Of a stretch of DNA of 41,249 nt, positions 1-41,249 are shown piece by piece (position 1 is the stretch's first letter; each line of letters opens with the position of its first letter). The stretch spans positions 1 through 41,249 of IMG/VR virus record IMGVR_UViG_3300040801_001750; one strand, written 5' to 3'. Origin of the DNA: a virus. Made by a program: the position numbers and the translations under genes. The notes below the pieces were generated by a model. That model did no database searches and was not told where the DNA came from. It saw nothing but the letters and a program-made list of their open reading frames with translations.

Positions 1-2
1 AC

Positions 3-86
3 GCCCTGATCGAGTACCAGGCCACCCGCATGCCGGCGGTACCGGCCTCCTTCGCGCCCGCCGGTGTAACGCGCCGCTTGGTTTGA
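3..86 (+). CDS. Partial host ORF running into the phage end
   Basis: Bases 1-64 lie outside the inferred phage end. Reading from base 3 they form an open frame (ALIEYQATRMPAVPASFAPA and onward) with GC-rich codon use. It continues across the junction at 64/65 and stops at a TGA at 84-86 inside the first transposase-binding repeat. The simplest reading is that the phage inserted into a host coding sequence and supplies a new stop codon 7 codons in. The host gene product is not recognisable from 21 residues. The upstream start lies outside the window. It could also be chance, because short GC-rich frames are often open. Confidence 0.4.
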   Translation, partial: ALIEYQATRMPAVPASFAPAGVTRRLV

Positions 87-114
87 GACGCCGCGCCAGT
101 TGGTGTGAGACGCC
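80..114 (+). repeat. Late-end (right-end type) transposase-binding repeats
   Basis: Two direct repeats, GGTTTGAGACGCC (80-92) and GGTGTGAGACGCC (102-114), lie 22 bp apart, starting 15 bases inside the terminal TG. They differ at one position. Related inverted copies occur at the other phage end (41061-41233). Tandem sites two helical turns apart at the late end, and more widely spaced sites at the early end, match the R1-R2 versus L1-L3 arrangement where MuA binds. These are therefore inferred to be transposase-binding sites. Confidence 0.8.
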
Positions 115-162
115 GATTCTAGCCGCTTGCGGAGACGTTGCAAGGACGTTTCTGCGTCATTT

Positions 163-1380
163 CTAGCGGGCTTCGGTGATCCGGATTCCGGTCGAGAATA
201 AATCGCCGTCAGCGTCGCCTCTCTGTCGCAGTTCGTTCTTGCCGGTCATGTATCCGTAGATCCCCGTTGCCTTATTCAGAATGGGGTCCGAAGGCCGCAC
301 CAGTGCCACTACCGGCCGGGAGTTGCCGTGCCTGGCATAGAAGGCCTGAATGTTGGCCAGTTCCGAGAGAAACCCCCAGCCGGCCAGTTCAAAATCCACC
401 TCATAGACGGCCAGCACCTTCACCTTGGCCCTGCCGTCCCCAGAAGTGCACGCCCAGACAAGTGTGTCCGATTGATCAGCCTCGCCGTAGACGCTGGCGC
501 GCCCCGTCGGAAACCCCTGATCCGGTCCCGTATACAGGCTGCTTGACGAAATGCTCCAGCGCGGGGCCCCGGGAGCGGAAGGCGCCCCCTCGACTGGCGT
601 GTCCATCCGCCATTGCTGGTGGAAATCTATCCGGTAGTGCTTTCCAATTTCCATCAGGTTCGGCCACTCGGCTGCACCTTGCTCCGACTCGTTGGCGGTT
701 AGCCAGCCATCAGACAGGGTCACGTCGCCGGAGAGGTTGGGTGCTGGCAGGTCGAGTTTCTTCACAATCCTCTGCACGCCGAATGCAGAGCGGTCCCCCA
801 TTGAGCCGGCGGAGATCGTCATCTCCCGGACAACCTGCGGGCTGGAAGTATAGATCTGGCCGCCTTCGCTCGCCACACGCTTGGCTTGGTCGGGGTAGGC
901 CAGGCTCCATCCACGGTCCACGAGATCGACGGACACCATCGCCCGACCGAGAACTACGTGCCCAAGCCGGCCAGGCCCTGGCGCGTGCCATCGGACCCTG
1001 AAGCGCTGGTTGGAGAAATATTCACCGAAGAGGATGACCAAACTGCGCGGCGAGCCTGGGGCGCTGATCTCATAGACCTGGTAGTCGAGCATTGGCCACC
1101 AGTCGCCGATCCAGTAATCGACGCTGATCGCGTAGTTGCTGCGAAGCCCTGAAATGCCGATGTCGGTGCCCAGAAGAGCCAGCGCGTTGTAGCCCGAGTC
1201 CGGCGGAGCAGTAGACCGGATCTCCAGACCCGTTTCCTCGCCGCCCGCAAACTCAGCAGCAGGCTCAAGCTGCTCTTCAAGCAAGCGTTCATCGTTGGTC
1301 CATGTGCCGATCGTGAGGATTTCGCTGAACCAGTCCTCATAGATGACGTTGTCGCCAACAAGTATTGCGCCGTCTGTCAT
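163..1380 (-). CDS. Putative tail tip / distal tail protein
   Basis: A 405-residue protein, the last gene of the tail operon, ending about 100 bp from the phage end. It is rich in aromatic residues and predicted beta structure, with no transmembrane segment or signal peptide. It starts with ATG one base after the stop of the hub gene, so the two are probably co-translated. No catalytic motif or family is recognisable. Position after the tape measure and hub suggests a tail-tip, adhesin or receptor-contact role, but this comes from context only. Another candidate for host recognition is the fibre-like gene at 19751-21250. Confidence 0.6.
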   Translation of the reverse strand: MTDGAILVGDNVIYEDWFSEILTIGTWTNDERLLEEQLEPAAEFAGGEETGLEIRSTAPPDSGYNALALLGTDIGISGLRSNYAISVDYWIGDWWPMLDYQVYEISAPGSPRSLVILFGEYFSNQRFRVRWHAPGPGRLGHVVLGRAMVSVDLVDRGWSLAYPDQAKRVASEGGQIYTSSPQVVREMTISAGSMGDRSAFGVQRIVKKLDLPAPNLSGDVTLSDGWLTANESEQGAAEWPNLMEIGKHYRIDFHQQWRMDTPVEGAPSAPGAPRWSISSSSLYTGPDQGFPTGRASVYGEADQSDTLVWACTSGDGRAKVKVLAVYEVDFELAGWGFLSELANIQAFYARHGNSRPVVALVRPSDPILNKATGIYGYMTGKNELRQRGDADGDLFSTGIRITEAR

Positions 1381-1381
1381 T

Positions 1382-3385
1382 TCAGCCTCTCGCGATGATC
1401 TGAACGCGGCCCGAGACCGGGAGGAGCCTCAGATCCAGAACCTGCACCTGCTTGCCCGCGGAGATTCCGAGTCGGGCGCTGTACAGGGTGATGTTCTTCA
1501 TGGGTTCAATCTCGGCCTGCTCCTGCCTTGAAAGCACACCTTCGACGCGCCAGTACTGGATGCGGTCGGAGTGATCCTCCAGGCGGCGGTCGGCCCGGTC
1601 CTGGAGCGCTGTCCCGCCGGGGCCGACGAGCGCGGTTTCGTCGGGCTCGGCGCCGATTGCGTGGCGGTAGTCGGGATGGAGGTTGGCGCGGGCCGAGGAG
1701 CTGGCTCGTCGGGTTGAAATAAAATCCCTGGCGCCGGCGGCCTTGGTCGCCTCGTTGACTGTGTCGGCTGCTTCGCCTTCCGGCACCGGGCGGAACTGCC
1801 GGTGGTACTTGAAGGAGTCAGTCAGAAGCTTTGCCGGAGTCGGCGAGACTTCGATCTTGGTCGTTCGATTTGTGTCGTCGAATTCTGCAACCGATGCATC
1901 GTCGGTCAGCAGGAACGGGGCGCATGTCACGCGCCCGACGCGGTCGATCCACCAAACTGAATCAGTGGACCGGAACAGCAAATCGAGCAGGTCGCGATGC
2001 GTGCTCCCATCCTGCCAGTAGTGCGCCAATTCCAGGCTGCCGGTGGCCGCCGTCGTTGACGCCAGGGCATCGTGATCGACGTCGGCATAGGCGAACGGCC
2101 CGGTTTCAGATGAGCCGTCGATGACGCCTCGCTGGCAGACCAGGTACGGGACCTGTTGATCCAGCGTCCGTGCTGGAGCTGCAAGGTCTTCGAGCCAGAT
2201 CGACTCAAAGAGTGCTGACAGGCCTGGTCCAAGTGAGTCCCGCCGAAACTCCAAGCACAGGAACAGATCATTGCCTGACGCGTCTGGCAACGTAAACTCG
2301 ACTTCGGTGGTCGAGAGGAAATCGACCACTCCGAGGTTCTCAACCAAAACCTCGACTCCATCGAGCGTGCTGAAGGCTGCCCTTACCATCAGAATCAGCT
2401 GATTGTCATACGACCCGTCGGCAACGGCCCGCCAATTCAATCGGTAGCTCTTCGTTCCCTCAAGGGCCACCCCGTGGATGATTCGCACGACGCCGGAGGT
2501 GGCGTTGTTGACCACCACCTCCAAGTGGTTGGTGCCGCTGACCCGACGTGCGTATCGAAGCCCAGCAACAAAGTTCTCGATGCGATCCCAGTTGACCGGC
2601 ACCTCCCAGTCGTTGGTCCCGTCGTTGACCGTCTGCCACTCCAAGAATCGAGTGGATTTGATCGGCCACGGCTCCAGCCTGGGACCAGAGGGCAGCACGG
2701 TTATCGGCAGCGTAGGCTGGGAGTTCAGGCGGAATCCATTGGGCCAGTCCTGGTACTGGCCCGGGTCGGTGCCCTCATAGATCGGCGCCAGGCCTTCCCG
2801 AACCCAGCCGACGCCTTGCTTGGGATAGAAGTTGTCGGCGACGTAGTAGTAGATCTCCGTCGTCGAGACCTCGTCATACACCAGCGCAGGCACATGCCAC
2901 GGCAGGCCGAGGATCATCGGCAACGGCTGGCCATCGAGATCCGAATTCGGCGCACCGTCGAAGAAGTGCTTCTGCACCGCGCCCTCGAGGTCCTCGATTC
3001 GGTCTCGAAAGCGGAGCCGGATGACCCGGCCGTCGATGTATTCGGGATGCTCCATGCGCACGATGCCGACAGAAGTCCAGTTTTCCCAGGCTTCGTCGGG
3101 ATAACCGACACGGACCTCGGCCTCCTGGCTTGTCCAGATGCCGTCCATCCACGCGTCGAGCGCGCCATCCGGATTTGCCACGTCGACTGAGCCGTAGCTC
3201 GCCGCCACGCGGCCGCGTGACCAGGGCGCGTCCACGGCCAGACGGATCTCCGGATCGGATCCAGCGACGATTCTGGGCAGCCATTGATCGCCGCCCGAGG
3301 AATAGGGGCGAGACGATATGCGCACGTCGACGGACTGCGCGGTCGCCGGATCGACATAGGTCGTCTTGATGCCGAGGGTGATCAT
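1382..3385 (-). CDS. Putative baseplate hub / tail protein
   Basis: A 667-residue protein whose ATG overlaps the tape-measure stop by four bases (ATGA at 3382-3385). The N-terminal third opens with ITLGIKTTYVDPATAQSV and has beta-rich sequence like the hub proteins that follow the tape measure in Mu-like siphophages. The middle (about residues 240-400) contains a beta-sandwich-like stretch with features of a carbohydrate-binding insertion. The C-terminal part (LLDLLFRSTDSVWWIDRVGR and beyond) resembles the part of tail hub proteins that computes a local 'line and angle' scaffold, but this is impressionistic. No lysozyme or peptidase motif is visible. Role inferred from gene order: closes the tail tube and joins it to the tip protein encoded downstream. 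Confidence 0.65.
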   Translation of the reverse strand: MITLGIKTTYVDPATAQSVDVRISSRPYSSGGDQWLPRIVAGSDPEIRLAVDAPWSRGRVAASYGSVDVANPDGALDAWMDGIWTSQEAEVRVGYPDEAWENWTSVGIVRMEHPEYIDGRVIRLRFRDRIEDLEGAVQKHFFDGAPNSDLDGQPLPMILGLPWHVPALVYDEVSTTEIYYYVADNFYPKQGVGWVREGLAPIYEGTDPGQYQDWPNGFRLNSQPTLPITVLPSGPRLEPWPIKSTRFLEWQTVNDGTNDWEVPVNWDRIENFVAGLRYARRVSGTNHLEVVVNNATSGVVRIIHGVALEGTKSYRLNWRAVADGSYDNQLILMVRAAFSTLDGVEVLVENLGVVDFLSTTEVEFTLPDASGNDLFLCLEFRRDSLGPGLSALFESIWLEDLAAPARTLDQQVPYLVCQRGVIDGSSETGPFAYADVDHDALASTTAATGSLELAHYWQDGSTHRDLLDLLFRSTDSVWWIDRVGRVTCAPFLLTDDASVAEFDDTNRTTKIEVSPTPAKLLTDSFKYHRQFRPVPEGEAADTVNEATKAAGARDFISTRRASSSARANLHPDYRHAIGAEPDETALVGPGGTALQDRADRRLEDHSDRIQYWRVEGVLSRQEQAEIEPMKNITLYSARLGISAGKQVQVLDLRLLPVSGRVQIIARG

Positions 3386-6300
3386 TGATTCATCCCCGCC
3401 ATCGATCGCGCCTCACGCGCGGCGTCTTCCATCGAGGTGGCCAGGTGAATGGTCGCCTCGCGCTGGCCTTCGGCCAGGCGCTCACGCTGCTCTGCGGCGC
3501 GACCCTCAGCTTCGACAAGCTGCTGGAGCTTTTCCACGACGCGGGTGTCCGCCATGCCATTGATATTCACGGGCAGTCCGACGCGCTGCAGGAACGTGCT
3601 GACCTCGTGCGGGAAGACCAGCTCGGGGCCGCCGCCGTCGCCGGTCATGATCAGGCCGCTCGCCCAGCCGCCCTGGGCATACATCGGCGGCGGGACCTCC
3701 GGCTCGTCCGGGATCGGCGAATTCGGCGGCGGCTGGGTCTGCTGACCGGTGTCGCCGCCGAGCGCGGCCGCAATGACCGCCAGGTGGGCAGCACTCTCGT
3801 CGCTGATCGCACGGATCTGGTCGAGGATGCCGATCTGGGCCAGTTGGAGCTCTTGGGTGTCGATCTCCTCGAAGAACGGCGCGAGCGCGTTTTTGTACTC
3901 AACCGGCAGGCCCTTCGTGGCGTTGATCAGGTTGTCGATCGCGGCGTTGGCGTCAGCTTCGTTTGTGGCCTCCCAGATGCGATCGAGCGGCCCCCAGAGT
4001 TGCTCCTGGATCTCGGGCGGCATTCGAAGGACTGCCGCCTCGATGGCCTGGCTCATCAGCGATTCCTGGTTGGCCAGTGCGCCGACGTGCATACCGATGG
4101 CCTCGGCGACTCCAGCGAGATCCATGCCCAGGGTGTTGGCCACCGCGATCAGCTGCTCGACGGTCTCGATCGAGCCGGCCTGCACCTCGCCGATCAGGGC
4201 TTCTATGATCGTGCTCAGATTGACGCCCAGGCGCTCGGCGATCGCCGGCGCCTGCGCGCCGGAGATGTCGACCAGCGCGCCGATCTGCTCGACGATCTGG
4301 GCGGCGATCGCGGTCTGGTCGCGCTGCCCCTGGGAGATCGAGTCGACACCGCTGCCGATATAGCCGACTTGCGTGCCGGTTACCGGATCCTGCGCTGCCG
4401 GCACGTCGATCCCGGCAACCTGTTCCATTGCCGAGACGATGCCGCTGAGGAAGTCCTGATAGGGCTCGGTCGCGCTGCCGTGAACCTGCACGCCCAGTTC
4501 CCGCAGCTCGCTCGCCAGTGCCGGCAGCGCGGCGATCGCGTCGGCCTGCTCCTGGCCGGAGCCAGTCAGGGCGACGTCGATCAGGCGGTAGAACTCCTCC
4601 TCCATCTCCTGCAGGCGAGCGCGCGGCGTCAGACTGGGATCTTCGAAGTCGGCGCGATTGAGCCAGTCCTGGACACCCTCCAGCGCGCGGATAATCGAGT
4701 CACGCACCTGGTTGGCCGCGTTGTCGATCGAGCTGGTGAAGTCGCTGCTGAATCCGCCGCCAAAGCTGCTGCCGCCTTGGAACTCATCCCACAGCGAACG
4801 GACCGATTCCTCGAGTTCGGCCGTCAGCTGCTGCAGCTGAAGCTGGTGCCTATAGCGCAGCACCGCCAGTTGCTGCTCACTCATTCCGAGCTCGTCGGCC
4901 CGCTTCATCAGCTCGTTGTGCGCGACCTGCAGCTGGCGCAGCTCGTTGACCAGCGGGTCAAGACTGAGGCTCGCGATGTCGTCGCGAGCGGTGGCCATGA
5001 TGTCGTCGATCTCGCGCTGGCGATCGATTTCGTCCTGTAGCGCCCAGACTCGCTGCTGCAAGGCCCTGTTGGACTCGTCGAGCTTCTGCAACTCAATCTC
5101 GCGCAGGGCGGTCGTGTTGCCCTGCAGGTCGAGCAGTTGGCGCTCCAGGCCGAGGCGCTCGTTCTGGATTGCGTCGAGTGCGCTGTAGTAGGCCTTGGCG
5201 GTATCGGTCAGCTCGATCAGCATGGCGATCTGCTCGCGCCCGGCCTGCGTCGCGGGATCGAGCGATCGCATCAGCTCCCACATGCCCTCGCTGGTGGTCG
5301 GAAGCTGAAGGCCGACTTGCTCCAGGGCACGGACCAGGTCCGACTGGGCAATCTCCATCTTGTCGGCGGCCGGCGCGAATGCTTCGAAGAAGCTGTTGAT
5401 GCCGGACATGTAGGGATCAAGGCCGCCGACCAGGTCAATCAGGCCTTGGCTGATCTGCGCGAACCGTTCCGGATCGGTCTGGTCGACCGCCCAGCCGAAA
5501 CGACGCATCGCTTCCTCGTTGACCTGGACACCTGTAGCGACTCGAATCAGGGTGTCTGCCAGACCTTCGCCGACCTGCTGGAACTGCGGGAGGAACGGGA
5601 CCACCTGACCAGCCAGGCCGTCGAAGATCTTCGAGAAGACGGCCTCGAGCTCGGCTTGCTGTTCTTCAGCCGTCAGATCCTTCAGGCTGATCTGCTGAGC
5701 CTCAACTTCGTACTGAGCGATCGCCGCCTCGATCTCATCGGCAGACAGGCCGAGAGCCTCTGCCCCGGCTGCAACGCTGTCGGCGATCGATTCGAAGATC
5801 AGCTGGAACTGTCGAGAGATGTCGTCATCGAGATCGGCGAAAGCGGTCTTGCGCTTGCTCGACCCGAAGACCCACTTCTTGTACTTGACCTCTTGGAAGG
5901 CCTGGACGAGCGTCTCATCGATCAGCTCTCCGATGGTGCCGCCGAGGATCGCGATCCCCTCGTCGACCACCTTGCTGCTGCCGCCGAACAGTTCGCCCAC
6001 CCAGTCGAACAGGCCGCCGAACAAGCCCAGCGGGTCAAGCGTGAACTCAACGGCGTCCCACACCTCGCCCAGCGCTCCCCAGTTATGGGCGTTTTCGTAC
6101 TTCGCGAAATCCGTGCCGAACGCGAACTCGGAGTCGCCCGCGCCACGGGCCAGCATGCCGCTTGCACCGGCAATGCCGTCAGCCAGGCGCTGGAGGTTGC
6201 GCGCCATGCTGCGGTTGATTCCGGGCAGCTGGCTGACGGCCTTGGCCGTGGTCTCGGAGGCGCTGAGTATCGACTCGCTCTTGGCCTCGCTGTCGCCCAG

Positions 6301-8979
6301 GACCGAGCCAGTGCCCTGACGGTCTTGCCGATCCTGCGCCGTCGTGTCCATGCCGGCACCGAAGCCCTGGATGCTGCCCACCAGACCGGCCACGGCCGAT
6401 GCCATTGCCGCCATGCGGAACGGCGCGGTGTACGGGTCGCCCATGCCCTGGTTCAGAATCGCGGCGATCGCCGCCTGCAGGTTGGCGGCTGCAATCGCCA
6501 CCTCGATGGCCTGGTACTCCTTGGAGCCCACCTCGGTCAGCTGCTGAATGCTGCGCAACGCTTGCCCGGTGCCCTGGGCGTAGGCGGCCATCATCGCGGC
6601 GACGTCCAGGCCGGCGCCGCCCAGCTCGCCCCGCAGTTGCGCGATGGCATCCTGCAGTCGAGCGACGACCTCCGGGTCAGTTGCGTCGGCCAGGGCCTCC
6701 TCGAGCGTCTGGATGTCGCGGATCAGCGGATCCATGTCCATCTGATCGACCCAGTCAAGGATCTCCTGGACTTCCTGACTCAGATTGGCAAAAGGATCGG
6801 AGTCGAGGCCGTCGATCTGCTCTCGGAGGTACTCGATGATTCGGGCGACCTGGTCGCTGGAGACGCCCATCGTCTGCAGCTGTTGACTAGTAAGGCCGGC
6901 CAGCTCCTGCATGGCCTGCAGCTGGGAGTTGAGCTCCTGCTCGCGCGCCACCAGGGGATTGGCAGCGGCCAGCAGTTGGCCGTAGGTATTGGCGAGCTGG
7001 TCGAGGCGCTGCTTGTGTTGTTGCTCGGCCCTCGAGGCCGCTTCGGTGGCTTTTCGGTTTGCATCGATCTCGCCGGTTAGTTCGCGCAGCGTCTCGAACT
7101 TCTCGCGGATCGCCTCACGGTCGGCCCTGGTGGTCGCTTGAGCCAGTGCCTGGGCTTCCTGGAATTCGAGCGTGGCCATCGCCGCGGTCTGACGGCCGGC
7201 GGCGACTTCCTCGAGCACGAACAGCTCTTGCTGCAGCTTGGTGACCTGCTGCTCGAGCGGCTCGATCAGCTTCTCGTTAGCGGGCCCGGCATCTTCAACA
7301 CTCTGGCGCCATTTTCCGAAAGCATCGGAGGCCTTGTCGCCCAGGACGTCAGCCAAGCCGCCCATCCAGTCGAGGGTCTCGCCCATCATGCGCAGGCTTT
7401 CGGCCTGCTGCTCGTCGGGCGTCATTTCTGCCCAGGCGGCCGCGGCCTTCTGTGCTAGCTCGTCGTATTCCTTCTGGACCGCTTCGAGTTGCTCGCGCTG
7501 CGTGGCTAGGCTTTCCTCGAGCGCCTTCTGCTGCGCGGTCGCCCCGGTCCCGGCAGGATCCACGAATGCGGCGACGTCGCCACGCACACCAGGTGCGGGA
7601 TTCGAGATCCGATCCATGCGCAGCTGATTGAGTCGCTCAAGCTGCCGTTCGGTCTCGTTGATCTCCTGCTTGAGTTCGGCGATATCCGAGCGGAACGGAG
7701 CCAGATCGATGCCGGGCTCGATGGGCTCCTCCGCAATAAGCTGAAGCCGCTCGAGCAATTCGGCGGCCGTGCCGGCCGGCTCGCGCAGCTCGTCGAGTTC
7801 GTTGCGGAACGAAAGCATCCGGCTGCCAAGCAAGCCCACGCCGATCACCAGCGCACCGACTGGGCCGCCGACAAGCGCCAGCGCGCCGCTCGCCGCGCGA
7901 GTGGCCCCGGCCAGCGCCAGCTGGCTTGCAGCGGCCGTGCGAGACAGGCCCGCCATGCTGGCCAGGGCTGCCTGGTAGCGGATCGACTCTGCCAAAGCGG
8001 CGCGCTGCGCCAGCGTCCAGGTCGCCAGTGAGCCGGCCAGGCGGCCGCCGATCAGCAGAGCCAGCAGCTCGGCCGCATCGACGACCGTATCGAGGTTCTC
8101 GGCCACTGCCTGCAACGATTCGGCGATCTCGCGGCTGGCGCCGATGCCCTCGTCCTTTTCCCCAACGTAGGCGGTGACCGCGTTCTGCAGCGCTTGCCAG
8201 GATCGGGCGATGGTCGGCGGGATGGAGGACGCTTCCCGGGCGATTTCCTCGCCCTGTGATATCAGCGCATCGGTAACCACCTGGGTGGTGAGCTCACCTT
8301 GCTCGGCCAGCTCTCGCAGTTGACCGATCGTCAGGCCCAATGCGTTGGCCAGCGCCTGCGCAACGCGCGGCGTTTGCTCCATCACGGAACGGAACTCTTC
8401 GCCGCGCAGTTCGCCAGACGCCAGGCCTTGGGCAAGCTGGATCATCGCGGCGTTTGCTTCCGTCGCCGAAGCGCCCGAGGCCAGCACGGCGTCGCTCACG
8501 ATCTCGGCCAGCAGAAGACCCTTGCGGATCGCCTCGTCGGCCGACTCGCCGGAGGATTCCAGGGCCCGAATGGTTCGGGTGGTCAGCTGGCTGACCGTGC
8601 TGAGCGATTGGCCGGTTCGGGATGCGATCTCCTCGACACGCTCGAACACCATCGCTTGCTGCTCGGCCGACTCGGTAACGATGGCGATCTGGGCGTTGAG
8701 GTTGGTGTACTCGTCGGCCATCCGGCCGAGCTTGATCGCCGTCTGGAATGTCAGATATCCAGCCACCAGCGCTTTGACGCGCCGGGTGAGGTTTTCGGTG
8801 GTGTCGCCGAGCCGGCTGGTCTGCTGCTCGGTTTCCTTGAGCGCCTTGGTGCCCTTCTTGGCGCCGCCTTCAAGCTGGTCGCCGAACTTCACGACCTCCC
8901 CAGACGCATTGCGCAGCTCGCCGCGGAGGCCGGAGCCGTCCGCGTTGAGTCGCAATGTCAGTCTGAGGTCCTGGCTCAC
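3382..8979 (-). CDS. Tape measure protein
   Basis: The largest gene (1865 codons), starting with GTG at 8979 in a GTGA overlap with the stop of the frameshifted chaperone reading frame. Residues about 70-270 fit the tape-measure N-terminal domain: the region includes ATEANAAMIQLAQGLASGEL, RGEEFRSVMEQTPRVAQALA and a following LAEQGELTT. Long coiled-coil, Gln/Glu/Ala-rich stretches follow, with a hydrophobic Gly/Ala segment near residues 365-390 that could be membrane-active during DNA injection. The C-terminus has the Gly-rich GGWASGLIMTGDGGGPELVFP element common in tape measures, then a charged helix. By the usual 0.15 nm per residue, the tail would be roughly 280 nm. It sits directly after the chaperones, the canonical siphophage order. 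Confidence 0.92.
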   Translation of the reverse strand: MSQDLRLTLRLNADGSGLRGELRNASGEVVKFGDQLEGGAKKGTKALKETEQQTSRLGDTTENLTRRVKALVAGYLTFQTAIKLGRMADEYTNLNAQIAIVTESAEQQAMVFERVEEIASRTGQSLSTVSQLTTRTIRALESSGESADEAIRKGLLLAEIVSDAVLASGASATEANAAMIQLAQGLASGELRGEEFRSVMEQTPRVAQALANALGLTIGQLRELAEQGELTTQVVTDALISQGEEIAREASSIPPTIARSWQALQNAVTAYVGEKDEGIGASREIAESLQAVAENLDTVVDAAELLALLIGGRLAGSLATWTLAQRAALAESIRYQAALASMAGLSRTAAASQLALAGATRAASGALALVGGPVGALVIGVGLLGSRMLSFRNELDELREPAGTAAELLERLQLIAEEPIEPGIDLAPFRSDIAELKQEINETERQLERLNQLRMDRISNPAPGVRGDVAAFVDPAGTGATAQQKALEESLATQREQLEAVQKEYDELAQKAAAAWAEMTPDEQQAESLRMMGETLDWMGGLADVLGDKASDAFGKWRQSVEDAGPANEKLIEPLEQQVTKLQQELFVLEEVAAGRQTAAMATLEFQEAQALAQATTRADREAIREKFETLRELTGEIDANRKATEAASRAEQQHKQRLDQLANTYGQLLAAANPLVAREQELNSQLQAMQELAGLTSQQLQTMGVSSDQVARIIEYLREQIDGLDSDPFANLSQEVQEILDWVDQMDMDPLIRDIQTLEEALADATDPEVVARLQDAIAQLRGELGGAGLDVAAMMAAYAQGTGQALRSIQQLTEVGSKEYQAIEVAIAAANLQAAIAAILNQGMGDPYTAPFRMAAMASAVAGLVGSIQGFGAGMDTTAQDRQDRQGTGSVLGDSEAKSESILSASETTAKAVSQLPGINRSMARNLQRLADGIAGASGMLARGAGDSEFAFGTDFAKYENAHNWGALGEVWDAVEFTLDPLGLFGGLFDWVGELFGGSSKVVDEGIAILGGTIGELIDETLVQAFQEVKYKKWVFGSSKRKTAFADLDDDISRQFQLIFESIADSVAAGAEALGLSADEIEAAIAQYEVEAQQISLKDLTAEEQQAELEAVFSKIFDGLAGQVVPFLPQFQQVGEGLADTLIRVATGVQVNEEAMRRFGWAVDQTDPERFAQISQGLIDLVGGLDPYMSGINSFFEAFAPAADKMEIAQSDLVRALEQVGLQLPTTSEGMWELMRSLDPATQAGREQIAMLIELTDTAKAYYSALDAIQNERLGLERQLLDLQGNTTALREIELQKLDESNRALQQRVWALQDEIDRQREIDDIMATARDDIASLSLDPLVNELRQLQVAHNELMKRADELGMSEQQLAVLRYRHQLQLQQLTAELEESVRSLWDEFQGGSSFGGGFSSDFTSSIDNAANQVRDSIIRALEGVQDWLNRADFEDPSLTPRARLQEMEEEFYRLIDVALTGSGQEQADAIAALPALASELRELGVQVHGSATEPYQDFLSGIVSAMEQVAGIDVPAAQDPVTGTQVGYIGSGVDSISQGQRDQTAIAAQIVEQIGALVDISGAQAPAIAERLGVNLSTIIEALIGEVQAGSIETVEQLIAVANTLGMDLAGVAEAIGMHVGALANQESLMSQAIEAAVLRMPPEIQEQLWGPLDRIWEATNEADANAAIDNLINATKGLPVEYKNALAPFFEEIDTQELQLAQIGILDQIRAISDESAAHLAVIAAALGGDTGQQTQPPPNSPIPDEPEVPPPMYAQGGWASGLIMTGDGGGPELVFPHEVSTFLQRVGLPVNINGMADTRVVEKLQQLVEAEGRAAEQRERLAEGQREATIHLATSMEDAAREARSMAGMNQ

Positions 8980-9341
8980 TTGTTGCTTCTCGTCTTCTTG
9001 TTCAGCTGGTCGACCACTTCATCGCGGTAGGCCGAGTCGAGGTGGCGGATCTTCTGGAGCAGGCCGGGCGTCAGCTTGATCTCGCAGACCCGGCAGACTG
9101 CTTCGATCTCGGTTGTTTCGATGCCGACCGGGATGGCTCCGGAGAATCCGAGTTGCAGCGGCTTGTTGCATCGCTGCCAAACGATGACTGCAGGAAGGTT
9201 GGTCTGAAGGACCTCGATCTCGCGCTCCGGCCGTTTCGTGCCGGCCGGAACGATGATCCCGAGGGCGGCGTAGTCCGCATCGCCCTCAACCTCTTTCTGC
9301 TTGGGCTTTAGCCGCGCCCACGCCCGCCCGACCTCAGCAAG
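8976..9341 (-). CDS. Tail assembly chaperone, frameshift extension (gpGT-type C-terminal part)
   Basis: An open -1 frame of 121 codons with no in-frame ATG, so it cannot easily be translated alone. It is entered from the upstream chaperone at a GGGAAAC heptamer (9341-9347), continues through the upstream stop at 9308-9310, and ends in a TGA (8976-8978) that overlaps the tape-measure GTG start. After the shift it reads LAEVGRAWARLKPKQKEVEG, later includes a CRVC pair, and ends in a basic NKKTRSNK tail. The fusion product would be 274 residues (153 + 121). This matches the gpG/gpGT system of lambda and most long-tailed phages, where the extended form binds the tape measure and recruits tail tube subunits. 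Confidence 0.85.
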   Translation of the reverse strand, partial: LAEVGRAWARLKPKQKEVEGDADYAALGIIVPAGTKRPEREIEVLQTNLPAVIVWQRCNKPLQLGFSGAIPVGIETTEIEAVCRVCEIKLTPGLLQKIRHLDSAYRDEVVDQLNKKTRSNK

Positions 9342-9799
9342 TTTCCCAGGGCGGCCGTTTCGCCTTCTTCGTTCTCTTCGGCGTACTTCTTGAGAATGGC
9401 TTTCTTCCAGCGCGGGTACTTCTTGGCGAAGTCGAGTAGCGCCTTGCCGGTGACCGGGTTGTCGTCGCTGTCCAGCACCTCGCTGCCCTCCGGCAGCTCG
9501 ACTGCGACGAGGATGCGGTCGATCTTCGGCTTGACCTCGTCAAGCCCTTCAAGGTCTTCCTCGGCCTTGGCGACCTGATCTTCGTCCGGCGCTCCGTCAC
9601 GCATGGAGTGCATGAGCTTCATCAACGCATCCCGGCCGGCCTCAATCTTTTCCTGGTCGGACTGCAGCGTTTCGGGATCGATATCGCGGAACTCGACGAT
9701 GATCTGGGCCTTCATGGGCTCGAGGCCGTCGCCGGGCACCTCGACTTCGACCTTTCGCTTATAGGTCGAGGCGATCTTGAGGCGGAAGTTTTTGGCCAT
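9308..9799 (-). CDS. Tail assembly chaperone (gpG-type, unshifted form)
   Basis: A 163-residue acidic protein. The start MAKNFRLKIASTYKR at 9799 is preferred over an in-frame upstream start at 9847 because an AGGAG element lies 9 bases before it. The sequence begins with basic beta strands, followed by an acidic helical region (EEDLEGLDEVKPKIDRILVA) and ends in a Gly/Arg tail. It lies between the tail tube and tape measure genes, the fixed place of the gpG chaperone. The slippery heptamer near codon 152-153 produces the longer gpGT form. As in lambda, a fixed ratio of the two forms would guide tube polymerisation around the tape measure; neither should remain in the virion. Confidence 0.85.
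   Translation of the reverse strand: MAKNFRLKIASTYKRKVEVEVPGDGLEPMKAQIIVEFRDIDPETLQSDQEKIEAGRDALMKLMHSMRDGAPDEDQVAKAEEDLEGLDEVKPKIDRILVAVELPEGSEVLDSDDNPVTGKALLDFAKKYPRWKKAILKKYAEENEEGETAALGNLLRSGGRGRG
9341..9347 (-). promoter_or_regulatory. Programmed -1 ribosomal frameshift site GGGAAAC
   Basis: On the minus strand the zero frame reads ...CTG GGA AAC TTG..., giving a perfect X XXY YYZ heptamer (G GGA AAC). The lambda G-T site is GGGAAAG, differing only in the last base. The site sits 30 bases before the zero-frame stop, and the -1 frame is open for 121 codons beyond it. The downstream 30 bases are very GC-rich (GGGCGGGCGTGGGCGCGGC) and could form a stimulatory structure. Confidence 0.88.
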
Positions 9800-9883
9800 T
9801 GGGTCTATCTCCTCAGTGGTGGTCAGGGCCGCATCAAGCGGCTTCAAACGATGCGGGGCGGCGTGGGCCGCCCCGCAGGTGGA

Positions 9884-10564
9884 TCAGGGGTCGCCGCCCG
9901 CGTCGGGCGGATCGGTACTGCAGTCGCCGCCGTCGCGGCAGTCGCCGGCGTTGTCGATTGGGCCCGGGGAGGCGTCGCGGTCGTCGCCTGGACTGTTCCA
10001 GCGGCCGTCATTGCGGATCTGGTCGCGTCCTGCGTCGTCGCCGTCGGATCCGATGCGGCCGCTGTTGTCGATACGGTCGCCAGCGATCTCGTCGCCCGGG
10101 CTGCCGATGCGGCCGCTGTTGTCGACGCGGTCGCCGTGGATCAGGTCGCCGCCGGCGGTATCGCCTGGCGAACCCATCCGGCCGGAGTTGCTGATCGACG
10201 TATTGCCGCCGGCGTTGTTGACGGCCGATGTGGCGAACTCAACGGCTTGCTGAATGCCGTAGCCCTTGAGTGCCGTGTCGCCGAGAATGCCCAGCGCCTG
10301 GACCCACGGATTCGGGCCCGCCTGGTACTGGCGAATGCCCTCGGTGCCGTCTGGCGCGTACACGGCAAAGCGCTCCACGCCCTGGAGCGTGATCGCCTGC
10401 CCTGCCTGGGCCACGAACTCCACGATGGGCTGGCGCTCGGCTTGGCTGGCTGCCTGGGCTTTGTAGTAGGCCGCCTCGGCCGTAGCGCGGTGGCGGGTGT
10501 GCGTGCAGCCGGCCAGCACGAGGCTGGCCAGTGCAACGAGTAGCAGTGTGCGGATGCGGAACAT
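9884..10564 (-). CDS. Phage lipoprotein with C-terminal 18-residue repeats
   Basis: A 226-residue protein with a signal peptide (MFRIRTLLLVALASLVLAGC) ending in a clear lipobox LAGC; Cys20 would be lipidated and the protein anchored in the outer (or inner) membrane. Residues about 25-110 form a helical, Gln/Ala-rich domain. From about residue 125 come four degenerate copies of an 18-20-residue unit based on DNSGRIGSPGDEIAGDRI, then an Asp/Gly/Cys tail. It lies between the tail tube and chaperone genes in the late operon. Phage lipoproteins expressed late can block receptors (as T5 Llp does) or act at the cell envelope during lysis. That role is only an inference here, and the repeats do not match a family I recognise. 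Confidence 0.75.
   Translation of the reverse strand: MFRIRTLLLVALASLVLAGCTHTRHRATAEAAYYKAQAASQAERQPIVEFVAQAGQAITLQGVERFAVYAPDGTEGIRQYQAGPNPWVQALGILGDTALKGYGIQQAVEFATSAVNNAGGNTSISNSGRMGSPGDTAGGDLIHGDRVDNSGRIGSPGDEIAGDRIDNSGRIGSDGDDAGRDQIRNDGRWNSPGDDRDASPGPIDNAGDCRDGGDCSTDPPDAGGDP
9956..10192 (-). repeat. Degenerate tandem 54-bp repeats inside the lipoprotein gene
   Basis: Residues about 125-203 of the lipoprotein hold four imperfect units with core N-S/D-G-R-I/M/W-G/N-S-P/D-GD. The two central copies (DNSGRIGSPGDEIAGDRI and DNSGRIGSDGDDAGRDQI) are the most alike. On the plus strand the repeat shows as recurring gccgctgttgtcgat blocks. The spacing and Asp/Gly content suggest a regular, possibly Ca-binding or beta-solenoid, rod. 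Confidence 0.7.
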
Positions 10565-10576
10565 GTCAGCGCCGCC

Positions 10577-11521
10577 TTACGAGCTGCTGCCGAAGCGCAG
10601 CAGGTAGTCGTCGTTGCCGGCGTCCGGCAGCAGCCGGATGGGAATATCCCACACGCGAAGGCCGTCTAGCTCCGCATTCTGCGGTTCGCCGATCTGCACG
10701 CTCGGCGCCTCGAGCGCGAGGTCCTTGGCCGCCGTACCGGTCACGTAGTCGACCAGCAGCGTCTGCAGCGTCTGGTTCTGCGCCAGCGACCGGATGTTGG
10801 CCGTGGCGTTCAGCGGCCGGTAGACGCGGAGCGTGCCGGTCACCGCCCGGGCCGACTGGCGGCTGATCGTGGCCTCCGTGTGATAGGCGAGCGCCAGGTT
10901 AATACCCGGATCCAGGCTCAGGCTCACCGCCTCGAGCGCCACGCCGCCGAGCTCGACGGTCATGTTGGCCTCGACGCCCACGATGGGCGACTGGAAGGCG
11001 CTCAGGTCGTCGGTCGGAACCGACTCCTCGACAGCGCCCTCGACCTTGCCCATCAATTCGATACCCGCCTTGGGGAAGTCATTGATGGCCAGGTCGATCG
11101 ACGTGAGCCGGCCTCGGCCACCGACCGCCTGCAGCGTCTCACCACCGTGGTAGAAAAAGAACGTCGCCGACGGAAAGCCGTTGAGCACCGGCGTGTATTC
11201 GGCGTTGGCGGGCGGTCCTGCGTTGAGGGCTTCGGTGTGCCCCATGTTGCGCAGAAGGTCGCCGACCGGGGCGGCGTCGCCCGCGGTGGACGCACCGGCC
11301 AGCTCGATCTCGCCGGTGACCATCACGCGTCGGCGAACCGGCACGTAAGGTCGGGCACCGCCGGCGGGGCGATCGAGGTTGCGCTCGATCTGGTCAACCG
11401 AGATCTGACCCTCGCCGTTGAGAATCTGGACAGCGTCGGCCTCGGCCAGGGATTCGGCCGTGCCCTCCACCGATTCGATCTTGTGGCGCAGCGCGCGCAG
11501 GTCAAAGATATCGAGAGGCAT
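10577..11521 (-). CDS. Major tail tube protein
   Basis: A 314-residue protein beginning MPLDIFDLRALRHKIESVEG. The sequence is beta-rich (RRRVMVTGEIELAG, then ATFFFYHGGETLQAVGG) as expected for siphovirus tube proteins with a DUF-type tube fold. The gene is long for a minimal tube and may carry an extra surface domain. It lies between head-completion genes and the chaperone/tape measure genes, the fixed place of the tube gene in B3/D3112-type phages. The absence of a tail sheath gene nearby supports a non-contractile tail. Confidence 0.8.
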   Translation of the reverse strand: MPLDIFDLRALRHKIESVEGTAESLAEADAVQILNGEGQISVDQIERNLDRPAGGARPYVPVRRRVMVTGEIELAGASTAGDAAPVGDLLRNMGHTEALNAGPPANAEYTPVLNGFPSATFFFYHGGETLQAVGGRGRLTSIDLAINDFPKAGIELMGKVEGAVEESVPTDDLSAFQSPIVGVEANMTVELGGVALEAVSLSLDPGINLALAYHTEATISRQSARAVTGTLRVYRPLNATANIRSLAQNQTLQTLLVDYVTGTAAKDLALEAPSVQIGEPQNAELDGLRVWDIPIRLLPDAGNDDYLLRFGSSS

Positions 11522-11524
11522 GAC

Positions 11525-11764
11525 TTACTCCTTTTCGCCCTTGCCGGGCATCTGGCTGACGTTGCTGCCGGAGGACTTCGAGTCCTTTGCAGCGCCTTTG
11601 CTATCGGCCTTCTCGGCCTTTGCCTCCGCCTCGCGGCGCGCGGTCTTGCCCGGATCGGGCTTCTGCGGCTTGTCCAGCCGTGTGAAGCTGCCGTCCTTGT
11701 TGCGGCGGTAGCTGCCACCGTCCGCCGGCGGCGGGCTCGGTCGTTTCTTGTCGGTCTTCGGCAT
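11525..11764 (-). CDS. Small Lys/Ser-rich hypothetical protein
   Basis: A 79-residue, very charged, low-complexity protein (MPKTDKKRPSPPPADGGSYR, then Lys/Ala/Ser repeats). It starts at ATG 11764, with the tail tube start 3 bases after its stop and the tail terminator gene 9 bases upstream. No fold or motif is evident, and it is probably disordered. Position suggests a head-tail joining or tube-associated role, comparable to the short gp38-like proteins in this place in Mu. That is a positional guess only. Confidence 0.6.
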   Translation of the reverse strand: MPKTDKKRPSPPPADGGSYRRNKDGSFTRLDKPQKPDPGKTARREAEAKAEKADSKGAAKDSKSSGSNVSQMPGKGEKE

Positions 11765-11773
11765 GGGGTGCTC

Positions 11774-12226
11774 CTATGTCCTGATGTGGTATTCAGCGGC
11801 GTAGGCGTCCTGCCACCACAGAACGCCGTCTTTGAATTTCAGTAGCTGCCCGCCGGTCAGCCGAGTGGTTGTGCCGTTGCCATCCGGGTGGGCCCAGCCC
11901 AGCACTGCGGTGCGCACCTCGCGGATGCGCTGGGTCAGCTCGTCGGCCCGCGCTGCGCCGCGCTGAGCGGCCCGGTAGTCGCGCACGGCAATCACGATTC
12001 CCCAGCCGCCGGATACCGGCTGAATAAACCGACCGGTCGCGCTGGTTGGTTGCCTGGCCGAGTCCTTCGCCAGCAGCACATAGCCGGCAGGCGTCGTCGG
12101 CGCCTTGGCTTTCTCGGCCGCTTCCAGGTCGGCCGCGCCGCTGATCTCGCGCCATTCCTTCGGCAGCTCGGCTTCGAGGCGCTCGATGATCGGCGTCAGC
12201 GACAGCGGGCCCAGGACGGCGCTCAT
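11774..12226 (-). CDS. Tail terminator / Gp37-like tail completion protein
   Basis: A 150-residue protein (MSAVLGPLSLTPIIERLEAE) with the pattern of Mu gp37 / phage tail terminator proteins: an N-terminal helix, then a strand-rich domain with GGWGIVIAVRDYR and a long helix with TQRIREVRTAVLGW, ending in a FKDGVLWWQDAYAAEYHIRT strand. In this family a ring of the protein caps the tail tube and makes the joint with the head. Its ATG overlaps the stop of the DUF1320 gene (12223-12226), indicating translational coupling within the head-tail connector genes. Confidence 0.75.
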   Translation of the reverse strand: MSAVLGPLSLTPIIERLEAELPKEWREISGAADLEAAEKAKAPTTPAGYVLLAKDSARQPTSATGRFIQPVSGGWGIVIAVRDYRAAQRGAARADELTQRIREVRTAVLGWAHPDGNGTTTRLTGGQLLKFKDGVLWWQDAYAAEYHIRT

Positions 12227-12717
12227 ACGTACCCATTGCTCTCACCTCGGCGCCAGCGCACATCGGAGCTCTCAAACTCAGGTGTGCCGGCCTTGGTGCT
12301 CTTGGGCTCGTCGACGCCCAGGCTCATGCGGCCGTCGCGCACGGTCTCGAGCGTGCGGATTGCGTCCTTGTATCGGCGCTGGATGTCTTCGGTGGCTGCG
12401 TCGTCGTGCAGGTGGTACCGCGCGATGTTGGCCGCCAGGCGCTTGATCAGCGTCGGCACCGGGCTGCTCGGCAGCTTGTAGCGGTGGCCGATGTAGCCAT
12501 CCACCTCCTGGCCGGCATCACTGATGGCTTCGTCGATGCGCTTGACGCCGGCTTCGGCCGCGTCGATTTCGTCCTGGGCCCAGGCGCTGGTGTCCTCTTC
12601 GAGGATCACCGCGCGAAAGAGCTGCGGGTCGACGCGCGACATCGATCGAGGCGGAGCGACTTGCGCCAGCTCCGACTCGTCGAAGCGTTCCATCAGTTCG
12701 GCGGCGGTGAGGTACAT
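12223..12717 (-). CDS. DUF1320 head-tail adaptor (Mu gp36-like)
   Basis: A 164-residue protein starting MYLTAAELMERFDESELAQV, the typical opening of DUF1320 (Mu gp36) proteins. A helical core follows with EVDGYIGHRYKLP and an IKRLAANIARYHLHDD motif that is highly typical of the family. These proteins form the adaptor ring under the portal. It is longer than minimal members because of an insert near residues 25-60. It sits between the gp35-like gene and the tail terminator gene, in the same order as in Mu. Confidence 0.85.
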   Translation of the reverse strand: MYLTAAELMERFDESELAQVAPPRSMSRVDPQLFRAVILEEDTSAWAQDEIDAAEAGVKRIDEAISDAGQEVDGYIGHRYKLPSSPVPTLIKRLAANIARYHLHDDAATEDIQRRYKDAIRTLETVRDGRMSLGVDEPKSTKAGTPEFESSDVRWRRGESNGYV

Positions 12718-12719
12718 GG

Positions 12720-13304
12720 TCAGACCGTCAGGCGATCAGCCAACTTCTTGACCTTGGCCTCGCCCAGGCCGCTGACGACCTCAAGCTCAGGCAGGGCCTT
12801 GAACGGCTGCTTGTCGCGCCGCTGCACGATGGCCTTGGCGATTTCCTCGCCGATGCCGCTCACGGCGGCCAGCTCCTCGGCGCTGGCGGTGTTCACATTG
12901 ACCTTGCCGGCGCCACCCTTCTTGCCGGAGGACTTGCCGGAGGACTCCCCGGCGCCTTTCGACGCCGGATCATCGCCCTTGCCGGCTGCTGAGGAGTTGC
13001 CAGCCGACTTGCCGCCGTTGCCCTTGTTGCCGGCCGCCTTGTCGTTGGCGGTCTTCTTCGGATTCTTGGGCGGCGCCGGCTCCAGGGAGGCGAGAATCTT
13101 CTTCGCCTCGTCGGCCGGCACGTCCTCGACCTCGAGGAAACGCTGCTCGCTGCGAATGGCCTTCGCCTGGTCCTTGGTGAGATCCGGCTCGACACCTTCG
13201 GGGAGGTTGTCGTCGGGCTCGGTCAGGGTGCGGACCTGCTGCGAGAACTCGTGGCCGCCCCGGAAGAACCGGGGCTTGCGCTTGGCAGTGTGTACTCGAA
13301 TCAT
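12720..13304 (-). CDS. Mu gp35-like protein fused to a ComEA-type helix-hairpin-helix domain
   Basis: A 194-residue protein with three parts. Residues 1-75 (MIRVHTAKRKPRFFRGGHEF through a VEDVPADEAKK helix) resemble the FluMu gp35/HI1506 family. Residues about 80-135 are a Gly/Ser/Lys-rich linker. Residues about 136-194 are a tandem helix-hairpin-helix: KVNVNTASAEELAAVSGIGE and LEVVSGLGEAKVKKLADRL fit the ComEA DNA-binding pattern closely. Mu gp35 follows the capsid gene and is thought to act in the head-tail region. A DNA-binding tail here could contact the last packaged DNA. That role is inferred. Confidence 0.78.
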   Translation of the reverse strand: MIRVHTAKRKPRFFRGGHEFSQQVRTLTEPDDNLPEGVEPDLTKDQAKAIRSEQRFLEVEDVPADEAKKILASLEPAPPKNPKKTANDKAAGNKGNGGKSAGNSSAAGKGDDPASKGAGESSGKSSGKKGGAGKVNVNTASAEELAAVSGIGEEIAKAIVQRRDKQPFKALPELEVVSGLGEAKVKKLADRLTV

Positions 13305-13315
13305 CGGATCAGCCC

Positions 13316-14197
13316 TCAGTCGAGCCAGGGCGTTTCGATGATCTCGACCGCCTTGTAGAGGGTGTTGCCTTCGCCGCCGCTGCCGACCTGGCGATTGAAT
13401 AGGCTCTCGGCCTCGTCCAGGCGGCTGGGGCCGACCAGGATGTGGGTCGGGCGTGAGTTCAGCGGACGACCCTCGTCGGACTTGAAGGCCTTCATGGCCG
13501 CGCGGTGGCTCTTGAAGTTCGCCGCGCTCAGGTCGGCCTCACTGGCGAAGGCCAGCTGCCAGAAGCCGTAGCCCGCCGCACCGCGGCCGTCGACGCCGTA
13601 GCGGTAGGTGTCGCGCATGAACACCGCCTCGTCGTCCGAGCGGGTCATCGAGACCAGGTCGTAGTCCTTGCGGCGCTGGAAGATGAACGGCTTCAGCGGC
13701 CGGCGCAGGTCGAGCAGGATCCACGGATTGCCCGAACCGGACTGGACGTTCGCCACGGTGCCGTTGCCGACCGGATGGTCGGAATCGAAGAACGGCTGGC
13801 CGTCGTAGCAAAGGCCGGTCGTGAAGCCCTTGACCACCGCCTCGAAGACGAGCTCGTCAGGGTGGGTCGCTGCGGCAAAGCCCATTTCCTGCATCATGGG
13901 CGAGTAGACGCCGAACTGGTCGTCCTCGATGTCGTCGCGCTTGACCTCGACCGACGCCTCGAACTTGCGGTTCGGCAGCCGGTAGGCCTCGGCGGCCATC
14001 TTGTGCAGCGTTCGATCGCCGATCCACTCCCGAAGGCGCGGGAACTGGCCCAGCCAGCCGTAGAGGTTCTCGGCCGTCATCGACGGCACCAGGGTGGCCA
14101 CCTGGTTCCACATCGGCTCGGCCGAGCGGAAACCGGTGTTGAAGTCGTTGCGGAACCCGACGAACAGGTCGCGCAGCGTTTGGGAATTCAGAATCAT
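13316..14197 (-). CDS. Major capsid protein (Mu gpT-like)
   Basis: A 293-residue protein starting MILNSQTLRDLFVGFRNDFN. It shows the Mu gpT family signature in order: an N-terminal LFVGFRNDFNTGFR element, LYGWLGQFPRLREWIGDR, a KFEASVEVKRDDIEDDQFGVY strand pair, then GQPFFDSDHPVGNG. The fold is HK97-type. Length is close to Mu gpT (about 300 residues). The order protease/scaffold, cement, capsid is normal for Mu-like phages. No N-terminal delta domain is visible, consistent with the use of a separate scaffold encoded in the protease gene. Confidence 0.92.
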   Translation of the reverse strand: MILNSQTLRDLFVGFRNDFNTGFRSAEPMWNQVATLVPSMTAENLYGWLGQFPRLREWIGDRTLHKMAAEAYRLPNRKFEASVEVKRDDIEDDQFGVYSPMMQEMGFAAATHPDELVFEAVVKGFTTGLCYDGQPFFDSDHPVGNGTVANVQSGSGNPWILLDLRRPLKPFIFQRRKDYDLVSMTRSDDEAVFMRDTYRYGVDGRGAAGYGFWQLAFASEADLSAANFKSHRAAMKAFKSDEGRPLNSRPTHILVGPSRLDEAESLFNRQVGSGGEGNTLYKAVEIIETPWLD

Positions 14198-14211
14198 GTT
14201 CGATGCTCCTG

Positions 14212-14616
14212 TCAGTCGATGCGGACCCAGACGCCGTCGGAATCGACGTCGGTGATGGTGCCGGCGGCCGAGCGCGAGCCCGTGTCGTCGGTTAGCGCAA
14301 CCGTCTCGTCGTCGACGATGTAGGCGGTCGAGCCGATATCGGTGATGCCGATCTCGTCGGCGCCGGCAGAGTTGTTGAACCGGAACGTGCCCTTGCGGAC
14401 CGTCACGGTGAGGTCGCCGTCGGCGCCGCCGGTGTTGTCCTTGGCCTCCTCCGCACGACCATCGGCCGTCAGGCCGGTGGCGGCGCTGCCCGGGGCGGCG
14501 TAGCCGTCGGCATCGAGCACAACCAGGGCGCCCTGGTGGATCACCGCGCCGGCGGCAACCGCGCGGCCGTATTCGTCGTTCTCCCGACGAGGGGTGTTTC
14601 GATCGCGGGTCAACAT
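14212..14616 (-). CDS. Capsid cement / decoration protein (DUF2190-like)
   Basis: A 134-residue protein, MLTRDRNTPRRENDEYGRAV, followed by a small beta-barrel pattern with VIHQGALVVLDADGYAAPGS, a VRKGTFRFNN strand and IGSTAYIVDDETVALTDDTG. This is the pattern of DUF2190 or similar decoration proteins that stabilise expanded capsids. It lies between the protease gene (7-base overlap) and the capsid gene, as in many B3- and BcepMu-type phages. Confidence 0.75.
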   Translation of the reverse strand: MLTRDRNTPRRENDEYGRAVAAGAVIHQGALVVLDADGYAAPGSAATGLTADGRAEEAKDNTGGADGDLTVTVRKGTFRFNNSAGADEIGITDIGSTAYIVDDETVALTDDTGSRSAAGTITDVDSDGVWVRID

Positions 14617-15161
14617 GCCTGCGTCTCCTCCGTGTCCTTGAGCTGCTTGGCGTACTCAGCCGGGTCCTGGCCGAGCTGATTGCAGATGGCCATCTGGCCT
14701 TCGGTCAGGCCGTGTTCGTTCTTCGTCCGGGGCGCCTCGCCGCCGGACTGATCGCCGCGCAGGCCGGCAATCGGTTCGGCCTTCTCCAGGTACTGAGTGA
14801 GCGCGGCGAAGTCCTTCTTGCCCAGGTTGGTGGCCCAATCCTTCATGGCTGGCACCAGGCGCCCGTCCTCGAGCGCGGCGTCGACCAAGGCAGCCACCTT
14901 GTCGCCGGTGACCGTCTGGCTCAGCGCGGCAACCTGGTCGCGCAGGTCGTTGACGACCTCGACCGGCACGAACTTCGACGGATCCGGATCGCCGCCTTCG
15001 GCTTCGATCTGTTGATTCGCCGCGGCGAGCTTGTTCTCCAGGTCGGCCGTGCCGTCCTTGAGCTCGGCGCGCTCCGAGACAACCTGCTTGCATGCGGCAA
15101 GCACGTCGTCGTCCTTGGCGTCCTCGGCCAGGCCGAGCGCCTTGCGGATTTCCTTGTCCAC
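14610..15161 (-). CDS. Nested head scaffold protein (Mu gpZ-like, internal start)
   Basis: Within the protease gene an in-frame GTG at 15161 is preceded by AGGAGG with a five-base spacer (AGGAGGATCACGTG on the minus strand), a far better ribosome site than expected by chance. Starting here gives a 183-residue protein (first residues MDKEIRKALGLAEDAKDDDV) that contains only the helical scaffold part. In Mu the scaffold gpZ is made from an internal start in gene I in just this way. The site therefore supports production of free scaffold in excess over protease. Confidence 0.75.
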   Translation of the reverse strand: MDKEIRKALGLAEDAKDDDVLAACKQVVSERAELKDGTADLENKLAAANQQIEAEGGDPDPSKFVPVEVVNDLRDQVAALSQTVTGDKVAALVDAALEDGRLVPAMKDWATNLGKKDFAALTQYLEKAEPIAGLRGDQSGGEAPRTKNEHGLTEGQMAICNQLGQDPAEYAKQLKDTEETQAC

Positions 15162-15677
15162 GTGATCCTCCTGGGGGTGTGCAATTTGACTGGCAGCGGC
15201 ACGGAGAACCGGCTCCATGCCGTCGATGCTCGGGGCATTAGTGAGGGCTGCATTGAACAGCCCGGTGACGGTGCCGGACTTGTCGTAGAAGAAGACCGGG
15301 CTGATGTAGAGGTACTCGCCGGCCTCGATCGCGTTCTTGGCCGCAGCGGTCCATTCCACGTCGGTCGCCCACAGCGCGCCGTCGCGGATCTCCAGGCCGG
15401 CCCCGCTGAACCAGGCAGCGGCCGGCGCGGGCTTGCCGTTCTCCTTCGACCGGAGAGTCTGGTGCTCGTAGTCGATCGAGAGCTTGGTCTGTCGCTGACG
15501 CAGATCAGCCAACCAGCTTGCGGCCGCCTGTTCGTCCAGCTGCCAGTGCGGCGCATCGGCCGGGCGGCCGTCCACGCCCCGGAAAGGCCCGGCCGGCATC
15601 AGCTGGATCTCACGAGACGCCGCCCGCACCTCGAAGGCGCAGGCGGCTAGATTCAATTTCAGGCGGGAAGTTGCCAT
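14610..15677 (-). CDS. Prohead protease with C-terminal scaffold (Mu gpI-like)
   Basis: A 355-residue protein. Residues about 1-165 match the Mu gpI protease family: QLMPAGPFRGVDGRP near the start, LSIDYEHQTL containing the conserved His, then AAWFSGAGLEIRDGALWATD and EYLYISPVFFYDKSGTVTGL with the conserved YISPVF motif. The rest is a charged helical scaffold region (ELKDGTADLENKLAAANQQI). The family cleaves scaffold and its own C-terminus during prohead maturation. The gene starts at ATG 15677, next to a hairpin (15678-15695), and begins the second half of the head operon after the accessory island. Confidence 0.9.
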   Translation of the reverse strand: MATSRLKLNLAACAFEVRAASREIQLMPAGPFRGVDGRPADAPHWQLDEQAAASWLADLRQRQTKLSIDYEHQTLRSKENGKPAPAAAWFSGAGLEIRDGALWATDVEWTAAAKNAIEAGEYLYISPVFFYDKSGTVTGLFNAALTNAPSIDGMEPVLRAAASQIAHPQEDHVDKEIRKALGLAEDAKDDDVLAACKQVVSERAELKDGTADLENKLAAANQQIEAEGGDPDPSKFVPVEVVNDLRDQVAALSQTVTGDKVAALVDAALEDGRLVPAMKDWATNLGKKDFAALTQYLEKAEPIAGLRGDQSGGEAPRTKNEHGLTEGQMAICNQLGQDPAEYAKQLKDTEETQAC

Positions 15678-15850
15678 GCCCCGAATGATCGGGGCCGGAG
15701 GGGATCAGTTGTATACGACGCGTGTCGCTAAGGAGATTCGGGCAGGGCTGCGGTGGCGCGCAGCGTTTTAATCATATACCAGCGAGCGGGAATTTGCGCC
15801 AAAGGGCAGCGCCTAGTAGATTATCGGGTCCATTGCATCAAGGGGATAGA
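15678..15850. promoter_or_regulatory. Divergent control region between protease operon and exported-protein gene
   Basis: This 173-bp gap holds no gene. For the minus-strand head genes there is a TATACA (-10-like) near 15711-15716 with no convincing -35, as expected for an activator-dependent late promoter, and a 7-bp stem with ATGA loop (15678-15695) touching the protease ATG. An inverted repeat GCTGCG...CGCAGC (15747-15764) lies between the two directions. For the plus-strand gene a weak sigma-70-like pair is TTTGCG (15793-15798) and TAGATT (15817-15822), 18 bp apart, followed by AGGGG five to six bases before the ATG at 15851. All assignments are by eye. Confidence 0.4.
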
Positions 15851-16582
15851 ATGAAAATCACCGCACTCTGTGGGGTCGCATTGACCGCTTTCTTTTTGGC
15901 CTCCAGCGCCACAGCCGGCGACTGGGTCACCCAGGAGAAGGTTGACCCGATGACAGACGAGACCAAACGAAGCGCATTGGTTGTCAATGACCAGGGGCAC
16001 CAATTCTCTCTTTACCGAATCTCCGAGGGAGGGGAAGTATGGGCGAACTTTTCCCTTGGTGAAACTGACCTCGATACGCTATCAGGTGAGCGATTGCCGC
16101 GTCTGAGGGTCGACAAGCACGAGCTGGTTGATCTGCAGGACAAGAAGCGACTGACGGAAGTCATGCACCGGGCCGGCGATCGATCATTTCGAGTCTATGA
16201 GTGGGAGCCCAAGTGGATCAATTTCCATGTGTGGGGCGGCGACGGCAACCTGCCCGCCGAATTGCTCACAGACATCATGGAAGGCGAAACACTGCTCATT
16301 CAGTATTACCTCTCGACGGGCGGCTCTAAGTATTCTGAATTCACGTTGGAGGGCGCAAAACCTGCCATCGCAGAGGCTTTGCAGATCGATGGTGACATTG
16401 ATCCGGAGTTGCTCGAGCGGGCTGAGGTCGAACGTGAAGCGCTAAAAGGTGCCCGCCAGCGGTGTAATTCGCTCAGAGGAAAGGAGCGCGACAGCTGCAA
16501 CTCCAGACTGACGGAATGCATGCAACTCATGGGCAGCAGCAGCGAAGCCCACCACGATATCTTCATGCGTTGCATGGAGTGA
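15851..16582 (+). CDS. Exported (periplasmic) accessory protein, moron
   Basis: A 243-residue protein on the strand opposite to its neighbours. ATG 15851 is chosen because it gives a perfect Sec signal peptide (MKITALCGVALTAFFLASSA, cleavage after ATA) and has AGGGG upstream; a longer in-frame start at 15722 has no such support. The mature part opens DWVTQEKVDPMTDETKRSAL, a WxxxxxxxPMTD pattern seen in VasI/IalB-like periplasmic proteins. The C-terminus holds four cysteines (RCNSLRGKERDSCNSRLTEC then RCME), which could pair in the periplasm. As a self-contained opposite-strand gene it is likely expressed in the lysogen and to change the host envelope. Function is unknown. Confidence 0.75.
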   Translation: MKITALCGVALTAFFLASSATAGDWVTQEKVDPMTDETKRSALVVNDQGHQFSLYRISEGGEVWANFSLGETDLDTLSGERLPRLRVDKHELVDLQDKKRLTEVMHRAGDRSFRVYEWEPKWINFHVWGGDGNLPAELLTDIMEGETLLIQYYLSTGGSKYSEFTLEGAKPAIAEALQIDGDIDPELLERAEVEREALKGARQRCNSLRGKERDSCNSRLTECMQLMGSSSEAHHDIFMRCME

Positions 16583-16591
16583 GCCTGGCCT

Positions 16592-16611
16592 GGGTAGGAG
16601 ATTTCCTACCC
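16592..16611. repeat. 20-bp near-perfect palindrome, copy 1
   Basis: GGGTAGGAGATTTCCTACCC lies between the convergent stops of the exported-protein gene (16582) and the RexB-like gene (16625). One position breaks the symmetry. A perfect version occurs at 18227-18248. No run of T follows on either strand, so it is not a normal intrinsic terminator. It may be a protein-binding site or a boundary of inserted DNA. Confidence 0.7.
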
Positions 16612-16624
16612 GAATTGCTACCGG

Positions 16625-17122
16625 TCAGTTGCCCCGCTTCTTGACGCCTAGGAAGCCGACCATGATGTAGCTGATGCGGAAAAAGGAAAGTGCCAGAAGA
16701 GCGATGAAGAACACCCAGATCGCGATTAGCAGCACGGGCGGCGGGTAAGCCCAGAAAAATGCGAGAAACGCCGTGATGGCTACCGCCATCCCTGCCACAA
16801 TGCTTTCCGTGACGTAACTGGCCAACGCCGCTGCGGCGGTCGTCTTTCGGATTTTCTCCATGACGGGCGAATCCATACCAATCATCACGGCTGTAGCGGT
16901 GCCGACAAACCCCGTGAAAATCGCGGCCAGAGTCAGGGAGGAAACAAGAGCCATTCCGAAGTTCTCTTTCCCTGGCACAGGGCAGCCGAGGCGCCACCAG
17001 AAAACGAGAACAGCAAGGGCACCGAGCCGCGGATAGTAGCGCTCGAATGTTCGGGACTGCATGACACGGCCTAAACGAACCGGTCCCGCCAGTTTCTGAA
17101 TGCTACTCTCAACGCCTGCCAT
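16625..17122 (-). CDS. Four-helix membrane protein, RexB-like partner (candidate exclusion effector)
   Basis: A 165-residue protein with four predicted transmembrane segments, at about residues 32-50 (LGALAVLVFWWRLGC), 57-82 (ALVSSLTLAAIFTGFVGTAT), 93-125 (ALASYVTESIVAGMAVAITA) and 127-155 (VLLIAIWVFFIALLALSFF), then a short basic tail. ATG 17122 is preferred over ATG 17062 because AGGAGA lies five bases upstream; this makes it overlap the preceding gene by 52 bp. Size and topology match lambda RexB (144 residues, four helices, ion-channel effector), and the upstream gene matches RexA in size. KwaA of Kiwa is also a four-helix protein. Sequence homology is not claimed; function inferred from architecture and pairing. 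Confidence 0.6.
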   Translation of the reverse strand: MAGVESSIQKLAGPVRLGRVMQSRTFERYYPRLGALAVLVFWWRLGCPVPGKENFGMALVSSLTLAAIFTGFVGTATAVMIGMDSPVMEKIRKTTAAAALASYVTESIVAGMAVAITAFLAFFWAYPPPVLLIAIWVFFIALLALSFFRISYIMVGFLGVKKRGN

Positions 17123-17949
17123 CGATCTCTCCTCGGAATTCTCCGGTCTTCTGCCAACTCCATTGTTTGTTCATATGTCAGTCGCTGGTTCAGAAGATCC
17201 AGCGTCTCGACCCCGGCGTCCACTTGCTCGAGCACCCCGACATGGACGCGATGAAAGCCGTCGGACTCGCCACCGCGTATGAGGCGGTCAATTCGCTCAA
17301 GCGATCGCTCGATACCTTGGGCAAGAGTGCCTCGCTCACGCCCCATGCTCAGCTGAATACTCGCGCGTCGCGCGTTTGAAGCATGACCAGCGCGAAGCGC
17401 CGGGCCAACGGCCACATCGTCGTCCCACTCTTCAGTAGTCAGTTCCTGTGGTGCAATTGAAATGTCGATTCTGCGAGACGCGATGCGATTAGCAAAGCGA
17501 TCATGTGTGCGCTCGTCAAGCAGAATCTGTGGCTCAAAGGCGGCGGGGCGGTCCGCACTGTAACGGGCAAAGTAGTCGAGAAGCGACCCTACCCGAACGC
17601 CCTGATGGTTGTACTGCACGATCAGGTGCCGCGTTTCGGGGTCATACAACGCCGCCGTGTCTTCAGTCGGGTACTCATCGGGCTCATACTCATGCCCTTC
17701 CACCGGCCGCGCCAAACTGCCCTTTCCAGGGCCGTGTGTTTCGCGGAACCACACCATATCCATCAGGTAGACGCCCAGCGCGTTGTCGTGACTGACGGTT
17801 TCCGCACGAATGCGCTTGTTGCCCACCGATCTAACGCGCCGGTCAAGCTGTCGTTGATTCGCCACCTGCTGAATCGATTCTTCGAGCGGCGGCGAACCAT
17901 CCGGGCGCAAAATTCTAAACGCATGGATTTTGACAGTTGTTTCGGTCAC
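17071..17949 (-). CDS. RexA/DUF6731-like cytosolic protein (candidate exclusion sensor)
   Basis: A 292-residue soluble protein (MTETTVKIHAFRILRPDGSP). A mid-protein pattern, TAALYDPETRHLIVQYNHQG then VRVGSLLDYFARYS, looks like the 'strand, turn, GV-x-x-x-L-x-x-Y-L' section of DUF6731-type proteins and the equivalent region of lambda RexA (279 residues). A strand-rich block follows (RIASRRIDISIAPQEL) and then a long basic helical C-terminus. It overlaps the four-helix membrane protein gene. A gene order of cytosolic sensor then membrane effector is that of rexA-rexB; Kiwa (KwaA-KwaB) has the reverse order. Base composition is lower in GC than the flanking head genes, as for a recently acquired cargo pair. 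DUF assignment is from memory and needs a profile search. Confidence 0.5.
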   Translation of the reverse strand: MTETTVKIHAFRILRPDGSPPLEESIQQVANQRQLDRRVRSVGNKRIRAETVSHDNALGVYLMDMVWFRETHGPGKGSLARPVEGHEYEPDEYPTEDTAALYDPETRHLIVQYNHQGVRVGSLLDYFARYSADRPAAFEPQILLDERTHDRFANRIASRRIDISIAPQELTTEEWDDDVAVGPALRAGHASNARRASIQLSMGRERGTLAQGIERSLERIDRLIRGGESDGFHRVHVGVLEQVDAGVETLDLLNQRLTYEQTMELAEDRRIPRRDRWQALRVAFRNWRDRFV

Positions 17950-18371
17950 GGATTCCCTCCCTGTTGATCGCCAGCGCCCAGATCGCCGGGCTCCCTCTAC
18001 AGGTGATTCTGCCCCAGACCCCCTGACACGCGCAAATCCCGGCCAGAATCATCCTGGCAGTGGCGTTGCATTGGATTGCAAACGGGGTTAGCAGGACAAT
18101 CTCTGTAACGCGGGATTCGGTACTACAAGGAAATCGATTCCTGGCCCACGCTTCAGACCACTGGCGAGAAGGCGGAAACGGTCGTGAAGCGGCGTTGCCA
18201 GCGCTCTTACAGTGCGTTCTGACAACCGGGTAGGAAATTTCCTACCCGAACTGTCGCGGATCTCCGACTAGCCAGGTGCTTGCCCGATCGGGAGAATAGG
18301 TCGTGCCGGTCGGCCAAAGTCAGGGTGTACGCTATCGCAGCTCAGTGAACCCGACTCGTCCGGCTTCGACT
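17950..18371. promoter_or_regulatory. 422-bp gene-free region with phased motif and palindrome
   Basis: No open frame here looks real. It holds a motif at 18054-18080 (CTGGCA, GTTGCA and ATTGCA, spaced 11 and 10 bp on the plus strand), like the one before the fibre gene. It also holds a perfect palindrome at 18227-18248 and a CCCGATCGGG palindrome near 18283-18292. As the leader of the RexA/RexB-like pair it is the likely place of an independent promoter, which would let the pair be expressed apart from the late operon. No clear sigma-70 promoter is evident by eye. Confidence 0.4.
18227..18248. repeat. Perfect 22-bp palindrome, copy 2
   Basis: CGGGTAGGAAA followed by its exact reverse complement TTTCCTACCCG. 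It is the fully symmetric version of the element at 16592-16611, differing at one position in the shared 20 bp. It lies 124 bp after the stop of the 18372-18860 gene and about 280 bp before the RexA-like start, so the two copies bracket the RexA/RexB-like pair. No T-run follows on either side. Confidence 0.75.
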
Positions 18372-18860
18372 TCATTCGTAAGCGCGTAAAACCTGCTCGA
18401 CAAAGCTCAGCGCATGAGACTTCACCCACTCTTCGTCCACTGCCTTGATGGGCGTAGGTGCACGCTTCGGCACACCGGGGATATCCTCCTTATCCCGAGC
18501 AGCGCGGCCACTGTATGAAGTGCTGATTTCGATGGACGGTGCAGCACCAGGCGCGAACTTGAAAGATATCGCGGACGGTGGATTCTTCTGAGTGCCTTCC
18601 TCATTGCCGTAGGCAAAATAAAAACTAACGCTTGGCGCCGGAAAAAGCCGTTGTGAATAATCATCTACGTTAGAGCGATGTCCTCGCTGACCGAGTGCCA
18701 CTGACAGCTGCCCCAGGGTTGGAAGCACCACATCAGACAAGACATCGGCCACTGCCTGCCGAAACTTTTCGTCCTTTGCCTCAGCGCGCTGCTTCTCGGA
18801 TTCGGCGGCCTCCAAACGCTCCTCGTGCTCGGCCAGTAGTCGATCGATCTCGTCTGACAT
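18372..18860 (-). CDS. Hypothetical cytosolic protein in accessory island
   Basis: A 162-residue protein, MSDEIDRLLAEHEERLEAAE, starting with a charged coiled-coil of about 45 residues. A mixed alpha/beta region follows, with VSFYFAYGNEEGTQKNPP and ISFKFAPGAAPSIEISTSYS. The ATG has a strong AGGAGGG site seven bases upstream. No signal peptide, membrane segment or known motif. Its own ribosome site and spacing (about 100 bp to the next gene upstream) suggest a separately acquired gene. Function unknown. Confidence 0.65.
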   Translation of the reverse strand: MSDEIDRLLAEHEERLEAAESEKQRAEAKDEKFRQAVADVLSDVVLPTLGQLSVALGQRGHRSNVDDYSQRLFPAPSVSFYFAYGNEEGTQKNPPSAISFKFAPGAAPSIEISTSYSGRAARDKEDIPGVPKRAPTPIKAVDEEWVKSHALSFVEQVLRAYE

Positions 18861-18961
18861 AGAGAATCCCTCCTATTGAAAACGTCCGGCCACGTGACCG
18901 GGCTCGTTCGGAAAATTCTGCCGTACCGAACCGACGTGGCGCAATGGCCGTGCAGAGAGCA

Positions 18962-19315
18962 CTACTGAGCCCACCTGAGCACGAGAGACAGAATGAGGAT
19001 GACTGCGCCACCAAAGATCCAGGCAATCAGTACAGAAGCAGTGGCGATCAAGGCAGCCATCGAGATGACGGCGAGGAGTCCACCAGCGGCCTGGAAGGCT
19101 ATGGCGCGATGGACGTGCCGGGTAAAACCGGCGAGCGCGATGCTGGCGACAGATAGCGGCAACGCGATCGCAGCAGACAGCAGGGACCACCAGGCGGCAC
19201 CCGTCGGTTCAGGCATCGATGCGACAGAGTGTATTACGGCAACGCTAACGCCAGCGCTAGCTGCTGCCATAATCCTGGCGCCGCTCCCTAGATTCGCCCT
19301 CGATGTCACTCCCAT
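18962..19315 (-). CDS. Small multi-pass membrane protein
   Basis: Three to four hydrophobic segments in about 117 residues: a Gly/Ala/Val-rich first segment (AAASAGVSVAVIHSVAS), AAWWSLLSAAIALPLSVASI, AIAFQAAGGLLAVISMAALI and a last one ending LILSLVLRWAQ. The start is uncertain: ATG 19315 (used here), ATG 19270 with an AGGA nearby, or TTG 19351. The gene lies in the accessory island after the fibre pair. It could be a superinfection-exclusion or envelope-modifying protein, but nothing beyond membrane location is shown by the sequence. Confidence 0.5.
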   Translation of the reverse strand: MGVTSRANLGSGARIMAAASAGVSVAVIHSVASMPEPTGAAWWSLLSAAIALPLSVASIALAGFTRHVHRAIAFQAAGGLLAVISMAALIATASVLIAWIFGGAVILILSLVLRWAQ

Positions 19316-19358
19316 TTGCGTATTGTGCCGCAGTTCAAACAGGCTTCGCAATTGGCTA

Positions 19359-19751
19359 CTACAAGCGTCTCAAATACGCCGCGCGGAAGATCTCATTGAC
19401 GGTGTCGTCGCTGAGCGTGAGGGCCTGGGCGATTTGCTGGCACAGCAGGCCGTCGCGGGAGACGTGGGCCTCGTGCTGGATGGCGATCTTGGCGGCGGGG
19501 TTGGTCTCGAGGGCGGCCTGGAGGCCGTTGTAGACCTCGGGCCAGTTCTCGAGGAGCTCGATGAGGAGGTGGCCGGTACGGACCTGGGCCGGCGTGTGGT
19601 AGCCCTGTTCGACGGCCCACGCCTCGGCTTCGCTCGAGACTTCGACGGTCATTGTGTCGCCGTGGTCTTCTACCAGACGATAGTTGATTCCGTTGGGTAG
19701 GTTGGGGCGACGAGGGCGCGCATGAGGATCCGTTGTTGCTGTGACTTCCAT
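19359..19751 (-). CDS. Fibre-coupled hypothetical protein (candidate fibre assembly partner)
   Basis: A 130-residue soluble protein whose ATG (19751) shares its first base with the stop of the fibre gene (TGATG), so it is translationally coupled to it. The N-terminal 25 residues are Pro/Arg-rich (TDPHARPRRPNLPNGINYRL); the remainder is helical (GHLLIELLENWPEVYNGLQA, and SDDTVNEIFRAAYLRRL). Genes coupled behind fibre genes usually encode fibre chaperones. The sequence does not match the known tfa or DUF4376 families by eye, so this is a positional inference. Confidence 0.55.
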   Translation of the reverse strand: MEVTATTDPHARPRRPNLPNGINYRLVEDHGDTMTVEVSSEAEAWAVEQGYHTPAQVRTGHLLIELLENWPEVYNGLQAALETNPAAKIAIQHEAHVSRDGLLCQQIAQALTLSDDTVNEIFRAAYLRRL

Positions 19752-21250
19752 CAGTTAGCGCCCTCCGCAATAGCACGGTAAGCGAGAAAGCTTCCGAGAG
19801 TTTGAAAGGATCGATGCGTCCACACGCCCGCGTAGCGAGCCGTGAGCGGAGTAACAGAAACTCCGAAGTTACCAGAATCGTACCTTCGAGAGTGCTCTAC
19901 CGATACAGCGAGAGTGTCAGTTGTTGTTTCTAGGCTAGCCGTCAGCAGCGGAACCACATTAGCCATTTTTTGCACAGTATAAGAAACTGTCCCCGTCAAT
20001 AAAGTGGTCACTGTGCCATTCACTGACTCTTCGACTACCAGAGAATCCCGACTTAGGCCAAACCTAACCCAATTAGCTGCATCGGCCGCGAAGAGAAAAC
20101 CGGCGAGATCTCCCGTGCGATGAGATACAACGCGAAAGCCCCTGATCACCGTTTCGTAGTTGCTGACGCTCGGCTCTTGCAAGTCGACCACGCTTGCAGC
20201 CATATCGCCGTCGGACCAGGAGCCGTTTCCGAACGCGCGTAGGTTGCGAACCTCCATCTCGTCGTATGTGCCAAGCGCTGACCAAGCGTGACCGCTTTTC
20301 GACGTTCCGAGAGGGCCGTCAGCACGAAGGAAATTGTCCCACGCATAGTCGCTGACGAACGGCGGGATCATCGAGGCGTCAGGAGGCAGCCGGTAAAGAC
20401 CATACCCGTCAGCCCCATCCGTCTGTGGCACCAGCCCCGCACCCTCGCCAGTCGGATCAGGAATCGTCGCGGCGGCTGCCTGCGCCTGATCGCGCGCGGT
20501 CTGCGCCTCGTCGCGGGCGGTCTCCGAGCCGGTCTGTGCGAGCTGCGCGGCATCCCTTGCGGTCTCGGCTGCTGCCTGTGCTGTCTGCGCGGCATTACGC
20601 GCGGCCTCGGCGGCTGTCTGTGCCTGCTCGGCTGCCGACTGCGCGGCCTGGGCGGCGTCGCGGGCGTTAGTGCTGTCGTCGCGCGCGGATTCGGCTGCCG
20701 TCTGCGCGGCTAGGGCCGCGTCCCGAGCGGCCTCGGCGGCGGTCTGGGCTTGCTCGGCCGCGGTACGGGCGGCCGCCGAAGCGGTGGCATCGCCCGAGGC
20801 GGCTGTGGCGCTGGCCGCTGCCGCAGTGGCGGACTGCTCTGCATCGTTGGCGTGGGAGGCTGCTGTAGCGGCGGCCGCCTGCGCTTCCTGCAGTGCGGCC
20901 TGGCTGGCACTGACTTTCGGGAATGGATCTTCGCTGATGATCGCCGTCAGGTTGACGGGCCCGGCCTCTGGCACGGTGACCTTGAACGCCCACTCCGGCC
21001 GGCTGCCGCCGGCGCGAAAGACTTGCACCTGGTACTGGGTGGCACGGCGGCCGCGCTCGTTGGGCCAGCACTCGAACGAGCCCGCGCCGTTGGCGTCGGC
21101 CACGGCCCGGCCGGGCTTGGGGCGGATGACGGTACCGGTGGCGTCGTCGATGTCGTTGGCGGTGAGCTGCCACTGCACGACGGCGCCTTCGCTGAGCTCG
21201 CCGAGCTGGTCGGCCAGCTCGAAGGTGATGGTGGTGGTTGGAATGCTCAT
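19751..21250 (-). CDS. Tail fibre-like protein with Ala-rich coiled-coil shaft
   Basis: A 499-residue protein in three parts. Residues 1-110 are a beta domain (MSIPTTTITFELADQLGELS; later FECWPNERGRRATQYQVQVF), of the kind that fixes fibres to the tail. Residues about 115-275 form a long Ala/Gln/Thr coiled coil with a recurring A-x-x-A-R-D-A-A-x-x-A-Q unit. Residues about 285-499 are a compact beta-rich head (LYRLPPDASMIPPFVSDYAW, HAWSALGTYDEMEVRNLRAF) likely to be the receptor-binding or sugar-binding part. The DNA for the head domain is clearly more AT-rich than that for the shaft, a sign of domain exchange. Unusually it lies between head genes gpG and the protease, not in the tail module. 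It could instead be a capsid fibre. Confidence 0.7.
   Translation of the reverse strand: MSIPTTTITFELADQLGELSEGAVVQWQLTANDIDDATGTVIRPKPGRAVADANGAGSFECWPNERGRRATQYQVQVFRAGGSRPEWAFKVTVPEAGPVNLTAIISEDPFPKVSASQAALQEAQAAAATAASHANDAEQSATAAAASATAASGDATASAAARTAAEQAQTAAEAARDAALAAQTAAESARDDSTNARDAAQAAQSAAEQAQTAAEAARNAAQTAQAAAETARDAAQLAQTGSETARDEAQTARDQAQAAAATIPDPTGEGAGLVPQTDGADGYGLYRLPPDASMIPPFVSDYAWDNFLRADGPLGTSKSGHAWSALGTYDEMEVRNLRAFGNGSWSDGDMAASVVDLQEPSVSNYETVIRGFRVVSHRTGDLAGFLFAADAANWVRFGLSRDSLVVEESVNGTVTTLLTGTVSYTVQKMANVVPLLTASLETTTDTLAVSVEHSRRYDSGNFGVSVTPLTARYAGVWTHRSFQTLGSFLAYRAIAEGAN
20426..20908 (-). repeat. Ala-rich heptad/undecad repeat region of the fibre gene
   Basis: About 160 residues built from variants of AQTAAEAARDAA and AETARDEAQTARD encode a continuous trimeric coiled-coil shaft. 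At the DNA level the repeats read as recurring ctgcgcggc and cggcggctg blocks, which makes the region prone to length change by recombination. Confidence 0.7.
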
Positions 21251-21271
21251 GGCTCACCTCTGTAGAACATC

Positions 21272-21298
21272 GTTGCAAGGGCGTTGCATTCGGTTGCA
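21272..21298 (-). promoter_or_regulatory. Three helically phased TGCAAC repeats upstream of the fibre gene
   Basis: On the minus strand TGCAAC occurs three times with start-to-start spacing of 10 and 11 bp, 22-48 bp before the fibre ATG (21250). Repeats on one helical face suggest cooperative binding of an activator. A related, weaker array lies at 18054-18080 before the RexA-like gene. A GAGGTGA ribosome site follows between it and the ATG. Confidence 0.45.
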
Positions 21299-21365
21299 AA
21301 CCGGCCTCGCCGGTTCTCGGCGGGCCGTGGCGGCTTAAATCGCTCTCGATCCATCTGAGGCGCTC

Positions 21366-21851
21366 TCAGGCCGTCGGGCCAATCTGGGCCTCGAGGTGCT
21401 CGTTGGCGATCTCGAGGATGGCGGTTTCGTCGTCGCCGGAGATGCCGACCATCTCGCGCGCGGGGATGTCGCCGAACGGGATGGGTTGGCCTCGGGTCGT
21501 CTCTCCGAACTCGCCCCGCTTGGCCCCGAACTGCATGACGGCCGACTGGATCAGCGGCGAGCCGAAGTCCAGGCCGGTGCTGGTGGCTTGGTAGCTCCAC
21601 TCGCTGGCCAGCCGGCCGGATTCGCCGTGCAGCGGCCGGGTGTCGCTGTGCTTCTGCAGGGCCAAAGTCACGACCGACTTGGGCGCCCACTGCGACCCGT
21701 CGGGTGCTTCGGTGTTCTTGAAGCGCTCCTTCGTGGAGACGATCAGATACTCGCCGATGTCCTGGAATGTGGCGCGCATGCGATCCGGGTAGCGCTGCAA
21801 CCGGGCGAAGGCGTCCATCACCTTGCGATCATCGAGCTTGAATTCGATCAC
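21366..21851 (-). CDS. Phage virion morphogenesis protein (Mu gpG-like)
   Basis: A 161-residue protein starting at GTG 21851, which overlaps the gpF stop (GTGA) and has GGAGGTGG six bases upstream. This decides the start against a much longer frame open to 22427 that is only the shadow of gpF. It reads MIEFKLDDRKVMDAFARLQR and contains the family's IGEYLIVSTKERFKN and PDGSQWAPKS motifs plus a C-terminal GDIPAREMVGIS. In Mu, gpG is a virion-morphogenesis/tail-completion protein that follows gpF. It is the last gene before the accessory island. Confidence 0.88.
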   Translation of the reverse strand: MIEFKLDDRKVMDAFARLQRYPDRMRATFQDIGEYLIVSTKERFKNTEAPDGSQWAPKSVVTLALQKHSDTRPLHGESGRLASEWSYQATSTGLDFGSPLIQSAVMQFGAKRGEFGETTRGQPIPFGDIPAREMVGISGDDETAILEIANEHLEAQIGPTA

Positions 21852-23035
21852 GGCGCCACCTCCTGGAAGGTGAGATCGCGCAGCGCCAGGGTACGGCTCT
21901 GTGCCTGGCGTTCGAACAGGGCCGTGACGGTGGCGGCGTCCAGGCGCTTGGTGATGCGCACCAGGTCGCGGCCGCCGCGGTTGACCAGGTCGATGGCGTC
22001 GGGCGCGTTGAGCATGGCCGGCAGGCGGCCGTAGGCTTCGGGCGAGACGCCGGCGCGGGCCACCAGGCTGCGGTCGATCGAGAAATCGAACTGGTCGACG
22101 GTCTCGCCCACCAGGCTGCCGATGCGCTCGGCCTGGGCGCTGGTGAGCAGGCCCAGGGTGCGCGTGGGCTGGATCTCGACGGACTGCCAGTCCTGGGTGA
22201 TGCGCTGGGCGTAGCGGCGCACGTCGTCGGCGACCGACGGCAGTGATCGGTAGGAGGTGGCCAGGTCGTCGCGCACCGACTGCGGCACGGCGGCCATGAA
22301 GGCGTGGGCCAGTTCGCGCTCCCACTGCACGGCCTTTGCGGCCATGTTGCGAACCGCGTGCTGCACGGTGGCACCGGGGCGGTAGTCCCAGCCTTCGTCG
22401 ATACCGGGCGGATCCACGGAATCCCAACCCTCGGGCGGCTGCTTGCTCATGTCGCCGCCCAGCCGGCGCGCGCCGGCTTCCGATCGGGCGCCCACGACAT
22501 AGCAGCTGCAGCCCCAGCCGTTGGGCGGGCTGTGCGTCTGCCAGAAGGGGTGATCGGCCGGCAACACCATGCCGTCCCAGGACAGGTGGTGCGGCCGCGG
22601 CTCCAGGCTGCCGCCGTGGCGATAGACCAGGTAGGGAAAGCCGCCCTCGGCCAGCTGGGCGTTGCGCCCGGCGGCGTAGCTGGTGCGCGCGTTGGTGCGG
22701 TAAATGATGCGGGTGCGCCAGGCGCGGCCGGCGGCGGTGCTCTCGCCCGTCCAGCCGTGCCAGCCGTTGCGCTCGACGATGGCGCGGAAGTCCTTGCGGA
22801 AGGCCTCGAGCGTGGTGCCCTCGCTGATGGCTCGATCGACGGCCGCGCCCAGGTCGGCGAGCAGATCGGCCTTGGTGGCGCCGGCGACCATGAAGGCCCG
22901 GTCGTGCGCGGATCCGATCAGATCGTCCCAGCGCGCCGTGGGCACCAGGTTGCCGAGCTTCTGGCGGAAGAAGGCCAGCTGCTCGGCGAACGGCCGCTTG
23001 AACGTGCCGGTCAGGACTGACGGATGCTCAGCCAC
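21848..23035 (-). CDS. Minor head protein (Mu gpF / SPP1 gp7-like)
   Basis: A 395-residue protein, MAEHPSVLTGTFKRPFAEQL. The central part has the phage Mu F / SPP1 gp7 head-morphogenesis signature: RAWRTRIIYRTNARTSYAAG, then YRHGGSLEPRPHHLSWDGMV, LPADHPFWQTHSPPNGWGCS and a C-x-C (GCSCYV). The C-terminal 150 residues are extra to the minimal domain. It starts 8 bases inside the portal gene's end. Such proteins bind the portal and are needed for head assembly; a few copies are ejected. Confidence 0.88.
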   Translation of the reverse strand: MAEHPSVLTGTFKRPFAEQLAFFRQKLGNLVPTARWDDLIGSAHDRAFMVAGATKADLLADLGAAVDRAISEGTTLEAFRKDFRAIVERNGWHGWTGESTAAGRAWRTRIIYRTNARTSYAAGRNAQLAEGGFPYLVYRHGGSLEPRPHHLSWDGMVLPADHPFWQTHSPPNGWGCSCYVVGARSEAGARRLGGDMSKQPPEGWDSVDPPGIDEGWDYRPGATVQHAVRNMAAKAVQWERELAHAFMAAVPQSVRDDLATSYRSLPSVADDVRRYAQRITQDWQSVEIQPTRTLGLLTSAQAERIGSLVGETVDQFDFSIDRSLVARAGVSPEAYGRLPAMLNAPDAIDLVNRGGRDLVRITKRLDAATVTALFERQAQSRTLALRDLTFQEVAP

Positions 23036-24620
23036 TTTCTTCCTCGACGTCGAAGCGGCCGGCGGCTTCGGCGGCCATCATGGCTTCGGCCATTGCGTTG
23101 GCGAACTGGTCTTCGGGCAGATCCTCGAACGCCTCGAGCAGGCGATCGCGAAACGCCTCGAGGCTCTCGGCTTCGGCCAGCATGGTCTCGATGCGCTCGA
23201 CCCAGCCCACCACTGCCGGGTCGGCCTCCCGGGCCAGGCGGTCGGCGATGGGATCGGCCGGCTCCACTTCGGCCGGCTGGTCTTGGTTGAGGCTTGCAAA
23301 TCGGCCGGTGGGTGCCTGGCGCGCGGCCGCCGGCTCCGGCTCCGGCACGGGCCCGGGCTCGGCCTGCTCGGATTGCTCGAGCACATCCTCGCCTTCCTCG
23401 GCTTCCGGGATCTTGAGGCGCTCATGCGCCCAGCTGCGGGGAATGCGCAGGCCAGCCTTCACCAGGCCGGGCAGTGAGTCGGACATCTGCTTCATGTCGG
23501 CCGGTTCTTCGTCGTCCCACACAAAAAGCGGGGCGCGGCGGGCGCTGGTGTTGAGTGCCGTGATGGGGCGCAGCAACTGCTGCTCGATCGTGCGCTTGAG
23601 CTGCCGGCGATCGCTGGCGGCGATTTCCTTGCGGACCTCGTTGTGCTGCTCGCCCAGGTTGGAGCCCAGGCCGGTGCTCTCGGCCGTGGTGGTCAGCGTG
23701 CCGCCAAGGATGGCCTTGGAGATCGAGCCCTCGGCCCATTCCATCATTTCCAGAAAGGGGTTGGATCCGCTGCTGCGCGTGGCTTCCTTGAACTCGACGT
23801 TCATGCCCTCGGGGATGATGCCGGCCGCGGCGTGGCCGATGCCCACAACCGCGCGAAGCAGGGCGGCCTTCTCCTGGTCGCTGGAGCCGACCGGGTACTT
23901 GCCCAGGCGCAGCGGCAGGCCGTAGATCTCGAGGAACTCGGCGAGATCCCGCGTGGACAGCGCCCGCATCAAAAACGGCCAGCCCACCACGCGCACGAGG
24001 CCCGCCCGGGTCAGGTAGCCCGACCGGCTCTTCTGGATGTGCAGGATCCAGTTGAGCGGGCGCAGCGCGGTGCCGGCACCGGTCTGATCGCGCAGCAGCA
24101 GGCGGTTGTATTGGAAGTTGTGGTAGTCGGTCTGGAACCAGTCGGCCGGGCGCGCTTCGGGCTGGGTGGGCACGTTGTAGCCGTCGATCAGGCGCCAGTG
24201 ATACTCGCAGCCGGCGTAGCTGTGAAGGATCGCGTCGGTCAGGTCGAACATCAGATCCTGCATGTCGATCTCGTTTTGCAGGATCTGCCGGCACAGCTCG
24301 GCGGCATTCTCTTCTTCCGGCGTGGCATCCGGCGGCGCGTCGATATGCCAGGCAACGGCCTGCACGGCCAGCCGGCGCTTGCCTAACTCGGCGAACAGGT
24401 GCGCGTCCTTCTCTTCCATATCCATGCCGAGCTGCGCCTGGGCGGTCAGGTCGCCTTCCTCGGCGCGGCGATAGAGCGCGGCCAGTTTTGCCGGCGTCAG
24501 GCCCCGCGTCGGGTGGTCACCAATCTCGCGGTGGAGCCAGCCCAGACGCGACGTCTGGTCATTGCGCACCGGCGCCGTCTGCCGGGCCGGCTGCCCGTCC
24601 GGGCCGAGGATATCTACCAT
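23028..24620 (-). CDS. Portal protein (DUF935, Mu gp29-like)
   Basis: A 530-residue protein, MVDILGPDGQPARQTAPVRN. DUF935 features in order: LTPAKLAALYRRAEEGDLTA, DMEEKDAHLFAELGKRRLAV, a DAILHSYAGCEYHW region, the FLMRALSTRDLAEFLEIYGL helix and KAILGGTLTTTAESTGLGSN. The C-terminal 120 residues are acidic. It follows the large terminase with a 7-base overlap and has GGTGGAGC before its ATG. It forms the ring through which DNA is packaged. Confidence 0.92.
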   Translation of the reverse strand: MVDILGPDGQPARQTAPVRNDQTSRLGWLHREIGDHPTRGLTPAKLAALYRRAEEGDLTAQAQLGMDMEEKDAHLFAELGKRRLAVQAVAWHIDAPPDATPEEENAAELCRQILQNEIDMQDLMFDLTDAILHSYAGCEYHWRLIDGYNVPTQPEARPADWFQTDYHNFQYNRLLLRDQTGAGTALRPLNWILHIQKSRSGYLTRAGLVRVVGWPFLMRALSTRDLAEFLEIYGLPLRLGKYPVGSSDQEKAALLRAVVGIGHAAAGIIPEGMNVEFKEATRSSGSNPFLEMMEWAEGSISKAILGGTLTTTAESTGLGSNLGEQHNEVRKEIAASDRRQLKRTIEQQLLRPITALNTSARRAPLFVWDDEEPADMKQMSDSLPGLVKAGLRIPRSWAHERLKIPEAEEGEDVLEQSEQAEPGPVPEPEPAAARQAPTGRFASLNQDQPAEVEPADPIADRLAREADPAVVGWVERIETMLAEAESLEAFRDRLLEAFEDLPEDQFANAMAEAMMAAEAAGRFDVEEESG

Positions 24621-26056
24621 GCTCCACCTCCATCGGTGTAGTCGTTCAGCGCGTCCGCCAGGATGTCGTCTTCGCGCAGCTCGTCGTCATCAAGCGCGGA
24701 GTGCCGGCGCGGGCCGAGCGTGCACTCGATGGGCGCACGCGGCGAGCTGGCAGCGTGCAGGGCCAATGCAAGGCCCCAGAATCGGTCGGCGTGGCCGTCG
24801 GGTGTTCGCTCGGCGGTGAAGCGGACGTTGCCGGAAGTCGTTGTCTGCTTGGTGACCGACCGCAGATCCGCCCGGATGTCCTTGTCGTATGGAATGCGCA
24901 AGCGCCGGTCTTCCATCGTGGAGCGCACCGGGTAGGCCATTTCTTCCTTGGCGCGCGGGGTGAAGGTAACCAGCTCCACCTTGTACTCGCCGAAGCGGTC
25001 CTGGGCGTCGTCGCCCCAGCCGATGCCCAGGCCGGTGTAGTCCAGGCACACGCGATCGACGCGCTCGAACCACGGCCAGACCACCTTCTCTTGCTCGCTC
25101 TTGCGCATGTTGCGCAGGCATTCGACGTGGCGGGTGTAGAAGACATCGCCGAGCTTCTCGACCACCCAGAGCACGGTCAGGTCCCGTTTACGGCCAATGT
25201 CCAGACCGGCGAAGAGCTGGCCGGACTCGATGCGCTGCCAGTCGACGCCGGCGCTGTATTCGGCGGCCGCGATCAGGTCGTACTCGAGGAAGGCGACGTC
25301 GTCGTCGGCCGGGTGGCACATGTACTCCTGCTGGAACGATTCCTCGTCGGCGCAGCCGGCGCGCACCCAGTCGAAGTACTCGGCCTCGGTCATCGCCTGG
25401 CGTTCGTCGTCGTCCGGCAGCACCTGCTGCAGCTTCCAGAGAAAGCCCTGGTCGAGCGCATCCTGCAGCGTGACTCGGTGGTGGCTGATGTTCTTCGGGT
25501 TGCCGTTCTCCTGGATTTCGCGAATCAGTTGGTTGAAGAAGTTGTGGCTGCCGCGGTGGGTGCTGATGATCTCCATCGCGCCGCCCCAGGTGATGCCCGG
25601 GTAGGCGATCGACCACAGCTTGCGCGGATCCGGGTGGAGCGCGAATTCGTCCAGGATGCGGCCGCCTCGCTTGCCGGCCTGCGCATCGGGATTGCTCGAC
25701 ATCGAGTGGATGCGCCGGCCGCTGGCGAACTCGAGCACGTAGGCCGAGATGCGCTTCTCGTCGTCGATGACCTGTTCGCCGAGATCCTTGGCTGCGGTGT
25801 GCAGCACCTTTGCCCACATCTTGCAGTCTTCGATGAACAAGCGCGCCTGCAGGTCGTCGCGGCTGGATACCCACTGGTCGTGCCGCGCCCGGGTCTCGGC
25901 CGTGCGCTCCACCCCGGCGTAGGCAGTCGCCCAGGAGATGCCGATCTGGCGTGACTTTTCCATGAGCTTGAGCCGGCTGCGGTCCTTGACCCAGTCGGCC
26001 TGAAAGTCCAGGAACAGGCCGTCCGGATTGTTCGGCTTGATCTGCGCGCGGCCCAC
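24614..26056 (-). CDS. Terminase large subunit (Mu gp28-like)
   Basis: A packaging motor of about 480 residues. The reading frame is open to 26194, but its first 45 codons only shadow the small terminase gene; the probable start is GTG 26056 (or TTG 26065), immediately around the small subunit's TGA, giving VGRAQIKPNNPDGLFLDFQA. ATPase: the Walker A-like KSRQIGISWATA and Walker B-like GRILDEFAL. Nuclease: FAGLDIGRKRDLTVLWVVE, CLDYTGLGIGWGDDAQDRF and a C-terminal HADRFWGLALALH, the acidic RNase H-type set. Mu-like phages package by headful starting from the c end of integrated DNA. Confidence 0.9.
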   Translation of the reverse strand: MGRAQIKPNNPDGLFLDFQADWVKDRSRLKLMEKSRQIGISWATAYAGVERTAETRARHDQWVSSRDDLQARLFIEDCKMWAKVLHTAAKDLGEQVIDDEKRISAYVLEFASGRRIHSMSSNPDAQAGKRGGRILDEFALHPDPRKLWSIAYPGITWGGAMEIISTHRGSHNFFNQLIREIQENGNPKNISHHRVTLQDALDQGFLWKLQQVLPDDDERQAMTEAEYFDWVRAGCADEESFQQEYMCHPADDDVAFLEYDLIAAAEYSAGVDWQRIESGQLFAGLDIGRKRDLTVLWVVEKLGDVFYTRHVECLRNMRKSEQEKVVWPWFERVDRVCLDYTGLGIGWGDDAQDRFGEYKVELVTFTPRAKEEMAYPVRSTMEDRRLRIPYDKDIRADLRSVTKQTTTSGNVRFTAERTPDGHADRFWGLALALHAASSPRAPIECTLGPRRHSALDDDELREDDILADALNDYTDGGGAW

Positions 26057-26057
26057 G

Positions 26058-26588
26058 TCAGGCAATCCCCAGAATCTCGCGGCGGATCTCGTCGCGGGTT
26101 TCCTCCGTGAGTCCGCGTGTCGCGGTGGCCTTGTCGACCACGGCCGCGGCCTTCTTGGCCACCTCCTGCCGAATCTTGAGCTCCCGATCGGCACTAAGCT
26201 TGTCGGCCTGAGCGAGCTCCTTGATGGCCTTGGCGATGAACATCAGTTCGCCGGCGGAGGCGCCTTCTTCGCCTTCGTCGAAGTCGCTTATCGTCTGGAA
26301 CGCGACCGTGCGCAGCATCTCCGAGAGCAGCCGGCCCACGTCGCCGTCGGGATCTTCGTCGATCTTGCCGACCCAGACCTTGGCGATTTCCTTGGCCTGG
26401 CGGAACTTCTCCATCTGTTCCTTGGCGTTCTTCACGTAGCGGCCGACGGCCGAGCGCGAAGCTTCGCCGCCGTGCTGTTCGATCAGCTCGACCAGTTCGT
26501 CGATGGTGGCGCGGTCCTCGCGGATGGCGGCGTCGACCGCCTCACGGATGCGAGGATCCAGGTCCTTGATGGAGCTCTTGCGGCCCAT
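26058..26588 (-). CDS. Terminase small subunit (DUF3486, Mu gp27-like)
   Basis: A 176-residue protein starting MGRKSSIKDLDPRIREAVDA, followed by an N-terminal helix-turn-helix (ATIDELVELIEQHGGEASRS) and AVGRYVKNAKEQMEKFR, the hallmark of DUF3486 proteins. A helical oligomerisation region follows. It recognises the packaging start and hands DNA to the large subunit. Placement immediately before the large terminase is the same as in Mu. Confidence 0.9.
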   Translation of the reverse strand: MGRKSSIKDLDPRIREAVDAAIREDRATIDELVELIEQHGGEASRSAVGRYVKNAKEQMEKFRQAKEIAKVWVGKIDEDPDGDVGRLLSEMLRTVAFQTISDFDEGEEGASAGELMFIAKAIKELAQADKLSADRELKIRQEVAKKAAAVVDKATATRGLTEETRDEIRREILGIA

Positions 26589-26593
26589 CGGCG

Positions 26594-26890
26594 TTACTCC
26601 GGGCGGGGGCGCTTGACGCCGGAAACCCGGGCGCGGCCGGACTGGACGTCGTCGCCGCGCGAGGTCAGCTTGGCCATCACCACGCCGCCGAGGGATTCGG
26701 TGGTGATCAGGCCCTGCTCGGCGAGCCAGTCCAGCTCGATGCGCACGGTGTCCTCGCTGACGGAGTGACCGAACCCGGGCAGCGCCGAGTGCAGCAGGTA
26801 CTGGTTGGTGCTGTAGTCGTCCGCCTGGGCGAGAAGTTTGAGGATGACCAAGCGACGGTCCGCCTGGACAAGTGAGTTGAAATCTTTCAC
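26594..26890 (-). CDS. Winged-helix protein (Mu gp26-like)
   Basis: A 98-residue protein, MKDFNSLVQADRRLVILKLL, with a winged-helix pattern: a helix, SVSEDTVRIELDWLAEQGLI as recognition helix and a TTESLGGVVMAKLT wing, then an Arg-rich tail. This matches the gp26-type protein that precedes the small terminase in Mu-like phages. It overlaps the DUF2730 gene by four bases. The role is probably in DNA recognition for packaging or late control; not established. Confidence 0.78.
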   Translation of the reverse strand: MKDFNSLVQADRRLVILKLLAQADDYSTNQYLLHSALPGFGHSVSEDTVRIELDWLAEQGLITTESLGGVVMAKLTSRGDDVQSGRARVSGVKRPRPE

Positions 26891-27258
26891 GAGCTACCCC
26901 GGTTCATCAAGTGTTCGGTCATCAGGTCCACCGCCTTGTTTAGGCCCCGCATCGTGCCGCCCATCTCTCGCACATCGGCACGCAGGCCGGAAAGCTCGCT
27001 TTTGACGCCGTCCATGTCGTTGTGACTGGGCATGTTGTCGACGTTGTTCTCGAGCCGATCGATGCGGCGTTCATTGGCGGTGATTTTGGTATCGAGATGA
27101 GTCAGATCCGCCTGGCAGTCTTCCCGCACATCCGCGATGGCCTTGGTCGTATTCTTGGCGCGAGTGACCCACCAGGCGTAGATGCCCACCGCGACGGTTC
27201 CGGCAAATTGAAGGACGCCGAACCAGAATCTCAGCGCCGAGTAGTCGAAATCAGGCAT
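26887..27258 (-). CDS. DUF2730 membrane-anchored coiled-coil protein (Mu gp25-like)
   Basis: A 123-residue protein with one N-terminal membrane segment (LRFWFGVLQFAGTVAVGIYA), then a charged coiled coil (THLDTKITANERRIDRLENN and MGGTMRGLNKAVDLMTEHLM). This is the DUF2730 arrangement seen between lysis and terminase genes in Mu-like phages. Cytoplasmic coil, membrane anchor; function in the family is not established. Confidence 0.8.
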   Translation of the reverse strand: MPDFDYSALRFWFGVLQFAGTVAVGIYAWWVTRAKNTTKAIADVREDCQADLTHLDTKITANERRIDRLENNVDNMPSHNDMDGVKSELSGLRADVREMGGTMRGLNKAVDLMTEHLMNRGSS

Positions 27259-27259
27259 A

Positions 27260-27661
27260 TCACCACCAGTTGTTCCAGAATTGCCACCAGGGCGGCGGCG
27301 CGGGCGGGTCTAGTGCGCGCACCAGGCGGGCGTGCCGCTCGGCGCAGTCGTAATACAGCTCAGTGCGGTCCTTCAGGTTCCGCATCAGATACGGCAGCTC
27401 GCCGCTTCTCGGGCTCGGCAGCGGCGTCGGGCACAGCGTTAGTAGGTTCGGCGAGATCGCCGCCGGTTCCGGCCGCGTCCCAGCGCCGTATGAGCCGCAG
27501 CCCGCCAGGGCCGATATCGCAATCAGCAAGGCCAGGACGCGACTCGAGGAACGTATCGAGCTCGCGATCGGCCTCGCGCGCTGCGGCCTCCCGCCGCGCG
27601 CGGTCGCGTTCGTATTCGGCGGCCTGGTCTTCCTGGTGCTCGGAGATCCGGTCGGCTTCAT
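27260..27661 (-). CDS. Outer-membrane spanin subunit (Rz1-like lipoprotein)
   Basis: A lipoprotein whose first two thirds lie in another frame inside the i-spanin gene, as for lambda Rz/Rz1. The hydrophobic segment and lipobox read VLALLIAISALAGC. ATG 27661 gives about 54 residues before the lipobox Cys; a nearer non-ATG start is possible, because the N-terminal part is unusually long and Arg-rich. After the Cys comes a Pro-rich periplasmic part and a striking C-terminus, DPPAPPPWWQFWNNWW, with five Trp in the last nine residues. It would bind the inner-membrane spanin and fuse the membranes in the last step of lysis. Confidence 0.75.
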   Translation of the reverse strand: MKPTGSPSTRKTRPPNTNATARGGRPQRARPIASSIRSSSRVLALLIAISALAGCGSYGAGTRPEPAAISPNLLTLCPTPLPSPRSGELPYLMRNLKDRTELYYDCAERHARLVRALDPPAPPPWWQFWNNWW

Positions 27662-27827
27662 CCTGGGCGTCCTCCTGCTGCTCGAGCGTGTCCTGGGCCT
27701 GCTGGCCTTGCTCCCATTCCGTGCCAACCCACACGCCGGCCGCGAACGCCCCGGCGACCACGATCGAGCCGTAGCCGAGAATGCGGCCCAGGCTGAACGT
27801 GCGTGAGAGGAAGCCGAGCCATTTCAT
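27360..27827 (-). CDS. Inner-membrane spanin subunit (Rz-like)
   Basis: A 155-residue protein with one N-terminal membrane segment (LGYGSIVVAGAFAAGVWVG) and a long periplasmic coiled coil rich in Glu/Gln/Asp/Arg (TLEQQEDAQDEADRISEHQE). A helical and less charged C-terminal part follows. Its ATG overlaps the stop of the Gp49-like gene. The lipoprotein partner is nested out of frame within its 3' half. Matches the two-component spanin design. Confidence 0.82.
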   Translation of the reverse strand: MKWLGFLSRTFSLGRILGYGSIVVAGAFAAGVWVGTEWEQGQQAQDTLEQQEDAQDEADRISEHQEDQAAEYERDRARREAAAREADRELDTFLESRPGLADCDIGPGGLRLIRRWDAAGTGGDLAEPTNAVPDAAAEPEKRRAAVSDAEPEGPH

Positions 27828-28102
27828 TGGTCTTGGGCATGCAGGCGTTCGCGAAGCGCGTAGCCCTCGAGCGCCCAGATCTTCTGCTTGGCGTTCGCGC
27901 GGGCAATCTCGCGGCCTTTCTGTTCGTCGAACAGCTTCGGGCTGGCGCAGGCGCTCTCACCGGTCACCGTGAACCCGTTGCGCAGCTTGAGGCAGCAGAC
28001 CGTCAGCGTCGTGCCCGGGAAGACGTGATAGTCCTCGCCGACAATCGCGGCGTCGATGTCTTCCTCCATCACCCGGGGCACACTCCAGTCCCATCCGTTC
28101 AT
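27824..28102 (-). CDS. N4 Gp49 / Sf6 Gp66 family protein
   Basis: ATG 28102 is chosen because it overlaps the endolysin stop (ATGA); it yields a 92-residue protein, MNGWDWSVPRVMEEDIDAAI. Family marks are strong: FPGTTLTVCCLKLRNGFTVT, GESACASPKLFDEQKGREIA and a C-terminal KQKIWALEGYALRERL. Members of this family occur in many phages, often near lysis or early genes; their function is not known. Here it sits between the endolysin and spanin genes. Confidence 0.85.
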   Translation of the reverse strand: MNGWDWSVPRVMEEDIDAAIVGEDYHVFPGTTLTVCCLKLRNGFTVTGESACASPKLFDEQKGREIARANAKQKIWALEGYALRERLHAQDQ

Positions 28103-28806
28103 GATTCGCCCCCGCATTGGAGTGCGCGCCCGGGCCATCCGGCCTCGATGTACTCCGGCTCGAGCTGGCAGAGAATGCGGCGCGGGTAGTGGCGGCTGTC
28201 ACGGCAGGCGCGCGGGCCGCGCAGGCAATGCCGCTCGACGCTGCCCCACCATCGATCGGGATCGTCGCCGGCGGCGGCCGTGGCGCGGCGTTCGCGCCGC
28301 ACCCAGCCGGCGCCGCCGACGTATGCGGTGAGCGCTGCCGCCCACCGATTGGAGATGTCTGACCAGCCAACCTCGCCCTCAACCAGGCGCCAGTCATAGA
28401 TCACCAGTGCTCGCACGCTCCATTGCCAGTCGGCGAGCTTGACTGGCTTCAGCTTCTCCGGATGCTGCTCAGCCAGCCACTCGGCCGTTGCCGGCATGAA
28501 CTGGCCCAGACCACAGGCGCCGGCGTAACTGCACACGCCCGGGCGCCAGGTTGATTCGGTGTGGATCTGTGCGGCAAACCGGGCCACCGGCGCGTCGGGC
28601 CCGAAGACCCGCTGCGCCTCCCGAGTCAGCACAACGCGCTGCACGGCCGGCACTTCTACGCGGTTGACCGGCACCGGCTCGGCACCCAGCGCAATGCGCG
28701 GGGCGATGGCCGTGTAGAGAATGCCGATCAGCACCAGCGAGGCCATGCCGCAGCCCAGGGCAATGCCCAGCAGCGTGATGACGGTGGGGCTGGTTCCGCG
28801 TCTCAT
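28099..28806 (-). CDS. Membrane-anchored SLT-type endolysin
   Basis: A 235-residue protein. Residues about 9-36 form a hydrophobic N-terminal signal anchor (VITLLGIALGCGMASLVLIG). The catalytic part is a lytic transglycosylase SLT domain: FAAQIHTESTW with Glu84 as the probable catalytic acid, CSYAGACGLGQFMPATAEWL, and later a ALTAYVGGAGWVRRERR substrate-groove segment. Such a domain cleaves peptidoglycan glycan strands. The anchor could work as a SAR-type segment, though it is less Gly/Ala-rich than typical ones. Cys92 and Cys98 lie beside the active-site loop. The ATG overlaps the holin-candidate stop. Confidence 0.85.
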   Translation of the reverse strand: MRRGTSPTVITLLGIALGCGMASLVLIGILYTAIAPRIALGAEPVPVNRVEVPAVQRVVLTREAQRVFGPDAPVARFAAQIHTESTWRPGVCSYAGACGLGQFMPATAEWLAEQHPEKLKPVKLADWQWSVRALVIYDWRLVEGEVGWSDISNRWAAALTAYVGGAGWVRRERRATAAAGDDPDRWWGSVERHCLRGPRACRDSRHYPRRILCQLEPEYIEAGWPGRALQCGGES

Positions 28807-29195
28807 GGGATCAGCGTGGCCGTCAGGATGCAGGCGGCGATGATGATCGCTCGGCGAATCTGTGGCGTGGCGGTGATGTAGCCGGATTCGCTCAGTACTT
28901 GCAACTCATCGTGGGTCAGAGACTCGGCGTCCGCGGCCGGGGCAATCTCTTCGGGCGGGTCAACGCCAAACCAGTGCTCATGCGGTCGCGCGTAGGGGAA
29001 CAGCCACCGGTCGATCCAGTAGCCGACGTAGCCGAGCAGGCTCACCTTGAGCACGCCATAGAGCAGGTTGTCCAGGCGCGCGATGTCGGCCAGCAGCACG
29101 ATGGCAGCCAGCACGATCGCGATCGCGGCCAGCGGCCACGCGCGGATCCAGCTCAGAATGTTGTCGGGGATGAGATTCTTGAGACGATCGAGCAT
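28803..29195 (-). CDS. Membrane protein, holin candidate
   Basis: A 130-residue protein, MLDRLKNLIPDNILSWIRAW, with hydrophobic segments at about residues 21-38 (PLAAIAIVLAAIVLLAD), 44-65 (LLYGVLKVSLLGYVGYWIDR) and the C-terminal end (RAIIIAACILTATLIP). It is the first gene of the lysis cassette and overlaps the endolysin start by four bases. Multi-segment topology and position suggest a holin; similar proteins in B3-like phages carry this label. No motif proves it. Confidence 0.65.
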   Translation of the reverse strand: MLDRLKNLIPDNILSWIRAWPLAAIAIVLAAIVLLADIARLDNLLYGVLKVSLLGYVGYWIDRWLFPYARPHEHWFGVDPPEEIAPAADAESLTHDELQVLSESGYITATPQIRRAIIIAACILTATLIP

Positions 29196-29196
29196 T

Positions 29197-29225
29197 CCTG
29201 TACTCCCGGAAGGGTCGAGTACAGG
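29197..29225 (-). promoter_or_regulatory. 9-bp inverted repeat covering the holin-candidate ribosome site
   Basis: CCTGTACTC (29197-29205) and GAGTACAGG (29217-29225) are perfect inverted copies, 11 bases apart, ending one base before the ATG of the lysis cassette's first gene. On the minus strand the GGGAG ribosome site is within the loop-and-stem. It could hide the ribosome site in the mRNA, or be an operator in DNA for the late activator. A gene-free stretch of only 87 bp (29196-29282) surrounds it. Confidence 0.6.
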
Positions 29226-29282
29226 CTATGGCTCAGTAGCTGGGGAGTGTATGCGACGGTTGTCGCAGGATGTGCGCGATCG

Positions 29283-29744
29283 TCAGCTCAGCGCTTGAAG
29301 GCTCATTTCAAGAATCCGCCAAGCAATGTACGAACAAGCGCCAAGGACTAGCAATCTAAATTGATTCTGCCTGTAGCGCAATGCGTCATCAGCGCATCGG
29401 TCAGAGTACTCATCTGCAATCTTTTCCAGCTCCTCGATCTCATCGCGGCCAAGCATTTCGACGGAACGGATCAGCTCCAGCAGCCCGACCCTCTTTGCCA
29501 GTCCATCCTGAACTCGTTCGACCTGGCGACAACCGAAGTAGAAGCTCACCCCCCAACAGACCAACGCCACTAAAAGGGGAAGCTGGGACCACGAAATCTC
29601 GAGAGACTCGGTACGGGTAACAGCGAAACCAATAGATGCACCAGCCGCAGCCAGCAAGAAATAGGCATGCTTGGACTGCAGGCTTCTAAGCGCATCATTT
29701 AGCCTTTCTTCCTTTTCTGAACTCATTGCTGCGGGATGCGTCAT
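29283..29744 (-). CDS. Three-segment membrane protein at the Mor-lysis junction
   Basis: About 153 residues from ATG 29744 (or 147 from ATG 29726; both lack a well-spaced ribosome site). Hydrophobic segments: AYFLLAAAGASIGFAVTR, LPLLVALVCWGVSFYFG and FRLLVLGACSYIAWRILEMS, with a charged cytoplasmic helical part between the second and third (EMLGRDEIEELEKIADEYSD). The start overlaps the Mor 3' end by about 50 bp. The DNA is visibly less GC-rich than neighbouring genes, suggesting an acquired accessory gene. Could be a holin/antiholin component or an exclusion protein; unknown. Confidence 0.6.
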   Translation of the reverse strand: MTHPAAMSSEKEERLNDALRSLQSKHAYFLLAAAGASIGFAVTRTESLEISWSQLPLLVALVCWGVSFYFGCRQVERVQDGLAKRVGLLELIRSVEMLGRDEIEELEKIADEYSDRCADDALRYRQNQFRLLVLGACSYIAWRILEMSLQALS

Positions 29745-30174
29745 GACCTTCAGAGAAAAGACTGCCCTGAAACCGCTTCCGATGCAATGCCGCCTGCTCG
29801 ACAATGATGCGCTCGATGGTGCGCGGCGTCGTGTTGAAGCGCTTCGCCAGGGCGAACTTGGTCTCGCGCTTGCCGTCCCAGGCGTGCCAGATGGCGGCGT
29901 GCTCCAGGGCGGTGCGCAGCGAGTCACCGCGGGACAGGTACATGGGCTGCCCGCCCAGGTGCTCGGCCCAGGCCGCCGCGACCATGCGCGCCGCGTCCTT
30001 CGCCTGGTCGCCTTCCATGAACTTGGCCAGCGCCGCCTCGGTCACGTCGATCACGTCCGCCAGCGTCTGCGCCCAGCGCTCGGCCGGAAGGTTCTCGGCC
30101 CCCACGCGCTCAAGCAACGCCGGCAGGTCGTCGGTGAACTGAATCAGGTCCTGCTGGTGATCAGCCGCCGCCAC
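29695..30174 (-). CDS. Mor family transcription activator
   Basis: A 159-residue protein. The C-terminal half carries the Mor/C signature: HLGGQPMYLSRGDSLRTALE, IWHAWDG, then the helix-turn-helix FALAKRFNTTPRTIERIIVE. The N-terminal half is a helical dimerisation region (LIQFTDDLPALLERVGAENL). Mor turns on middle/late transcription in Mu by binding a dyad next to a promoter that lacks a good -35. Here it is the last gene before lysis and head genes and probably activates them. Its start overlaps the upstream gene by 14 bases. Confidence 0.88.
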   Translation of the reverse strand: MAAADHQQDLIQFTDDLPALLERVGAENLPAERWAQTLADVIDVTEAALAKFMEGDQAKDAARMVAAAWAEHLGGQPMYLSRGDSLRTALEHAAIWHAWDGKRETKFALAKRFNTTPRTIERIIVEQAALHRKRFQGSLFSEGHDASRSNEFRKGRKAK

Positions 30175-30724
30175 GCTCGATCTCCCCGATCTCGCGATCG
30201 CGCTGGGCCTCGTCGATGTATCCCGATTGGAAGCGATGCCACACCCCCTGTATTGCCGCGTCCAGTTTATCCTCCGGCGCGGTGTCTGCGGGCGCTTCGC
30301 GACGCGGGCGCTTGCCGGCCTGCATGTCCTGGTGGTGGCGCGTCTCTTCCTCGGCCGCGTAGCGATCGCTCAGCCCCAGCACGACCTCCTGAAGGTAACC
30401 GTGGCCCTTGAGCGGTCGTCGCAGATCGCGGTTGCAGACCTCCTGCAAGGCATGCGCCCACACCTCTGCGGGCGCCTTGCAGTGCTTGCGATCGCGACTG
30501 AATCCGTCGCGCACCATCTCGACGAGCTCGGTCAGGATCGCCTCGGCGCGTGTCCAGCGCAGGCCGGTCTTTTCCGGCCGGAACATGGCCAGGTAAGCCG
30601 GGACGTGCTTGGCCACCAGCGGCGAGAGCCGGCCGAAAAGGGCCGACACCTTGCGCGCGGCCGCGTCCTCGGTCATCGCCTCGAGGCTGGTCTGTGCGCC
30701 GCAGGCTGGGCAGGTCAGGCGCAT
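30161..30724 (-). CDS. Hypothetical protein with N-terminal CxxC
   Basis: A 187-residue protein, MRLTCPACGAQTSLEAMTED. A CPAC pair at the N-terminus could be half of a zinc ribbon, but no second CxxC follows. The rest is helical and basic (MFRPEKTGLRWTRAEAILTE, RDLRRPLKGHGYLQEVVLGL). Genes of this kind stand before Mor in B3-like Mu phages. A nucleic-acid-linked function is plausible but not shown. It begins 62 bp from the divergent plus-strand gene. Confidence 0.65.
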   Translation of the reverse strand: MRLTCPACGAQTSLEAMTEDAAARKVSALFGRLSPLVAKHVPAYLAMFRPEKTGLRWTRAEAILTELVEMVRDGFSRDRKHCKAPAEVWAHALQEVCNRDLRRPLKGHGYLQEVVLGLSDRYAAEEETRHHQDMQAGKRPRREAPADTAPEDKLDAAIQGVWHRFQSGYIDEAQRDREIGEIERGGG

Positions 30725-30786
30725 TCTGGCTCCCCCGTGGGCGATCTGTCAGAATCGAATTCGGACTTTAGGGAGGAGACGCCGCA

Positions 30787-31371
30787 ATGGAAGAGGGCCT
30801 GATTCAGTTTGTCACAACACCGCCAATTCAGCCGGAATCGAGTGAACTGCTTGTTTTCGCCCAGATCGCGACGCCGTTCGTAGCATTGGCGACCCCGTTT
30901 CTGGTTTTCGGGCTGGCTGCGATTAGGAACTGGTTCCGTGAAACCAGATCTGCAGGACGACTCAGGTCGTGCGTTCAAAAGGAGGCCAAGCTGCTCGCAT
31001 TCATACTGGAAGACTCTGACGGCCACTGGCGAAACCCCAAACGCATTGCCCCTCACACCAATGAGAAGCACTATCTGGACGTGACGCCAATAGTTGGCTC
31101 CCCCTCCATTTGGGCAACTTCTCTCGCTCCAAGTGACTCCGCTCGTGTAAGCGATCTTTGGGATGCCATCACTCGATACAACAAGTGGGTTGGATTCTAT
31201 TGCGCCGTGAAGGCTGGGATAAGCAAGCGGCGGAATTACACTAAGATCCTTACTTCCCTCGACCAGCTGTGGGTGGCACTGCAAGCCATAGACCCAAGTA
31301 TTCAAAAGCCTCAGCATCTTGTCGAACGAGACGAGCGGAGGCAGCAGCGCGAGAACAGGGAACACGATTAG
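30787..31371 (+). CDS. Plus-strand membrane-anchored accessory protein (moron)
   Basis: A 194-residue protein against the direction of all neighbours. ATG 30787 is preceded by GGGAGGAG, an excellent ribosome site. One hydrophobic segment (LLVFAQIATPFVALATPFLV then FGLAAI) lies at residues about 21-46, followed by a basic, soluble domain rich in aromatic residues (NKWVGFYCAVKAGISKRRNY, SLDQLWVALQAIDPSIQKPQ). Lower GC than its surroundings. Its stop overlaps the stop of GemA on the other strand by two bases (31369-31370). Likely lysogenically expressed; function unknown. Confidence 0.7.
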   Translation: MEEGLIQFVTTPPIQPESSELLVFAQIATPFVALATPFLVFGLAAIRNWFRETRSAGRLRSCVQKEAKLLAFILEDSDGHWRNPKRIAPHTNEKHYLDVTPIVGSPSIWATSLAPSDSARVSDLWDAITRYNKWVGFYCAVKAGISKRRNYTKILTSLDQLWVALQAIDPSIQKPQHLVERDERRQQRENREHD

Positions 31372-31775
31372 CCCCGCCTCCGAGCGTCGACTTCCAGCGC
31401 CTGGATAATCTTCCGGAGCTGCTCGGGGTTGCACCACTCGAAGCGGTCAACCTTGAACATGCGCTGCGCGATGGCGTCGGCGTAGGCGTCTTCCTTCGCG
31501 CCGGCCGGGTCGTTGATCAGCAGCGCGCGGATCTTGCGCACGAGCAGCTCGCGGCCTTCGGCCGGCTGGGTGCGCCCCTTGCGCTGCGGCTTAAAGCCGC
31601 GCGACTTCAGGTGGCCGAGCACCTTCCGCCGGCCGAAGGCGTCCAGGTCGCCGGAGGACTTGGCGCGGGCGACCGCCCACAGCATCGCGCGGTAGTCCTC
31701 GTCGGACAGGCCCAGGGCCTTCTTGCCGACGTGAATCAGTGCGAGGTCGCGCTTGCGGGGGTCAGGCTGCGGCAT
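31368..31775 (-). CDS. gemA: GemA / Gp16 family protein (DUF1018)
   Basis: A 135-residue protein, MPQPDPRKRDLALIHVGKKA, with the DUF1018 signature: LIHVGKKALGLSDEDYRAML, then a helix-rich body and LEVDARRRG at the end. In Mu, GemA/Gp16 modulates host gene expression and is part of the early operon. It closes the early gene chain here, before the plus-strand moron, and overlaps the upstream gene by 14 bases. Confidence 0.88.
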   Translation of the reverse strand: MPQPDPRKRDLALIHVGKKALGLSDEDYRAMLWAVARAKSSGDLDAFGRRKVLGHLKSRGFKPQRKGRTQPAEGRELLVRKIRALLINDPAGAKEDAYADAIAQRMFKVDRFEWCNPEQLRKIIQALEVDARRRG

Positions 31776-32235
31776 CTTCCGGCTCCAGGATCTCGATCGA
31801 CTCGAACTCGCGCTCGAGGTGGCGCACCAGGGCTTTCGGGCAGTGCCAAACGTCTAGATACCTAGCTTCGTTCTTCTCCTTCGTGATCGGATCTAGCCCG
31901 GCTTTTCTGTAAATCTTGTTCAATTCCTTGAGCCGAGTCGGGCCATACACTTTTGAAACGCGCGGCCGCATCAGTCGCTGCGCGAATCGATCGGTTTCGT
32001 CGTCGGGCTCTGTCTGTCGCGGCGTGCGTCTATCTACGTCGTTGAAGAACGTATCGGGCAGCGCCCACTTATGTCGGAATTCACCATTAACGAACGGCAC
32101 GATCCTGTAGACCAATGGCTTGGCCTGGCGGACCTCGAATATGACTTCGCGGCCTTCGGCAACCAGTTTCGCTCGGCCGAACCCGTGGCTCAGCGCACTG
32201 ATCAAGCGATCTCGCTGTGGCTGCGGGAACTTCAC
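31762..32235 (-). CDS. Hypothetical early protein
   Basis: A 157-residue protein from GTG 32235 (MKFPQPQRDRLISALSHGFG), starting 2 bases after the preceding stop. It has a beta-rich first half (EVIFEVRQAKPLVYRIVPFV) and a basic helical second half (RVSKVYGPTRLKELNKIYRK). Its DNA is somewhat less GC-rich than the flanks. The position, just before GemA, is variable in Mu-like phages. No family recognised. Confidence 0.65.
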   Translation of the reverse strand: MKFPQPQRDRLISALSHGFGRAKLVAEGREVIFEVRQAKPLVYRIVPFVNGEFRHKWALPDTFFNDVDRRTPRQTEPDDETDRFAQRLMRPRVSKVYGPTRLKELNKIYRKAGLDPITKEKNEARYLDVWHCPKALVRHLEREFESIEILEPEDAAA

Positions 32236-32237
32236 GG

Positions 32238-32420
32238 CTACAACCTCGCCTCGATCCGAACGCGCTTACCAAGCGGCCGCCCGTGCGGGGCCGGCTGGAT
32301 GTCGATCGAGTCGACTTCCAAGCCGGTCCGGGACTGGTAGTCCTCGAGCAGCTCGCTGATCTGGCGCTCCGTCTCCCGACGGAGCTTGCGGGCCTCCTCG
32401 TTGGCCTGGGCAACGCTCAT
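32238..32420 (-). CDS. Small helical early protein
   Basis: A 60-residue protein, MSVAQANEEARKLRRETERQ, with an amphipathic helix and a C-terminal strand region. Coupled to the zinc-finger gene by ATGA. Its length and coupling support a real gene; its function is unknown. Confidence 0.6.
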   Translation of the reverse strand: MSVAQANEEARKLRRETERQISELLEDYQSRTGLEVDSIDIQPAPHGRPLGKRVRIEARL

Positions 32421-32635
32421 GCGGCACCCTTGACGATGCGGTCGTTTTCGCGCTTGAGCTCCAGCCGGATGTAATCCTCCCGGCAGTAGGAGTCGCAGAA
32501 GCGCTCGGCCGCGGGCTCATCGCAGAACATGCAGCGGCCGCGCGCGGCTGGCTGGCTGACTTCCGGCCGGCGGCGGGAAACTGCCGCGTCGAGGCGGGCC
32601 TGTTCTTCCTGCTGTGCTCGATCAGCTGCGTCCAT
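32417..32635 (-). CDS. Small zinc-finger early protein
   Basis: A 72-residue protein with a charged helix (RAQQEEQARLDAAVSRRR) and a probable zinc site CMFCDEPAAERFCDSYCRED (C-x2-C-x8-C-x3-C). The layout helix + four-Cys finger recalls DksA/TraR-type proteins in size, but the conserved DxxDxA-like tip is absent, so that link is weak. It overlaps the upstream gene by 14 bases. Confidence 0.65.
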   Translation of the reverse strand: MDAADRAQQEEQARLDAAVSRRRPEVSQPAARGRCMFCDEPAAERFCDSYCREDYIRLELKRENDRIVKGAA

Positions 32636-32804
32636 TGGGCTTCTCCTTCAGTCGGCGCACGCCGCCGTTGCGGTCCATTTCGTACCAGCGGCCGTCGGCC
32701 ATCTGGAACGGTTCGCCGGGCTGGTGCGCGCCCTTGGTGTGCAATTGCGATCGCGGAACCAGGCGATGATTCCGCAATCGACGTTCGGTGAACTGCGTCT
32801 TCAC
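32622..32804 (-). CDS. Small basic early protein
   Basis: A 60-residue basic protein from GTG 32804 (MKTQFTERRLRNHRLVPRSQ), coupled to Gam by a GTGA overlap. The middle, MADGRWYEMDRNGGVRRL, looks like a small beta-hairpin. No family recognised. Confidence 0.55.
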   Translation of the reverse strand: MKTQFTERRLRNHRLVPRSQLHTKGAHQPGEPFQMADGRWYEMDRNGGVRRLKEKPNGRS

Positions 32805-33328
32805 GCCGCGTCCTCCAGCTCCTGGGCCTCGGCCATGAGGGCGTTGACCAGCTTGTCGACGTCGCCGTCGACGGGCTTGATGATGACCTGGTCGCCGGTC
32901 TTCTCGACTTCGGCGCCGACGCGTCGGATCAGCTGCAGGGGCAGCTTGCCCAGCTCGGAGATCACCGGCGTTTCGGTGATTTTGATCAGCCGGTCGGCAT
33001 CGTCAGGCCAGAGCTGCCGGATCTTCGCGACGGTCTTGGCGCGGTCGTGGATGATGACCTTGCCCTTGCCCTTCTGGAGCCCGACGCGCATGCCGGCGAT
33101 CACGACGGTGCGCGGGCTCTCGAACAGCTCCGGATGGCGCTGGATGTGGGCGTTGAGCCGGTCGCGGCTCTTGGCGGCCTGTTGCACGGCCGACTTGATG
33201 CCGGGCAGGCGGCGGCGCTTGAGCTTCTCGATCTCTGCTTCGAGATCCTGCACGCGCTCGGCGACCACGTCGTAGTCCTTGCGGTGCGTCTGGGTGAGTT
33301 GTTCGGTGTAGTCCATTGCGGTGTTCAT
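32801..33328 (-). CDS. gam: Host-nuclease inhibitor Gam
   Basis: A 175-residue protein. ATG 33328 is chosen because it overlaps the upstream stop (ATGA); the longer frame open to 33685 is a shadow. Family features: an N-terminal helix pair (AERVQDLEAEIEKLKRRRLP), then a Ku-like beta core with RVGLQKGKGKVIIHDRAKTV and RQLWPDDADRLIKI, ending in an acidic helix. Mu Gam is a Ku homologue that coats DNA ends and blocks RecBCD, protecting phage DNA after infection. It sits in the early operon, as in Mu. Confidence 0.9.
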   Translation of the reverse strand: MNTAMDYTEQLTQTHRKDYDVVAERVQDLEAEIEKLKRRRLPGIKSAVQQAAKSRDRLNAHIQRHPELFESPRTVVIAGMRVGLQKGKGKVIIHDRAKTVAKIRQLWPDDADRLIKITETPVISELGKLPLQLIRRVGAEVEKTGDQVIIKPVDGDVDKLVNALMAEAQELEDAA

Positions 33329-33675
33329 TGGTTGCTGTCCTCCATGCGGATGCGGAGCTGGCCGGCGAGGTCCGGCAGCGACACCCGCTTCATTGCTGCG
33401 ATTTGGGTGAGTGATGTCATTGCGCGGTCGTGGAGAAACCGGCAGGTCTGGTCGAGCTCGTCGTCGGTTTCGGCGATGAAGTAGCCGTGGCGCGGATCCG
33501 CACAGATGTGCTCGCCCTGGGCGCGCAGCTCGGCGACCATCTTGCGAACGCGGCGCTCGTCGCCGGGGCCGGCGCCGGGCCCGTAGACGGCCCGGGCAAG
33601 CTCGGCGACGGAAATGCCCCGGCGCGCGCCGATGTGGCGCGACAGGACGGCGATCAGTACGGATTCGTGGTTCAT
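33325..33675 (-). CDS. Winged-helix early protein
   Basis: A 116-residue protein, MNHESVLIAVLSRHIGARRG. Residues about 1-70 look like a winged helix: ISVAELARAVYGPGAGPGDE then RRVRKMVAELRAQGEHICAD and a RHGYFIAE wing. A helical tail follows (LTQIAAMKRVSLPDLAGQLR). Similar proteins stand beside Gam in other Mu-like phages and are annotated only as HTH proteins. Coupled on both sides by four-base overlaps. Confidence 0.7.
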   Translation of the reverse strand: MNHESVLIAVLSRHIGARRGISVAELARAVYGPGAGPGDERRVRKMVAELRAQGEHICADPRHGYFIAETDDELDQTCRFLHDRAMTSLTQIAAMKRVSLPDLAGQLRIRMEDSNQ

Positions 33676-33917
33676 CCCGTTCCACTCCTTTGCACGCCGC
33701 CGCCCGCGCTGAGCTCGGCGTAGCGATTGGCCTCGAGCAGGCGAATGCGCTTGGCCACCGCAGCGCGGACGGTTGCTTGCAGGTTGGGCAGGTTCAGAGC
33801 TGCCAGGCACTGCTCGCGATCAAATCCGCGGACCAGGCTGATGCGGTCCTCGGCCGTCCACGCGCCCATCGGTTCGCCCGTGATTGGGTTGGTGTCGGTC
33901 ATGAATGGGTTATTCAC
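33672..33917 (-). CDS. Small hypothetical early protein
   Basis: An 81-residue protein from GTG 33917 (MNNPFMTDTNPITGEPMGAW), with a helical core (LAALNLPNLQATVRAAVAKR). GTGA-coupled to the gene before it and ATGA-coupled to the gene after it. No family recognised. Confidence 0.6.
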   Translation of the reverse strand: MNNPFMTDTNPITGEPMGAWTAEDRISLVRGFDREQCLAALNLPNLQATVRAAVAKRIRLLEANRYAELSAGGGVQRSGTG

Positions 33918-34783
33918 TCGGCACCTCCCGCCGCAGCTCGTGCGGCCTCGGCGACGTCCTTGGCTGCGGTGGCCACCTCGATCAGGTAGTCCAGGACGGG
34001 GTCATCGAGCTCGTTGAGGTAGGCGTCGAGGTGTTCCTGGGCGTCGGCGCTGGCGCGCTCGAGCAGGTCGGCGACGGCGGGCGATGCCGAGTCTCCCGGG
34101 CGGAGCAAGCCGATGGGAAAGCCCATGCGGCGGATCAGCTCGTGTTGCCGCTCCTCCACTTCGCGATCGACAGCGTCGACGGACTCCTTGCGGTGTTCGA
34201 AGCGCTGGAAAAGCTCGTTGCAGATCTCGGCGATTTCGCCCTGGATCTGTTGGTCGCGCTGAACTTGCGTCATCGAACCCAGCAGTTCGAACAATCGGAT
34301 CACGTCAGACTGGCCGGCGATGTAGAAGCCAGGGCAGCGCTCGTCGTCGGCAGTTGCCTCGATCGCTCTGGAGACCGCCTCCGACTTGGCGTCGGAATCG
34401 CCAGGCTCTGTGCCGGTGCCCTGGACCTCTTCGTGCCGCTCTTCCTCGGCCGGCGGGTTTGATGCCGCCTGGGTCGTGGGCTTTGCCGCCGCCTTCTTGC
34501 GCGCGACCTTCTTCTTGGCCGCCTTGCGCTCCGGCTTCGATTCGGACTCAGCCGGTCGCTCCGGTGGCGGCGCATGGCGCTGCTTTCTCACCTGGTGCGG
34601 CGTCCGGTATACCTTGTCGGTGCCCTTGACCAGGTCGCCCCGGGACGTGAGCCGGTGCAGTGCACCGGCCACGTCTGCTTCGGTCTCAGCCAGATCGCTC
34701 CGAACGTAGATCTCCAAAAGGCTCAGCCCGGCCACGGAGTCTTCGACAATCACCATGACTTCGTCGGTGAGTCCTTCGATCAT
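33914..34783 (-). CDS. Hypothetical protein with winged-helix start and Lys/Ala-rich linker
   Basis: A 289-residue protein. Residues 1-65 form a winged-helix-like unit (LSLLEIYVRSDLAETEADVA, then GALHRLTSRGDLVKGTDKVY). Residues about 75-110 are strongly basic (ERKAAKKKVARKKAAAKPTT), resembling bacterial histone-like tails. An acidic part and a long helical C-terminus follow (SMTQVQRDQQIQGEIAEICN). It is by far the largest gene in the small-ORF chain and may bind DNA, but no activity is evident. ATGA-coupled upstream. Confidence 0.65.
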   Translation of the reverse strand: MIEGLTDEVMVIVEDSVAGLSLLEIYVRSDLAETEADVAGALHRLTSRGDLVKGTDKVYRTPHQVRKQRHAPPPERPAESESKPERKAAKKKVARKKAAAKPTTQAASNPPAEEERHEEVQGTGTEPGDSDAKSEAVSRAIEATADDERCPGFYIAGQSDVIRLFELLGSMTQVQRDQQIQGEIAEICNELFQRFEHRKESVDAVDREVEERQHELIRRMGFPIGLLRPGDSASPAVADLLERASADAQEHLDAYLNELDDPVLDYLIEVATAAKDVAEAARAAAGGAE

Positions 34784-35028
34784 GACGACACCCCCCGCAC
34801 TTGCTCGCGCGTGGGCAGCAGCAGGTAAGCGTCCGGGCCTTTCGGTGGGCCGGCCGCCCCGTCAGGGATGCGGTGCAGATGCACCTCACCAGTTTCCGGG
34901 TCAATGCCGGCCTGGTAGATATCCCAGTCGCCGTCGTGACCCTGCAGATACGCGATCTGGTCGCCGTCGTGCAGTTCCGAGGGCCGGCAACGGCGGGCGC
35001 GCTGGCAGTTCACGATTTCGACCTTCAT
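34780..35028 (-). CDS. Small beta-rich early protein
   Basis: An 82-residue protein from ATG 35028 (MKVEIVNCQRARRCRPSELH), in a four-base overlap with the gene before. Contains DGDWDIYQAGIDPETGEVHL. A longer frame to 35211 is a shadow. No family recognised. Confidence 0.6.
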   Translation of the reverse strand: MKVEIVNCQRARRCRPSELHDGDQIAYLQGHDGDWDIYQAGIDPETGEVHLHRIPDGAAGPPKGPDAYLLLPTREQVRGVSS

Positions 35029-35312
35029 GCCGCACGCTCCCAGGGCGCCCGCCCGATGTGGATCTCGCGCATCACCGGCACGCCGGCCAGGTCCATGCAA
35101 AGCCGGTGCGCGTGATCTGCAGCAGCCTTGCCGTCGCCCTGCTCGATGGCCAGTGCCAGGCGGCGCGCGACCTCCTGATGGGTCGGATCGCCGGTGCGGC
35201 CGCTCCGGCACTGTTTCTGGTAGAGCTGGACGATGTCGTCGTCATCGAGCATGTCAACCAGGTCGCTTACCGGGATCTCCACCTCGGTACTGATGTAACC
35301 ATTGAGGCTCAC
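35025..35312 (-). CDS. Small early protein
   Basis: A 95-residue protein from GTG 35312 (MSLNGYISTEVEIPVSDLVD), with a strongly acidic turn (MLDDDDIVQLYQK) and a helical second half. Four-base overlaps on both sides. No family recognised. Confidence 0.6.
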   Translation of the reverse strand: MSLNGYISTEVEIPVSDLVDMLDDDDIVQLYQKQCRSGRTGDPTHQEVARRLALAIEQGDGKAAADHAHRLCMDLAGVPVMREIHIGRAPWERAA

Positions 35313-35557
35313 GAGTCACCCCCTTCCTCGATCACGCGCACCAGCATGGCGCTGCGGCCGAAGACCTGTGGGACCAGGGAGCGGACCAGACGCTGGGCCT
35401 CGTCGACGTTGCCGTCTGCGATCGCCTTGGCGAGCAGCGAAGCCTCAAGGCGAGCCAGGTTGATCGTGACGTCTGCGGCCTTGCGCACCTGGTGGGCGGC
35501 GTCGATGCCTGGGTTGCGGCCCTTCTCGATGTCGTGGATAGCTGCACTCAGGCTCAT
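35309..35557 (-). CDS. Small helical early protein
   Basis: An 82-residue protein from ATG 35557 (MSLSAAIHDIEKGRNPGIDA), all-helical in pattern. ATGA-coupled upstream. The start is fixed by the overlap with the previous stop at 35554. No family recognised. Confidence 0.6.
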   Translation of the reverse strand: MSLSAAIHDIEKGRNPGIDAAHQVRKAADVTINLARLEASLLAKAIADGNVDEAQRLVRSLVPQVFGRSAMLVRVIEEGGDS

Positions 35558-35736
35558 GCGGCACCTCCCTTCTTGGGTTCGAGTGGGGAGCAGCCGTGCC
35601 CGCAGCACAGGCGGCCATTGCCGTACATCTGGCGCCCGGACTGGACTTTCTCCGCGTAGCGGGAGCTGCCCTGGCCGACGGCGCGCTTTTCCATGCGCTT
35701 CTTGCGCTGGGTGCGTTTGCGTTCGTGCTTGTTCAT
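35554..35736 (-). CDS. Small basic Cys-containing early protein
   Basis: A 60-residue protein from ATG 35736 (MNKHERKRTQRKKRMEKRAV), very basic at the N-terminus, with a CCGHGC cluster near the C-terminus. Could bind nucleic acid or metal. ATGA-coupled on both sides. Confidence 0.55.
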   Translation of the reverse strand: MNKHERKRTQRKKRMEKRAVGQGSSRYAEKVQSGRQMYGNGRLCCGHGCSPLEPKKGGAA

Positions 35737-35963
35737 GCCGGCACCCCCGGGACCGAGGCCCGGGCATTGCCCGAGCCGTCGATCACTTTGAAGAACAGCT
35801 CGTCGCAGTTCGGGCAGACGGCCATCGTGTCGGTGTTGGGGATGCGCGGGACGTCGTGATTGCGCTTGCAATGCGGACACCGCAGTGGCGTGACAGGGTT
35901 GCCGTCGTCCTTCCAGCGCTGCAGGAACTGCTTGTAGCCGGCCGGGTTCAGTCGTCTGCTCAT
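35733..35963 (-). CDS. Small zinc-ribbon protein
   Basis: A 76-residue protein from ATG 35963 (MSRRLNPAGYKQFLQRWKDD). CPHCKRNHDVPRIPNTDTMA followed by CPNC gives two CxxC knuckles 19 residues apart, a typical zinc ribbon. ATGA-coupled. Likely nucleic-acid-binding or a protein-interaction module; no specific function known. Confidence 0.68.
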   Translation of the reverse strand: MSRRLNPAGYKQFLQRWKDDGNPVTPLRCPHCKRNHDVPRIPNTDTMAVCPNCDELFFKVIDGSGNARASVPGVPA

Positions 35964-36280
35964 GCCGGCACCCCCCGCAGCGGCGCCATGCCGCTGCCAT
36001 TGACGGTCCCGGTCGCGCGCTCCACCGGCGCGGCCCAGCGCACCTGGCAGCCACACAGCGGCATGACCATCGTGCCGACGAGCCGGCCGTGGATCCGCTC
36101 GCGCATGTACTGCGCACCGTCGAGCTGCGCGGCGGCGGCGTCCGGCTCGATGTAGATCACCGGCGCACGGCCGCCCAGGCGCACATCGATCACCTTGCAG
36201 CCGGCGGCCTCGAGCTTCTCGAGCGCATCCCGCGCGGACGTGGTCTGGTCGTAGATCCTTCGGTTTCGCTTGCAGATCAT
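35960..36280 (-). CDS. Hypothetical early protein after transposition ATPase
   Basis: A 106-residue protein from ATG 36280 (MICKRNRRIYDQTTSARDAL), in an ATGA overlap with the ATPase B stop. It has an alpha/beta pattern (LEKLEAAGCKVIDVRLGGRA, PVIYIEPDAAAAQLDGAQYM) and a CGC near the C-terminal half. No family recognised. Confidence 0.6.
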   Translation of the reverse strand: MICKRNRRIYDQTTSARDALEKLEAAGCKVIDVRLGGRAPVIYIEPDAAAAQLDGAQYMRERIHGRLVGTMVMPLCGCQVRWAAPVERATGTVNGSGMAPLRGVPA

Positions 36281-37242
36281 GCCGCACCTCCCAAACGCTT
36301 CCACGCGGCCTTGATGTCGCCGCAGTTGGTCTCTCGGCTTTCACCGGCGGCATACATGCTGGCCAGGCGCAACGTCTTGGTCAGGCTGCGCAGGCCACCG
36401 GGGGTGGCGGCGATCTTGTGGAGGAAATTGCGGCAGTCATTGGCTTTGATCTGCCAGGCGCTGATGATCGCCTCGGCATCGCCCGGGTCGGCGGCGTTGA
36501 GCCGCAGCCGCTGCCCGACGCGGCTGTAGAGCCGGTCGAGGTAGGCCGCGCGGTTGCCGCCGGTGAGGTTGCTGTACACGTGCTCGTTGCCGAGCAAGAC
36601 CAGCCCGCAGCCGGTCGCGTCGTGCACCTGGCGGATCTGGTCGAGCGACTGGGTGGTGAGGTTCTGGGCCTCGTCGACCAACAGCACCCCGAACGTCCCG
36701 GTCATCTTCTGGACGATGGCCCGGTAGAGTTGATTGGCCTGCGGGCGACCGCCGGGTCCAGTCATCTTCGGCAGGCCCACGGCGGCGGCGATCTCCTCGA
36801 GCGAGCAGACGACCGACGAGGTGGCCTGGGTAATGGTGACCAGCCAGACGTTCGGGCTGGTCGCCTGGTAGTGCCGAGCGGTCTCGGTCTTGCTGACACC
36901 GGCACACCCATAGATGATCACCAGATCACTGGCGATGTGCGCGTAGCGCATCGTGTCCAGGATCTTCGTGGCGGTGGGCGTCTCTACGAAGCCCGGAGCC
37001 GTGGGCAACGCCTTGGCGGCCGAGTTGCGGTCGGCGATCGCCTCGAGGGCGGCGTGAACCTTGCGTTCGACCTTGCCGTTGTCGCCTTCGTACTTCTCCG
37101 CGATCCAGCGGCCCAGGGTGCTGGCGCTAACGTCGGCCAGGCGGGCGAGCTCGGTCTGGCTCATGCCAGCGTCGAGCGCGGCTTGTGCGCGCTCCCGCAC
37201 ATCCTTCGGCTGTTCTGATTTCAAGGGTGCTACATTTCCCAT
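36277..37242 (-). CDS. Transposition target ATPase (MuB-like)
   Basis: A 321-residue AAA-type ATPase. The N-terminus has a helix-turn-helix (MSQTELARLADVSASTLGRW) as in MuB. Walker A is GCAGVSKTET, where the usual Gly before Lys is Ser; Walker B is GVLLVDEAQNL; a sensor region LVLLGNEHV follows. The C-terminal helical bundle includes LHKIAATPGGLRSLTKTLRL. MuB binds target DNA, activates MuA and gives target immunity. The ATG has GAGGAG eight bases upstream, an independent strong ribosome site after an 85-bp gap from transposase A. Confidence 0.9.
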   Translation of the reverse strand: MGNVAPLKSEQPKDVRERAQAALDAGMSQTELARLADVSASTLGRWIAEKYEGDNGKVERKVHAALEAIADRNSAAKALPTAPGFVETPTATKILDTMRYAHIASDLVIIYGCAGVSKTETARHYQATSPNVWLVTITQATSSVVCSLEEIAAAVGLPKMTGPGGRPQANQLYRAIVQKMTGTFGVLLVDEAQNLTTQSLDQIRQVHDATGCGLVLLGNEHVYSNLTGGNRAAYLDRLYSRVGQRLRLNAADPGDAEAIISAWQIKANDCRNFLHKIAATPGGLRSLTKTLRLASMYAAGESRETNCGDIKAAWKRLGGAA

Positions 37243-37298
37243 TTGCTATACTCCTCAGTGCATTGGTCCTCAGTGCAACGCGGCTTTGGCCGCACTCG

Positions 37299-37325
37299 CC
37301 CCGGCGTTGCAGCGCCGGGGTTTTT
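37299..37325 (+). terminator. Intrinsic terminator on the plus strand between transposase A and B
   Basis: An 8-bp perfect stem CCCCGGCG/CGCCGGGG (37299-37306 and 37313-37320), loop TTGCAG, then TTTTT (37321-37325). It works only for plus-strand (antisense) transcripts; on the minus strand no T-run follows. A second small hairpin, GCGGC-TTTG-GCCGC, precedes it at 37280-37293, and direct repeats of TCCTCAGTGCA lie at 37252-37262 and 37267-37277. Confidence 0.7.
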
Positions 37326-37327
37326 CA

Positions 37328-39385
37328 TCAGGGCTCATCCCATGCATCCCACGGCGCGGGTGCGCTGCGGACGGCCCTTCGAAAGCTCTCTTCATGTGAT
37401 TCGTCATCGTCCGGCTCCAGGTCGGAACCCGCTGCACGCTTGAACACGCCTTCGATGACCTTGGTGTCTGGTACGTCTTCGCTCTCGAGCTGGTCGGGGA
37501 GCAGGCGAGCCGCCTCTTCAGTCGACATCCGCTGCTGCTGCGCCGCCGCGGCCTTGGTCGCGCGCATCCACTCTCGGCGAGCGCGGTTGTGGCGTCGGCC
37601 GGCTTCCGTGTCGCCAAAGCCTGCAGCCTGAATGCAATCGGCCTGGCCGATGTAGCGGTTGTCGAGCGTGTAGAGGTGGACGGCTTCGTGCAGCTGTTGT
37701 GGGTCGAAGCGAGCCACGACCTTGGTGCCCATGTGCTCGTGGAGCGCGTCGCAGCCGTATCGGTTGCGGCCAATGCCCGTGGCGCTGCCGGCGTCCAGCG
37801 TGATGGTTCCGTCGCGACCGACCGTGACGGCCTCTGCCGATAGCATCAGCATGCGCAGCTGTTCGCCGGTCGCCTTGCGGATTGCGGATTGCGCATAGGA
37901 GTCGTTGAAGACCTGGTCGTAGCTCTTCACGCCCGCGGCCATTTCGGTGCGGCGCTTCTCCCGTGCGTTCATCGCGCGAACAGTCTGATTCAGGATCTCG
38001 AGGAACTCAGCGAGCGGAATGGCGCGGTCGCCGTAGTTCTCAGGCTTGCTCGTCGTGTCGCGCCCGGTGTAGGCGCCAGCCAATGCCGGGTGCTTGTCGA
38101 CGTACTCCCCGAGACCGCCCCAGCCAAACGATCGCTCGACCGGCTTTGCCTGGCCGTGACCGCCCCACTGATGGACGCTGGTCCAGTGCAACGAGTCGGG
38201 CCCGCAGATGCTGGGAATCAGCCCCAGGGGGTCGTCCTCGCGAACCTTGAATCGATATCGGTTGGCGACACCGCCGGTCATCCACTTGTTGGCGGCGGCG
38301 CGGGTGTTGTCGATCGTTACGTGGTGCGGGATGCCATAGCGCTGGATGAGGTCCAGGAAGGCCAGGCGAATGACGTCCGTGTTCTCGCTCTTGTCCGTTC
38401 GCCAGGCAAGAAACTTCCGGCTGAAAATGTCCTGCCACATCCAGGTCTTCGGCCGCGCGATCGTGCCATCTGGCCAACGGACGAAAACGTTGTGCTGGTA
38501 CCCGTCACCGTTGATCCATTCCAGCGCATGCAGGTCCCGAACCGAGCGCTGCATGGCCGGATAGAGCGCCATCAGCGCGCCCTCGCCCTCGCGGTGGAGC
38601 ACCTGAATCGGTGTCGGGATGTTGGCCAGGCGCCGTTCGACTGTGCGCTGGCTCGGGATCTGCCAGCCATGCTCCGCAGCGGCCATCTTCAGGCGCTCAT
38701 AGCAGGCTGCTGCCGCCGGCGCCTCGAGCCGCAGGTAGTCCGCCCGGACATAGTCCCAGGCCGCATCGTCGAATTCGGCCTTGGCAGTACGACCCACATA
38801 GCCATCGGCGAGCGCCGGAAGCCAGTCGGTGCGGTCATAGTTCTTGCAGCGGCGATACCAGCGCTGGACCGTTGCACGGCCCTTGCCAGCCTCCTTTGCA
38901 ACCGTGTTCCAGGCATCGCGCCGTGGCGTTCCGCCGTCGATCAATCGCATCGCGGTGTCGATTACGGCGAGCCGCCATCGGGCGCGCTCCTTGAGGCGCT
39001 GTGGAAGCTGCTCGAAGCGCGCCCACAGCGACTCTCGCGAATAGGTCGGCGCCGCCGCCTCGCCTTGACGTTTCGAGGCAGCAGCGCCAGGGGCGGCGAG
39101 GGAGGACCGCCCGTCAGCCTGGGAGGGATGGCCAGGCTCGCCCGCGGATGACGAGCCCGCGGGGCTTTCTTTGTGGCGCAGGAGCGCCAGTTTGGTAGTA
39201 GCTTCAGGGGGGAGGCTTTCCACGGTATAGAGCCGCCTCTTGCCTCCTCGGCAGGGCTTCTCCGAGAACTCCCAACCTTCCTTCTTCGCCCGTCGGGCAA
39301 CCGAACTCTTATCGACGTCGAGCGCCAGCGCCAATTCAGCCTGATCAGTGATTTCAGCGCCTATCGGCCGGACAGAACTACTCAT
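37328..39385 (-). CDS. Mu-type DDE transposase A
   Basis: A 685-residue transposase. N-terminus: MuA-type DNA-binding helix-turn-helix (ALALDVDKSSVARRAKKEGW) and a second one near residues 155-180 (AWNTVAKEAGKGRATVQRWY). Catalytic core: Asp294 (EWINGDGYQHN), Asp359 (VTIDNTRAA) and Glu417 (KPVERSFG); spacings of 65 and 58 residues agree with MuA (67 and 56). The C-terminal part (a beta-barrel then basic helices) corresponds to the MuB-contact region. It overlaps the upstream gene by 8 bases. It would bind the TTTGAGAC repeats at both ends. Confidence 0.95.
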   Translation of the reverse strand: MSSSVRPIGAEITDQAELALALDVDKSSVARRAKKEGWEFSEKPCRGGKRRLYTVESLPPEATTKLALLRHKESPAGSSSAGEPGHPSQADGRSSLAAPGAAASKRQGEAAAPTYSRESLWARFEQLPQRLKERARWRLAVIDTAMRLIDGGTPRRDAWNTVAKEAGKGRATVQRWYRRCKNYDRTDWLPALADGYVGRTAKAEFDDAAWDYVRADYLRLEAPAAAACYERLKMAAAEHGWQIPSQRTVERRLANIPTPIQVLHREGEGALMALYPAMQRSVRDLHALEWINGDGYQHNVFVRWPDGTIARPKTWMWQDIFSRKFLAWRTDKSENTDVIRLAFLDLIQRYGIPHHVTIDNTRAAANKWMTGGVANRYRFKVREDDPLGLIPSICGPDSLHWTSVHQWGGHGQAKPVERSFGWGGLGEYVDKHPALAGAYTGRDTTSKPENYGDRAIPLAEFLEILNQTVRAMNAREKRRTEMAAGVKSYDQVFNDSYAQSAIRKATGEQLRMLMLSAEAVTVGRDGTITLDAGSATGIGRNRYGCDALHEHMGTKVVARFDPQQLHEAVHLYTLDNRYIGQADCIQAAGFGDTEAGRRHNRARREWMRATKAAAAQQQRMSTEEAARLLPDQLESEDVPDTKVIEGVFKRAAGSDLEPDDDESHEESFRRAVRSAPAPWDAWDEP

Positions 39386-39824
39386 GAGGATGCTCCCTCA
39401 GGTATCTCCGTAGCGCCGCCTTCTGCGTTTTCAGTTCCTGCTCTTCTCGCTCGATGCGGCCCAACTCGGCCAACAGCGCATCCTCGCCCACCAGCACGCG
39501 GCATCCGCGCGCCTTGGCAAGCAAATTGGTCAGTGCAAAAGAGCCGGTAGCCTGTTCAAGGGCTGCGGCGTATCTGAAGGGGAAGTTGTGGTCGGGTCGG
39601 CTCTCGCCAGTGTAGGCGTCGAGCATGTATTTGGAGATGTCTCGGCCGGTCAAGCGGCTCATTTCGGCCGCGATCGCGTGCCGGTCGCCGTCGGCGTGGC
39701 TCATGGCGTCGTTCAAGGCCTCGCGCAGCGGAACATCCAGGTCGACATTGCCCGCCAGCGCCGGCGTCGGCTGCGGCACCTGGAAAATATCCAGCGTCAA
39801 TTTGTCCCTCACGCGCCGAGTCAC
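39378..39824 (-). CDS. Conserved early protein between Ner and transposase
   Basis: A 148-residue protein from GTG 39824, three bases after the Ner stop. Residues about 30-95 form a helical domain with a possible helix-turn-helix (HAIAAEMSRLTGRDISKYML then DAYTGESRPDHNFPFRYAAA), and the C-terminus is a coiled coil (ELGRIEREEQELKTQKAALR). Proteins of this build stand just before transposase A in many Mu-like phages. Function not known; a regulatory role is plausible. Confidence 0.7.
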   Translation of the reverse strand: MTRRVRDKLTLDIFQVPQPTPALAGNVDLDVPLREALNDAMSHADGDRHAIAAEMSRLTGRDISKYMLDAYTGESRPDHNFPFRYAAALEQATGSFALTNLLAKARGCRVLVGEDALLAELGRIEREEQELKTQKAALRRYLREHPHE

Positions 39825-39827
39825 TGT

Positions 39828-40172
39828 CTACGCTGCCTCCCGCTCGTTGCCATTGCGGTCGTCAGCCTCGGTGCTAGACTTCACATGTGGGCCTGATTGG
39901 TGGGTCGGCGCGCCGCCGATGCCGCGTAATGGCCGGCGTTCGTCGTAGCGGCTGGGCCAGATTTTCTCCGGCCGTACACCGATCGCCTCAGCAATCAATT
40001 GCTCGGCCCTCGGCCACGGCCGCAACAGAGCGGTCTGCAGCGTGCCTGGGCAGTAGCCATGATGCTGGGACAAGCGGCGCAGCGACCACCCTGCCTTTTC
40101 CAGGGCGGCCTTGATATCGGCACGATGCCAATCTTTAGGGCGTCGTTTTTTTGGCTGTATACGTTCGTTCAT
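39828..40172 (-). CDS. ner: Ner-like early regulator
   Basis: A 114-residue protein. Residues about 12-78 match Ner/SfsB: DWHRADIKAALEKAGWSLRR, LSQHHGYCPGTLQTALLRPW, PRAEQLIAEAIGVRPEKIWP. The remaining 35 residues are a non-conserved polar tail. Ner in Mu binds between the early and repressor promoters and shuts both. It is the first gene of the minus-strand early operon. Its ATG lies only 8 bases beyond the -10 box and has no ribosome site, so the mRNA is probably leaderless. Confidence 0.9.
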   Translation of the reverse strand: MNERIQPKKRRPKDWHRADIKAALEKAGWSLRRLSQHHGYCPGTLQTALLRPWPRAEQLIAEAIGVRPEKIWPSRYDERRPLRGIGGAPTHQSGPHVKSSTEADDRNGNEREAA

Positions 40173-40350
40173 GCCGAAATACAGTACACGCGGAAAAGCG
40201 CGTAGTCAAGCAGAAAACCGCGCAACACTTGGAGGGGATGCACATTTTCCCGCGTACTGGGAAATTAGTACATGAAATCATGCATTTAAAGAAAGCGTTG
40301 CGTGTTGAGGGAAGAGTTGCAGCTGCGCAACGCTACGCGAGGAGAAAGTG
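40173..40350. promoter_or_regulatory. Early operator/promoter region between ner and repressor
   Basis: This 178-bp region has several symmetric elements. ACGCG...CGCGT brackets the spacer of the early promoter (40187-40203). CATGAAATCATG is at 40271-40282, between half-related GTAC repeats. GCGTTGCG (40295-40302) and CGCAACGC (40326-40333) form a long-loop inverted repeat in the repressor leader. GTACACGCGGAAAA (40184-40197) is repeated inverted as TTTTCCCGCGTAC (40245-40257). It probably contains operators for both repressor and Ner, and the divergent repressor promoter, for which no good sigma-70 match is seen. A 66-codon plus-strand frame here is judged spurious. Confidence 0.6.
40181..40209 (-). 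promoter_or_regulatory. Early promoter (Pe) for ner and the transposition genes
   Basis: Minus strand: TTGACT (40204-40209), 17 bp, TACTGT (40181-40186), a good sigma-70 match. The spacer holds ACGCG-CTTTTC-CGCGT, a natural operator position for the repressor. Transcription would start about 6-8 bases further, at or next to the Ner ATG (40172). Confidence 0.7.
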
Positions 40351-41007
40351 ATGCGCGGAATTGCAGGTATATCTGAACGGTTAAAGCGCGTCCGCCAGGC
40401 GCTTGGCAAAACTCAGGGCGAAATTGCAGAGGAAGTCGGTGCCAAGCAGCGATCGTGGCAAGAATACGAGGCCGGCCAGACCACTCCTGGAAGTCAGGTG
40501 ATTGCCGGGCTGGCCCGCCTCGGCTTTGATGCCAACTGGATCCTTACGGGCATCGGCCAGATGAGGCAGCCGGACATGGCGGTGGCCGACGAAGCCGGTG
40601 AGTACACGCCTCGAGTCAAGCTGCCCAGCGACCAGGAGGTCGTCTCAATCCTGCAATTCCGCCGAGAATGGCTCGATCGAATAGGCGTACCAGCGCACGA
40701 GCTTGTACACACGACAATGCGCGATAACTCGATGGAGCCCACAGTCCGCGAGGGCGCCTTGGTCGTCGCAGATGGTCGCGTCACCGATTACCGTCGAGCG
40801 GGGCTCTATCTGGTACAGCAGCATGGCCTGGCCGAGGATCATAGCTGGCTGACGGTGATTCGAGTCAGGCCCGGTCGTACAGGCCAGCCCGCCTTCAGCT
40901 TCGACAACCAAGAGTACTCCCCAGGGTTTGAAAGCGGAGAAACCGAGGATCTGATGTGGCGCTCCGAGATTCAGGGCCGCGTGATCTGGATCGGAAACCC
41001 CATTTAA
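40351..41007 (+). CDS. c: Phage repressor (HTH + S24-like domain)
   Basis: A 218-residue CI-type repressor. ATG 40351 has GGAG six bases upstream. Residues about 7-60 form an XRE helix-turn-helix (LKRVRQALGKTQGEIAEEVG then KQRSWQEYEAG). Residues about 95-218 form a LexA/S24 fold: DNSMEPTVREGALVVADG with Ser127 at the nucleophile position. At the position where the general-base Lys is expected (after LTV) the sequence reads LTVIRVRPG, with Ile170. An Ala-Gly (82-83) in the linker resembles a cleavage site. The missing Lys suggests that RecA-stimulated self-cleavage may be impaired. It faces away from the early operon and would hold lysogeny. Confidence 0.9.
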   Translation: MRGIAGISERLKRVRQALGKTQGEIAEEVGAKQRSWQEYEAGQTTPGSQVIAGLARLGFDANWILTGIGQMRQPDMAVADEAGEYTPRVKLPSDQEVVSILQFRREWLDRIGVPAHELVHTTMRDNSMEPTVREGALVVADGRVTDYRRAGLYLVQQHGLAEDHSWLTVIRVRPGRTGQPAFSFDNQEYSPGFESGETEDLMWRSEIQGRVIWIGNPI

Positions 41008-41248
41008 TGGCTTCTGCAACGCTGCCGCAATGGGTTCGCAATCCAGCAAGAGCGCGGTGCGCGTGTCTCAAATCAAACGGCGAATTCCGGCGAAGTGGTG
41101 CGCCAGTCGGTTCGCGTCTCATTTTGACGTCTCGCTCGTGGAGCAGGCGACTGATCGTCTGCAGCGGCCGCCATTGCTGGTTTCGTCCCGTTTTATCCCC
41201 TTTTTCGTCGCTTTATCCCGGATGTCTCAAACCTTCTGTCCCCCCACA
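41008..41248 (-). repeat. Early-end (left-end type) transposase-binding sites
   Basis: No gene in these 241 bp. Minus-strand TTTGAGAC-type sites: GGTTTGAGACATCC (41220-41233), AATGAGACGCG (41113-41123) with an adjoining GCGAGACGTC (41126-41135), and TGATTTGAGACACGCG (41061-41076). The first lies 15 bases inside the terminal TG, and the inner ones are about 100 and 150 bp further in, as for the L1, L2, L3 sites of Mu. Between L1 and L2 are two TTTATCCC repeats in a T-rich stretch (41190-41219), a possible bend region. Confidence 0.75.
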
Positions 41249-41249
41249 A

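Follow-up and report, generated by a model that had tools for sequence, protein, structure and literature searches.

A Mu-like phage very probably makes a lambda-type G/GT tail chaperone pair, TAC_4/DUF1799-like in sequence, by -1 frameshifting at GGGAAAC

The slippery heptamer of the phage lambda tail chaperone gene is GGGAAAG. According to the part of PMC5009743 cited here, the G/GT system is widely conserved, G binds the tape measure protein and T binds the tail tube protein in lambda, and lambda-type frameshift sites can do without a 3′ RNA structure. A GGGAAAC frameshift has been predicted in the tail chaperones of Burkholderia phage KL1 (gp18/gp19) and Caulobacter phage Colossus, in the relevant passages of PMC3483164 and PMC3556154, respectively. 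For Mu-like phages with siphovirus tails, -1 frameshifting has already been proposed, with T_TTT_TTC as the site in PaMx73 (cited part of PMC4378225), and according to the corresponding passage of PMC2628397 the transposable phage KS10 yielded no such frameshift site. A literature search for DUF1799 in combination with frameshifting found no paper, and the pairing may be in print elsewhere.

The window, by which we mean the whole 41,249-nucleotide stretch of viral DNA analysed, encodes MuA, MuB, Mu protease, gpT, portal and F-like proteins. The following features make up its G/T locus and the neighboring tail genes.

10577..11521, minus strand: gene for the probable tail tube (major tail) protein, the second gene upstream of G (match to phrog_290, 'minor tail protein', at E 8.5e-7; conserved in L046)
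9884-10564, minus strand: predicted lipoprotein, 226 aa (lipobox LVLAGC)
9308..9799, minus strand: zero-frame gene G, putative TAC_4-like tail assembly chaperone (open reading frame, codon score, sub-threshold PF08748, profile match)
9341..9347, minus strand: slippery heptamer GGGAAAC, zero-frame phase G_GGA_AAC (read 9347-9341; kept in L046/L047, L003-L007 and L012)
9308..9340, minus strand: the 10 zero-frame codons and TAA that follow the heptamer, dual-coded with T (frame reading; same length and stop in L046)
8976..9341, minus strand: T, the -1 frame extension of 121 codons plus TGA, DUF1799-like (open frame, phrog_680, profile match, dN/dS)
3382..8979, minus strand: tape measure protein gene with a GTG start (PF20155 TMP_3, E 1.6e-53; many tape measure PHROGs)

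G runs from ATG 9799 to TAA 9310-9308 and encodes 163 aa. An earlier note on this DNA had placed G_GGA_AAC in the correct phase 30 bases before the zero-frame stop, and this proved exact on the minus strand, the TAA lying 30 nt (10 codons) past the heptamer. From 9341 the -1 frame reads 121 codons to TGA 8978-8976, so that the fused G and T product would have the 274 residues previously given for it. The frame is open already from 9539, just past an upstream TGA. The claim that it contains no ATG was borne out by a scan for starts, in which TTG was also absent; its sole GTG, at 9017, lies 13 codons before the end and is far too late. The frame does end where the tape measure gene starts, its TGA overlapping GTG 8979-8977 as GTGA.

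The order of genes is probable tail tube, G/GT and tape measure, with the PF20155 gene directly downstream of G/T. The tail tube identity is probable and is drawn from the place of the gene. The predicted lipoprotein encoded between the phrog_290 gene and G has a low-complexity, Gly/Asp/Ser-rich C-terminal half and only weak family matches. A counterpart is found at the equivalent place in L046 (1634-2272).

In a codon usage model trained on 11 long window genes, G scored +0.64 per codon in its own zero frame. Beyond the heptamer the -1 frame scored +0.33 per codon and the other two frames -0.55 and -0.58, codon bias and GC3 both switching to the -1 frame at the site. The GC content of T by codon position (0.66, 0.41 and 0.80) is like that of real window genes. 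T is genuine coding sequence in the -1 frame. No significant 3′ RNA stimulator structure was detected beyond the heptamer (z +0.36, -1.22 and +0.28). An AlphaFold2 model of T from a nine-sequence alignment (pLDDT 60, pTM 0.49) was too poor for a fold search.

T matched the tail family phrog_680 (E 4e-7), the model of which is also matched by a DUF1799 relative, and aligned with a DUF1799 protein profile in hhalign (95.2%, E 2.6e-8). G aligned with a TAC_4 protein profile from 18 phages/contigs (90.5%, E 1.4e-6). Swapped profile controls gave 0.1% and 0.2%, the latter on the side of G and TAC_4. With the Pfam models themselves, G stayed below the cut-off of PF08748 (TAC_4; 15.6 bits versus 21.1, E 0.019), and no window protein matched PF08809 (DUF1799) at E up to 1. 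Two fused profiles, phrog_569 and phrog_17368, cover both the G and T halves. The profile comparisons support placing the window pair in the TAC_4/DUF1799 chaperone family, with a distant homology that appears at the profile level.

The earlier note had suggested B3 and D3112 for comparison. These phages are poor comparators because their chaperones belong to another family: both match PF20336 / phrog_1442, to neither of which G has a match, and they carry other heptamers. Their -1 frames do open after those heptamers, and the D3112 T gave no profile match (0.1%). The proper comparators are the TAC_4/DUF1799 phages.

With T as the query, no close relatives were found in the viral contig, genome contig or phage collections. 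G as the query found L046 and L047, and alignment-based searches added only the same contigs and a fragment, L051. Two other candidates, L044 and L045, look like chance matches and were rejected as relatives. L046 and L047 show 10 differences over the compared stretch and hence represent one lineage, the only close one found in the searches with T, G and alignments. L046 is 57% identical to the window in G and 60% identical in T. Loss of the heptamer or of the open -1 frame in close relatives had been named as the observation that would tell against frameshifting; L046 and L047 keep both, together with the 10-codon zero-frame tail and its TAA. The T of L046 overlaps the tape measure gene by 4 bases. 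Between the window and L046, T differs at codon positions 1, 2 and 3 in 41, 26 and 64 places, and NG86 values of dN 0.36 and dS 1.18 give a dN/dS of about 0.3. Both measures indicate that selection acts on the -1 frame. The conservation of T with its relatives begins at the heptamer (GKL...). Immediately ahead of G, within its tail operon, L046 carries a tRNA-Met (CAT) gene (2390-2465); no tRNA gene is present in the window.

Among 17 tape measure relatives from IMG/VR, 12 were scored for heptamers; L008, L014 and L016 end before G, L009 has no clear pair and L019 has no pair. Every one of the 12 scored loci gave a heptamer candidate, with a T that is only putative in L010/L011 and L018. In L003-L007 the product encoded ahead of the tape measure region is clearly a TAC_4 protein, extended in the -1 frame by a DUF1799 part at GGGAAAC; one member of this group gave E 1.2e-22 for TAC_4 and E 4.4e-18 for the extension. 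The heptamer is GGGAAAC in L012 and AAAAAAC in L013, L015 and L017. The Billgrantia tape measure relatives L042/L043 gave no G/GT candidate; one single open frame of 285 codons precedes their tape measure gene. At about 2945-3130, L009 contains a tail gene with a long serine run, with Gln/Leu repeats in another frame, which is perhaps a repeat expansion or an assembly artefact.

A DUF1799 query returned 41 phage records, 18 of which were read, chosen to spread organisms and not at random. T lies in the -1 frame of G in all 18. An in-phase heptamer is present at the end of G in 17 (GGGAAAC in 11, AAAAAAC in five and GGGAAAA in one), and the zero-frame stop directly follows it in 15 of these 17. 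Xanthomonas phage phiXacJX1 (L040, about 1195-1204) is without a canonical heptamer and has C_CGA_AAA, with T still in the -1 frame; its relative MK21 (L037) has G_GGA_AAA at the same place. The joined G/T product is annotated in one of the 18 phages, Silvanus, and the GenBank records of many relatives give T as a separate CDS with a late ATG, GTG or TTG start. In Acidovorax phage Aval the T half (L025 1228-1539) carries the apparently wrong annotation of FAD-dependent oxidoreductase. The expectation that a simple gene call misses T agrees with what is found, callers either dropping T or, as in Aval, mislabelling it.

We consider it very likely that programmed -1 ribosomal frameshifting makes a lambda-type G/GT tail-assembly chaperone pair from the one window gene. 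Most ribosomes would finish G, and a minority would slip back one base at G_GGA_AAC to make GT, with re-pairing of the P- and A-site tRNAs on GGG AAA. By analogy with lambda, G would coat the tape measure protein, and recruitment of the tail-tube protein would fall to the T part. Slippage, its efficiency and the chaperone action are what we infer from the observed frame anatomy, coding signal, homology and conservation. At the sequence level, homology, codon bias, heptamer conservation and purifying selection in the -1 frame all support the lambda-type reading put forward in the earlier note.

The coincidence of an open -1 frame and a heptamer could arise by chance in GC-rich DNA. The window has a GC content of 64.5%, and at least 99 open -1 codons follow six of the 13 in-phase X_XXY_YYZ heptamers counted in 18 genes (7904 codons); GGGAAAC itself is not enriched (2 seen versus 4.15 expected). 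Because long open -1 frames are common at such GC, the open frame alone is weak evidence, and arguments from the heptamer count alone or the open frame alone were dropped. From the observed rates, the probability of any in-phase heptamer among the final 13 codons of a given gene is ∼0.02 and that of an in-phase XXXAAAZ there is ∼0.003, XXXAAAZ occurring in phase twice in the 7904 codons with G's own site counted. GGA accounts for 6% of Gly codons, and the probability of G GGA AAC given Leu-Gly-Asn is ∼0.03. It is the combination of site position, rare codon, coding-signal switch, family match and conservation in relatives that goes beyond chance. With purifying selection also contradicting it, coincidence is almost certainly not the explanation. 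The same judgement holds for the splitting of one fused gene by a true frameshift mutation or by an indel from sequencing or assembly: the halves are one protein in function and phrog_569 and phrog_17368 span both, but the same -1 relation at the heptamer recurs in independent phages (18 of the 18 read) and in L046.

That T is a separate gene, translated from a start of its own through reinitiation or coupling downstream of the G stop, is what most GenBank records of relatives imply by annotating it as a distinct CDS. We rejected these annotations as evidence of expression. The annotated starts vary among the relatives and cut into the conserved domain, whereas conservation begins at the heptamer; the window frame offers neither ATG nor TTG and only the late GTG, and the first GTG of the L046 -1 frame (3079) has no counterpart in the window. 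A separate T gene is, on this evidence, very unlikely. Transcriptional rather than ribosomal slippage could also yield a -1 product, and the run of A in the AAAAAAC of some relatives would suit it. However, GGGAAAC, the heptamer in the window, in L046 and in 11 of the 18 phages, contains no long homopolymer and appears to be the classic tandem-tRNA slip form, which makes a transcriptional origin extremely improbable. Ribosomal -1 frameshifting at GGGAAAC is the reading that we retain.

The site is very probably an ordinary phage tail-chaperone frameshift of a kind common in tailed phages, known in kind and involving no new mechanism. Its recognition corrects the annotation of a T half otherwise dropped or mislabelled by simple gene callers. 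It also adds a Mu-like phage with a TAC_4/DUF1799 chaperone, not one of the D3112 type, as a small case of tail-module exchange. The length of the zero-frame tail and its TAA are the same in two phages that are 57-60% identical (the window and L046); in most of the TAC_4/DUF1799 family the stop comes right behind the heptamer. A joint reading, speculative and in our judgement unlikely, is that this lineage moved the zero-frame stop 10 codons past the heptamer and held it there, that this dual-coded stretch of 30 nt could adjust the G:GT ratio or give G a further function, and that the phage combines a Mu-like head and transposition module with a lambda-type TAC_4/DUF1799 tail.

Like the window, the Mu-like phages D3112, B3 and PaMx73 have a putative -1 site ahead of their tape measure genes, but their heptamers are TTTTTTC or CCCTTTC and that of the window is GGGAAAC. 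The phage Mu chaperone is likewise frameshifted and encoded before the tape measure gene, but Mu uses a -2 shift (cited part of PMC5009743). The likeness to KL1 and Colossus is one of published prediction, as given in the cited passages. In the TAC_4/DUF1799 siphophages (VarioGold, Aval, Silvanus, CUB19, phiES15 and others) both halves are homologous at the profile level to those of the window, T is in the -1 frame and the heptamers are of the same types. These siphophages differ in that they are distant and have a stop mostly right after the heptamer; the MuA and Mu gpT families were not found in the 11 records with related chaperones that were checked, several of them fragments, with a MuA search that does detect the window's own record. 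With lambda gpG/gpGT the window shares the position of the gene before the tape measure gene, a short and a -1-extended product, and a G-type X_XXY_YYZ heptamer near the end of G. It differs from lambda in its families (TAC_4/DUF1799), in a heptamer that ends in C, in the 10 zero-frame codons that follow this heptamer and in its Mu-like head and transposition genes.
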